Of a stretch of DNA of 44,575 bases, positions 1 to 44,575 are shown piece after piece; position 1 is the stretch's first letter; the number at the start of each line of letters is the position of its first letter. The stretch comes from an uncultured Anaeromyxobacter sp. (GTDB lineage Bacteria > Myxococcota > Myxococcia > Myxococcales > Anaeromyxobacteraceae). Made by a program: the position numbers and the translations under genes. The notes under the pieces are model-generated. The model saw only the letters and a program-made list of their open reading frames with translations. It had not been told where the DNA came from and made no database searches. The stretch is from assembly GCA_903904005.1 (NCBI GenBank), contig CAIVAR010000019.1, positions 1 to 44,575 of the forward strand, in the 5' to 3' direction.

Positions 1-608
1 AGGTTGGCGTTCTGCTCGACGAGCAGGATGGTGGTCTTCCGCTCCTCGTTGATGCGCTTGATGATCCGGAAGATCTCGGCGACGAGCAGCGGGGCCAGGC
101 CCAGCGACGGCTCGTCGAGCATCATGAGCTTGGGTCGCGCCATGAGGGCGCGGCTGATGGCGAGCATCTGCTGCTCCCCGCCGGAGAGGTAGCCGGCCAG
201 CTTCTTCCGCCGCTCGCGCAGCCGGGGGAAGAACTCGTAGCAGGCCTCCTTGTCGGCGCGCAGGCCGGCCCGGTCGTTGCGGGTGTAGCCCCCCATGTCG
301 ATGTTCTCCTCGACGGTGAGGTCCTCGAAGACGCGACGCCCCTCCATCACCTGGAAGATGCCGCGACGCACCACGGTTTCCGGGGGCAGCTCGTGCACCG
401 GCTGCCCCTCGAAGAAGATGCCGCCGTCGGTGACCTCCCCCTCCTCGCTGTGGAGCAGCCCGGAGATGGCCTTGAGCGTGGTCGACTTGCCGGCGCCGTT
501 GGAGCCGAGCAGCGCGACGATCTTCCCTTCCGGCACCTGGAGGGAGAGCCCCTTCAGGACCAGGATCACGTCGTCGTAGATGACCTCGACGTTCTTCAGC
601 TCGAGCAT
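1..608 (-). CDS. livF: Branched-chain amino acid type ABC transporter ATPase LivF (3' end missing)
   Basis: This is the second ATPase subunit of a LivFGHM-type importer and drives uptake from the cytoplasmic face of the membrane. The 202 visible residues carry Walker A GSNGAGKST (residues 35-43), the ABC signature LSGGEQQ near residue 140, Walker B LMMLDEP near residue 155, and the LivF-typical run GLAPLLV after it. The family is usually about 235 residues, so roughly 30 C-terminal residues lie beyond the left edge. The ATG at 608 gives the expected start (MLELKNVEV). It is the last visible gene of the transport operon and is separated from the binding-protein gene by a strong hairpin (620-647). 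The family call is secure. The substrate cannot be read from the ATPase. Confidence 0.95.
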   Translation of the reverse strand, partial: MLELKNVEVIYDDVILVLKGLSLQVPEGKIVALLGSNGAGKSTTLKAISGLLHSEEGEVTDGGIFFEGQPVHELPPETVVRRGIFQVMEGRRVFEDLTVEENIDMGGYTRNDRAGLRADKEACYEFFPRLRERRKKLAGYLSGGEQQMLAISRALMARPKLMMLDEPSLGLAPLLVAEIFRIIKRINEERKTTILLVEQNAN

Positions 609-619
609 CCGTCACCCCG

Positions 620-647
620 GCGGGTGGGACCCAGAGGTCCCACCCGC
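620..647. repeat. Perfect 12-bp inverted repeat, intercistronic hairpin
   Basis: Arms GCGGGTGGGACC (620-631) and GGTCCCACCCGC (636-647) enclose a 4-base loop. It lies between the binding-protein stop (671) and the livF start (608) in operon direction. No T-run follows on the minus strand, so it looks more like an mRNA-stabilising or partially attenuating stem than a full terminator. Such stems behind binding-protein genes are known to raise the amount of binding protein relative to the transporter. That role is inferred here. Confidence 0.8.
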
Positions 648-670
648 AATGTTCACTTTAAGTGTACCGC

Positions 671-1870
671 CTACAGGCCGAACCACTCCTTGGTGCGCGG
701 CATGATGTAGTCACCGATCTTCACGAGCTTGCCACCCTGGATCTGGTAGATGCTGGTGGTCATGGTGGGGCGGTGGTCGGTGGGGGTGTAGGTCACCGAC
801 TGGGAGAGCCCGCCGGTGGAGAAGTCGGCCAGCTTCTCGACCGCCGCCTTCACGCCCGGGCCGTTCAGCTGCCCGGCCTTCTCGGCCCCCTTGAGCCCCT
901 CGGTCCAGACCAGGCAGGTGGCCCAGCCGCGCACGTACATGGCGTCGTGCTTGTCGTTGGGGTGGTACTTCTGGTGGGCGGCCTCGAGGACCTTCATGCC
1001 CGGGACCGGGGTGCCGAACGGCACGTGCGGCACGACGCCGGTGACGCCCTCGGCGAGCGGGCCGGCCACGGCCACCAGCGACTCGGAGAAGCCGTAGGGG
1101 TTCGAGCCGAACTTCACCGTCAGGCCGAGCTTCTTCGCGTCGCGGAGCACCAGCGAGACGCCGGTGGTGGTGACGTTGATGTAGGCGTACTCCACCCCCT
1201 TCTGCTTCATGGTGAGCAGCTGGCTGGTGGCGTCCTGGAAGTTGGGGGGCAGCACGGCCTTGTCGACCACGTCGACGCCGATCTCGGCGCCGTACTTCTC
1301 GCCGGCGGCGATGGGGGCCTTGCCGTAGGCGTTGTCGCCGAACATGAAGGCCACCTTGGCCTTCCCCTTGCCGCCGGACTTGGCGTAGTCCTGCTTCACC
1401 CAGTCGAGCCAGCTGCGGAGCTGCTCGGAGTAGGTGGGGGCCACGTAGAAGTTGTAGGGGAACTTGGACGGGTCGGAGAGCGGCGCGGCGAAGGAGCCGG
1501 AGAAGTACGGGATCTTGTCCTGGCCCACGAAGTCCTTGAGGGCTTCCGTGTCACCGGTGCCCCATCCCTGGATCATGACGACCTTGTCGTCGTTCACGAG
1601 CTTCTTGTAGAGGGCGCGGGCCTGGTCGATCTTGTAGGCGTAGTCGGCGCCGAGCAGCTTGATCTTCTTGCCGTTGATGCCGCCGGCGTCGTTGGTCACG
1701 GCCACGCAGTCCTGCACCCCCTGCGCGAAGGGCTTGCCCACGTCGGAGGTGACGCCGGTGAGGTCGAAGATGCCGCCGACCTTGATCTCCTGCTGGGCGG
1801 AAGCGAGTGCGGGGACGAGCGCCGCCAGGGCGGCGACGAGTACGGCTCGGAGGTTCCTGCCTGCCATCAT
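671..1870 (-). CDS. Periplasmic substrate-binding protein of Liv-type ABC transporter
   Basis: This 399-residue protein is the extracytoplasmic receptor of the neighbouring LivGHMF importer. Residues 1-25 are a Sec signal peptide (basic start, Ala/Leu core, cleavage likely after ALASA). The mature part begins QQEIKVGGIFDLTG and continues as a type I periplasmic binding fold, with motifs such as GGINGKKIKL and the Leu/Ile/Val-binding architecture. An AGGAG lies 5 bases before the first of two adjacent ATG codons (1870 and 1867); either could serve. It lies between livM and livF, with the 620-647 hairpin behind it. The ligand could be a branched-chain amino acid, urea, an amide or an organic acid. 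The acyl-CoA synthetase in the same operon makes a carboxylic acid plausible. Confidence 0.9.
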   Translation of the reverse strand: MMAGRNLRAVLVAALAALVPALASAQQEIKVGGIFDLTGVTSDVGKPFAQGVQDCVAVTNDAGGINGKKIKLLGADYAYKIDQARALYKKLVNDDKVVMIQGWGTGDTEALKDFVGQDKIPYFSGSFAAPLSDPSKFPYNFYVAPTYSEQLRSWLDWVKQDYAKSGGKGKAKVAFMFGDNAYGKAPIAAGEKYGAEIGVDVVDKAVLPPNFQDATSQLLTMKQKGVEYAYINVTTTGVSLVLRDAKKLGLTVKFGSNPYGFSESLVAVAGPLAEGVTGVVPHVPFGTPVPGMKVLEAAHQKYHPNDKHDAMYVRGWATCLVWTEGLKGAEKAGQLNGPGVKAAVEKLADFSTGGLSQSVTYTPTDHRPTMTTSIYQIQGGKLVKIGDYIMPRTKEWFGL

Positions 1871-1923
1871 GTGTTCTCCTCTTTCACTTACGGTCAATTG
1901 CGCGGGGGCTCGCTGCCGGACTG

Positions 1924-2967
1924 CTAGTACGAGAACGGGTACAGCTTCCAGTACGCCTTGATGTGGTTCCACCGGGCGGCCATCCCGTCCGGTTCGAAGA
2001 TGAGGAAGAGGATCACCACCAGGCCGAAGACCCCGGCCTTGAGCGGGGCCACGAGCTGCATCAGGGCCGGCCACTGGTTGGAGAGGGCGTCGGTCCCGAG
2101 GCGGAGCATCTCGGGAAGCAGCGTGATGAAGATGGCGCCGAAGATGGAGCCCAGGATCGAGCCCAGCCCGCCGATGATCACCATGCCCAGGTAGTCGATG
2201 GCCAGCGTGATGGGGAAGTTCTCCGGGCTGATGATGCGCGCCTGGTAGGCGAGCAGCGACCCGGCCACGCCGACGATGAAGGACGACACCGCGAAGGAGA
2301 GCAGCTTGTAGCGGAAGACGTTCACGCCCATGACCTCGGCGGAGATGTCCTGGTCGCGGATGGCCACGAAGGCCTTGCCCACCTTGGTGCGGAAGAGGTT
2401 CTTGGTGAAGAAGAGCAGCCCGACCGTGACCGGGAAGATCAGGTAGAACATCTTCCGGTCGTCGGAGAGCACCAGCCCGGCGAACTGCGCCGGCGGGATG
2501 GAGATGCCGTTCACCCCGCCGGTCATCGAGTCCCAGTGGGTGGCGGTGAACTCGACGATGTAGTGGGCGGCCAGGGTCGCCACCGCGAGGTAGAGCCCCT
2601 TCAGTCGCAAGGACGGGATGCCGAAGACGAGCCCGACCATGGCGGTGAGGAGGCCGGAGAGCGGGATCACGATCACGAAGGGCAGGCCGGCCTTGCCCGC
2701 CATGGCGGCGGTGGCGAAGCCGCCCACGGCCAGGAAGGCCGCGGTGCCGAGCGAGATGAGGCCGGTGTACCCGGTGACCACGTTGAGGCCGACGGCGCCG
2801 ATGATGGCGATGCAGATGCGGTTGAGAACGTCGAGCCAGTAGGTGGTCGCGAACTGTGGCAGCACGAGCAGGAAGAGCAGCAGCCCCGAGAGCAGCACCC
2901 GCGGCAGCGGGGACTCGAAGAGCGACATGTCCTCGGCGTAGCTCTCCCGGAAATCCCCGCAGCGCAT
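1924..2967 (-). CDS. livM: ABC transporter permease LivM
   Basis: One of two inner-membrane permeases of the Liv-type importer, 347 residues with about eight to ten hydrophobic segments. The family core NVVTGYTGLISLGTAAFLAVGGFATA is visible near residues 60-80, and the later segment AIDYLGMVIIGGLGSILGSIFGA matches the permease region that docks with the ATPases. The ATG at 2967 is preceded by AGGAGG, which overlaps the livH stop codon, so the two permeases are probably translated together. A later ATG at residue 14 (MSLFESP) is an alternative start. The family call is secure. Confidence 0.93.
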   Translation of the reverse strand: MRCGDFRESYAEDMSLFESPLPRVLLSGLLLFLLVLPQFATTYWLDVLNRICIAIIGAVGLNVVTGYTGLISLGTAAFLAVGGFATAAMAGKAGLPFVIVIPLSGLLTAMVGLVFGIPSLRLKGLYLAVATLAAHYIVEFTATHWDSMTGGVNGISIPPAQFAGLVLSDDRKMFYLIFPVTVGLLFFTKNLFRTKVGKAFVAIRDQDISAEVMGVNVFRYKLLSFAVSSFIVGVAGSLLAYQARIISPENFPITLAIDYLGMVIIGGLGSILGSIFGAIFITLLPEMLRLGTDALSNQWPALMQLVAPLKAGVFGLVVILFLIFEPDGMAARWNHIKAYWKLYPFSY

Positions 2968-2978
2968 CCTTGCTCCTC

Positions 2979-3866
2979 CTAGACCCGCTCGATCTTGACC
3001 TTGCCGAAGAGGCCGTACGGCTTGATGGTGAGGATGAGGACCAGCACGACGAAGGGCGCGACCTCCTTGGCCCCGCCGCCCACCAGCGGGTCGAGGTAGC
3101 CGCCCGCCAGGTTCTCCAGGATGCCCATGATCGGGCCGCCCACGATGGCGCCGGCGATGGAGTCGAGGCCGCCCAGGATCACCACCGGGATGACCTTGAG
3201 GCCGAAGAAGGCCATGGCGCCGTCGAGGCCGCCGCGGATGCCGGCCAGCAGCACGCCGCCGATGGCCGAGACCACCGCGGCGATGGACCAGGCGAGCGCG
3301 AAGATCCGCTTCACCGAGATGCCCATCGACAGCGAGACCTGCTGCGAGAAGGCGGTGGCGCGCATGGCCACGCCGGACCGGGTGAACTTGAAGAAGAGGG
3401 TGAAGATGACGAGCAGGACGGCCACGCTCACCAGGCTGATGAGGTAGCCCTGGGAGACCGGCAGCGGGCCGATCTTCACCGGCTCGGCCGGGAAGATGTC
3501 CGGGAAGGGGCGGAGCTCGGTGCCCCAGATGCCCTGGATGATGGCCTTCAGCAGCGAGGAGAGCCCCAGCGTCACCATGATGAGCGAGATGACCGGCTCC
3601 CCGATCATGGGGCGCAGGATGAGCCGCTCGGTGAGGATGCCCATCAGCGCCGAGAAGGCGAGCGTGAGGAGGAAGGACCAGAAGAACGGCACCTGGTACT
3701 GCACCGTCAGGGTGAGGCAGATGTAGGCGCCGAGGACCAGGAACTCGCCCTGGGCGAAGTTGAGGACGCTCGTCGACTTGTAGATGACGACGAAGCCCAG
3801 GCCGACCAGGGAGTAGATGCTCCCGACCACGATGCCGTTGAGCAGGAGCTGGAGGAAGAATTCCAT
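2979..3866 (-). CDS. livH: ABC transporter permease LivH
   Basis: Partner permease of LivM, 295 residues and mostly hydrophobic. The N-terminus MEFFLQLLLNGIVVGSIYSLVGLG and the following VLNFAQGEFLVLGAY segment are hallmarks of LivH. A second conserved stretch, VIPVVILGGLDSIAGAIVGG, lies in the C-terminal half. The ATG at 3866 has GGAG at a good distance; an in-frame extension upstream has no hydrophobic or family character and was discarded. The stop codon overlaps the ribosome-binding site of livM. The 180 bases between this gene and the upstream synthetase contain no convincing gene. Confidence 0.93.
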   Translation of the reverse strand: MEFFLQLLLNGIVVGSIYSLVGLGFVVIYKSTSVLNFAQGEFLVLGAYICLTLTVQYQVPFFWSFLLTLAFSALMGILTERLILRPMIGEPVISLIMVTLGLSSLLKAIIQGIWGTELRPFPDIFPAEPVKIGPLPVSQGYLISLVSVAVLLVIFTLFFKFTRSGVAMRATAFSQQVSLSMGISVKRIFALAWSIAAVVSAIGGVLLAGIRGGLDGAMAFFGLKVIPVVILGGLDSIAGAIVGGPIMGILENLAGGYLDPLVGGGAKEVAPFVVLVLILTIKPYGLFGKVKIERV

Positions 3867-4046
3867 CAGTGCTCCGTCCCAGGCATGGTGACGTTGCGAG
3901 AGCGCCGAGACCGACGCGAGGCGGGCGCCCGAGGAGAGAGCAGCGGAGGCGTGGTGATGCCACGTCGAGCAGCGCACCGACGAGGCCGCGCGCCGCAGCG
4001 AGAGGATCGGCGCTCGGAGTAGGCGCCATGCCTGGGCTGGAGCACT
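3867..4046. other. Non-coding spacer inside the transport operon
   Basis: About 180 bases between the synthetase stop and the livH start. I see no hairpin with a T-run, no promoter with both boxes and no credible open frame. The predicted peptides on either strand are arginine/proline/serine-rich composition artefacts. Confidence 0.5.
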
Positions 4047-5984
4047 CTAGGCCGCCTTCCCCGGGGACTCGCGCAGCCGGCGCACGAGCAGCGTGGTCTG
4101 GATGCGGGTGGTCTTCCCGTCCTGGAACTTGATGGTGGTGTCGATGGCCACCTCGCCGCGGTCTCCGTAGAGGGCGTCGATGACCACCTTGTAGCGCTCC
4201 TCGACGAAGCCACGCCGCACCTTGCGCGTGCGGGTCAGCTCCTCGTCGTCGGCGTCGAGCTCCTTGTAGAGGAGCACGAACTTCCGGATGCTGGCCGCCG
4301 AAGGCAGGGTCTCGTTCACCAGGTCGACCTCCTTCTGCACGAGGTCGTAGACTTCCGGCTTGGCGGAGAGGTCGGTGTAGGTGGTGTAGGAGATCTTGTT
4401 CTTCTCGGCCCACTTCCCCACCACGCCCATGTCGATGTTCAGCATGGCGGTGAGGTACGGCCGCCCCTTGCCCACCACCACCGCCTCCTTCACGAAGGGG
4501 GAGAACTTGAGCCGGTTCTCGATGAACTGGGGCGAGTACTGGGTCCCGTCGGCCAGTTGCATCACGTCCTTGACGCGGTCGATGACGACGAGCTGGCCGT
4601 CCTCGGCCAGGTAGCCGGCGTCGCCGGAGCGGAGCCAGCCGTCGGAGACGGCCGCGGTGGTGGCCTCCTCGTTCTTGTAGTAGCCGAGGAAGACCGCGTC
4701 GCTCTTCGAGAGGATCTCGCCGGTCTCGGAGATCTTCACCTCTGTGCCGGGGATGGGCACGCCCACCGTGTGGAACTGGATGTCGTCGTTGCGGTGGATG
4801 CAGGAGATGCCGCTGATCTCGGTCTGGCCGTAGATCTGCTTGAGCGGCACGTCCATGGCGTGGAAGAAGCGGAAGACGTCGGGACCGAGCGCCGCGCCGC
4901 CGGTGGAGGCGCTGCGCAGGTGGGTGAAGCCGAGCCGGTCCTTGAGCGCCCGGAAGAGGGCCCAGTGGCCGAGCCGGTGCAGGAAGGCCAGGCCGGCGGG
5001 GATGGGCTTCTTCTGGAAGCGCAGGTCGGCCACCTTGCGCCCCACCGGCATCCAGCGCTCGTACATGAAGCGCTTGAACGGGGTGGTGTCCATGATCTTC
5101 ACCTGCACCGTGGAGGTGAGGTTCTCCCAGATGCGCGGCGGCGCGAACATCACGTGGGGACCGATCTCCCGGATGTTCTCCATGACCGTCTCGGGCTGCT
5201 CGGGGAAGTTCACCGTGAAGCCCACCGCCAGCGCCGAGGAGAGCGACATCATCTGCTCGCCGATCCAGGCCAGCGGGAGGAAGGAGACGAACTCGTCCCC
5301 GGGGAGCTTGGGATCGACCTGGTTGAGCGAAAGCGCCATGGAGAGCAGGTTCCGGAAGGAGAGCATCGCCCCCTTGGGAAACCCCGTGGTGCCCGACGTG
5401 TAGCTGATGATGGCCACGTCGGAGACCTTGCCGTTGCGGACGTGCTCCTCCCAGGCGCCGGGGCGGTGCTCGAGAAACTCGCGCCCCTTCTCCTCGACCG
5501 CCTCGAAGGAGAGCAGCTTCTCGTGCGCGTACTTGCGCAGCCCGCGCGGGTCGGTGAAGACGACGGCGCGGACCTTGGGCAGCTTGTCGAGCATGTCGAG
5601 GATCTTGTCGACCTGCTCCTGGTCCTCGGCCACCACGAAGGTGGCGTCGCAGTGGTCGATGACGAAGGCCACCTCGGTGAGGTTCGAGTCCTGGTAGAGC
5701 CCCACCGAGGCGCCGCCGGCGGCCTGCGCGGCCACCTCGGCCCACACCCACTCCGGCCGGTTGTCGCCGATGATGGCCACCTTGTCGCCGGGCTGCATGC
5801 CCAGCGCCACGAGCCCCATGGCGAAGTCGCGGACGTGCTCGTGGTATTCACGCCAGGTGAACGGCTGCCAGATCCCGAACTCCTTCTCCCGCATGGCCAC
5901 CTTGTCGGGATGGAGGCCGGCGTTGCGGACGAGGAGCTTGGGGAAGGTGTCGTTGCCCTGGAGCTGGTCGAGGATGTCGGCCAC
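4047..5984 (-). CDS. Long-chain/aryl acyl-CoA synthetase (AMP-forming)
   Basis: A 645-residue adenylate-forming ligase that would activate a carboxylic acid to its CoA thioester using ATP. The P-loop motif YTSGTTGFPKG is at residues 195-205. The motifs YGQTEISG and DGWLRSGDAGYLAEDGQLVVIDR (A5 and A7/A8 regions) follow, and the length matches the FadD15/FAA-like long-chain group. The GTG at 5984 was chosen because GGAGGA lies just upstream. An in-frame ATG at 6008 overlaps the livG stop as ATGA and is the alternative, but has no good ribosome-binding site. Its place between livG and livH suggests that the imported compound, or a product of it, becomes CoA-activated. Chain length and substrate class cannot be read from sequence alone. 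Confidence 0.9.
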   Translation of the reverse strand: MADILDQLQGNDTFPKLLVRNAGLHPDKVAMREKEFGIWQPFTWREYHEHVRDFAMGLVALGMQPGDKVAIIGDNRPEWVWAEVAAQAAGGASVGLYQDSNLTEVAFVIDHCDATFVVAEDQEQVDKILDMLDKLPKVRAVVFTDPRGLRKYAHEKLLSFEAVEEKGREFLEHRPGAWEEHVRNGKVSDVAIISYTSGTTGFPKGAMLSFRNLLSMALSLNQVDPKLPGDEFVSFLPLAWIGEQMMSLSSALAVGFTVNFPEQPETVMENIREIGPHVMFAPPRIWENLTSTVQVKIMDTTPFKRFMYERWMPVGRKVADLRFQKKPIPAGLAFLHRLGHWALFRALKDRLGFTHLRSASTGGAALGPDVFRFFHAMDVPLKQIYGQTEISGISCIHRNDDIQFHTVGVPIPGTEVKISETGEILSKSDAVFLGYYKNEEATTAAVSDGWLRSGDAGYLAEDGQLVVIDRVKDVMQLADGTQYSPQFIENRLKFSPFVKEAVVVGKGRPYLTAMLNIDMGVVGKWAEKNKISYTTYTDLSAKPEVYDLVQKEVDLVNETLPSAASIRKFVLLYKELDADDEELTRTRKVRRGFVEERYKVVIDALYGDRGEVAIDTTIKFQDGKTTRIQTTLLVRRLRESPGKAA

Positions 5985-6004
5985 GTGGGTTCCTCCGGGG
6001 GTCG

Positions 6005-6772
6005 TCATCCTTGGACCTGCCCGAGGTAGGCTTCCTGGACGGCCGGGTCGCCCTGGACCTCCTCGGGCGTCCCGTCGGCGATCTTCTCGCCGAAGGAGAG
6101 CACCGTGACGCGGTGCGAGACGTCCATCACCACGCCCATGTCGTGCTCGATCATGATCATGGTGGTGCCCCGGTCCTCGTTGATGTCGAGGATGAAGCGG
6201 GCCATGTCCTCCTTCTCCTCGGCGTTCATCCCGGCCATGGGCTCGTCGAGGAGGAGCAGCCGGGGCTCGAGCGCCAGCGCCCGCGCCAGCTCGACCCGCT
6301 TCTGGAGGCCGTAGGCCAGCGTGCCCACCACCTTCTTGCGGATGTGCTGGATCTCCAGGAAGTCGATGATGTCCTCGACCACCTCGCGGTGGGCGATCTC
6401 CTCGGCGCGGGCCTTCCCGTAGTAGATCCCGCCCGACAGCACCCCCTCGTGCTGGTGCACGTGGCGCCCGATGAGCAGGTTGTCGAGGACGGTCATGCCC
6501 CGGAAGAGCGCGATGTTCTGGAAGGTCCGGGCGACCCCCATCTTGGTCCGGTGCGCCGGGGAGAGCTTCGTCACGTCGGCGCCGTCGAAGTGCACCGAGC
6601 CGCGCTGGGGGCGGTAGACCCCGCTGATGCAGTTGAGGAGACTGGTCTTTCCGGCGCCGTTCGGGCCGATGACGGCGTGCAGCGAACCCCGCCGGACCTC
6701 GAAGCTCACGTCGGAGAGCGCGGTCACTCCCCGGAAGTGGAGTATCAGGTTGTTCACACGCAGGAGCGGCAT
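6005..6772 (-). CDS. livG: ABC transporter ATPase LivG
   Basis: First ATPase of the Liv-type importer, 255 residues. Walker A GPNGAGKTS is at residues 36-44, the Q-loop region reads VARTFQNIALF, and Walker B reads LLLLDEP followed by the LivG-typical MAGMNAEE. The signature motif is LAYGLQKR where LSYGQQR or LSGGQ is usual; this is a mild divergence but keeps the key glycine. The ATG at 6772 gives the normal family N-terminus (MPLLRVNNLILHF), although only a weak ribosome-binding site precedes it. A 6-bp inverted repeat (6777-6794) sits immediately upstream of the start. Confidence 0.94.
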   Translation of the reverse strand: MPLLRVNNLILHFRGVTALSDVSFEVRRGSLHAVIGPNGAGKTSLLNCISGVYRPQRGSVHFDGADVTKLSPAHRTKMGVARTFQNIALFRGMTVLDNLLIGRHVHQHEGVLSGGIYYGKARAEEIAHREVVEDIIDFLEIQHIRKKVVGTLAYGLQKRVELARALALEPRLLLLDEPMAGMNAEEKEDMARFILDINEDRGTTMIMIEHDMGVVMDVSHRVTVLSFGEKIADGTPEEVQGDPAVQEAYLGQVQG

Positions 6773-6776
6773 GGGA

Positions 6777-6794
6777 CATCTGTGATCCCAGATG
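6777..6794. repeat. Inverted repeat just upstream of livG
   Basis: CATCTG (6777-6782) and CAGATG (6789-6794) are separated by six bases and lie five bases before the livG start codon. This could be an operator or an RNA stem that hides the weak ribosome-binding site. The short arms leave chance possible. Confidence 0.4.
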
Positions 6795-6861
6795 AGCCGG
6801 TCCCGATTCAAGCCGCACCGCGGCACAAAACGGCGACGCGCGATCCTTGACAGCCGCCGCG

Positions 6862-7206
6862 CTACCCCGGTGGCCAGAACATCGGCCGCCCCCCCATGCA
6901 GTGCATGTGGACGTGAAACACCAGCTGCCCGCCCTCGCGGTTCACGTTCACCACGCTTCGCCAGCCCGCCTCGGCCACCCCGCGCTCGGCCGCGAGCTGG
7001 GCCGAGACCCGGGCCAGCTTGCCGACCAGGGCGTCGTCTTCGGGGGTGAGATCGTTCAGGGTGGGGATGTGGCGCTTCGGAACCACGAGCACGTGGACCG
7101 GCGCCTGGGGGTTGATGTCCTCGAAGGCCACCACGTCCTCGTCCTCGAAGACGAGCTTCGCGGGGATCTCCTTGCGCGCGATCTTGCAGAAGAGGCAGTC
7201 GGCCAC
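6862..7206 (-). CDS. HIT-family nucleotide hydrolase (HINT-like)
   Basis: A 114-residue histidine-triad protein. The catalytic motif H98-V-H100-M-H102 is intact and the N-terminus CLFCKIARKEIP is typical of bacterial HINT/HinT proteins, which hydrolyse nucleoside phosphoramidates and aminoacyl-adenylates. C4 and C7 resemble the zinc-binding cysteines of the group. The start is a GTG at 7206 with GAGGTG four bases upstream. It lies 61 bases behind dtd in the same direction. Both proteins clean up translation-related by-products, so co-expression makes sense. Confidence 0.93.
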   Translation of the reverse strand: MADCLFCKIARKEIPAKLVFEDEDVVAFEDINPQAPVHVLVVPKRHIPTLNDLTPEDDALVGKLARVSAQLAAERGVAEAGWRSVVNVNREGGQLVFHVHMHCMGGRPMFWPPG

Positions 7207-7267
7207 GGTTCACCTCGCTCCGGGCAGCCAGGGGGCCGCGCGGTCCGGCGAGGATACCGCGGACCGA

Positions 7268-7711
7268 TCAGCGCTGCGAGTCGAGGATCAGGGTGACCGG
7301 GCCGTCGTTCACGAGCTCGACCTCCATGTGCGCCCGGAAGACCCCGGTCGCCACCGGCACGGACCGGGCCCGGAGCAGCGCGGCGACCTCCTCGTAGAGG
7401 GCGCTGGCCAGTTCCGGCGGGGCGGCGCCGACGAAGCTCGGCCGGTTCCCCTTGCGGGCGTCGCCGAGCAGGGTGAACTGGGAGACGAGGAGGACCGCGC
7501 CCCCCACGTCGAGCACCGACCGGTTCATCTTGCCGGCCTCGTCCTCGAAGATGCGCAGCTGGGCCAGCTTGTCGGCCATCCAGCGGCACTCCTCCGGGGA
7601 ATCGCCGGCGGCCACGCCGAGGAGCACGAGCAGCCCCTGCCCCACCTCCCCCACCACCTGCCGGTCGACCCGGACCGCGGCCCGGGCCACGCGCTGCACC
7701 ACCGATCGCAT
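7268..7711 (-). CDS. dtd: D-aminoacyl-tRNA deacylase
   Basis: A 147-residue cytoplasmic editing enzyme that hydrolyses D-amino acids (and glycine) from mischarged tRNA. Both family signatures are present: SQFTL at residues 77-81 and NDGPVT at 135-140, which carries the Gly-cisPro element for chiral proofreading. Length and N-terminus ([13 protein letters not shown]) are standard. The ATG at 7711 follows AAGGGCGG. It is the first gene of the minus-strand run and faces the AstA-like gene divergently across 44 bases that contain a small hairpin. Confidence 0.96.
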
Positions 7712-7724
7712 CCGCCCTTCATGA

Positions 7725-7742
7725 CACGGGTTCCGACCCGTG
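7725..7742. repeat. 7-bp inverted repeat between dtd and the AstA-like gene
   Basis: CACGGGT (7725-7731) and ACCCGTG (7736-7742) flank a 4-base loop in the short divergent gap. It could be a shared operator for both genes. No clear sigma-70 boxes are visible next to it. Confidence 0.4.
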
Positions 7743-7755
7743 CCAATCTCGGGCC

Positions 7756-8787
7756 GTGCTCCTCCTGCGCGACGTCCGGAAGTCCGACCTGCCGCGGCTG
7801 CGGGCCCTGGCCCGGGTGCTCAACTCGGTGAACCTTCCGGCCGACGAGCGCGCGCTCTCCGGCATCATCGACCGGTCGGTGCGCAGCTTCTCGGGGCGCA
7901 TCGCCGACCCCCTGCGCCGGAGCTACGTCTTCGTGCTCGAGGACCCGCGCCGCCACCGTGTGCTCGGGACGTCGATGGTGATCGCCCAGCACGGCACCCG
8001 CGCGTCGCCCTGCACCTTCCTCGACGTCACCGAGCGGGAGAGCTACTCCTCCACCGTCGACCGTCACTTCCGGCACCAGGTCCTCTCCATCGGCTTCCAC
8101 TTCGACGGTCCCACCGAGATCGGCGGACTGGTGGTGGACCCGCTGTCGCGGGGCGGCGCCGACCTGCCGGGCAAGCAGCTCTCCCTGGTGCGCTTCCTCT
8201 TCCTCGCCATGTTCCCCGACCGCTTCCGCGAGACGGTGCTGGCCGAGCTCATGCCCCCGCTCGACCGGGACGGGAAGAGCCGCTTCTGGGAGAGCTTCGG
8301 GCGGCGCTTCACCGGGCTCGACTACCAGGACGCCGACAAGCGGAGCCGGCAGGGCAAGGAGTTCATCCAGCAGCTCTTCCCCGCCGGCGAGTTCTACGCG
8401 ACGCTGCTTCCTCCGCGCGTGCAGCGGGCCCTCGGCAAGGTGGGGCCGGCCACCGAGGGGGCGCGGCGCATGCTGGCCCGGATCGGTTTCCGCTACGTGA
8501 ACCGCATCGACCCCTTCGACGGGGGGCCGCACTACGAGGCGCGGCTGGCCGACGTCACGCTGGTCCGCGACCACCGGCGGCTCGTCGTCGCCGAGGAGGC
8601 GCTCGTGCCCGGGCGGAAGGACCCGGAGGTGCTCGCCGGGGTGGTGCGGCGGTCGGGGCCGGACCGGTTCCGGGCCGTCCGCACGCGCGCGCGGGTCAAC
8701 GGACGTTCCGTTCGCCTCCCCGCAGAGGCGCGCCGGCTGCTGGGGGTGACGCAAGGCGACGCGATCGACCTGGTGCCGTTCACCTGA
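7756..8787 (+). CDS. astA: Arginine N-succinyltransferase-like (AstA family) acyltransferase
   Basis: A 343-residue protein resembling the AstA family, which transfers succinyl from succinyl-CoA to arginine in the AST catabolic pathway. Visible family features are the N-terminal R..D...L..LA pattern, [20 protein letters not shown], and the middle segment with [11 protein letters not shown] and [14 protein letters not shown] followed by a maternal-effect-like LLPPR.....G region. The last 40 residues ([18 protein letters not shown]) look like a short add-on not needed for the transferase. The GTG at 7756 is the only plausible start; no clear ribosome-binding site precedes it. Its 3' end overlaps vapC by 8 bp. 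No other ast genes are seen, so the acceptor may not be arginine. Confidence 0.8.
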
Positions 8788-9214
8788 CGGGGTCGACGAC
8801 CTCAACCCAGCGGAAGCGATGGAAGTCGGTGTCGCGGGTGAGGACGCGGCGGATGCCATGTTCCCGCATGAGGATCGCCGTGTGGGCGTCGTGGAGGAGG
8901 TTCCCGGACAGGTTCGGGACCTCCCGCATCGCCTGGGCGGCGACGGCCGCGTGGCGCGGGGTGGCCACGAGCACGCCAAACCCGGGTGACGCGAGGAGCG
9001 AGTCCACGAAGCCCCACGCCTCCCGGGCCGTCCACGCCGGGGACAGGACCCTGGGGTGGGTCGTCACGCGGAGGAACTCGTAGAGGATGGCCCAGGTGGC
9101 GTACCAGGGGACTGGCCCGCGTCTCCAGGACTCGAGCGCCCCCCTACACGCTGGGTGAAACGGGGAGCCCGCGTTGGCGGCGTAGACGAGGACGTTGGTG
9201 TCGACGACGAACAC
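8780..9214 (-). CDS. vapC: VapC-type PIN-domain toxin ribonuclease
   Basis: A 144-residue PIN-domain nuclease. The acidic active-site set is complete: D5 (VVDTNVLVY), E46 (LYEFLRV), D109 (LLHDAHTA) and D128/D130 (LTRDTDF). VapC toxins cut tRNA or rRNA when not held by their antitoxin. The GTG start at 9214 follows the antitoxin stop directly, and GGAGGA within the end of the antitoxin gene serves as ribosome-binding site, so the two are translationally coupled. The 3' end overlaps the convergent AstA-like gene by 8 bp. Confidence 0.93.
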   Translation of the reverse strand: MFVVDTNVLVYAANAGSPFHPACRGALESWRRGPVPWYATWAILYEFLRVTTHPRVLSPAWTAREAWGFVDSLLASPGFGVLVATPRHAAVAAQAMREVPNLSGNLLHDAHTAILMREHGIRRVLTRDTDFHRFRWVEVVDPVR

Positions 9215-9439
9215 CTACGGCTCCTCCATCGCGCGCTGGAGCGCGTCCCGATCGGCGACGTCGACGAGTTCCCGGGCCTCCATGATCGGGAGCGGCGGGA
9301 GGTCCCGCTCCGCGGGACGCCGGTCGAGGAGGTTCCGCAGCGCGGCCTCGACCAGCGCCGACATGGTCCGGCCCTCCCGGGCGGCGAGCATCTTGAGCTC
9401 CCGCATCACGCCGTCGTCGATCTGCAGCGTGGTCTTCAT
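9215..9439 (-). CDS. vapB: VapB-type antitoxin
   Basis: A 74-residue protein whose N-terminus (MKTTLQIDDGVMRELKMLAAREGRTMSALVE) fits a ribbon-helix-helix DNA-binding domain of the VapB/CopG kind. The C-terminal half (about 45-74) is acidic and proline-containing and should wrap the toxin. It ends flush against vapC. No Shine-Dalgarno sequence precedes the ATG at 9439, and a promoter places transcription start at or next to that ATG, so the mRNA is probably leaderless. An in-frame ATG at 9451 lies inside the operator and is less likely. A perfect inverted repeat at 9440-9472 points to autorepression. Confidence 0.9.
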   Translation of the reverse strand: MKTTLQIDDGVMRELKMLAAREGRTMSALVEAALRNLLDRRPAERDLPPLPIMEARELVDVADRDALQRAMEEP

Positions 9440-9475
9440 ACGGAAATCCATATCGATCGTATGGATTTCCGTCAA
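9440..9475 (-). promoter_or_regulatory. vapBC promoter with perfect palindromic operator
   Basis: Arms ACGGAAATCCAT (9440-9451) and ATGGATTTCCGT (9461-9472) form a perfect 12-bp inverted repeat with a 9-base centre. Overlapping it on the minus strand is TTGACG (9470-9475), a 17-base spacer and TATGGA (9447-9452), with 7 bases to the vapB ATG. The operator covers the whole core promoter, as expected for VapB-VapC autorepression. Arms and boxes are seen directly; binding by VapB is inferred. Confidence 0.8.
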
Positions 9476-9480
9476 GTGAG

Positions 9481-9870
9481 TCAGCGCGCCTTCTTCGTGG
9501 CCGATTTCGTCTTCTTCTTCGCGCCCTTGGCCAGCTTTGCCGCCCCGGCGCGCCGCGCGGCCTCGAGCGCCAGCCGGCCCCAGGGCTCCATGTCCTCGGG
9601 GGACTCGTGGGCCTCGTCGGGCGGGCGGAAGTAGCTCGTCCGGGTCTCCTTCTTCCCCCCCGTGTAGACCCATTGCCGGCAGCCGGCCGCCTCGAACCTC
9701 GCGCGCGTCGCGTCGTCGGTCTTCAGGAAGATCTCGTCGTCGTCGACGAGGCCGATCATGAGATCGCCGCAGTAGATGCCGTGACCGCCGAACATGGCCC
9801 GGGCGCGGACCGGGCCGGCGTGGCCGAGCAGCTCGACGGCGAAGGCGATGAATCCCTTGGATTCGGGCAC
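9481..9870 (-). CDS. TfoX N-terminal domain protein
   Basis: A 129-residue protein whose first ~100 residues match the TfoX/Sxy N-terminal domain: RAMFGGHGIYCGDLMIGLVDDDEIFLKTD, then WVYTGGKK and SYFRPPDE. The TfoX C-terminal domain is absent, and the tail after residue 110 is lysine/alanine-rich (KGAKKKTKSATKKAR), suggesting nucleic-acid contact. The GTG at 9870 has AGGAGG upstream. Stand-alone N-domain proteins are common and mostly uncharacterised; a competence role cannot be assumed. It faces the MFS gene divergently with 43 bases between. Confidence 0.88.
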   Translation of the reverse strand: MPESKGFIAFAVELLGHAGPVRARAMFGGHGIYCGDLMIGLVDDDEIFLKTDDATRARFEAAGCRQWVYTGGKKETRTSYFRPPDEAHESPEDMEPWGRLALEAARRAGAAKLAKGAKKKTKSATKKAR

Positions 9871-9901
9871 GGGGTTCCTCCTCGACGGGTCCGTCGCCGC
9901 T

Positions 9902-9907
9902 TATAAC
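9902..9907 (+). promoter_or_regulatory. Possible -10 box (TATAAC) for the MFS gene
   Basis: TATAAC matches five of six consensus positions and lies 6 bases before the GTG at 9914, which would make the transcript leaderless or nearly so. No good -35 box is visible. A 14-bp near-direct repeat (GGGTCCGTSGCCGC) flanks the box at about 9887 and 9908. Confidence 0.35.
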
Positions 9908-9913
9908 GGGTCC

Positions 9914-11152
9914 GTGGCCGCCCGCCCCTCCCGCGACGTCGCGCTCCTCTTCGCCACGCGGAGCCTGCGCCTCTTCGCCTACGGCTTCCTCGCCGTGGTG
10001 CTCGTCCTCTACCTCTCGGAGGCCGGGCTCTCGGAGGGGCGGATCGGGCTGCTCCTCTCCCTCACGCTGCTCGGCGACACCGCCCTCTCGCTCTGGATCA
10101 CCACCCACGCCGACCGGATCGGACGTCGGCGGATGCTCCTCCTCGGCGCGGGGATGATGGCCGCGGCGGGGCTGCTCTTCGCCGCCAGCACCTCGTTCTG
10201 GGTGCTGCTCCTCGCCGCCACCATCGGGATCATCAGCCCCGCGGGGAACGAGGTGGGCCCCTTCCTGGCCATCGAGCAGGCCGCGCTCGCCCAGGCGGTC
10301 CCGGCGAGGGAGCGGACCCGCGTCTTCTCCTGGTACGCGCTGGCCGGTTCCTTCGCGACCGCGCTCGGGTCGCTCACCGGCGGGCTCCTCTCCCAGGGGC
10401 TCCAGTCGCGCGGGATGGCAGCGCTTGCGGCGAACCGTGTGGTGGTGCTGGGCTACGCGGTGCTGGGTGGGGCTCTGCTGTTGCTCTTCACCCGGCTCGG
10501 CCCGGCGGTCGAGGCACCTCCCTCCGGCCGCGTCGACCGGCGCCCCTCCTTCCTCGAGCCCGGGCTCGGCCTGCACGGCTCGCGCAAGGTGGTCTTCCGG
10601 CTCTCCTCCCTCTTCGCCCTCGATGCCTTCGCCGGCGGCTTCGTCGTGCAGAGCTTCGTGGCCTGGTGGTTCCACGCGCGCTTCGGCGCCGACGAGGGCA
10701 CGCTGGGGGCCATCTTCTTCGGCGCCAACGTGCTCGCCGGGGTGTCGGCGCTGTCGGCGGGCTGGCTGGCGCGCCGCTTCGGGCTCGTGAACACCATGGT
10801 GTTCACCCACCTCCCGTCGAACGTGCTCCTCCTGCTCGTGCCGCTCATGCCCAGCCTGCCGCTCGCCATCGGGGTGCTGCTGGCGCGCTTCGCCATCTCG
10901 CAGATGGACGTCCCGACCCGGCAGTCCTACACGATGGCGGTGGTCTCGCCGGAGGAGCGCTCCGCGGCGGCGGGGGTCACGGGCATGGCCCGGACCATCG
11001 GCTCGTCGGTGGCTCCGCTCCTCGCCGGTCCGCTCTTCGCGGTCCCGGCCCTGGCCAGCGTTCCCTTCTTCTTGGCCGGGGGGCTGAAGGTGCTCTACGA
11101 CCTGCTCTTGTGGCGCGATTTCCGGAAGGTGAAGCCTCCGGAGGAGGGCTGA
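9914..11152 (+). CDS. Major facilitator superfamily transporter
   Basis: A 412-residue polytopic membrane protein with about 12 hydrophobic segments. The loop between segments 2 and 3 reads HADRIGRRRMLLLG, the MFS motif A (D-R-x-G-R-R), and segment 5 (VPARERTRVFSWYALAGSFATALGSLTGG) resembles drug-efflux and sugar-efflux members. The GTG at 9914 was chosen because it gives a proper cytoplasmic N-terminus and does not overlap the divergent TfoX gene. Longer upstream starts would. The substrate is not predictable. It converges on argB. Confidence 0.88.
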   Translation: MAARPSRDVALLFATRSLRLFAYGFLAVVLVLYLSEAGLSEGRIGLLLSLTLLGDTALSLWITTHADRIGRRRMLLLGAGMMAAAGLLFAASTSFWVLLLAATIGIISPAGNEVGPFLAIEQAALAQAVPARERTRVFSWYALAGSFATALGSLTGGLLSQGLQSRGMAALAANRVVVLGYAVLGGALLLLFTRLGPAVEAPPSGRVDRRPSFLEPGLGLHGSRKVVFRLSSLFALDAFAGGFVVQSFVAWWFHARFGADEGTLGAIFFGANVLAGVSALSAGWLARRFGLVNTMVFTHLPSNVLLLLVPLMPSLPLAIGVLLARFAISQMDVPTRQSYTMAVVSPEERSAAAGVTGMARTIGSSVAPLLAGPLFAVPALASVPFFLAGGLKVLYDLLLWRDFRKVKPPEEG

Positions 11153-11158
11153 ACCGAT

Positions 11159-11180
11159 CCCCGGGCTCGGGGGCTCCCGG
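11159..11180. terminator. Weak GC-rich stem between convergent MFS and argB genes
   Basis: CCCCG (11159-11163) pairs with CGGGG (11168-11172), and an alternative CCGGG/CCCGG pairing spans 11161-11180. There is no T-run on either side. It may help end transcription from both directions. Confidence 0.3.
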
Positions 11181-11185
11181 CGCCG

Positions 11186-12004
11186 TCAGGCCTCGACGAG
11201 CACCGTCCCCACGCTGCCCGGCTCCTCCACCGCGCGGCGCAGGTCGCCGGGCGAGAGGCGCCCCACGATGACCACCGAGCGGGCGCCATCCTGGAGCACC
11301 TCGAAGGACTCCTCGAGCTTGGGGATCATGCCGCCGGAGATGGATCCGTCCGCGACACCCCGGGTGAAGTCGGCATGGGTGATCCGGGGTATGCGGCTCC
11401 CCGGGTCCTTCACGTCCCGCAGCACGCCCGGGGCCGAGGTGACGAGCACGAGCGCGTCGGCCCGCAGCGCACCGGCCAGCTGGCTCGCCACGGTGTCGCC
11501 GTTGATGTTGAGCGGCTGCCCTTCCCGGTCGCAGCCCAGGCAGGCCAGCACCGGCACGTAGCCGCGGGCCCAGAGGTCCCCGAGGAGCGGCAGGTTGAAG
11601 CCGACCACCTCGCCGACGAGCCCCAGGTCGACCGGATCGGGCCCGGCACCGGCCATCACCCGCGGCGGCCTGCGGCGGGAGACGATGACGTGGCCGCTCG
11701 CGCCGTGGAGGCCCACGCCGAGGACGCCGTTGGCCAGCAACCGGGCGCAGACGTCGACGTTGACCTTCCCGGCCACGGCGTACTTCATCACCTCGAGGGT
11801 CTCCGGATCGGTGAAGCGGCGCCCGGCCACCATGCGGGTCTCGATGCCGAGCGCCTTCTGCAGCGCCGTGGCCTGGGGACCTCCGCCGTGGACCATGCTG
11901 ACCCGGTGGCCGTCCTCGATGAGGGCCCGGATGTCCCGGGCGATGGCGTCCATCTCGGGGGTGGCGGCGATCTCCCCGCCGATCTTCACGACGATGGTCT
12001 TCAA
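11186..12004 (-). CDS. argB: Acetylglutamate kinase
   Basis: Second enzyme of arginine synthesis; it phosphorylates N-acetylglutamate in the cytoplasm. The 272-residue protein shows the amino-acid kinase fold motifs KIGGE (7-11), VHGGGPQ (39-45), GLVGEVVGFN, NINGDTVASQLAGAL and the C-terminal GGMIPKLEE. The start is a TTG at 12004 with AGGAG six bases upstream. That ribosome-binding site overlaps the stop codon of the VOC-domain gene, so argB depends on translation or transcription from upstream. The order argC - VOC protein - argB on one strand indicates a small arginine operon. Confidence 0.93.
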   Translation of the reverse strand: MKTIVVKIGGEIAATPEMDAIARDIRALIEDGHRVSMVHGGGPQATALQKALGIETRMVAGRRFTDPETLEVMKYAVAGKVNVDVCARLLANGVLGVGLHGASGHVIVSRRRPPRVMAGAGPDPVDLGLVGEVVGFNLPLLGDLWARGYVPVLACLGCDREGQPLNINGDTVASQLAGALRADALVLVTSAPGVLRDVKDPGSRIPRITHADFTRGVADGSISGGMIPKLEESFEVLQDGARSVVIVGRLSPGDLRRAVEEPGSVGTVLVEA

Positions 12005-12013
12005 GCGGCTCTC

Positions 12014-13477
12014 CTAGCGGCGCGGGGCGGCGGGGGCGGGGCGCGACGGCGACGGTGCCGGCGCTGAGGACGGGCGCGGGGCCGGGGCCGGGCGCGTGGA
12101 CGGCGTGCCGACGCGCGGGCCGGGAGCGGGGGGGCGGTAGCCCGGACCGGGAGGGCGGGGGGCGGGGCGGTAGCCCGGCGGAGGCGGACGGTAGCCGGGG
12201 TAGTAGGCGCCGCCACCCGGGTAGTAGGGACCGTAGCCCCCGCCCCAGTACGGCGGCGCTCCCCACCACGGCGCGCCCACCCATCCCGGCGCCATGCCCC
12301 AGCCCGGTCCCCAGTAAGGTCCCCAGGCCGGCGGCGCGATCCAGACGTTTGCGAAGGGGGCTGGCGCGGCCACGATCACCTCGCCGACGTCGCCACCCGG
12401 AGCCCCCGCGAAGGCCCCGGGCTGCCCGGCGGCCTGGGCAGTCGCGTCCTGCTGCGACCTCTTCAGCGCCTCGTCGAGGCCGAAGGCGTCGGCGCCCGGG
12501 TCGGGGGGCGGAGGAGGAGGGCTCCCCGCCGAACCGGCCGCCGCCGCGCCAGGGGCGGGGGCGGGGGCGGTCGGGGCCTGGGCGACCTCCTCGGCGGGGG
12601 GCTCGGGGCGCTGCTCCAGGATGAAGGCCGCGCCACCGGGATCGGCGACGACGGCGAACTGGGCCCCCTTCGCCCCCGGCTTGCGAAGCACCGTCCCGCC
12701 GAGCTCGGTCACCCGCCCGAGCGCGGTGCCGAGGTCCTTCACCACCACGTAGGGGAGCCACTGCGAGGGAACCTTCTGGAAGGGCATGCGCGCGGCGCGG
12801 GCGCGGGGGCGACCTCCCGAGGCGTAGATCCAGGTGGCCTGCTTGCCGGCGCCGACCTGCCAGGTCTCGTAGCCGACGACGGCCTTGTAGAAGGCGGCCG
12901 AGCCCTTCAGGTCGTCCGTCCAGAGCTCGGCCCAGATCCATCCCGGCGGTGGCGCGTCGAGGTCGACGGGATCGCCGCCGGAAGCGGCCACGAGCACGAA
13001 CTGCGCGCCGCGCGGATCGGCGACGGCGACGTAGGAACCGCGCGCGCCCAGGCTTCCGGGCCCCTCCAGGATGCGGCCGCCCGCCTTCTGCACGGCACCC
13101 GCCGCACGCGCGACGTCGGCCACCGACACGAGGGGCATCCAGCGGGACTGGGGGGCCTGGGCACCCGGCTTCGGATCGGGCATCCGGATGATCCCGGCGA
13201 CCGGCACCGTGCCGTCCCGGGCGATGGCGTAGGCACCCCGGTCCTCGAAGGTCCAGCCCAGCACCCCCTCGTAGAAGGGGCGCGCCCGGGCGGGGTCGTG
13301 CGAGAGGAGGTCGAACCAGATCACCTTGCCCGGCAACCGCTGCCCGGTGGGGCGCGTGGCGACGGGAGGGAGGTCGATCCGGACGGATGGCGCGGGTGGC
13401 GCGTCCTCCGCCTGCACCGGCGCGGCGAGCAGGGCCGCGAAGGTCATCGGGAGCAGCCACTTCCGGTGGGTCGTCAT
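12014..13477 (-). CDS. Secreted double VOC (glyoxalase-like) domain protein with Pro/Gly/Tyr-rich tail
   Basis: A 487-residue exported protein. Residues 1-23 are a signal peptide (cleavage after PVQA). Two VOC/glyoxalase-fold domains follow at about 50-168 (KVIWFDLLSHDPARARPFYEGVLGW) and 178-292 (WAELWTDDLKGSAAFYKAVVGY). Each starts with the beta-strand/helix pattern of the superfamily. From about residue 295 the chain is low complexity, first Pro/Ala and then rich in Gly, Pro, Tyr and Trp, as in envelope-associated tails. The ATG at 13477 has GAGGA upstream. It sits in the argC-argB operon with 8-9 base gaps on both sides. I do not recognise a specific function; it may be a periplasmic binding or detoxification protein. 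Confidence 0.85.
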   Translation of the reverse strand: MTTHRKWLLPMTFAALLAAPVQAEDAPPAPSVRIDLPPVATRPTGQRLPGKVIWFDLLSHDPARARPFYEGVLGWTFEDRGAYAIARDGTVPVAGIIRMPDPKPGAQAPQSRWMPLVSVADVARAAGAVQKAGGRILEGPGSLGARGSYVAVADPRGAQFVLVAASGGDPVDLDAPPPGWIWAELWTDDLKGSAAFYKAVVGYETWQVGAGKQATWIYASGGRPRARAARMPFQKVPSQWLPYVVVKDLGTALGRVTELGGTVLRKPGAKGAQFAVVADPGGAAFILEQRPEPPAEEVAQAPTAPAPAPGAAAAGSAGSPPPPPPDPGADAFGLDEALKRSQQDATAQAAGQPGAFAGAPGGDVGEVIVAAPAPFANVWIAPPAWGPYWGPGWGMAPGWVGAPWWGAPPYWGGGYGPYYPGGGAYYPGYRPPPPGYRPAPRPPGPGYRPPAPGPRVGTPSTRPAPAPRPSSAPAPSPSRPAPAAPRR

Positions 13478-13485
13478 GATCGTCC

Positions 13486-14550
13486 TCACGGGGGCCAGGG
13501 CCCGGAGTCGTCGAGCGAGGCGCGCTCGTCGATGCCGAGGACCAGGTTCATGTTCTGGATGGCCTGCCCCGCCCCACCCTTGATCAGGTTGTCGAGGGCG
13601 GAGACCACGGTGACCGTCCGCCGGCCGCGCCAGGCCGGACCGGCCACCACGCCCACCTCGGCGAAGTTGGAGCCGGAGACGGCCGCCACCTCGGGGAGCC
13701 GCCGGGCCGGGACCCGCACGAAGGGCTCCCCCGCATAGGCGTCGCGGTAGAGCGCCTCGAGCCGCTCGCCGGTCCACTCCTCGGGAAGCTCGAGGAAGGC
13801 GGTGGCCAGGATCCCGCGCACGAGCGGCGCCGAGACCGGGACGAAGCGGAGCTGGACGTCCCGCGCGCCGGCCGAGCCGAGGGTCTCCTCGATCTCGGGG
13901 ACGTGCTGGTGCCAGAGGGGCTTGTAGGCGCGCAGGTTCCCCGCGCGGACCGGGTGATGGGTCGTGGCCTGGGGCGCCGCGCCGGACCCGGAGCTCCCGG
14001 TGATGCCCTGAACGTGGACCACGCCCTCGAGGAGGCCGGCCCGGGCGAGCGGGAGGAGGCCGAGCTCGATGGTGGTGGCGAAGCATCCCGGGGAGGCGAC
14101 GAAGCGGGCGCGCCGGATGCGCTCGCGGTTCAGCTCGGGAAGGCCGTAGACGAACCCGGCGAGCAGCTCGGGGTGCGGATGGACCTGCCCGTAGTAGCGC
14201 TCGTAGGCGGAGGCGTCCTGGAGCCGGAAGTCGCCGGACATGTCGACGATCTTCACCGAGGGCAGCGCCGCGATCTCGGGGACCTTCCGGGCCGTGACCT
14301 TGTGGGGCAGGCCGAGCAGGACCACGTCCATCCCGTCGGCGGCGGCGGCGGGGGCGAGATCCTCGAACACGAGGGGGGTCCGACCCTCGAGGGACGGGTG
14401 GGCAGCCCCCAGCGGCTCGCCGACGAAGTCGACCGAGGCGACCCGGCAGAGCTCGACCTCGGGGTGAAGGAGGAGGCGGCGGATCATCTCGGCGCCGCCG
14501 TACCCGGAGCCGCCGACGAGCGCGGCCCGGAAGCGCTTGCGTCCTGCCAT
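13486..14550 (-). CDS. argC: N-acetyl-gamma-glutamyl-phosphate reductase
   Basis: Third enzyme of arginine synthesis; it reduces N-acetylglutamyl phosphate to the semialdehyde with NADPH. The 354-residue protein has the nucleotide-binding GGSGYGGAE (13-21), the active-site cysteine C156 in ASPGCFATT, the substrate-region HPHPELLAGFVYGLPE, and the C-terminal NLIKGGAGQAIQNMN. Length is normal. The ATG at 14550 lacks a Shine-Dalgarno sequence, but a TATATG box sits 8 bases upstream, so the message may be leaderless. It heads the argC-VOC-argB operon and is divergent from the M20 peptidase. Confidence 0.96.
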   Translation of the reverse strand: MAGRKRFRAALVGGSGYGGAEMIRRLLLHPEVELCRVASVDFVGEPLGAAHPSLEGRTPLVFEDLAPAAAADGMDVVLLGLPHKVTARKVPEIAALPSVKIVDMSGDFRLQDASAYERYYGQVHPHPELLAGFVYGLPELNRERIRRARFVASPGCFATTIELGLLPLARAGLLEGVVHVQGITGSSGSGAAPQATTHHPVRAGNLRAYKPLWHQHVPEIEETLGSAGARDVQLRFVPVSAPLVRGILATAFLELPEEWTGERLEALYRDAYAGEPFVRVPARRLPEVAAVSGSNFAEVGVVAGPAWRGRRTVTVVSALDNLIKGGAGQAIQNMNLVLGIDERASLDDSGPWPP

Positions 14551-14566
14551 GATGGAACCATATACC
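14537..14566. promoter_or_regulatory. Divergent promoter region between argC and the M20 peptidase
   Basis: On the plus strand TTGCGT (14537-14542), an 18-base spacer and TATACC (14561-14566) can serve the peptidase gene. On the minus strand TATATG (14559-14564) lies 8 bases before the argC ATG. The two -10 boxes overlap, so the genes may compete for polymerase. The argC side lacks a good -35 box. Confidence 0.4.
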
Positions 14567-14608
14567 CGCTCGGCCGCGCTGGCACGCGGGCCGATGGAGG
14601 TCGCCGAC

Positions 14609-15760
14609 GTGGATCGTCCGCTCGACAACGCCGTCTCCTGGCTCTCCGGGCAACGCCCGGCGATGGAGTCGCTCCTTCGCCGCCTCGTCGACCAGAACTC
14701 CTTCACCCGGAACGTTCCCGGCGTGAACGCGGTGGCCACCGCCGTGGAGGAGGAGCTGGTCGCGAGCGGTGTCTCCGTGGAGCGGATCCCCGGCGGCGCG
14801 TTCGGCGACCACCTCTCCTTCGCGTCGCCGGCGCCCGGACCGTTCGCCTTCCTCATCGGCCACTCCGACACCGTCTTCCCGCCCGACACCTTCGAGGGTT
14901 ACCGGGTGGACGGGGACCGCGCGCGGGGCCCGGGCGTGCTCGACATGAAGGGCGGGCTCGTCGTGGGCATCTTCGCGCTGCGTGCGCTTCACGGGGCGGG
15001 GCTGCTCGGACGGGTGGCGGTGCGCGGCATCGTGGTCGGCGACGAGGAGGTGGGATCCCCGGCGTCGCAGCCCATCACCATCGAGCGGGTTCGCGGTGCC
15101 GCGGCGGCGCTCGGGCTCGAGTCCGGGCGCGGTGGAGATCTCGTCGTCACCCGGCGCAAGGGCATCGCCTCGCTCGACGCCCGGGCGGAGGGGGTGGCGG
15201 CGCACGCCGGCGGGGACCACGAGAAGGGGCGGAACGCCATCTGGGCGCTGGCGCGCTTCGTCGACCGGATCCAGGGGCTCACCGACTATTCACGGGGGGT
15301 GACGGTGAGCGTCGGTCGCGTGGAGGGGGGAACCACGAGGAACACCGTCCCGGCCGCGGCGCGCTGCGAGGTGGACGTCCGTTTCCTCTCGCCGGCCGAC
15401 GGCGACGCCGTGCTCCGGCAGATCGACGAGGCGGCCCGGGAGGCGGCCGTCCCGGGTACGCGGATCGAGATCGCGCGACCCGGCAACCGCCCGGCGCTCG
15501 TCCGCACCGAGGCCTCCGCGGCGCTCGCCGCCGCGTACGGGGAGTGTCAGCGGGAGGCGGGACTGGGTTCGGGCGAGGCGCCCCTCTCCGGCGGAGGGTC
15601 GGACGCTTCGGTGACTGGCGCGGCCGGGGTTCCGTCGATCGACGGGCTCGGCCCGCGCGGCGCGGGCTTCCACACGCACGACGAGTACATCGAGCTCGGG
15701 TCGCTCGTCCCCAAGGCCGAGGCGCTGGTGCGGTTCCTCTGCCGACGGGCCCAGCCGTAG
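14609..15760 (+). CDS. M20 family metallopeptidase (ArgE/DapE/CPG2 type)
   Basis: A 383-residue zinc amidohydrolase. Metal and catalytic motifs are complete: GHSDTVF (H85, D87), GPGVLDMKGG (D112), GDEEVGS (E146/E147), a dimerisation domain around 175-290, and the terminal HTHDEYIEL. The overall pattern is closest to carboxypeptidase G2 (glutamate carboxypeptidase). The GTG at 14609 has GGAGGT seven bases upstream; an ATG at 14594 would add five residues but lacks a ribosome-binding site. Being divergent from argC, it could act as N-acetylornithine deacetylase (ArgE role) or simply release glutamate from folate- or peptide-like compounds. Confidence 0.9.
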   Translation: MDRPLDNAVSWLSGQRPAMESLLRRLVDQNSFTRNVPGVNAVATAVEEELVASGVSVERIPGGAFGDHLSFASPAPGPFAFLIGHSDTVFPPDTFEGYRVDGDRARGPGVLDMKGGLVVGIFALRALHGAGLLGRVAVRGIVVGDEEVGSPASQPITIERVRGAAAALGLESGRGGDLVVTRRKGIASLDARAEGVAAHAGGDHEKGRNAIWALARFVDRIQGLTDYSRGVTVSVGRVEGGTTRNTVPAAARCEVDVRFLSPADGDAVLRQIDEAAREAAVPGTRIEIARPGNRPALVRTEASAALAAAYGECQREAGLGSGEAPLSGGGSDASVTGAAGVPSIDGLGPRGAGFHTHDEYIELGSLVPKAEALVRFLCRRAQP

Positions 15761-15783
15761 GCCGGGGCCGTCGGGCGGTTCAT

Positions 15784-15797
15784 CCGGGTGAACCCGG
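15784..15797. terminator. Compact inverted repeat between convergent M20 and HNH genes
   Basis: CCGGGT (15784-15789) and ACCCGG (15792-15797) form a tight perfect stem in the 49-base gap between two convergent stop codons. There is no T-run. A bidirectional terminator role is inferred from position. Confidence 0.4.
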
Positions 15798-15809
15798 GGT
15801 GTCCGCCGG

Positions 15810-16730
15810 TCAGGACGCTTTGCGGAAGGCGGCGTAGCGGATCTCGAGCAGATCCTGGCGCGGGCGGCTGGCGGCCGCGCGCGGCGGCACGATGCGCAGA
15901 CCAGCGATCTCCTGGAGGCCGTGGCGAAGCATGGGGCCGTCGGTCTCGGCGAGGATGTCCTGCCGGACCTCCACCACCAGGTCTGGACGGACCCCGAAGA
16001 TGTGGCGGTCGAAGGCGGTGTGGTGGAACGCGCAGAGCGCCAGCCCGTTCGGCACGATCGGCTCCCCTCGCGGGTCGCTGTCCGGAACGATGTGGGCCGC
16101 CTCGAGCAACTCGACGTGCTTGAGCCGACAGATGGCACAGCGCCCCTGGTAGGCATGGAGCACGCGCTGCCGAAACGTCTCCTGGTGAAGACGCCGGAGG
16201 GTCACCGTCGTCACGTAGGAGCGCCTCGCCTCCGCGGCCACGGGTGAGGCTGGCACAAGGCTCCTCAGGCTTTCCTTCTCGTCCACCTTGATCCGGAACG
16301 AGAGGGCAGCTGGATCGTCTCCGACGACGTAGACCGGCCATGCCGGCAGGTACTCCCCCTTCACGACGCCGAACAGGTACACGAGCGGTGCTCCCCGCTC
16401 CATGGCAAGGCGCAGCCCGGCGTTGTCCCGGTGACGGGGATCGGTTCCGCGATAGCGGTAGTTGAGGATGCCCTCCTCATCCAAGCCGTCGTCGTAGGGC
16501 CTCCTCCTCCCCTCCACCTCGGGCGAGGTTGCGACGCTGATGGGCATCTCCGGGAGGACGGCAGGCTTGAAGATTCCTTGCGGACCGATGAGCGGGACGC
16601 GATGACCTTCGAAGTCGAATCCTCGCGACAGCACCGACCAGGGGAGTACCTCACCGAGCAGTTCCGTCTGCTGGGTGAGGAACTCGAATGCGCGGATTCG
16701 AACCTGCCGATCGAAGGCTGCTGCGTCCAT
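15810..16730 (-). CDS. HNH endonuclease, predicted restriction type (COG3440-like)
   Basis: A 306-residue protein. The C-terminal third carries an HNH nuclease module: CAICRLKHVELLEAAHIVPDSD, PNGLALCAFHHTAFD, then FGVRPDLVVEV. The N-terminal ~180 residues contain YRGTDPRHRDNAGLRLAMERGAPLVYLFGV, a pattern shared by predicted stand-alone restriction endonucleases where this half is thought to recognise modified or specific DNA. The ATG at 16730 has no clear ribosome-binding site. No methyltransferase is adjacent, so a type IV (modification-dependent) enzyme is more plausible than a classical restriction pair. Codon use is slightly less GC-extreme than its neighbours, hinting at transfer. Confidence 0.85.
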   Translation of the reverse strand: MDAAAFDRQVRIRAFEFLTQQTELLGEVLPWSVLSRGFDFEGHRVPLIGPQGIFKPAVLPEMPISVATSPEVEGRRRPYDDGLDEEGILNYRYRGTDPRHRDNAGLRLAMERGAPLVYLFGVVKGEYLPAWPVYVVGDDPAALSFRIKVDEKESLRSLVPASPVAAEARRSYVTTVTLRRLHQETFRQRVLHAYQGRCAICRLKHVELLEAAHIVPDSDPRGEPIVPNGLALCAFHHTAFDRHIFGVRPDLVVEVRQDILAETDGPMLRHGLQEIAGLRIVPPRAAASRPRQDLLEIRYAAFRKAS

Positions 16731-17013
16731 CGAGGATCATCAGACCTGGTCGAACGATCCGGGTCAATCAATGGTCCGCGGCGCGGACCGTCGGACAGAT
16801 GGGGCGTAAGAAAACGCTGTATTGACAGGGTTTCTAGCGGGTTCCGCATCGCATCTTCGACGGCCGCGGGAGGGGGCCTATCGTTGCCTCAGTTCGCGCA
16901 GGAGCGGCGATCGGGTGTCCTGGCGAGGTTCGAGATCTTCGCGCCGGGAATCGCGCGGGAGGGCGATTCCGTGCGTCTGGCGAGGGCGCGAATTCCCGTG
17001 AGAGGGTGGTTTC
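16731..17013. promoter_or_regulatory. Divergent intergenic region between two HNH genes, with hairpin
   Basis: This 283-base region has lower GC than the genes. GGTCCGC (16773-16779) and GCGGACC (16783-16789) make a 7-bp stem with a 3-base loop, 43 bases upstream of the left HNH gene. A TTGACA (16822-16827) is present on the plus strand, but no matching -10 lies at 16-18 bases, so I do not call a promoter from it. Confidence 0.4.
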
Positions 17014-18252
17014 ATGAACGCACGCGAATGGTCCTCCCGCATCGCCGAACTCGCCCGCCGCGAGCAGTCCGCGCTCGTCGATCTGCTCCTCGCCGTTGGC
17101 GAGTTCGACGCCCAGGCCGTGTACCGGCAGCTGGGCTTCTCGAGCCTCTTCGACTTCCTGCACCGGGAAGTCGGCCTGTCGCGGGGATCGGCCTACTACC
17201 GGCAGGTGGGCGCCCGGATGGTCCGGCGCTTCCCCGAGGTGGAGGGTCCGATCCGGGACGGGAAGCTCTGCATCACTGTCGTGAGCGAGCTCTCCAAGGT
17301 GATGACCGAGGAGAACCGGGCCGAGGTGCTGCCCCGGTTCTTCGGATGTTCGCGCCAGGAGGCGAAGCAGCTGGTGGCGGAACTCCTTCCGGCGCCGGTG
17401 GTGCCGAGGAGGACGGTCGTCACCGAGGTCCTGCTGCTGGCGCCGGCGATCGTCCAACCGGTTGGACGATCCGCGACCCACCCGGGTAGGGGCGCACCCG
17501 TGCCCGTGCAGCCACGGACCGTGGTGGAGCCGATGACGTCCACCGAGACCCGGATGCACATCACGGTCTCGCAGGCGTTCGTGGCCCTGCTGAAGAAGGC
17601 CAAGGCCGGGCAGTCGCACGTTCGGCCGAACGCCACCGACGAGCAGGTGCTGACCACGGCGCTGGAACTGCTCGTCGAGAAGCAGGAGAAGCGGAAGGCT
17701 TCGGTGCCGGCCCGCGTGAAGCGGGAGGTGCGGGAGCGGGACCAGGGAAAGTGCCAGTGGCCGGTGGCCTCGGGTGGGGTTTGCGGGTCGGAGGTGAGGC
17801 TGGAGATCGACCATGTGGTGCCGCGGGGAAAGGGCGGGGCGTCGACGCCGGAGAACTGCAGGATCCTTTGCCAGGCGCATAACCTGGAGTCGGCGCGGGA
17901 CCTTTACGGCGCGGAGGTGATGGACAGGTACACGAAGGGTGTACCCAGGGCCGGCGAGCCTTGCGCCGTCTACTTCGTAGACGGCGCGGAGGGGGTGACC
18001 CGCGCCTTGCCCCAGCAGGCGAGCACCTTCCGCCCCGCCTCGGCCCGACCCGCCTCGTCACCGGGCGCGAACCTCGCCACCGCGAAGCGCGGCGCCTGCG
18101 CGGGAAGCTGCCGGAAGCTCGGGTCCACGGCGACCCAGCGCCGCCCGGCCGCCACCTCGACCCACTCGTGCCAGACGAAGCGCGCGCCGTCCCAGGCCAC
18201 GCCGACGACGAGCCGCCCCTCGAGCCCGTCGTCGCGGGCGCTCCGGAGGTAG
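17014..18252 (+). CDS. HNH endonuclease with anomalous antisense C-terminal tail
   Basis: The frame encodes 412 residues. Residues 1-125 are helical (REQSALVDLLLAVGEFDAQAVYRQLGFSSLFDFLHREVGL, typical of myxobacterial HNH proteins), 126-175 is a linker, and 232-300 is the HNH module: CQWP..CG, then IDHVVPRGKGG (D266, H267), N281 and CQAHN (H289, N290). The family body ends near residue 310. The remaining ~100 residues are Ser/Thr/Arg/Pro-rich and are encoded opposite the transglutaminase-like gene, overlapping it by 283 bases. That tail looks like run-on translation after loss of the original stop, or a frameshift. The ATG at 17014 follows GAGAGGGTGG. The linker contains a perfect 24-bp palindrome (17448-17471). 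Confidence 0.8.
   Translation: MNAREWSSRIAELARREQSALVDLLLAVGEFDAQAVYRQLGFSSLFDFLHREVGLSRGSAYYRQVGARMVRRFPEVEGPIRDGKLCITVVSELSKVMTEENRAEVLPRFFGCSRQEAKQLVAELLPAPVVPRRTVVTEVLLLAPAIVQPVGRSATHPGRGAPVPVQPRTVVEPMTSTETRMHITVSQAFVALLKKAKAGQSHVRPNATDEQVLTTALELLVEKQEKRKASVPARVKREVRERDQGKCQWPVASGGVCGSEVRLEIDHVVPRGKGGASTPENCRILCQAHNLESARDLYGAEVMDRYTKGVPRAGEPCAVYFVDGAEGVTRALPQQASTFRPASARPASSPGANLATAKRGACAGSCRKLGSTATQRRPAATSTHSCQTKRAPSQATPTTSRPSSPSSRALRR
17448..17471. repeat. Perfect 24-bp palindrome within the HNH gene
   Basis: GATCGTCCAACC (17448-17459) is followed directly by its exact reverse complement (17460-17471) with no spacer. It falls in the linker-coding part, around residues 145-153. It could be an operator, a nuclease target or a recombination remnant. 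Confidence 0.8.
17963..17987. terminator. Strong 11-bp hairpin at the HNH/transglutaminase junction
   Basis: GCGCCGTCTAC (17963-17973) and GTAGACGGCGC (17977-17987) pair perfectly around a TTC loop. The stem contains the stop codon of the transglutaminase-like gene and lies where the conserved part of the HNH gene ends. There is no T-run. It is the natural place for a bidirectional terminator between two convergent genes. Confidence 0.6.
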
Positions 18253-18950
18253 GCGGCCGAGCGGTCCTGGCAGTTTCCGGCCTCGGAGAAGTCGCGCGGC
18301 AGGCCGGAGGGCGGCGGCGCGGGATCCTCCGCCTCGGGCGGAAGCCCGCAGAAGCGCAGGTCCCGTTCCAGCTCGGCGCCGGGCGGGGCGGGCACGGCGC
18401 TCCCGAAGGTGGCCGGAGCCCGCGCCGGGACCTCGGCCCGCGGGTCGGCGACGAAGCGGGTCTCCTGCCCGGGCAGGAGCACCTCCTCGGGCAAGTCGCC
18501 CGGAACCGCGCGGAAGCGCACCGCCTCGCCGAGCACCTCCCCCTCGAGCCAGGCGCCGCGGCGCGTGGCGCATGCGGTTCCCGAACGGCCGGTCTCGGCG
18601 TCCTCCACCCGGAGGCACCGGCGCTCCCCCTCCGGAACCGAGGACAGCATCGCCTCGACGACGATGGAGGCCACCGCCTCGCCGTCGCCCTTGCGTCGCC
18701 TCCCGCCAGCCTCGGCCTCGAGGAGCATCCCGGCCCGGTCGGTGGTGACGCCCACCCGGCGCTTCGCCACGCCGCCGCCGCCCGCCTCGGGCACCCGGAG
18801 CGCGGTCTCGAACCCGGCGGTGCAGCGGGCCCGGTCGCAGCGGACGGTGAGCGTCGCCACCCCGACCGGCTGTCCCGCGATCTCCACCCGGTAGCGGCGC
18901 GAGGCCGCGTCGGGCAACAGGGCGAGCAGGGCGAGGAAGAACGCCGTCAT
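17970..18950 (-). CDS. Transglutaminase-like protein
   Basis: A 326-residue protein with a short hydrophobic N-terminus (MTAFFLALLALLPDAAS), likely a signal peptide. The transglutaminase/protease-like core is at about 220-285 with an intact Cys-His-Asp triad: C227 in EAGNCQDRSA, H261 in FVWHEWVEV, and D276 in WVAVDPSF. The first 200 residues are a beta-rich region of the kind found before bacterial transglutaminase-like domains. The ATG at 18950 overlaps the dedA stop as ATGA, with GGAGG upstream. Bacterial members are mostly peptidases or of unknown activity; the target here is not evident. Confidence 0.88.
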   Translation of the reverse strand: MTAFFLALLALLPDAASRRYRVEIAGQPVGVATLTVRCDRARCTAGFETALRVPEAGGGGVAKRRVGVTTDRAGMLLEAEAGGRRRKGDGEAVASIVVEAMLSSVPEGERRCLRVEDAETGRSGTACATRRGAWLEGEVLGEAVRFRAVPGDLPEEVLLPGQETRFVADPRAEVPARAPATFGSAVPAPPGAELERDLRFCGLPPEAEDPAPPPSGLPRDFSEAGNCQDRSAAYLRSARDDGLEGRLVVGVAWDGARFVWHEWVEVAAGRRWVAVDPSFRQLPAQAPRFAVARFAPGDEAGRAEAGRKVLACWGKARVTPSAPSTK

Positions 18951-19579
18951 CCCCTCCTCCGGCGGACCGCGCCGATGGCGAGGCGTGCCAGGACGTAGGC
19001 CGCGACCACGGCCATGACCGCCCAGGCCACCACCGTGTAACGCTCGAGCAGGTGCACGAAGTCGTCGAGGTTCTTCACCAGGAAGGCGCCGACGAGGAGG
19101 AGCAGCGCGTTCCAGGCGGCCGCCGAGATGCCGCCCCAGAGGAGGACCTTGCCCACCGGCAGGCGCGCCGCGCCTGCGCCCACGAAGAGGAAGGCGCGGA
19201 TGCCGGGCAGGAACCGGTTGGCGAGGAGGAACCACGCGCCCCACCGGGCGTACCCCGCCTCGACCCGGCGCACGTGGTCGAGGGTGATCGGGCCCCGGCG
19301 CGCCGCCCCCTTCTCGAGCGCCGCCCCCAGCGCGACCCCCACGCGGTAGTCGATCCAGGCCCCCAGCACCGCCCCGCCGGTCGTGGCCGCGAAGGCCACC
19401 GGCCAGGAGATCTTCCCGTTCACGGCGTACCAGGCGCCGAGCACGACCAGCGTGTCCCCGGGGAACGGCGGGAAGACGTACTCGATGAGGCTGCCGAGAA
19501 AGAGGATGGCCGGCGCCGCCGGGCCGGTCCGCGCGAGCGCCTCGGTGAGGGTCGCGACCACGCGCTCGAGCGTGCTCAC
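18947..19579 (-). CDS. DedA family membrane protein
   Basis: A 210-residue inner-membrane protein of the DedA/VTT family, several members of which act as undecaprenyl-phosphate or phospholipid flippases. Motifs are EYVFPPFPGDTLVVLGAW near the N-terminus and RFLPGIRAFLFVGAGAARLP near residue 130, with a substrate-cavity acidic and arginine residue in the expected places. The GTG at 19579 was chosen; a TTG at 19603 is possible. It overlaps the downstream transglutaminase-like gene by four bases. The GT87 gene lies divergently. Confidence 0.9.
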   Translation of the reverse strand: MSTLERVVATLTEALARTGPAAPAILFLGSLIEYVFPPFPGDTLVVLGAWYAVNGKISWPVAFAATTGGAVLGAWIDYRVGVALGAALEKGAARRGPITLDHVRRVEAGYARWGAWFLLANRFLPGIRAFLFVGAGAARLPVGKVLLWGGISAAAWNALLLLVGAFLVKNLDDFVHLLERYTVVAWAVMAVVAAYVLARLAIGAVRRRRG

Positions 19580-19629
19580 CGGGCCATGGTAGACCGGCGC
19601 CAAGCTCCCTGCTAATCATCCCGCCTCCG

Positions 19630-20808
19630 ATGTCGCCGTCCGGCAGAGAGCGCCTCCGCAAAGCCGCGCCGTACCTGGTCGCCACCGCCTGGATGGTGCT
19701 CGCGTGGGCGTTCCTGGTGCGGGGGGTCGAGCACCCCGGCGTGGCCTACCGCCCCTGGGCGTTCCGGAACCACGCCTACTCCGACCTCCTCGCCATGACC
19801 GGCGATCGCTACCTGAACGGGGGACGTCCCCTCCCCTACGTGGAGGACCGCATCGAGTACCCGGTGCTCCTCGGCGCGGCACTCTGGGCCCCGTCCTTCC
19901 TGCCCGGCGGCCAGGTGGTCCACTTCACCGCGAGCGTGCTCGGTCTCTGGCTCTGCCTGCTGGGCGCGATCGCGGTGCTTCGCCGCCTCCCCGGCGCGAG
20001 CCCGTGGTGGCTCGCCGGCACCCCGGCCATCGCCTACTTCGGCGCGCTCAACTGGGACCTGCTCCCCATCGCGCTCCTCCTCGCCGCGGTGCTCGCCGCG
20101 GAGCGGGACCGGCCCGGCGCGGCCGGCGCGCTGGCCGCCCTGGGGGTCTCGGCCAAGCTCTGGCCGGTGGCGCTCCTGCCGGCGGCCATCGGGGAGCTCT
20201 CGGGGCGGAGACGGTTCGGGGCGCTCGCGCGAGCCGGCGGCGCGTTCCTCGCCATCACGCTGGCCTTGAACCTGCCGGTGGCGCTCTGCGCCCCGGGGAA
20301 CTGGGCCTGGTTCTGGCGATTCAACGGCTCCCGCTCGGCGGAGAACTCGGCGTGGGAGGTGCTCCGGATGAAGGATCCCGCGGTGCTCAACCTGCTCGCG
20401 GGAATGTTCTTGCTCGCCGCGGCCTTCGCCGCGGCCGCAGCAGCCCACCGTGCCGCGCCGGCGTCGCGCGCCCGGGCGGTCCGGCTGGGCACGGCGCTCG
20501 TGCTCGTGGTCTGGGTGGCGACGAACAAGGTCTGGAGCCCGCAGTACGCCCTCTACGCCTTCGCCGCCGGCGCCCTGGTGGCCGGGCCGCGCTGGCTCTT
20601 CCTCTCGCTCGTCGTCGTGTCGGTGGTCGACTACCACCTGGCCTTCGAGGTCCGCGCCGGTCGAAACCTCTTCTGGTTCTTCGACGGCTGGTACTACGCG
20701 GAGGAGCTCCTCCGCACGGCCGTCTACGCGGCCTTCGTGGCATGGATCGCGGTCGAGCTCGCCGCCACCGGCCGTGGCGGCGAGGCGAGGAGGGAGGTCC
20801 CGGCGTGA
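19630..20808 (+). CDS. GT87-like (DUF2029) membrane glycosyltransferase
   Basis: A 392-residue polytopic membrane protein with about ten hydrophobic segments. The first periplasmic loop has YSDLLAMTGDRYLNGGRPLPYVEDRIEYPVLLGA, which contains the D...Y..G..PY......EYP pattern of GT-C fold glycosyltransferases of the GT87/PIG-M-like type. Such enzymes use polyprenyl-phosphate sugars. The start at ATG 19630 lies 50 bases from the divergent dedA. The stop overlaps the start of the YfhO-like gene (GTGA), so the two are made together and probably act in the same glycosylation step. Confidence 0.78.
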   Translation: MSPSGRERLRKAAPYLVATAWMVLAWAFLVRGVEHPGVAYRPWAFRNHAYSDLLAMTGDRYLNGGRPLPYVEDRIEYPVLLGAALWAPSFLPGGQVVHFTASVLGLWLCLLGAIAVLRRLPGASPWWLAGTPAIAYFGALNWDLLPIALLLAAVLAAERDRPGAAGALAALGVSAKLWPVALLPAAIGELSGRRRFGALARAGGAFLAITLALNLPVALCAPGNWAWFWRFNGSRSAENSAWEVLRMKDPAVLNLLAGMFLLAAAFAAAAAAHRAAPASRARAVRLGTALVLVVWVATNKVWSPQYALYAFAAGALVAGPRWLFLSLVVVSVVDYHLAFEVRAGRNLFWFFDGWYYAEELLRTAVYAAFVAWIAVELAATGRGGEARREVPA

Positions 20809-23066
20809 GCACTGCGGACGGCGGAAGGAAGTGGGCGTGGTGGGGGGTCTTCGCGGCGATCCCGGTGCTGGTGGTGGCCTTCCACTGGGCCGCGGCCCGG
20901 CCGGGGATGGCCTTCAACGGCTCCGACCTCCGCTACTTCTTCTACGGCGTTCGCGAGACGGTGGCCGCTGCCCTCCGGCACGGCGAGCTCCCCCTGTGGC
21001 AGCGCGGCTTCTTCATGGGCTACCCGCTCGTGGCCGATCCCCAGGCGGCGGTCTTCGCCCCTGCCACCTGGCTCACCCTCCCCTGGGACGCGCCGCGCGC
21101 GCTCACGCTGGCCACCCTCCTCCACCTCACCATCGCCGGGTGGGGCATGGCCGCCTGGATGCGGCTGCGCTCGCTGTCGCCCGCCTCCGGACTGCTCGCG
21201 GCGGTCCTCTTCGCGCTCGGCGCCAAGCAGACCGTCCACATCGTCCACTGGAACTTCGCGGCCACCACCGCCTTCTGGCCGTGGATGCTGGCCGGGCTGG
21301 AGGGGTTCGCGACCCGGCGCCGCTCGCGCTGGCTCCTCGTCGCGGCGGTGGCGACCGCCTTCGCCTGGCTGGGTGGCTCTCCCCAGATGGCCCACTTCGG
21401 CACGCTGGTGGCGGGGCTCTACGCGCTGCGGATCGCCGTCGACCTCTGGCCGGAGCGGCGCGCCGACGCCGTCTGGGCGGTGCTCATCGTCCCCGTCGGG
21501 TTCGTGCTCGCCGCCGTGCTGGTGCTCCCCACGCTGGAGCTCTCCCGGCTGGGGGCTCGCGCGGTCGTGGTCGACTACGCCTTCGTGACGAGCTGGCGCT
21601 GGCCCGACGCCTGGGGGCTCGCGCTCTACGTGCTGCCCCACGCCTGGGGCGACGGCCGCTGGGGGCTCAACCTCTGGGAGGCCACCGGATACGTGGGGAT
21701 CCCGGCGCTGGCGCTGGCCGTCGCGGCCCCGGCCCGCCGCCGGGGCGTGATCCTCTTCGCCGTTCTCGCCCTCCTCGGGCCGTGGCTCGCGCTCGGAGAG
21801 CGCTCGCCGCTCGGGCTCCACTGGCTCCTCTACAAGGTGCTCCCGGGCTACGGCAGCTTCCGGGTCCCGACGCGGGGGCTGCTCGTCACGGCGTTCGCCA
21901 TGGCGCTGCTCGCCGCCGAGGGGCTCGAGGCCCTGCGGCGCGACCCCACCCGCGCCCGCCTGGCCCGCAGCCTCGGGGTCTTCGCCGCCACCGCCGCGCT
22001 GGCGCTCCTGCTCCCCCGCCTCCCCGGCTTCCCGTTCGACCCGGCCACCACCCGCAAGACCGCCTGGTTCGCGCTGATGCTCTCGGCGCTCGGCGCGCTC
22101 TGGGTGCTGGCGGTATGGCGCGGCCTGCGCGGCGCGGTGGCCGGCGCGGCCATGGTGGCGCTGGCCTTCTACGATCCCTGGTACCTCTTCTCCCGGTTCA
22201 ACGACGTCGCCCCGGGGAAGACCGAGCGTCCGGGGCTGCGCGACTTCGCCCGCATCGTCCCGCCACCGCCCGAGCCGCGCCGGGTGGGGGTCGTCGCCAA
22301 GTGGGGCGCCTCGGTGAACGCGCCGCTGCGGAACGGCTGGGAGGGGACGATGGGCTACGGCCCCATGTCCATCCAGCGCGTCCGGGAACTGCTCGAGGCG
22401 ACGCGGACAGACAAGGTCTCCCGGCTCGGCGCCATGGACGGCGACGCCACCTTCCCGTCGGCCCGGCCCACCTCCCCGCTGTGGCCGCTCCTCGCCACCC
22501 CGATCGTCATCTCCGACGGGGGGCAGCCCGGCCTCCCCACCTACTTCGCCGGGATGCGGGAGTGGGAGAACCCCATGGTGGGCTTCCACGCACCGGCGCT
22601 GCCCCGGGTCTTCTGGACCGGATCGTGGGAGGTGGCGCCCGACGAGGCCGTCACCGAGCCCCTGCTGCGCGCCACCGCCGGGAACGTCGCCGTGCTCGCC
22701 GAGACGCCGACCGGCCTCCCGCCGTCGGGCCCGCCGGAGGGGCCGATCGCCGCCGAGTCGGTCAAGGTCGTCGGCCCCACCCTGGAGGCGACGGTGACCG
22801 CGCCCCGGGACGGGCTGCTCGTCATCGTCGATCCGTTCTACCCGGGCTGGACCGCCACGCTCGACGGCAGGCCCGTCCCCATCCTCCGCGCCAACTTCGC
22901 CTTCCAGGGGGTGCCGGTCACGGCCGGACGGCACGAGCTCCGGCTCATCTACCGGAACCGGTGGGTGCCGATCGGGGCGGCGGTGTCGCTCGGGACGCTG
23001 GCCCTCCTGCTCGCCGCGCTGGCCGTCCGCAACCGCCGGGTCCGGGCCCAGGCGCCCTCGGCGTAG
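20805..23066 (+). CDS. YfhO-like GT-C membrane protein
   Basis: A 753-residue membrane protein. An N-terminal loop GSDLRYFFYGVRETVAAALRHGELPLWQRGFFMGYPLVADPQAAVFAP resembles the YfhO family, whose members glycosylate lipoteichoic acid in Firmicutes and occur widely as uncharacterised GT-C enzymes. About 11-12 membrane spans fill residues 1-470. The C-terminal 250 residues form a soluble beta-rich domain (LLVIVDPFYPGWTATLDGRPVPI, a YfhO hallmark) and end with one last span. The GTG at 20805 has GGGAGGT seven bases upstream. Confidence 0.88.
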   Translation: MSTADGGRKWAWWGVFAAIPVLVVAFHWAAARPGMAFNGSDLRYFFYGVRETVAAALRHGELPLWQRGFFMGYPLVADPQAAVFAPATWLTLPWDAPRALTLATLLHLTIAGWGMAAWMRLRSLSPASGLLAAVLFALGAKQTVHIVHWNFAATTAFWPWMLAGLEGFATRRRSRWLLVAAVATAFAWLGGSPQMAHFGTLVAGLYALRIAVDLWPERRADAVWAVLIVPVGFVLAAVLVLPTLELSRLGARAVVVDYAFVTSWRWPDAWGLALYVLPHAWGDGRWGLNLWEATGYVGIPALALAVAAPARRRGVILFAVLALLGPWLALGERSPLGLHWLLYKVLPGYGSFRVPTRGLLVTAFAMALLAAEGLEALRRDPTRARLARSLGVFAATAALALLLPRLPGFPFDPATTRKTAWFALMLSALGALWVLAVWRGLRGAVAGAAMVALAFYDPWYLFSRFNDVAPGKTERPGLRDFARIVPPPPEPRRVGVVAKWGASVNAPLRNGWEGTMGYGPMSIQRVRELLEATRTDKVSRLGAMDGDATFPSARPTSPLWPLLATPIVISDGGQPGLPTYFAGMREWENPMVGFHAPALPRVFWTGSWEVAPDEAVTEPLLRATAGNVAVLAETPTGLPPSGPPEGPIAAESVKVVGPTLEATVTAPRDGLLVIVDPFYPGWTATLDGRPVPILRANFAFQGVPVTAGRHELRLIYRNRWVPIGAAVSLGTLALLLAALAVRNRRVRAQAPSA

Positions 23067-23084
23067 CGGCATCGGCGTCCCGGG

Positions 23085-23837
23085 CTACCTCCGCCGGGGC
23101 GAGGCGAGCAGCAGGTGGACGTTCTCGCGCTCCCAGGCGGCGGCGCGGGCGTGGTCGGGGAAGGCCCGTTCCTGGCGCCGGAACTCCCGGCCGTGGATGG
23201 TGCGCCGCCCTCCCCGCTCGGCCGGGGGAACCACCTGGTGGAGCATCTCGTGGAAGACGACCGAGGCCACGTAGAAGGCCGGGACGTCCTCCCGGTCCAG
23301 TGCGGGGTGGATGCGGATGGCGCGGGCGGCGTGGAGGTAGACGCCGGTGCGGATCGACCTGCGCCCGGGCATGGCGCCGCTGCGCCCCCAGCCGATCCGG
23401 GCCTCGACCGCCCCCTCGAAGTGCTCCGCGTTGAGCCGATCGAGGATGGCCTGGAGGTCGTGCACCCGCCCGCTGGCCTGGAGCCGTCCGGTCCGCGGGG
23501 GTGCGATGCGGTCCCGATGGGTGCGGACCCAGTCGTCGATGCGGCGGGAGGCGGTGCGGCGACCGTCTCCCCCGCCGGGACGCACGAAGGCGGCCAGCGC
23601 GTCGGCCACCTCGGGAGGGCAGCCGAGGAAGAGGTGGTGGACGCGGAGCTGGATCCGCGCGCGCTCCCGCCGGAACGAGACCATGGTGTGCCGGTTGTCG
23701 TGGACCACGAGCCGGACCGGCTCGCCGAGCCGCGTGGCCACCTCGTCGGCGAGCCGCTCGGCGGCGGCGACGCGGTCGGGGCGGGGCGCCTCGCGGGCGT
23801 CGAAGGAGAGGTCGAGCTGATCCTCCCGGCGCGTCAC
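23085..23837 (-). CDS. SprT-like zinc metalloprotease
   Basis: A 250-residue protein whose C-terminal half matches SprT-like proteases: VFHEMLHQVVPP gives HExxH at H196-H200, and TIHGREFRRQERAF supplies the third ligand H215. In eukaryotes the related SPRTN/Wss1 proteins cut DNA-protein crosslinks; bacterial members are poorly known. The N-terminal ~115 residues show LRVHHLFLGCPPEVADALAAFV, a region common to bacterial SprT/WSS-like proteins. The GTG start at 23837 overlaps the NFACT stop (GTGA), so the two are coupled. This links a possible protein-crosslink or misfolded-protein protease with a ribosome-rescue-type factor. Confidence 0.88.
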   Translation of the reverse strand: MTRREDQLDLSFDAREAPRPDRVAAAERLADEVATRLGEPVRLVVHDNRHTMVSFRRERARIQLRVHHLFLGCPPEVADALAAFVRPGGGDGRRTASRRIDDWVRTHRDRIAPPRTGRLQASGRVHDLQAILDRLNAEHFEGAVEARIGWGRSGAMPGRRSIRTGVYLHAARAIRIHPALDREDVPAFYVASVVFHEMLHQVVPPAERGGRRTIHGREFRRQERAFPDHARAAAWERENVHLLLASPRRR

Positions 23838-25291
23838 GGTTCCTCCGTCTCGCCCTGGAGGAGCCGCTCGACGCGGGCCGGCTCGACCCGGAGCGCCATC
23901 CCCTTCTCCTGGCTGTAGGTCACCGCCCCCGGCGCGGCCCCCTTCACCTTCCGCACGTGCTTGGCGCGCGTGTAGACCACCTCGGGGGCGGCCTCGCCAC
24001 GGGAGTCGCTGAAGTGGGCCGCGAGGTGGGCAGCGTCGAGCAGGCTCTCCTGGTCGGGGGCCCGCCCCTTCTGCAGGCGGAGCACCACGTGGGCGCCGGT
24101 GCGCCCGCGGGCGTGCAGCCAGACGTCGTTCCCCTTCGCCACCCGCACGGTGAGCTGGTCGTTCTCCGCGGCGCCTCGCCCCACCAGGATGGGAAGCCCG
24201 GCAGCCGACCGGAAGGTGCGGTAGGGCGCAGCCGGCTCCTCGTCGCGCCGGCGCGGCGGGCGCTGGATGCGGGGCCCGGCGCCCAGCTTGCGCGCCTCCC
24301 GCTCCAGCCGGGGCAGCGCCTCGAGGGGCGCGCCGTCGAGCTCGGCGAGCAGGGCCTCGGTGGCCGCCAGCCGGGACCGGACCTCGGCGGCGCGGGCCTC
24401 CACCCGGGCCGCGCTCTCGGCGATGCGCCGGTAGCGCCGGTAGAAGCGCTCCATGTTGGCGCGCGGCGTGAGCGCCGGGTCGAGCGCCAGCGTCACCGGC
24501 CGGGGGCCGTCGGCGGTCCACTCGGTGACGGTCACCTCGCTTGCGCCCCGCGGGATGGCGTGGAGCTCCGGCTTGAGCAGGTCGGCGGCGCGGCGGTCGG
24601 CCTCGGCGGCCGGGACGCGGGCCGCCTCGTCGGCGAGCCGCTCGAGCGCCCGGCGCGAGCGGGCCACGGCGGCGCGCAGCGGTTCCCGGAGCCGGCGCCG
24701 TGCCGCGCCGAGCGCGCGCTCCTCCTCGAGCCTCCGGTAGGCGGCCTCGACGGAGGCCGAGAGCGGGAAGGGCGCGCCGGCCACCGGCGCGAACCGGCTG
24801 GCCTCGCCGTCGCCGGGACGGGGCTCCGGCGGCAGGTACGGCTGGCCGGGCGAGAGCGCCCTCCCGTCGGCGAGGTTCTTCCCGGCCATGGCCCGGACGA
24901 CGCCGGCCGCGTCGACGAGGAAGAGGTTTCCGCTCCTCCCGGTCAGCTCGGCGAGGAGCCGGAGCGTCCCGGCCGGGCGCTCGAAGCGCAGCGATACCAG
25001 GCGATCCCCGCCCGGGGCCTCGATCGCGGCCAGACGCGCGCCGGCCAGCTCACGGCGCAGGACGACCTGGAAGGCGAGCGGCTCGGGGGGCAGCGGGGGG
25101 CGCCAGGTGGCGGCGTGGAGCCGGGTGAGGTCGGGCTCGGCGGAGAGCAGCAGCGTCACCGGTCCGGAGGCCCGCAGGAGCTCGATGGTGAGGAGCCGCT
25201 CGGCGTGGACCCGCACCGCGTCGACCCGCGCACCGGCGAGCGGTGCCAGCTCCGCGATGAGCAGCGCGATCTCGCCGGAGCGAAGGGACAT
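23834..25291 (-). CDS. NFACT family protein (RqcH/FbpA-like)
   Basis: A 485-residue member of the NFACT group (bacterial RqcH, archaeal/eukaryotic Tae2/NEMF). The N-terminal domain shows LLRASGPVTLLLSAEPDLTRLH and ELTGRSGNLFLVDAAG. A helical central part covers about 185-350. The C-terminal NFACT-R domain has NDVWLHARGRTGAHVVLR and VYTRAKHVRKVKGAAPGAVTYS. RqcH binds stalled large ribosomal subunits and adds alanine tails. This protein is shorter than the ~570-residue Bacillus form, mainly in the middle, so tailing activity is not assured. The ATG at 25291 has AGGA upstream. The gene follows a lysine-rich micro-ORF and a hairpin, and is coupled to the SprT-like gene. Confidence 0.9.
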   Translation of the reverse strand: MSLRSGEIALLIAELAPLAGARVDAVRVHAERLLTIELLRASGPVTLLLSAEPDLTRLHAATWRPPLPPEPLAFQVVLRRELAGARLAAIEAPGGDRLVSLRFERPAGTLRLLAELTGRSGNLFLVDAAGVVRAMAGKNLADGRALSPGQPYLPPEPRPGDGEASRFAPVAGAPFPLSASVEAAYRRLEEERALGAARRRLREPLRAAVARSRRALERLADEAARVPAAEADRRAADLLKPELHAIPRGASEVTVTEWTADGPRPVTLALDPALTPRANMERFYRRYRRIAESAARVEARAAEVRSRLAATEALLAELDGAPLEALPRLEREARKLGAGPRIQRPPRRRDEEPAAPYRTFRSAAGLPILVGRGAAENDQLTVRVAKGNDVWLHARGRTGAHVVLRLQKGRAPDQESLLDAAHLAAHFSDSRGEAAPEVVYTRAKHVRKVKGAAPGAVTYSQEKGMALRVEPARVERLLQGETEEP

Positions 25292-25306
25292 GGCTTCCTG
25301 AAACGG

Positions 25307-25332
25307 CTGCGGCCGCCCGGAGGCGGCCGCAG
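25307..25332. repeat. Perfect 11-bp hairpin between the micro-ORF and the NFACT gene
   Basis: CTGCGGCCGCC (25307-25317) pairs with GGCGGCCGCAG (25322-25332) around CGGA. On the minus strand it lies 38 bases after the micro-ORF stop and 15 bases before the NFACT ATG. Only three T residues follow, so it is either a weak terminator, an attenuator, or a stem that sets NFACT translation. Confidence 0.75.
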
Positions 25333-25370
25333 GACCTGGGCGCGAGTTGCCTCGCGCCACGAAGGCAGAG

Positions 25371-25439
25371 TTACTTCTTCTTGGCCTTCTTGGCGACCTT
25401 CTTGACGACCTTCTTCGCGGCCTTCTTCTTCGCAGCCAT
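25371..25439 (-). CDS. 22-residue lysine/alanine/valine micro-protein
   Basis: A short gene with a strong ribosome-binding site (GGGAGG six to seven bases before ATG 25439) and a TAA stop at 25371. After the initiator the product contains only Ala, Lys and Val: it begins MAAKKKAAKKVV and ends in three lysines, with 12 lysines in total, all AAG. The pattern resembles the C-terminal tails of bacterial histone H1-like proteins, but nothing else is attached. A promoter (25496-25524) lies upstream. It may be a small DNA/RNA-binding peptide, or a leader whose lysine run slows ribosomes and so reports to the NFACT gene behind it. Coding seems likely from the ribosome-binding site and strict composition. 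Confidence 0.7.
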   Translation of the reverse strand: MAAKKKAAKKVVKKVAKKAKKK

Positions 25440-25495
25440 GTGTTACCTCCCTGACGAATGGTCAACTACCAACGACGCACGACAAAGACGAATGA

Positions 25496-25528
25496 AGATT
25501 AGCGAACGCAGATCCACCTTGCAAGGTG
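25496..25528 (-). promoter_or_regulatory. Promoter with 14-bp palindrome upstream of the micro-ORF
   Basis: On the minus strand TTGCAA (25519-25524), a 17-base spacer and TAATCT (25496-25501) form a plausible sigma-70 promoter. Transcription would start near 25489, leaving a leader of about 50 bases. A perfect 14-bp palindrome, CACCTTGCAAGGTG (25515-25528), is centred on the -35 box and could be a repressor site. Confidence 0.5.
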
Positions 25529-25815
25529 AGGGCCGCGCTTTTCTTGCGATGGTCGCCGGCGCTACACCCGGTTGGATCGTGCGCCCAGCGGGCCCCGGGA
25601 GCGCGTTCCCGCGTCGAACCGAGGGTCCTATTTCACGGTACGTCACCATTGACCATGAGTGACACGTTCGAAAACCGCTGCGAGATCGCGATTCCCTTGC
25701 GATCGCTCGCTCGGTGAACGCCGGCGCGCCGTTCGCCGAAGCGGGCGTCTCCCGCCCCGTTCCGGGTCCTCGGAGCGCCCGGGCCGACCCTCCCGGACGG
25801 AGGGGGCCTTCCCGG
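25529..25815. other. Intergenic region without recognisable gene
   Basis: About 290 bases separate the micro-ORF promoter from the end of the phosphohexomutase gene. GC is a little lower than in the genes. A 6-bp stem, CCCTCC/GGAGGG, lies at 25788-25804. No tRNA-like fold, no open frame with a ribosome-binding site and no repeat family were seen. Confidence 0.5.
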
Positions 25816-25823
25816 AAAAAAAA
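25816..25823 (-). terminator. T8 run after the phosphohexomutase gene
   Basis: Eight A residues on the plus strand give eight T residues on the minus strand, 15-22 bases past the stop codon of the gene at 25839. Such a run is rare in this GC-rich DNA. The stem before it is poor, while a CCCTCC/GGAGGG stem follows it. It is a likely termination site, but not a textbook one. Confidence 0.35.
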
Positions 25824-25838
25824 GACGTCGGAGGGTGC

Positions 25839-27209
25839 TCAGGCGCCGAGCGCGCGCTTCAGCTCGTCCACCTTGGAGGTGACGAGCGCCTGGATCTCGG
25901 CGAGCCGCTCCGCCGTCCGGGCCTCGAAGCGGAGCACGAGCAGCGGCTGGGTGTTGGAGGCGCGGACCAGTCCCCAGCCGTCGGGGAAGATCACCCGGAC
26001 CCCGTCGACGGTCACCGCCTCGTGGCGCGAGGCGAACCATTCCTGCGCCCGGCGCACCAGCTCGAACTTGAGCTCCTCCGGGCAGTCGTAGCGGATCTCG
26101 GGGGTGGAGAAGGTCCTCGGCACGTCGGCGAGGAGCGACGAGACCGGGCGATCGGTCCGGGACACGAGCTCGAGCAGCCGCCCCGACGAGTAGATGCCGT
26201 CGTCGAACCCGAACCAGCGGTGGGCGAAGAAGATGTGACCGCTCATCTCGCCGGCGAGGAGCGCCCCCTCCTCCTTCATCTTGGCCTTGATGAGGCTGTG
26301 GCCGGCCTTCCACATGATCCCGCGGCCGCCGCGGGCCGCGATGTCGTCGTAGAGGGTCTTCGAGCACTTCACCTCGCCCACGATGGCCGCGCCGGGATTC
26401 TCGGCGAGGACGGCCCGGGAGAAGAGGATCATGAGCTGGTCGCCCCAGAGGACCGTCCCCTTCTCGTCGACCGCCCCCACCCGGTCGGCATCGCCGTCGT
26501 AGGCGACGCCCAGGTCGGCGCCGGTCTCCAGGACCTTGGCCTTCAGGAACTCGAGGTTCTTCTCCACGGTGGGATCGGGGTGGTGGTTGGGGAACCGGCC
26601 GTCCATCTCGATGAAGAGGGGGACCACCTCGATCCCCAGCGACTCGAAGAGCGGCACGGCGATCACGCCGCCGGTCCCGTTGCCGGCGTCGACCACCACC
26701 TTGAGCTTCCGGGGTCCGATCTTGAGATTCTTCCGGACGTACTCCCGGTAGGGCGTGACGATGTCGTGGGTCCCGACCGTCCCCGTCCCGCTCGCGAAGC
26801 GCCCCTCGACGATGCGCCGGTGGAGCGCCTGGATGCCGTCGCCGTGCAGGGTGCTCTTCCCCACCCCGACCTTGAGCCCGTTGTACTCGGGCGGGTTGTG
26901 GGAGCCGGTGATCATCACCAGGCCGTCCACCGGGAGCGTGGCCGCGGCGAAGTAGGTGAGCGGGGTCGGCACCACCCCCAGGTCGGTCACGTCGATGCCG
27001 GCCGAGTTCAGGCCGGCGATCATCGCCTTCGCGAAGCGGGGCCCGCTCTCCCGGCAGTCGCGCCCCACCACCACCCGGTGGCCGCCCTGCTCCCGCACCT
27101 CGGACCCCAGCGCCCGCCCCACCAGCCGGACGGCGTCCTCGGTCAGGTCCTGGTCCACCAGCCCGCGGATGTCGTACTCGCGGAAGATCGTCTTCGAGAT
27201 GGCCGCCAT
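25839..27209 (-). CDS. Phosphomannomutase/phosphoglucomutase
   Basis: A 456-residue alpha-D-phosphohexomutase that interconverts hexose 6-phosphate and 1-phosphate. All four family sites are present: the phosphoserine loop TGSHNPP (S103), metal-binding DGDADR (238-243), sugar-binding GEMSGH (320-325) and phosphate-binding RASNTQP near residue 420. Length and pattern match the bifunctional AlgC/ManB type. It follows the mannose-1-phosphate guanylyltransferase gene by 29 bases. Together they lead from mannose 6-phosphate to GDP-mannose for surface polysaccharide. Confidence 0.95.
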   Translation of the reverse strand: MAAISKTIFREYDIRGLVDQDLTEDAVRLVGRALGSEVREQGGHRVVVGRDCRESGPRFAKAMIAGLNSAGIDVTDLGVVPTPLTYFAAATLPVDGLVMITGSHNPPEYNGLKVGVGKSTLHGDGIQALHRRIVEGRFASGTGTVGTHDIVTPYREYVRKNLKIGPRKLKVVVDAGNGTGGVIAVPLFESLGIEVVPLFIEMDGRFPNHHPDPTVEKNLEFLKAKVLETGADLGVAYDGDADRVGAVDEKGTVLWGDQLMILFSRAVLAENPGAAIVGEVKCSKTLYDDIAARGGRGIMWKAGHSLIKAKMKEEGALLAGEMSGHIFFAHRWFGFDDGIYSSGRLLELVSRTDRPVSSLLADVPRTFSTPEIRYDCPEELKFELVRRAQEWFASRHEAVTVDGVRVIFPDGWGLVRASNTQPLLVLRFEARTAERLAEIQALVTSKVDELKRALGA

Positions 27210-27238
27210 GTGTCGTTCCCCCCTCGTCGGCTCCTCGA

Positions 27239-28327
27239 CTAGAGGAGGTTCTCCCGGCCGCGCCGCTTCAGCTCCTCGACCGCCTTGCGCACGTCCTGGG
27301 CCTTCTCCTTGCGAACCACCAGGACCGCGTCGCCGGCGTCGACCACCACGAGCCCGTCGACCCCGATCACCGCGATCGGGCGCTTGCCCTGGCCGATCAC
27401 CACGTTGTCGTGGCCGTCGATGACGATGGCGTCGCCCTGCAGCACGTTCCCGAGATCGTCGAGCTCGTGCACCTCGGAGAGGGCCGCGAAGCTCCCCACG
27501 TCGCTCCAGCCGAACTCGGCGGGCACCACCGCGATGCGCTGGCTCTTCTCCATCACGCCGTAGTCGATGGAGATGGAGGGCGCGGCCGGGAAGACCCGGG
27601 CGAGCGTCCGCGCGTAGGCGGGCGTCCCGATCGAGGCCTCGATGACGGCGAGCTGCTCGCCCAGCACCGGCATGGCGCGCCGGATCTCCTCGAGGATCAC
27701 GTCGGCCCGGAAGAGGAAGATCCCGGAGTTCCAGAGGTAGCCCCCCTCGGCCAGGTAGCGGGAGGCGGTGACCACGTCGGGCTTCTCGACGAAGCGCTCG
27801 ACCCGCGCCGGGTGGAAGGCCTTCTTGCCCTTCCCGAGCGCCTTCAGCTTTCCGCCCACCTTGAGGTAGCCGTAGCCGGTCTCGGGGCGGTCCGGCCGGA
27901 TGCCGATGGTGGCCACCGCCCCCTCGAAGGCGAGCTGCGCGCCGGCGGCGAGCGCCTCGCGCATGGCTTCCGGGCGGGCCACGTGGTGGTCGGCCGGGAG
28001 CATCGCCATGACGCCCTTGGGGTCGCGCCGCTTCACGTGCAGCGCGGCCAGCCCCACGCAGGGGGCGGTGTTGCGGGGGCAGGGCTCGACGAGGAGGTTG
28101 TCCTTGGGCAGCTTGCGCAGGATGCGGCGCGCCGCGGCGGCGTGGTTCGGCCCGCAGACCACGAAGGTGTCCTGGAGGCGGGCCAGCGGCGGCAGCCGGG
28201 CGACCGTGGCGGCGAGCATCGGCTCGTCGCCGTCGAGGGGCAGGAACTGCTTGGGGCGGTTCTTCCGGCTGAGGGGCCAGAAGCGGGTCCCGCTGCCGCC
28301 GGCCATGATGACGGGGTAGATCCTCAT
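27239..28327 (-). CDS. manC: Mannose-1-phosphate guanylyltransferase
   Basis: A 362-residue nucleotidyltransferase that makes GDP-mannose from GTP and mannose 1-phosphate. The signature [12 protein letters not shown] is at residues 10-21, followed by NRPKQFLPL, the [10 protein letters not shown] box, and later [16 protein letters not shown] and FGWSDVGSF. It lacks the C-terminal isomerase domain of the long bifunctional enzymes, so mannose 6-phosphate must come from elsewhere. The ATG at 28327 overlaps the Nudix gene stop (ATGA), with GGAG upstream. Confidence 0.95.
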
Positions 28328-28920
28328 GCGGTTCTCCAGACGGTGAGGAGCTCGTGGAGGATGCGCGCGCTGGCGCCCCAGACCACCTCTCCCCCGACGT
28401 CGAAAGTGTGAACCTCGTGCACCATTCCGAACGCCTCCCGGGTGCCGACCCGATGGCTGCCCGGCGCGAGGAGATCGGCGACGGGAAACTCGACCAGCCC
28501 GGCGACCTCGTCGGGCTGTGCGACGTAGGGGTACGGGTATGGCACGACGCCCACCCACGGCGTCAAGCGGAACCCGGAGGTCACCACGAGTGCCTCGCCG
28601 AGCCTCCCCAGGATCTCCACATGGGCGGGCGCCAGCCCGATCTCCTCCTCGGCCTCGCGGAGCGCGGCGGCCTGGGCGTCGGCGTCGCCGGGATCGACCC
28701 GGCCACCCGGGAAGGAGATCTGCCCGGGGTGCAGGCGGAGGTCGTCCCGGCGCCGGGTCATGAGGACGTGGGGCACGCCGTCCTTCGAGAAGACCGGCAC
28801 CAGCACGGCCGCCTCCGCCAGCGCCGCCGTGGAGGTTCGGTAGGCCGGCTCGAGCGCGGCCAGGTCGAGCCGGGAGAAGGGGCGGCCGTGGAGCCCCCGG
28901 CGGAGGGCGGCGAGGGTCAT
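28324..28920 (-). CDS. NudL-type CoA pyrophosphatase (Nudix hydrolase)
   Basis: A 198-residue Nudix hydrolase. [19 protein letters not shown] and [11 protein letters not shown] (residues 62-96) give the Nudix box together with the upstream L..H.GQ.SFPGG signature of the NudL/CoAse group. That group splits coenzyme A and its derivatives into phosphopantetheine and 3',5'-ADP. Both ends overlap neighbours by four bases, so it sits firmly in the uppP-manC operon. Its connection with polysaccharide precursor synthesis is not obvious. Confidence 0.9.
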
Positions 28921-29789
28921 CTCGCCCGGGCCGCGGGGACCGGGGCGGGCGCATCGTCGTCGGCCGGGAGAACGCCCTGCCAGAGCAGCACCGCCACGAG
29001 AACCCCGAGGACGAGCCGCCAGGCCACGAAGAGGTAGGTGGTGCGGGTGCGCAGGTAGCGGAGCAGCCAGCCGATCACCAGGTAGCCGACCACGGCCGAG
29101 ACCGCCGTCCCGATCAGCGTGGCGGTGCGCCAGGCCGGCTCGCCGCGCAGCGCCGGCAGCGCCTTGGTGAGCTTGTAGACCCCGGCGGCGAGGATGATGG
29201 GCACGGAGAGGAGGAAGCTGAACCGGGCCGCGGCCTCGCGCGAGAAGCCGAGCAGCATCCCGGTGGTGATGGTGCTGCCCGACCGCGACGTCCCGGGCAC
29301 CAGCGCGAGCGCCTGCCCGACGCCGATGGCGAGCGCCGACCGGGCGGTCATGTCCGGGAGCGCGCGCCGGTGGGAGGCGTAGCGCTCCGCACCGGCCATG
29401 ACGAGCCCCCAGAAGATCAGGGAGAAGGCGATGACCCCGTTGCCGAGCGCCTCGATGCGCCGCTCGAGCAGCTTGCCCAGGATGGCGGCCGGGAGCGTTC
29501 CGAGCGCGATGTACCAGGCGAGGCGCGCGTCGGGTGTCCCGAGCGGCCGCCCCTCGCGGATCCCCCGGACCCAGGCCACGGCGAGCCGCCCCAGATCCTG
29601 CCGGAAGTAGACCAGCACCGCGAGCGTGGTGCCCGACTGGATGATGGTGACGAAGGCCCGGAACTTCGGGTCCCCGAGGCTCTCCCCCATGAGCTCGCCC
29701 ACGAGCAGCAGGTGGGCCGTGGAGCTGACCGGGAGGAACTCGGTGATGGCCTGGACGATGCCCAGGAGGACGGCAGCGAGTGATCCCAT
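28917..29789 (-). CDS. uppP: Undecaprenyl-diphosphatase UppP (BacA)
   Basis: A 290-residue inner-membrane phosphatase that regenerates undecaprenyl phosphate, the carrier for peptidoglycan and surface glycans. Both catalytic signatures are intact: [10 protein letters not shown] (17-26) and PGTSRSGST (165-173). About eight hydrophobic segments are visible. The ATG at 29789 follows GGGAG. It lies 27 bases behind metK and overlaps the Nudix gene. The neighbouring GDP-mannose genes fit a shared envelope role. Confidence 0.95.
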
Positions 29790-29816
29790 GCCGGCTCCCG
29801 GGCTCGACCGACGGGG

Positions 29817-30974
29817 CTAGCGGCGCTTTCCCTTGCGTCCGACGGCCGCCTGGAGCGCGTCCTTCTTGTCGGTGCGCTCCCAGGTGAAGGCCTTCTCCTC
29901 GCGGCCGAAGTGGCCGTAGGCCGCCGTCGACCGGTAGATGGGGCGCAGGAGGTCGAGCCCCTCGATGATCTGGCGCGGCGTGAGCCCGAAGACCTCGCGG
30001 ACGGCGGCGGCGATCGACTCCTCGGAGACCGTGGAGGTCCCGAAGGTCTCGACCATCACCGAGACCGGCTCGGCCACGCCGATGGCGTAGGCCACCTGCA
30101 CCTCGCAGCGGGTGGCGAGGCCAGCCGCCACGACGTTCTTGGCGATGTAGCGCCCCATGTAGGCGGCCGAGCGGTCGACCTTGGACGGGTCCTTGCCGCT
30201 GAACGCGCCGCCGCCGTGGCGCCCCATTCCGCCGTAGGTGTCGACGATGATCTTCCGGCCGGTGACGCCGGTGTCGCCCATGGGGCCGCCGATGACGAAG
30301 CGGCCGGTGGGGTTGATGAAGATCTTGGTCTTCCGGTCGACGAGCTTCCTCGGCAGCGCCCGGGCGATGACCTCCTCCCGGACGGCGGCGTGGAGCTTCT
30401 TGTTCGAGATGGCGTCGGAGTGCTGGGTGGAGACCACCACCGTGTCGATGCGGGCCACCTTGCCGTCGCGGTACTCGACGCTCACCTGGGCCTTGCCGTC
30501 GGGGCGCAGGAAGTCGAGGCCGCGCTTGCGGGCGCGGGCCAGCGCGCGGGTGAGGTGGTGGGCGTACTGGATGGGCGCCGGCATGAGCTCGGGCGTCTCG
30601 TCGCAGGCGTAGCCGAACATCATCCCCTGGTCGCCGGCGCCGCCGGTGTCGACCCCCTGGCCGATGTCGGGCGACTGCTGGTCGACCGCCACGAGCACGG
30701 CGCAGGTGTGGCCGTCGAAGCCCATGTCGCCGTGGGTGTAGCCGATGTCCTTGACCGTCTCGCGGGCCAGCTTCTGGTAGTCGATCTGGGCCTTGGTGGT
30801 GATCTCGCCGGCGATCATCACGTAGCCGGTCTTGAGCAGGGTCTCGCAGGCCACCCGCCCCTTGGGATCGCGCGCCAGGACGGCGTCGAGGACGGCGTCG
30901 GAGATCTGGTCGGCCATCTTGTCCGGATGGCCTTCGGTCACCGACTCGGAGGTGAAGAGGAAGTCTTTCTGCAT
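29817..30974 (-). CDS. metK: S-adenosylmethionine synthetase
   Basis: A 385-residue cytoplasmic enzyme that makes S-adenosylmethionine from ATP and methionine. Motifs are [18 protein letters not shown] (14-31), [12 protein letters not shown], the [19 protein letters not shown] phosphate loop and a normal length. The ATG at 30974 has GGGAG upstream. A promoter with a perfect TTGACA lies at 31000-31029 and leaves a leader of only about 20 bases, so there is no room for a SAM riboswitch. It is probably the first gene of a transcript running into uppP. Confidence 0.97.
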
Positions 30975-30999
30975 GGTTCTCCCGGGGGAAGGGGGGAAA

Positions 31000-31029
31000 G
31001 GTTTACGTCCGCTGGAACGGAGGTGTCAA
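31000..31029 (-). promoter_or_regulatory. metK promoter
   Basis: On the minus strand a consensus TTGACA (31024-31029), an 18-base spacer and TAAACC (31000-31005) precede metK. The expected start point is about 20 bases upstream of the ATG. It lies in the 87-base gap behind ptsI, so metK can be expressed apart from the PTS operon. Confidence 0.6.
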
Positions 31030-31061
31030 GGATGGCGTCGGTGCAGCGGATGGGCGGCTTT

Positions 31062-32834
31062 TCACCCGCTCACCGGGCCCACGCTGGCGGAGCCCTCGAG
31101 CAGCCCGGGGAAGCGCCGGGTCATCTCGGAGCGGACCGTGCGCTCGATGTCGTCGGCGGTGTTGAGCCCCAGGATCCGGTCGAGCAGCTCGCGCCCCTCC
31201 CGGGCCGAGGCGCTGCGGATCACCCGCTTCACCAGCGGGATGGACGGGCCGTTCATGGAGAGCTCGTCGAGCCCCAGCCCGAGCAGCACCAGCGTGTAGA
31301 GGGGCTCGCCGGCCATCTCGCCGCACATCGAGACGCTCTTTCCGGCGGCCCGGGCGGCGTCGGTGATCGACTTCAGCATCCGCAGCACCGCGAGGTGCAG
31401 CGGCTTGTAGAGGTAGGCCACGTCCTTGTTCTGCCGGTCCACGCCGATGGTGTACTGGATGAGGTCGTTGGTCCCGATGGAGAGGAAGTCGACCTCCTGG
31501 GCCAGCCGGTCGGCCACCACCGCCGCGCTGGGCAGCTCGACCATGATCCCCACCGGCGGCATGCGCGCCGGGATCCCCTGGGCCACCACCTCCTCGAAGG
31601 CCTCGGCGAGCATCCACTTGGCGGCCCGCACCTCGGCCACCCCGCTCACCATGGGGAACATGAGGCGCAGGTTTCCGTGGGCGGCGGCCCGCACCGCGGC
31701 GCGCAGCTGGGCATGGAAGAGCTCGGGGTGGCGCAGGCAGTAGCGCACCGCCCGCAGCCCGAGCGCCGGGTTCTCGGAGTGGTCCTTCTGGCCGGAGGGG
31801 AGCTTGTCGCCGCCCAGGTCGAAGGTGCGCACCGTCACCGGCCGGCCGCCCATGGCCTCGAGGATGGCCCGGTAGTCGCGGTAGTGGTCCTCCTCGGTGG
31901 GGAGCTCGTCGCGCCCCATGAAGAGGAACTCGGTCCGGTAGAGCCCGACCCCCTCGCCGCCGTGGGAGAGGAGCCCGGGCACCTCCTCGCCGAATTCGAT
32001 GTTGCCGACCATCCGGAGGCGGACCCCGTCGACGGTCTCGGCCGGGAGGTCCTTCAGGCGGGCCAGCTCGGCCTCGCGCTCCATCTGGCGGATGCGCGCC
32101 GCCTCGTAGTCGGCCCGCTCCCCGGCGCTGGGGTTCACCACCACCACGCCGCGGCCGCCGTCGACGACGACCCAGTCGCCCCGCTCGACCGAGGCGCTGG
32201 CCCGGCCGGCCCCGACCACGGCGGGGATCTCGAGCGCGCGGGCCACGATGGCGGTGTGGCTGGTGATGCCGCCCGCGTCGGTGACGAGCCCCGCCACCTT
32301 GCGGTCGTGGAAGAGGAGCGCGGTGTCGGCGGGCGAGAGGTCGCGGGCCACCACGATGGAGCCGGGCGGCGGGGTCTCGGCGACGTCCACCCCATGGCCG
32401 AGCAGGTTCTTCACGATCCGCTCGCCCACGTAGTCGACGTCGGAGCGGCGCTCGCGGAAGAACTCGTCGTCGGGGTCGAAGGCCCCCTTGATCTTGCGGA
32501 TGGTCCGCTTCACCGCCCACTCGACGTTGATCTGCTCCTCCCGCACCAGACGGCGGGACTCGTCGACGAGGGAGGGGTCGCGCAGCATGGCGCGGTGCAC
32601 CTCGATGATGGCGAGGTGCTCGGCTCCCTCGGCGCCCTGGATCTTGGCCCGCACGCCGTCGAGCTGCCGGACCGAGAGCTCGATGGCCGACTCGAGCCGG
32701 TGGAGCTCCGCCTCGACCTCCTCGGCGGCGATGTTGCGCCGGGGGGTGCGAACGCGGCGGCGGTCGACCGTCCAGCACCGCCCCACCGCGATGCCCGGGG
32801 AGGCCGGGAGCCCCTGCAGCGTGGTCGAGGCCAT
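31062..32834 (-). CDS. ptsI: PTS enzyme I
   Basis: A 590-residue phosphoenolpyruvate-protein phosphotransferase that starts the PTS phosphate chain. The active-site histidine is H193 in GGITSHTAIVAR. The PEP-binding region follows with LYRTEFLFMGRDELPTEEDHY, FPMVSGVAEVR, GTNDLIQYT and the active-site CGEMAG. Its length is slightly above the usual 570-575. The start at 32834 lies three bases after the HPr stop, with GGGAG in the end of ptsH. It is the last gene of the PTS operon. Confidence 0.96.
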   Translation of the reverse strand: MASTTLQGLPASPGIAVGRCWTVDRRRVRTPRRNIAAEEVEAELHRLESAIELSVRQLDGVRAKIQGAEGAEHLAIIEVHRAMLRDPSLVDESRRLVREEQINVEWAVKRTIRKIKGAFDPDDEFFRERRSDVDYVGERIVKNLLGHGVDVAETPPPGSIVVARDLSPADTALLFHDRKVAGLVTDAGGITSHTAIVARALEIPAVVGAGRASASVERGDWVVVDGGRGVVVVNPSAGERADYEAARIRQMEREAELARLKDLPAETVDGVRLRMVGNIEFGEEVPGLLSHGGEGVGLYRTEFLFMGRDELPTEEDHYRDYRAILEAMGGRPVTVRTFDLGGDKLPSGQKDHSENPALGLRAVRYCLRHPELFHAQLRAAVRAAAHGNLRLMFPMVSGVAEVRAAKWMLAEAFEEVVAQGIPARMPPVGIMVELPSAAVVADRLAQEVDFLSIGTNDLIQYTIGVDRQNKDVAYLYKPLHLAVLRMLKSITDAARAAGKSVSMCGEMAGEPLYTLVLLGLGLDELSMNGPSIPLVKRVIRSASAREGRELLDRILGLNTADDIERTVRSEMTRRFPGLLEGSASVGPVSG

Positions 32835-32837
32835 CGG

Positions 32838-33110
32838 CTAGCGCTCCCCGAAGCCCGACTCGAAGACCTTGGCGATGGCCGCCATCGCGGCGGCGGCGTC
32901 CTGCCCCTCGCAGGTCACGATCACGCTGGAGCCCTTGGCGGCCGCCAGCGTCAGCACCCCCATGATGCTCTTCGCGTTGATCTGGAGGCCGTCCTTCTCG
33001 AAGTGGACGTCGCTGCGGAACCGGTTGGCGGTCTGGACCACCATGGCCGCCGGGCGGGCGTGGAGCCCGAGGGAGTTCACCACCGTGAAGGTCCGTTCCA
33101 GCCGCTCCAT
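32838..33110 (-). CDS. ptsH: Phosphocarrier protein HPr
   Basis: A 90-residue carrier that passes phosphate from enzyme I to EIIA. The phosphorylated histidine is H17 in LGLHARPAAM. The regulatory serine (S48 in AKSIMGVLTLAA) is also present and is the expected target of the HprK encoded upstream. The ATG at 33110 follows GGAAGGTAGTC, and the gene starts two bases after the EIID stop. The presence of both sites suggests true dual control rather than simple sugar transport. Confidence 0.96.
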   Translation of the reverse strand: MERLERTFTVVNSLGLHARPAAMVVQTANRFRSDVHFEKDGLQINAKSIMGVLTLAAAKGSSVIVTCEGQDAAAAMAAIAKVFESGFGER

Positions 33111-33112
33111 GA

Positions 33113-33874
33113 CTACCTTCCTCCCCCGAAGACCTGCGCCGCCATCCCCGCCGCCGTGCCCACGCCGATCGCCGCGTACGCCGACGGCAGCAGCCTGGCC
33201 CGCAGGCCGAGCGCGCCGAGCCCCGCCGCCGCCGTCGCGAGCGCCAGGAACCCCGCACCCGGCCCCAGCCGCCCGACCGCCGAGAGGGCGAAGAGCCCGG
33301 CGGCGACGCCGCAGAGGACGGCGCCGCCCTTGCGGAGGTGGGCCGCCCAGGTGGGCAGGGAGAGGGCCGCGAGCCGGGTCACCACCTCGTCGCCGCAGCG
33401 GTGGCCGGCGCGGAACAGGCTCCATCGGATCCAGAGGTGGAGGGCGTTGTAGACCGCGAGCGACGCCACCAGCGCCGGCCACCCGAGCGCCATCGTCCCC
33501 ACGGCGGCCAGCGCGCCGAAGAACGGCCGGAGCCCGGCCCAGAAGAACCCGTCCCCCACCGCCGCCAGCGGCCCCTGCAGCACCTGCTTGTAGGCGAGCG
33601 GCGCGCCGGGCGGCTCCTCGCCGGCCGCGACCCGCTCCTCGTGGTGGATGGCGCCGCCCACGATGGCGGCCGCCGTGTACGGGTGGCAGTTGAAGGTGGC
33701 GAAGTGTCGCCGAAGCGCCTCGATGCGCCGCCCCGGGTCGGCGTAGAGCCGGCGCAGCGCGGGGTCGATGGCGTAGGCGAAGCCCAGGTTCTGCATGCCC
33801 CGGCGGTTCCAGGCCGCCTGCAGGAAGAGGCAGCGCCAGAAGACGCGGCGCAGGGTGGCGGCCGGGACGCTCAC
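33113..33874 (-). CDS. PTS mannose-family EIID component
   Basis: A 253-residue membrane component of a mannose-type permease. Family features are the N-terminal RRVFWRCLFLQAAWNRRGMQNLGFAYAIDPALRRLY and the segment GDGFFWAGLRPFFGALA. The hydrophobic segments are at the C-terminal half. The GTG start at 33874 overlaps the EIIC stop (GTGA), with GGAGG six bases upstream. Confidence 0.92.
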   Translation of the reverse strand: MSVPAATLRRVFWRCLFLQAAWNRRGMQNLGFAYAIDPALRRLYADPGRRIEALRRHFATFNCHPYTAAAIVGGAIHHEERVAAGEEPPGAPLAYKQVLQGPLAAVGDGFFWAGLRPFFGALAAVGTMALGWPALVASLAVYNALHLWIRWSLFRAGHRCGDEVVTRLAALSLPTWAAHLRKGGAVLCGVAAGLFALSAVGRLGPGAGFLALATAAAGLGALGLRARLLPSAYAAIGVGTAAGMAAQVFGGGR

Positions 33875-34566
33875 CGGGTGCCTCCGGCGAGCCAGCCCAC
33901 CGCGAAGGTGACCACGGCCGCCCCGGCGAAGAGGCCGATGCCCGGCGCGCTGCGGAAGGCCCGGGCCCCCGCCGCGGCCGCCAGGCCGCAGAGGGCGGCG
34001 AACCCCCAGCCGAGCGGGACGTCGACGGTGGGGAACGCGTGGAGGACCGCGGGGATGATCCAGGCGACGACGGCCGCCGCGACGGGCGTGAGGAGCGCCG
34101 ACACCGCGAAGGGGAGCGCCATCCCGTAGAGGTTCTCGCGCACGGCGGCGACGGGGGAGCCGCGGTCGAGCAGCGCCTCCGCCCGGGCGGCGAGCCGGAC
34201 GTTCCACTCCTCGATGGCGCGATCGGTGGTCCGCCCCAGCACCGCGAGCGTGCCGGCGAGCACGACGGCGAGCACGGCGACCGCGGGGGTGACGCCGGTG
34301 CCGAGCGCCTTGCCGGCGAGGACCGCCCCGGCGGCGATGGCGGCGGTGCCGAGCGCCTCGTTGGGCGGCAGGGAGGCCCCCATGTTCACGGCGCCCAGCC
34401 AGAGCAGCTCGAGCGGCGGCCCGAGGAGGAGCCCGCCCGGTAGATCGCCGAGCGCCAGGCCGAGGATGGGCGCGAGCGCCACGGGGCGGGAGAGCATGGC
34501 CTGGAGGAAGCCCTTGCGCTCCACCGCCGCGAGCCCGGCGACCACGGCGACGACGAGGTAGTCCAC
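33871..34566 (-). CDS. PTS mannose-family EIIC component
   Basis: A 231-residue multi-spanning permease component (usual size about 260). The N-terminal ERKGFLQAMLSRPVALAPILGLALGDLPGGLLLGPPLELLWLGAVNMGASLPPNEALGT region carries the family pattern of substrate-path residues. The start is a GTG at 34566 with a moderate AGGAT site, 15 bases behind the EIIB stop. Sugar specificity cannot be read; many mannose-family systems in this phylum lack a known substrate. Confidence 0.9.
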   Translation of the reverse strand: MDYLVVAVVAGLAAVERKGFLQAMLSRPVALAPILGLALGDLPGGLLLGPPLELLWLGAVNMGASLPPNEALGTAAIAAGAVLAGKALGTGVTPAVAVLAVVLAGTLAVLGRTTDRAIEEWNVRLAARAEALLDRGSPVAAVRENLYGMALPFAVSALLTPVAAAVVAWIIPAVLHAFPTVDVPLGWGFAALCGLAAAAGARAFRSAPGIGLFAGAAVVTFAVGWLAGGTR

Positions 34567-34581
34567 GCGCGCTCGATCCTA

Positions 34582-35076
34582 TCAGCCCGCGGCGTTCCAG
34601 CGCCGCTCGATCTCGGCCAGGCCGACCGGGGCGTCGAGGGGGACCGCCCGGGCCTCGACGCGGAAGCCGGCCGCCTCGAGCCGGCGGAGGCCGTCGAGCT
34701 CGGCGGCGGTGAGGAAGACCGACGGGGTCACCTTGCGCCGTCCCTGGGCGTAGTGGACGTTGCCGACGTTGACGACCGCGGCCCGCGCCGGCGTGAGCCC
34801 GGCCACCACGGCCCGTTCCGCCGATTCGACGTCGCGCAGCACGAGCAGCACGGGGTCGGGTGCCCGCGCCAGCGCGTCCCAGTCGACCGACCGCAGCGGC
34901 TCCACGGCGGCGGTCACCCCGGGAGGGAGGGCGAGCGTCATGGCGGCCCGGGCGAGGGGGCTCCCGGCGGCCTCGTCGTCGGCCACCACCACCCGCTGCG
35001 CGCCGAGGTGCGGAACCCAGCCCACGAGCACCTGGCCGTGGACGAGCCGCTCGTCGATGCGCAGGAGCGCGATCAC
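34582..35076 (-). CDS. PTS mannose-family EIIB component
   Basis: A 164-residue cytoplasmic phosphotransfer protein. The phosphorylated histidine is H13 in RIDERLVHGQVLVGW, the EIIB-Man/Sor signature. Later NVGNVHYAQGRRKVTPSVFL matches the family. The GTG at 35076 overlaps the EIIA stop (GTGA) with GGAGGA upstream. EIIA and EIIB are separate proteins here, unlike E. coli ManX. Confidence 0.94.
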   Translation of the reverse strand: MIALLRIDERLVHGQVLVGWVPHLGAQRVVVADDEAAGSPLARAAMTLALPPGVTAAVEPLRSVDWDALARAPDPVLLVLRDVESAERAVVAGLTPARAAVVNVGNVHYAQGRRKVTPSVFLTAAELDGLRRLEAAGFRVEARAVPLDAPVGLAEIERRWNAAG

Positions 35077-35519
35077 GCCGATCCTCCGCCGCCCGGCTCG
35101 GCGCCGGCCGCCGGCCGCGGGCGCAGGACCTCGCTCGCCAGCGTGATGTTCTTCTGGCCGTAGGCGCAGATGAGGCGGGCCACGTCGGCGAGGCGGGCGC
35201 CGGGCGTCCGGCAGGTGGAGAGCTTGAGCAGCATCGGCAGGTTCACGCCGGTGACGACGTCGACCCCGTCGCCGAGGAAGCCGAGCGCGAGGTTGGCCGG
35301 CGTGCCGCCCAGCATGTCGGTGAGCACCAGCACGCCGTCGCCGTCCTCGACCTCCCGGATGGCGGTGGCGATGGCCTCCCGGGAGGCGTCGAGGGGAATG
35401 GCCGAGGCCACCGAGACGGCGCGCGCACGGGGGAGCGCCCCGACGATGCCCTCGGCGCAGGCCAGGGTCTCCTCGGCGAGCCGCCCGTGCGTCGCGATCA
35501 CCACCCCGATCATCGTCAT
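35073..35519 (-). CDS. PTS mannose-family EIIA component
   Basis: A 148-residue cytoplasmic component that takes phosphate from HPr. The active histidine is H11 in VIATHGRLAEE, and DMLGGTPANLALGF and TGVNLPMLLKL complete the family pattern. The last 15 residues are a Pro/Gly-rich tail. ATG codons at 35519 and 35513 are both usable; AAGGAG in the end of rapZ serves them. The gene follows the rapZ stop directly. Confidence 0.94.
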   Translation of the reverse strand: MTMIGVVIATHGRLAEETLACAEGIVGALPRARAVSVASAIPLDASREAIATAIREVEDGDGVLVLTDMLGGTPANLALGFLGDGVDVVTGVNLPMLLKLSTCRTPGARLADVARLICAYGQKNITLASEVLRPRPAAGAEPGGGGSA

Positions 35520-36415
35520 TCACTCCTTGTCGACGTCGCGGTGCCAGACCCGGACCGGGATGCCGCGCTTCCCGAGCCGGGTCGCCAGCTCGTTGGCGAT
35601 GGCCACCGAGCGGTGACGCCCCCCCGTGCACCCGATGGCCACGGTGAGGTAGGTCTTCCCCTCGGCGCGGTAGCGGGGGATGAGGAAGCCGGCCAGGTCG
35701 TCGGCCTTCTCCAGGAACTGCTTCGCATCCTCCTGCCCGAGGACGAAATCGCGCACCCGCGGCTCGGTTCCCGGGAAGGGCTTCAGCTCGGGGACGAAGT
35801 AGGGGTTGGGGAGGAAGCGCACGTCGAGGACGAGGTCGGCGTGGGCGGGGATCCCGGAGCGGAAGCCGAAGGAGACCAGCGTCACCCCCATGGCCTCGGA
35901 CCCGGCCCCCACGAAGCGGTTGTGCACCAGCCGCTTCAGCTCGTGGACGTTGAGGCGCGTGGTGTCGATCACCTCGTCGGCCGCCGCGCGCAGCCCGGAG
36001 AGCGCCTTGCGCTCGGCGGCGATGCCGTCGGGCACGCTCCCCGAGTCGCCGGCCAGCGGGTGGCGCCGCCGCGTCTCCGAGTAGCGGCGGATGAGCGACT
36101 CGTCGGAGGAGTCGAAGAAGAGGACGGTGACGTCGGCCCCCTTGCGGCGCAGCTCCTCCACGATGCGGGGCGCATCCGCCAGGAAGCGCTGCTCGCGGGC
36201 GTCGACGACGAGCCCGATGCGGGAGACCTGGCCGGCGGTGTGGCCGGAGAGCTCGAGCAGCTTCTCCAGGAAGACGATGGGGAAGTTGTCGACGCAGTAG
36301 AAGCCGCCGTCCTCCAGCGCGCGGAGCGCGGTGGTCTTCCCCGAGCCGGAGACGCCGGTCAGGATCACCACCTGGGTCTGCGGGGAGCCGCGGACCTCCT
36401 CGGTGACGGGCGGGT

Positions 36416-36419
<4 letters not shown>
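35520..36419 (-). CDS. rapZ: RapZ-family nucleotide-binding protein
   Basis: A 299-residue protein. An N-terminal P-loop GVSGSGKTT lies at residues 22-30, the middle has [22 protein letters not shown], and the C-terminal domain holds [16 protein letters not shown], the RapZ signature. In E. coli RapZ guides RNase E to the sRNA GlmZ and senses glucosamine 6-phosphate. In other phyla the ancestral role is less clear, and the usual placement beside hprK or ptsN points to PTS-linked control. The GTG at 36419 overlaps the hprK stop. Confidence 0.95.
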
Positions 36420-37381
<962 letters not shown>

Positions 37382-37389
37382 CGGCGCGG

Positions 37390-37418
37390 AGTGTAGCGCG
37401 CACCCCTCCCGGCGTCGA
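37390..37418 (-). promoter_or_regulatory. PTS operon promoter ahead of hprK
   Basis: On the minus strand TCGACG (37413-37418), a 17-base spacer and TACACT (37390-37395) lie 8 bases upstream of the hprK ATG. The match is moderate, but the spacing is ideal. Confidence 0.45.
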
Positions 37419-37490
37419 CCGGAGGGGGACCGGCGCGCCCCGTTCCCGGGGCTCCGGACGGGTCGTTCTCCGCTCCGGGACCTTTCATCG

Positions 37491-37519
37491 TTGACGGGGG
37501 TGCCCGGCGAACCTAGATC
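37491..37519 (+). promoter_or_regulatory. Promoter of the DHH phosphoesterase gene
   Basis: TTGACG (37491-37496), a 17-base spacer and TAGATC (37514-37519) precede the ATG at 37531 by 11 bases. The message would start only about five bases upstream of the ATG. No ribosome-binding site is visible, which agrees with leaderless translation. Confidence 0.5.
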
Positions 37520-37530
37520 GGTCGCGCGTC

Positions 37531-38505
37531 ATGGACGCGCGCATCCTCTACCACGCGAACTGTTTCGACGGCTGCGCCTCGGCGGCGTACCTGGGCCGCT
37601 TCCTCCAGGCACGCCTGGGCCCCGGCGTCGGCGCCATCGACCACGTCCCGCTCCAGCACCAGGCCGGGAACCCCATCCCGCCCGACGCCTTCTCCGCCGA
37701 CGTGAACGCCATCGTCGACTTCCGCTACTCCCCCTCCCCCCGGCTGGACTGGTGGTTCGACCACCACCAGAGCGCCTTCCAGCCCGCCTCGGACCGGGCC
37801 CACTTCGAGGCCGACCGCTCCGGGCAGCGCTTCTGGGACCCCGCCGCGCCCTCCTGCACCGGCTTCATCGCCCGGGTCACGCGGGAGCGCTTCGGCTTCG
37901 AGGCCCCCGACCTGGCCGAGCTGGTGCGCTGGGCCGACGTCATCGACGCAGCCGCCTTCCCCACGGCCGAGGTGGCGGTCCAGCTGGCCGAGCCGGCGCT
38001 GCGCGTCATGACCTTCCTCGAGGCCACCCGGGATCCGTCCGCGCCGGGCCGGCTCATCGAGGCGCTGCGTACCCGCAGCCTCGCCGAGGTGGCGGCCGAG
38101 CCCTGGGTGTCGGGTCCGCTCGCACCGGTGCTGGAGCGCCACTTCCGGTCCATCGACGCGGTCCGGGCGGCGGCGCGGCTCGACGGGGGCGTGGCCTTCC
38201 TCGACCTCGCCGCGGCCGGGCTCGAGACCGGCAACAAGTTCGTTCTGTACTGGCTCTTCCCCTCGGCCCGCTACACGGTGACGGTCTCGCACGACCCCAA
38301 GCGGTCCAAGGTGTCGGTGGGCTCGAACCCCTGGGCGCGGCCGCCGCGGGCCCACGACATCTCCCGCATCTGCGAGCGCTACGGCGGGGGCGGCCATCCG
38401 GTGGTGGGCGCGGTCTCCCTCGATCCGGACCGGCTCGAGGACGCCCGGCGCATCGCCCGGGAGATCGTGGTCACCCTGCAGGCGGCGCCGGAGGGGACGG
38501 CATGA
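37531..38505 (+). CDS. DHH family phosphoesterase
   Basis: A 324-residue cytoplasmic phosphoesterase. Metal-site motifs are HANCFDG (D13), IVDF (D63) and FDHHQS (D77-H78-H79), with the C-terminal DHHA1 element GGGGHPVVGA near residue 290. Relatives include nanoRNases, cyclic dinucleotide phosphodiesterases and polyphosphatases. The family motif alone does not decide the substrate. The first motif has Asn where DHH proteins often have Asp/His, which may place it outside the NrnA group. Its stop overlaps the receiver-domain gene (ATGA), so both are co-translated. Confidence 0.88.
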   Translation: MDARILYHANCFDGCASAAYLGRFLQARLGPGVGAIDHVPLQHQAGNPIPPDAFSADVNAIVDFRYSPSPRLDWWFDHHQSAFQPASDRAHFEADRSGQRFWDPAAPSCTGFIARVTRERFGFEAPDLAELVRWADVIDAAAFPTAEVAVQLAEPALRVMTFLEATRDPSAPGRLIEALRTRSLAEVAAEPWVSGPLAPVLERHFRSIDAVRAAARLDGGVAFLDLAAAGLETGNKFVLYWLFPSARYTVTVSHDPKRSKVSVGSNPWARPPRAHDISRICERYGGGGHPVVGAVSLDPDRLEDARRIAREIVVTLQAAPEGTA

Positions 38506-38882
38506 CCCCTGGGCAGTCGATCCTGGTCGTCGACGACGACGACGATTTCCGCGAGGCGCTCTGCGAGGTGCTCTCGGAGGCCGGCTACCCCGTGGAGCAG
38601 GCCGCCAACGGGGAGATCGCGCTCCGGCGCATCGCCGGCGAGCAGCCCGGCGTGGTGCTGCTGGATCTCAAGATGCCGGTGCTCGACGGGTGGGGTGTCG
38701 TCGAGCGGATGCGCAAGGACCCGACCACGGCCCACATCCCCATCCTCCTCCTGTCGGCCTACGGGTTCGAGTGGGAGTCGGAGCTTCTCGGCGCGCAGGG
38801 CTTCATCCCCAAGAGCGTGGGGATGGAGGAGATCCTGGACCGGATCCGGCGCATCGCCGGATCGCCGCCCATGCACCACTAG
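38502..38882 (+). CDS. Stand-alone response regulator receiver protein
   Basis: A 126-residue CheY-like protein without an output domain. The acidic pocket is D11-D15 (VVDDDDD), the phosphorylated residue is D55 in LLDLKMPVLDGW, and the switch residues are S85 and K104. GGAGG precedes the ATG at 38502. No histidine kinase is nearby. Its coupling to the DHH phosphoesterase suggests it may regulate or receive signals with that enzyme. Confidence 0.93.
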   Translation: MTPGQSILVVDDDDDFREALCEVLSEAGYPVEQAANGEIALRRIAGEQPGVVLLDLKMPVLDGWGVVERMRKDPTTAHIPILLLSAYGFEWESELLGAQGFIPKSVGMEEILDRIRRIAGSPPMHH

Positions 38883-38904
38883 GCAGGGAGAGGAACCGTC
38901 CGCC

Positions 38905-39339
38905 ATGTACCTCGTCGTGCTGTTCGCCCATTCGATCGTCCGCTGGGTCGTCCTCGGTTGCGCCGCCTGGGCCGTGCTCTCCGCCCGCTCGGGGATGCGC
39001 TCCGGGCGCGCCTGGACCCGCCGCGCCCGCGTCCCGGGCATCGTGCTGGCGGCGGCCGCCGACGTCCAGCTGCTGCTCGGCCTCTCGCTCTGGCTCTTCC
39101 TCTCGCCCCACGCCATCACCCAGGGTGTACGCTCCCACTACTGGACCTACGCCCACCCGCTCCTCGGCATCGCGGTGGTGATCCTGGTCCACGTGGGAAG
39201 CGTGCGGGTCCGCCGGATGCTCGACGACGGCGCGCGCTGGCGGACGGCGGCGCGGTTCTACCTGGCGGCCCTGGTGCTGGCGGTGGTGGCCGTTCCCTGG
39301 CCGCTCGCCGGGATGGGGCGCCGGCTCCTCCCCTTCTGA
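38905..39339 (+). CDS. Small four-span membrane protein of unknown function
   Basis: A 144-residue protein with about four hydrophobic segments: roughly 1-27, 45-68, 84-104 and 117-138. It has a histidine in the first (LFAHSIVRW) and a histidine in the third (HPLLGIAVVILVHVGSV). Histidines within membrane spans are reminiscent of cytochrome b-like proteins, but no full haem motif is seen. The ATG at 38905 has a GGAGAGGA region 10-15 bases upstream. It follows the receiver gene by 22 bases. I do not recognise a named family with certainty. Confidence 0.72.
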   Translation: MYLVVLFAHSIVRWVVLGCAAWAVLSARSGMRSGRAWTRRARVPGIVLAAAADVQLLLGLSLWLFLSPHAITQGVRSHYWTYAHPLLGIAVVILVHVGSVRVRRMLDDGARWRTAARFYLAALVLAVVAVPWPLAGMGRRLLPF

Positions 39340-39346
39340 GACCGGC

Positions 39347-40591
39347 CTACCCGGCGCCGCCCTTGCCGCCCCGCTTGGGCCACTGGATCGCCGGCCGCAG
39401 CGTCTCCGGCGTGCGCTCGAGCAGCGTGGCCGGCTTGACCGATCCCTCGCCGTAGCGGTCGGCCAGCGCGTCGAGCGCGGCGTTGAGCGCGTCCCGACGG
39501 ATCCGCGCCTCCCCCGGATCGTCGGCGGGTGCGGCGCCGAAGAGCCCCAGCTGCCCGGGAGCGGCCTCCTCCTCGCCGAACCCGGAGACGGTGACCCCGG
39601 TGAGGCGCACCGGGCGATCGATCCCGGCCCGCCCCAGGTCCGCCTGGATGGCGCGGTAGATCTCCCCGGCGTCGTCGGTCGGGTGCGGCAGCGTCGACCG
39701 CCGGGTCACCTGCTCGAAGTCGGCGAACTTCACCTTGAGCGTCACCACCCGGCCGCGGAGCCCGGCTTCCCGCAGGCGGCGCGCCACCCGGACGCTCTGG
39801 TCGAGGAGCTGCGGGAGGAGCGCCTCCGCGCCGGGCAGGTCCCGCTCGAAGGTGTCCTCGGCGCCGACCGAGTGGGCCCCCTCGTCCGGGATCACCGGGC
39901 GCGGGTCGATACCCGCCGCGAGCGCGCGCATGTGGGCCCCCTGGGAGCCGAACCGCTCCACCAGCACCTGCTCCGGGAACCGGGCCAGCTCGCCGATGGT
40001 GGCGACGCCCAGCGCCCGGAGGGCCTGCTCGGTGACCTTTCCCACGCCCCAGAGGCGCGAGACCGGAAGCGGCGCGAGGAAGGCCGCGGTGGTCCCGGGC
40101 GGCACCGCCACGAGCCCGTCGGGCTTCCCCAGGTCGGAGGCGATCTTCGCGGCCATCTTGCAGTCGGCCACGCCCGCGGACACGGTGAGCCCGGTCCCGT
40201 CGCGGACCTCCGATTTCACTCGTCGTGCAATGTGCTCCGGCTCGCCGTGGAGGGCGCGGCTGCGGGTCACGTCGAGGAAGGCCTCGTCGAGGGAGAGCGG
40301 CTCCACGAGCGGCGTGTAGCGCCGGTAGACCCCGAAGACGGTCCGCGAGAGCTCCTCGTAGCGGGGAAAGCGCGGCGGCAGGAAGACGCCCTCCGGGCAG
40401 CGGCGCCGGGCCTCGACGGTGGGCATGGCCGAGCGCACGCCGAAGCGGCGCGCCTCGTAGCTGGCGGCGCAGACCACCCCTCGTCCCGACGTGCCTCCCA
40501 CGATCACCGGCTTGCCGCGCAGCGCCGGGTCGTCGAGCTGCTCGACCGAGGCGTAGAAGGCGTCGAGGTCGAGGTGGAGGATGGACGGCAC
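39347..40591 (-). CDS. dinB: DNA polymerase IV
   Basis: A 414-residue Y-family translesion polymerase. The metal-binding aspartate D8 is in HLDLDAFYASVEQ, and D102/E103 are in LSLDEAFLDVT. The thumb and little-finger regions follow, with LPVSRLWGVGKVTEQAL and the DFEQVTRR strand. Near the C-terminus QLGLF matches the sliding-clamp binding motif. The GTG at 40591 was chosen because it gives the usual short N-terminus. A longer frame from 40666 adds 25 unrelated residues. No SOS box was recognised upstream. Confidence 0.95.
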   Translation of the reverse strand: MPSILHLDLDAFYASVEQLDDPALRGKPVIVGGTSGRGVVCAASYEARRFGVRSAMPTVEARRRCPEGVFLPPRFPRYEELSRTVFGVYRRYTPLVEPLSLDEAFLDVTRSRALHGEPEHIARRVKSEVRDGTGLTVSAGVADCKMAAKIASDLGKPDGLVAVPPGTTAAFLAPLPVSRLWGVGKVTEQALRALGVATIGELARFPEQVLVERFGSQGAHMRALAAGIDPRPVIPDEGAHSVGAEDTFERDLPGAEALLPQLLDQSVRVARRLREAGLRGRVVTLKVKFADFEQVTRRSTLPHPTDDAGEIYRAIQADLGRAGIDRPVRLTGVTVSGFGEEEAAPGQLGLFGAAPADDPGEARIRRDALNAALDALADRYGEGSVKPATLLERTPETLRPAIQWPKRGGKGGAG

Positions 40592-40705
40592 GCCCGACCC
40601 TCTTACCACCCCCCTGCCACGCCCGAAGCGGTGCGGGGGAGGCTGGAATGGCCATAGACGACCCAAGAGGGTGCAGCCAGGGCTGGGAAAGTGACTATTG
40701 TAGAC

Positions 40706-40745
40706 TCGACAAGTCCATCTTGATTTATATCATTTATTGATGGAC
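40706..40745 (+). promoter_or_regulatory. tetR promoter with flanking inverted repeat operator
   Basis: TCGACA (40706-40711), a 16-base spacer and TATCAT (40728-40733) are both five-of-six matches to consensus, set in an AT-rich island. GTCCATC (40713-40719) and GATGGAC (40739-40745) form a perfect 7-bp inverted repeat spanning the spacer, the -10 box and the start point. This is a typical layout for TetR autorepression. Confidence 0.7.
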
Positions 40746-40778
40746 ATTGTGGGTCTCTCAACTCGAGGAGATGTCTCC

Positions 40779-41396
40779 ATGGAAAACCAAGGAACCACGA
40801 CGGCCGCGGCACCCGGAGGGCGGATCGCATCCCGGCTGTGGGCGGCGGCGCGCACCGAGTTCTCGAGCCGCGGCTACCACGGGGCCCGGGTCCAGGGGAT
40901 CGCCAAGCGCGCCGGGTGCAACGTCGCGCTTCTCTATCGTCACTGGGCATCGAAGCGCGCCCTGTACATCGAGATCCTGAAGGCGATCTGGCAGGACGGC
41001 GCGAAGGAGATCGCCAGCCAGCTCGAGACCTCGAGCGGTGCCCGGGGCGTGGTCTCGGCCTACCTCGAGACCCGCATGAAGGATCCCGAGGCGAGCCAGA
41101 TCGTGATCCGGGAACTGCTCGACGGAGGCCCCTTCCTCCGCGAGATCATCGCCTCCGACCCGACCGTGGTGCTGCCGATGCGGCAGGTTGCCGAGGTGAT
41201 GCGCCGGGGGAACGGCCACGCGCTGCGCGCCGGGGTGGACCCGGAGATGGCGGTGCTCGCCGTGGCCGGCCTCGCCGCGCTGGTGGGTGCGGCCCACACC
41301 TCGACCGAGGCCTTCTTCGAGAACAACGCTCCCTCGAGCGATGGCTGGAAGGCGCTCGTCACCGACGTGCTGCTCCACGGCCTCGAGGCCCGGTAG
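40779..41396 (+). CDS. TetR family transcriptional regulator
   Basis: A 205-residue repressor. The N-terminal helix-turn-helix is at about 18-65: RLWAAARTEFSSRGYHGARVQGIAKRAGCNVALLYRHWASKRALY. The ligand-binding part is helical. The ATG at 40779 has GAGGAG eight bases upstream; the longer in-frame ATG at 40737 would start inside the operator. It probably controls itself and perhaps the ThiO-like gene 48 bases downstream. The ligand is unknown. Confidence 0.93.
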   Translation: MENQGTTTAAAPGGRIASRLWAAARTEFSSRGYHGARVQGIAKRAGCNVALLYRHWASKRALYIEILKAIWQDGAKEIASQLETSSGARGVVSAYLETRMKDPEASQIVIRELLDGGPFLREIIASDPTVVLPMRQVAEVMRRGNGHALRAGVDPEMAVLAVAGLAALVGAAHTSTEAFFENNAPSSDGWKALVTDVLLHGLEAR

Positions 41397-41444
41397 GGCG
41401 CTCGCCCCTTGGCCGCGCCCCGGCCCGGGGATACGTTGCGGGCC

Positions 41445-42560
41445 ATGAACGCGGACGTCGTCCTCGTCGGCGCCGGCCTCCAGGGCTGCGGCGTGGCCCT
41501 GCGCCTCGCCCAGGCCGGGCGGAGCGTGCTGGTGCTCGAGCGAAGCATCCCCGGCGCGGAGGCGTCGAGCGCGGCCGGCGGGATCCTCTCCCCGGGCGTC
41601 GAGGCCGAGCCCGGCCCCTTTCACCACCTGTGCATGGAGTCCCTCGGCAGGTGGAGCGACTTCGCCGCGGAGGTGGAGCGGCTCTCCGGTTCCTGGGTGG
41701 GTTTCCGGGGCGGCGGCACGCTCGAGGTCTCGGTCGACGACCGCTTCACGCCGGTGCTGGCGGGTCGCGCCGCCGCGCTCGAGCGGGCCGGGGTCGCGGT
41801 GGAGATCCTCGACGGCGACGCGGCGCGCCGGCTCGAGCCGGGGCTCTCGCCCGAGACGCGCGGCGCCATCTGGTTCCCGGGGGAGGCGTCGGTCGACCCG
41901 CGGCTCCTCGGCCGCGCGCTCCACGTCGCCGCCTCCCGCGCCGGCGCGCGGTTCCTCCAGGGTCAGGTCCGGGGCATCGCGGTGGAGGGCGGCCGGGTCG
42001 TGGGTGTCGACCACGAAACGGGGCGCATCGACGCCGGTGCGGTGGTCCTCGCCGCGGGCGCCTGGAGCCTCCAGGTGGCGGGGCACGACCTGCCGGCCGG
42101 TGCGGTCCGCCCCGTGCGCGGCCAGATCGCGGTCCTCGACACGCGGCCTCCGCTCCTCTCCCGCGTCGTCTTCACCGACAAGGGCTACCTGGTCCCCCGG
42201 CCGGACGGTCGGATCCTCTGCGGCTCCACCATGGAGGAGGCGGGCTTCGAGAAGGTCGTGACGGCAGGCGGCCTCCTCCACGTGCTGCAGCTCGCGGTGG
42301 AGGCGGCGCCCGGCCTCGCCACCGCGCCCGTCGTGGAGTCCTGGTCCAACTTCCGGCCGGCCACGCCCGACGGGCTCCCCATCCTCGGACCGGGACGCAT
42401 CCCGGGGCTCTTCTACGCCACCGGCCACTACCGGAACGGCGTGTTGCTCACCCCGGTGACCGCCGACGCGGTGAGCGCGGCCGTCCTGGGGCGCGCCACG
42501 CCGGTGGACCTCGCTCCCTTCGGACCGGGGCGGCTCTCGCCGCGGGGAGCGGCCCGATGA
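41445..42560 (+). CDS. thiO: ThiO-like glycine/D-amino acid FAD oxidase
   Basis: A 371-residue FAD-dependent oxidase of the DAO superfamily. GAGLQG (9-14) begins the FAD-binding Rossmann fold, with LERSIPGAEASSAAGGIL next, VRPVRGQI in the middle, and SWSNFRPATPDGLPILGP and TGHYRNGVLLTP at the end. This last motif is typical of glycine oxidase ThiO, which supplies dehydroglycine for thiazole synthesis. No other thiamine gene is nearby, so a broader D-amino acid or sarcosine-type role is possible. The ATG overlap with the next gene (ATGA at 42557) couples the two. Confidence 0.82.
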   Translation: MNADVVLVGAGLQGCGVALRLAQAGRSVLVLERSIPGAEASSAAGGILSPGVEAEPGPFHHLCMESLGRWSDFAAEVERLSGSWVGFRGGGTLEVSVDDRFTPVLAGRAAALERAGVAVEILDGDAARRLEPGLSPETRGAIWFPGEASVDPRLLGRALHVAASRAGARFLQGQVRGIAVEGGRVVGVDHETGRIDAGAVVLAAGAWSLQVAGHDLPAGAVRPVRGQIAVLDTRPPLLSRVVFTDKGYLVPRPDGRILCGSTMEEAGFEKVVTAGGLLHVLQLAVEAAPGLATAPVVESWSNFRPATPDGLPILGPGRIPGLFYATGHYRNGVLLTPVTADAVSAAVLGRATPVDLAPFGPGRLSPRGAAR

Positions 42561-43762
42561 GATCGGCCTTTGCCGCCCTGCTCCTCCTTGCCGCCTGCAG
42601 CGCGCGGTCGCCCGAGCGCACGGAGGAGGCGGGGAGCTCCCGCGGACGGGCCGCTCCCGCCGGCGAGGCGCTGGCCCGGGTTCGCGAGCCGCCCGGCCCC
42701 TGCCTCCCCGGTCGGCCCGGCGCGGCGGCGGCGGAGCTGGCGGTGGCCGCGACCCGTGCGCGGGAGGCCGGGCGACCGGAGACGGCCCTCGCCTGTGCCG
42801 AGGAGGCGCTGGAGCTCGCCCCGCGGGACCGGGCGCCTCTCCGCGAGCGGGCCCTCGCCCTCGCCGACCTCGACCGGGAGGCCGACGCCCGGGCGGCACT
42901 GTCCCGCCTGCTCGCCGCCGATCCGGACGACCCGGCCACCCTCCTCGTCGCCGCCGAGCTTCACGTGTCCCGCTTCGGCGATCGCGACTCGCTGGAGGCA
43001 GGGCGCGACCTGGCGCTGCGCGGCGCCGCCGTCGCGCTCTCCGGCCCGCGCGCCGACCCCGCGTCCGCCCCGCGCCTGCTCGTGCTCGCGGGGATGGCCG
43101 AGAACGACCTGGGGCGCAGCCGGGAGGCGCTCCTCCACCTCGAGGAGGCGGTCGCGCTCGCCCCGCGCGACGTCGACGCCCTGTACGAGCGGGGCGTGGC
43201 GCTCTTCGAGCTGTGCCGCTTCGTCCCGGCCCGGCGGGCCTTCGAGAAGGTGCTCCGGCAGGCGCCCCGGGATCCGTGGGCGCTGCACCACCTCGGGCTC
43301 ATCGCCGAGCGGGCCGGGGAGGACCGGCGCGCCCGCGAGCTCCTCGGCCGGGCCTCGCGGCTGGCACCGCGCGACCTGCGCCCGCCGGTCGAGCTCTCGC
43401 GCGCCGCCTTCGAGACCGAGCTGCGCCGGGCCCTCGCCGAGCTGCCCGAGGGGGAGCGGGCGGCGCTCGTCGGCGTGCCGGTCGACGTGGAGGAGATCCC
43501 GGCCTACGCCGACCTCACCGCGGTGGAGCCGCCGCTCTCCCCCTCGATCCTGGGGCTGTTCCGCGGACCGTCGCTCGGCGAGCCGTGCCTGGCCGGCGAG
43601 GGGCCGGACTGCCGCTCCATCGTGATCTACCGGCGCAACCTGCTCCGCTTCGCCAGGGACCGCGCCCAGCTCTCCGAGCAGGTGCGCGTGACCCTCCTTC
43701 ACGAGCTCGGGCACCTTCACGGCGAGAGCGACGAGGGGTTGCGGGCCCGCGGCCTCGAGTGA
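42557..43762 (+). CDS. TPR lipoprotein with C-terminal zincin-like metallopeptidase domain
   Basis: A 401-residue lipoprotein: signal MRSAFAALLLLAAC with the lipobox cysteine at residue 14 or so. TPR repeats fill about 60-290, with several A.....LA..P.D..AL units. The last 110 residues (VPVDVEEIPAYADL, PPLSPSILGLFRGPS, IVIYRRNLLRFA, LLHELGHLHGESDEGL) match the short zincin-like family of PF06262, with HELGH at 382-386. Such domains are usually free small proteins; here one is fused to TPRs and anchored to a membrane. GGGGAG lies seven bases before the ATG. Coupling to the ThiO-like gene is seen, but its meaning is unknown. Confidence 0.88.
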   Translation: MRSAFAALLLLAACSARSPERTEEAGSSRGRAAPAGEALARVREPPGPCLPGRPGAAAAELAVAATRAREAGRPETALACAEEALELAPRDRAPLRERALALADLDREADARAALSRLLAADPDDPATLLVAAELHVSRFGDRDSLEAGRDLALRGAAVALSGPRADPASAPRLLVLAGMAENDLGRSREALLHLEEAVALAPRDVDALYERGVALFELCRFVPARRAFEKVLRQAPRDPWALHHLGLIAERAGEDRRARELLGRASRLAPRDLRPPVELSRAAFETELRRALAELPEGERAALVGVPVDVEEIPAYADLTAVEPPLSPSILGLFRGPSLGEPCLAGEGPDCRSIVIYRRNLLRFARDRAQLSEQVRVTLLHELGHLHGESDEGLRARGLE

Positions 43763-43770
43763 CGATCCGG

Positions 43771-43782
43771 GGGCGTACGCCC
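43771..43782. terminator. 12-bp palindrome after the TPR-zincin gene
   Basis: GGGCGTACGCCC lies 9-20 bases after the stop codon. It is a short GC-rich stem without a T-run. Transcription termination is inferred from position. Confidence 0.35.
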
Positions 43783-43810
43783 GGAGAGCCGTTGCCGGAC
43801 CGGCGCCCCC

Positions 43811-44062
43811 GTGCTAATCGCCATCGGCATGTGGGACACCAATCCGTGGGCGCCCTGGGGGCTCATTCACGTCGTGCGCGATGGGGTGGCGACCGTCACC
43901 GAGACGGGACTCTGGTTCCTGCTGCAGCGCCATCCGGGCGCGGTCGAGGCGGACGGGAAGGGATACTGGCTGTATCTCGACCAGCCGTACCGGGCAGAGC
44001 GGTGCGATGACCGGGCGTTTTACAAGCTGACGCCGGCGCCGTCGCGGAGACGCGGGGGGTAG
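43811..44062 (+). CDS. Possible small hypothetical protein
   Basis: An 83-residue frame from GTG 43811; an ATG at 43829 would give 77 residues. It reads like a real globular protein in places (GLIHVVRDGVATVTETGLWFLLQRHPG, then KGYWLYLDQPYRAERCDD), with many aromatic residues and little of the Arg/Pro excess seen in spurious frames. No ribosome-binding site is visible for either start. I do not recognise a family. The gene ends just before the tandem repeat block. Confidence 0.45.
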   Translation: MLIAIGMWDTNPWAPWGLIHVVRDGVATVTETGLWFLLQRHPGAVEADGKGYWLYLDQPYRAERCDDRAFYKLTPAPSRRRGG

Positions 44063-44080
44063 CGGGGGGGCGGAGGCAGC

Positions 44081-44260
44081 GGCCGCTTCCGTTGACCGTT
44101 GGCCGATTCCGTTGACCGTTGACCGTTGACCGTTGACCGTTGACCGTTGACCGTTGACCGTTGACCGTTGGCCGCTTCCGTTGACCGTTGACCGTTGGCC
44201 GCTTCCGTTGACCGTTGACCGCTGGCCGCTTCCGTTGACCGCTGGCCGTTGGCCGCTTCC
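44081..44260. repeat. Hierarchical 7-bp tandem repeat (CGTTGAC units)
   Basis: The unit CGTTGAC occurs eight times in a row at 44110-44165 and again in shorter runs. Blocks begin with GGCCGCTTC or GGCCGATTC (at 44081, 44101, 44170, 44197, 44224 and 44251) and consist of that spacer, a variable number of CGTTGAC and a closing CGTTGGC. The last three blocks are each 27 bases long. CGCTGGC variants occur at the right end. Confidence 0.95.
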
Positions 44261-44295
44261 GTGGGCGCGACCGCATCCGCGTCCGGAGGGGCCGT

Positions 44296-44347
44296 CTCCT
44301 TTCCTGGGGTGGGGTTCGCTTTGGGCGAAACCCCACCCGGAAAGGAG
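44296..44347. repeat. Long imperfect hairpin ahead of the IS66-type gene
   Basis: CTCCTTTCC (44296-44304) pairs with GGAAAGGAG (44339-44347). The inner parts, GGGGTGGGGTTCGC and GCGAAACCCCACCC, continue the stem with few mismatches, for about 23 paired bases around a TTTGG loop. It could be a terminator, a REP-like element or part of a mobile-element end. Confidence 0.7.
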
Positions 44348-44416
44348 CCGCAGATGGGTATCCGCTGCATGAAGCCCGGCTGGCGAGGATGAGGGAGCTG
44401 CCGCAGAGTGGGCGGG

Positions 44417-44575
44417 ATGGTGGCTCCAGAGACGTGGGCGACGCGGGTGGCGGAGTGGAGGGCGAGCGGGCAGACCTCGACCGACTACGCCGAGGGGAAA
44501 GGATTCTCGGCCGGAGGGCTGCGAAGTTGGGCCCATCGACTCGAGAGCGGCGGGGAGAGGCAGGCTCCAGCGCTG
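44417..44575 (+). CDS. IS66-type accessory protein TnpA-like (3' end missing)
   Basis: The 53 visible residues begin MVAPETWATRVAEWRASGQTS and continue TDYAEGKGFSAGGLRSWAHRLE. This resembles the first gene of IS66-family elements, a small helix-turn-helix protein with the pattern W...V..W..SG.....A...G.....L..W..RL. The gene runs off the right edge, so tnpB and the transposase cannot be checked. GGGCGGG precedes the ATG; no classical ribosome-binding site is seen. It could also be a free-standing HTH relic. Confidence 0.65.
   Translation, partial: MVAPETWATRVAEWRASGQTSTDYAEGKGFSAGGLRSWAHRLESGGERQAPAL

Follow-up and report, generated by a model that had tools for sequence, protein, structure and literature searches.

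Adding alanine tails on 50S-peptidyl-tRNA is the hallmark of RqcH/NFACT proteins (Rqc2, NEMF), and that of the H1-like proteins of bacteria is the binding and condensation of DNA. In B. subtilis RqcH, changing the DR motif to AA (D97/R98) abolishes tRNA-Ala selectivity (PMC8373112), and 61 of 72 Myxococcota genomes have been reported to carry rqcH (PMC11633108). The H1-like proteins comprise AlgP of Pseudomonas aeruginosa, described as such (PMC9239181), the chlamydial Hc2, whose size varies via lysine-rich pentamers (PMC2848022), and the proteins of the NCBIfam model hist_H1_lk_Burk; lysine/alanine/proline repeats, a disordered polycationic nature and a repeat-dependent length are common to them. 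A third kind of described system is the ribosome-mediated attenuator, such as that of bmrB-bmrCD (PMC4191407), where a short ORF is followed by an intrinsic terminator and, just after it, by a gene start. One has to keep in mind that lysine codons are not equal: in E. coli, iterated AAA cuts the output about fourfold more than AAG, and AAG runs slow ribosomes in vitro too (PMC4363877).

The locus studied here lies in a stretch of 44,575 nucleotides of Anaeromyxobacter DNA, hereafter the window. Its NFACT gene has the NFACT_N and NFACT-R domains and the DR motif in common with RqcH, with a shorter product (485 aa versus 570 aa in B. subtilis). The micro-ORF that precedes it resembles the H1-like proteins in composition; however, the forms found in the window's family measure only 21–42 aa, give no model match and show linkage to NFACT, and forms of 20–30 aa are far shorter than the known H1-like proteins. 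The short ORF, the terminator and the nearby gene start are shared with attenuators, but the Myxococcota pair has neither a conserved antiterminator nor a conserved stall position, and its ORF reaches H1-like lengths under amino-acid selection. We propose, with a probability of about 0.6, that a genuine gene for an H1-tail-like basic microprotein heads a conserved unit in which it would be followed by a terminator and by NFACT, the latter expressed by read-through.

Organization of the Locus

The source genome is a 4.56-Mb assembly of 186 contigs and belongs to f1, the family of A. soli and A. oryzae (f1 to f23 are the labels of our genome search). The features of the locus are listed in Table 1.

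Table 1. Features of the NFACT locus in the window (positions in the window; ORF coordinates include the stop codon).
Feature	Position	Strand	Basis or remark
NFACT (RqcH-like) gene, 485 aa, DR motif kept (GGDRLV)	23834..25291	(-)	Pfam, alignment
11-bp hairpin CTGCGGCCGCC-TCCG-GGCGGCCGCAG, weak T-run (CCGTTTC)	25307..25332	(-)	equivalent of the relatives' intrinsic terminator
8-bp hairpin GGCGCGAG-GCAA-CTCGCGCC	25339..25358	(-)	found only in the window's genus; not in the preliminary description
Lysine-rich micro-ORF MAAKKKAAKKVVKKVAKKAKKK	25371..25439	(-)	position upstream of NFACT conserved in 11 families
Shine-Dalgarno AGGGAGG of the micro-ORF	25446..25452	(-)	sequence
Candidate -10 hexamer TAATCT, 17-nt spacer	25496..25501	(-)	relatives: TAACCT/TACCAT/TATCGT
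Candidate -35 hexamer TTGCAA, inside 14-bp palindrome	25519..25524	(-)	TTGACG/TTGACA at conserved position in relatives

The NFACT protein matches Pfam NFACT_N (E = 1.4e-44) and NFACT-R_1 (E = 3.1e-13), both above the curated cut-offs. Its nearest solved structures are those of B. subtilis RqcH (PDB 7aqc and 7as8), and its GGDRLV aligns with LDRIM of RqcH, hence the retention of the DR motif. The gene after NFACT (23085-23819, minus strand) gives a SprT-like match (Pfam, E = 3e-6). Elsewhere in the window, ARAGORN called a tRNA-Ala (cgc) at 21289-21369 on the plus strand, inside a 782-aa minus-strand ORF without Pfam match, which is possibly a false call.

The preliminary description of this DNA, made from the window's letters, had reported a 22-residue frame with 12 AAG codons, a ribosome-binding site and a distance of 79 bases to the NFACT start, all of which we confirm: the 22 codons contain 12 AAG and no AAA, and the NFACT ATG at 25291 lies 79 nt past the micro-ORF stop, in a different frame. 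In the 44.6-kb window, no other ORF of 18 aa or longer reaches 30% lysine. The promoter of its own that it had been credited with is less clear in the window, where the best candidate, TTGCAA-17-TAATCT, is a modest sigma-70-like match (7/12) and a strict scan found none; in relatives, however, promoter-like hexamers mostly reach 8–10/12 at about the same place before the small ORF.

Conservation of the Pair in Myxococcota

We read the region upstream of NFACT at 92 Myxococcota loci, with roughly one genome per genus in the outer families. A same-strand ORF rich in lysine and alanine, of 20 to about 200 aa, was found at 60 of these 92 loci, in 11 families: f1, the window's family (21/21), f2 (1/1), f3 (1/5), f4 (19/31), f6 (2/2), f7 (9/10), f8 (1/1), f10 (1/1), f13 (1/1), f16 (2/3) and f18 (2/2). 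The named loci of Anaeromyxobacter soli and A. oryzae have the same arrangement as the window; the tenth f7 locus is cut by a contig end, yet the last codons of the small ORF are visible there, and the f10 locus has an inserted gene. The small ORF is absent from the NFACT loci of f11 (0/7), f12, f17, f19, f21, f22 and f23, some of the recorded absences being uncertain because the NFACT matches are partial. It was not found at any of 46 NFACT loci of Nitrospirota, Nitrospinota, Spirochaetota, Planctomycetota and Armatimonadota, which gave two weak matches, neither of them a lysine-rich gene. In f4 genera devoid of the small ORF (L073, L084, L088, L089), NFACT comes right after, or overlaps, a gene that reads, by eye, like an ATP-dependent DNA ligase.

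At 25 NFACT loci (about 280 kb, window excluded), 18 ORFs of 18 aa or longer reach 30% lysine, and all 18 are this very ORF. The other neighbours of NFACT vary from family to family and the pair persists; the link that the preliminary description had drawn between micro-ORF and NFACT is, indeed, far more conserved than could be told from one locus, and is a phylum-level pattern. Since the micro-ORF precedes NFACT in so many Myxococcota families, the comparison points to a real two-gene unit instead of chance.

The occurrence of the micro-ORF away from NFACT had been put forward as a refutation, a test that the link survives among the matches inspected. DNA pattern searches for ORFs starting with M-A/P-x-K-K, in genomes with and without the linked ORF, revealed no further short pure-lysine gene in the matches inspected (only part of the matches in some genomes), with the sole exception of one 19-codon frame of doubtful status in G151. 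A search of the window's own genome with a 28-aa query was empty, and its positive control gave no match either. DNA matches on contigs C11 and C25 of this genome were rejected, that on C11 being a lysine-rich protein of another kind: it has 128 aa, KKAKASFKKAKAEVKKD repeats and a lysine tail of the H1-like kind (L003 1500-1886, minus strand; G000 contig C11, near 89.6 kb).

Coding Status and Likeness to H1-Like Proteins

Across seven pairs of related ORFs, changes were counted at 25 of 229 synonymous sites versus 17 of 716 nonsynonymous ones (omega 0.22, Fisher p = 6e-7), the sequences compared being short and few. By this measure, the amino acids of the small ORF are under purifying selection. 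The start codon, the ribosome-binding site and the richness in lysine persist while ORF length differs between families, 20 to about 200 aa, through a variable number of Lys/Ala repeats; short forms contain 30–58% lysine, and several families, among them f4, have ORFs ending in non-lysine tails. Coding conservation and linkage to NFACT together point to a real gene, which we read as one for a small polycation (a “mini histone H1”).

The 22-aa and 28-aa forms have no Pfam or NCBIfam match, and the 77-aa and 86-aa forms give weak matches to H1-like NCBIfam models, below the curated cut-offs. In f6 (L026 and L027), the ORF, about 140–900 nt upstream of NFACT, is expanded to an H1-like protein of about 150–250 aa rich in Ala, Lys, Pro and Arg, with a terminator before NFACT. 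The best classification of the peptide is that of a reduced, H1-tail-like polycation; formal membership in an H1-like family fails. A mini histone H1-like peptide merely neighbouring NFACT was the alternative of the preliminary description: its H1-like part fits better than a stall sensor, but the conserved pairing makes the peptide more than a chance neighbour.

A Probable Terminator between the Two Genes

The leader of the window folds better than 200 of 200 dinucleotide shuffles (z -3.7), and an Rfam scan of the window gave no match. Its 11-bp stem is perfect, with just three T in the 12 bases that follow; the absence of a T-run, on which the preliminary description had remarked, applies to the window's genus and to one further family, whereas most relatives do carry one. 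Of 55 genomes, 47 have a stem between the ORF and NFACT that surpasses shuffles (at most 1 of 60), and 40 have at least four T within the 12 bases after it. Stem sequences are family-specific (GCGGCCGCC; GAACGGCTCGGCG; GAAAGGGCAGC), and examples of stems followed by the T-run are GCGGCCGCCTCCGGGCGGCCGCTGCTTTTTT in G015, ACCCGGGCCCCGCGAACGCGGGGACCCGGGTCTTTTTTTT in G073 and GAAAGGGCAGCATAAGGCTGCCCTTTTTGATTT in G152, those of G073 and G074 being textbook terminators by sequence. They mostly lie 20–50 nt past the stop codon of the small ORF, and NFACT usually starts 10–55 nt after the hairpin. As the hairpin bears a T-run in most relatives, we take it for an intrinsic terminator, whose T-run has been largely lost in the window's genus. 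The f7 stems, though strong, lack T-runs, which means that the hairpin does not serve as a terminator in every family.

Proposed Expression Unit and Alternative Explanations

In the unit proposed here, a sigma-70-type promoter would be followed by a strong ribosome-binding site, the Lys/Ala ORF, the intrinsic terminator and the NFACT start codon. Transcripts would mostly stop at the terminator, giving the peptide, and a minority would read through to NFACT; one promoter and a terminator with minor read-through would, thus, result in much peptide and little NFACT, and read-through should be higher in the window's genus, where the T-run has decayed. The polycation would bind nucleic acid (DNA, rRNA or another polyanion), and our guess is that shared regulation or a shared ribosome/RNA target might keep it with NFACT. 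It is conceivable, though unlikely, that the microprotein goes further and is a dedicated partner of NFACT, i.e., an abundant polycation that would bind 50S/rRNA, or the nucleic-acid target of NFACT-R, and act at the same ribosome-rescue step, with a peptide:NFACT ratio set by the conserved terminator.

We give equally low odds to a small gene that would only provide NFACT with a strong promoter and a translated leader, its peptide having no NFACT-related work; the linkage would then persist since NFACT lacks its own promoter. Indeed, promoter-like hexamers between the small ORF and NFACT are clearly weaker than those before the small ORF, and no inner promoter is evident there in a sigma-70-like scan (promoters of other kinds are possible at the NFACT start); NFACT begins right after the terminator and, in lineages without the ORF, often abuts a gene able to supply transcription (G082, G145, G146, G116). 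A donated promoter alone, however, leaves the phylum-wide lysine richness and the amino-acid selection unexplained.

Still less probable is the stall-sensing leader of the preliminary description, in which slow translation of the lysine run would alter hairpin formation and raise NFACT, in a rescue feedback loop. The attenuator-like layout, the conserved linkage with NFACT and the slowing of E. coli ribosomes by AAG runs speak for it, but when the 5' arm of the terminator was matched to the upstream leader, no conserved antiterminator appeared (mean z -0.07, 22 genomes), and the terminator, which bears its T-run in most relatives, stands well clear of the small-ORF stop codon. The lysine codons are AAG almost without exception, i.e., not the more disruptive AAA, even where the genome often uses the latter: AAG:AAA is 90:6 in the small ORF versus 178:82 in the genome for f16, and 16:6 versus 280:296 for f18, the excess in f1 and f4 saying little since those genomes hardly use AAA. 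This preference looks like selection for clean translation, not arrest, although it is not proof. With a tenfold range of ORF lengths, the distance from lysine codons to terminator varies widely; the f4 forms end in non-lysine tails, and it is on amino acids that selection acts.

The DR motif also bears on this leader. By alignment, it is altered (ER, SR or lost) in the NFACT of f3, f4, f8, f13 and f16, SR being the form of f4, a large Myxococcaceae-type family, and such proteins may perhaps not make alanine tails. The ORF is present where DR was lost (f4, f8, f13, f16) and absent where it was kept (f11, f12); as its presence or absence does not track the motif, the small ORF does not follow alanine-tailing competence. 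The stall-sensing feedback is, in short, unsupported: the odds of a regulatory effect of translation on NFACT are lowered, and a sensor is a minority reading. As for chance, i.e., a GC-rich genome yielding an AAG/GCC-rich frame beside a hairpin, the peptide is short and of low complexity, but the conservation (60/92 loci, 18/18 lysine-rich ORFs in 280 kb at this place, 0/46 loci in other phyla) refutes it.

Gene callers easily overlook a protein of 20–30 residues, half of them lysine, such as the one conserved next to a single gene in this phylum. If the basic microprotein and NFACT do work together, the former would be an added component of bacterial ribosome quality control; alternatively, some NFACT proteins may do another job, several relatives retaining the pair with the DR residues gone. 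The constant terminator between both genes offers a simple, testable case of fixed-ratio expression through read-through. In open-access papers, we found no description of the small-ORF-NFACT pair and, among RqcH studies, none describing a lysine-rich upstream gene; this silence is weak evidence of novelty, as subscription literature was outside the scope of the search.

Elements Upstream of the Small ORF

The 14-bp palindrome of the preliminary description (CACCTTGCAAGGTG, 25515-25528) does exist, but it shares bases with the likely -35 box and lacks conservation even among members of the window's genus; we, thus, rejected it as an operator. Presumed 5'-terminal hairpins precede the small ORF in the 5' UTRs of L009, L015, L034, L074 and others (GTCCATTC..GAATGGAC in f1, GCACTC..GAGTGC in f4), and several families have a further small hairpin, of family-specific sequence, around the Shine-Dalgarno site of the small ORF.
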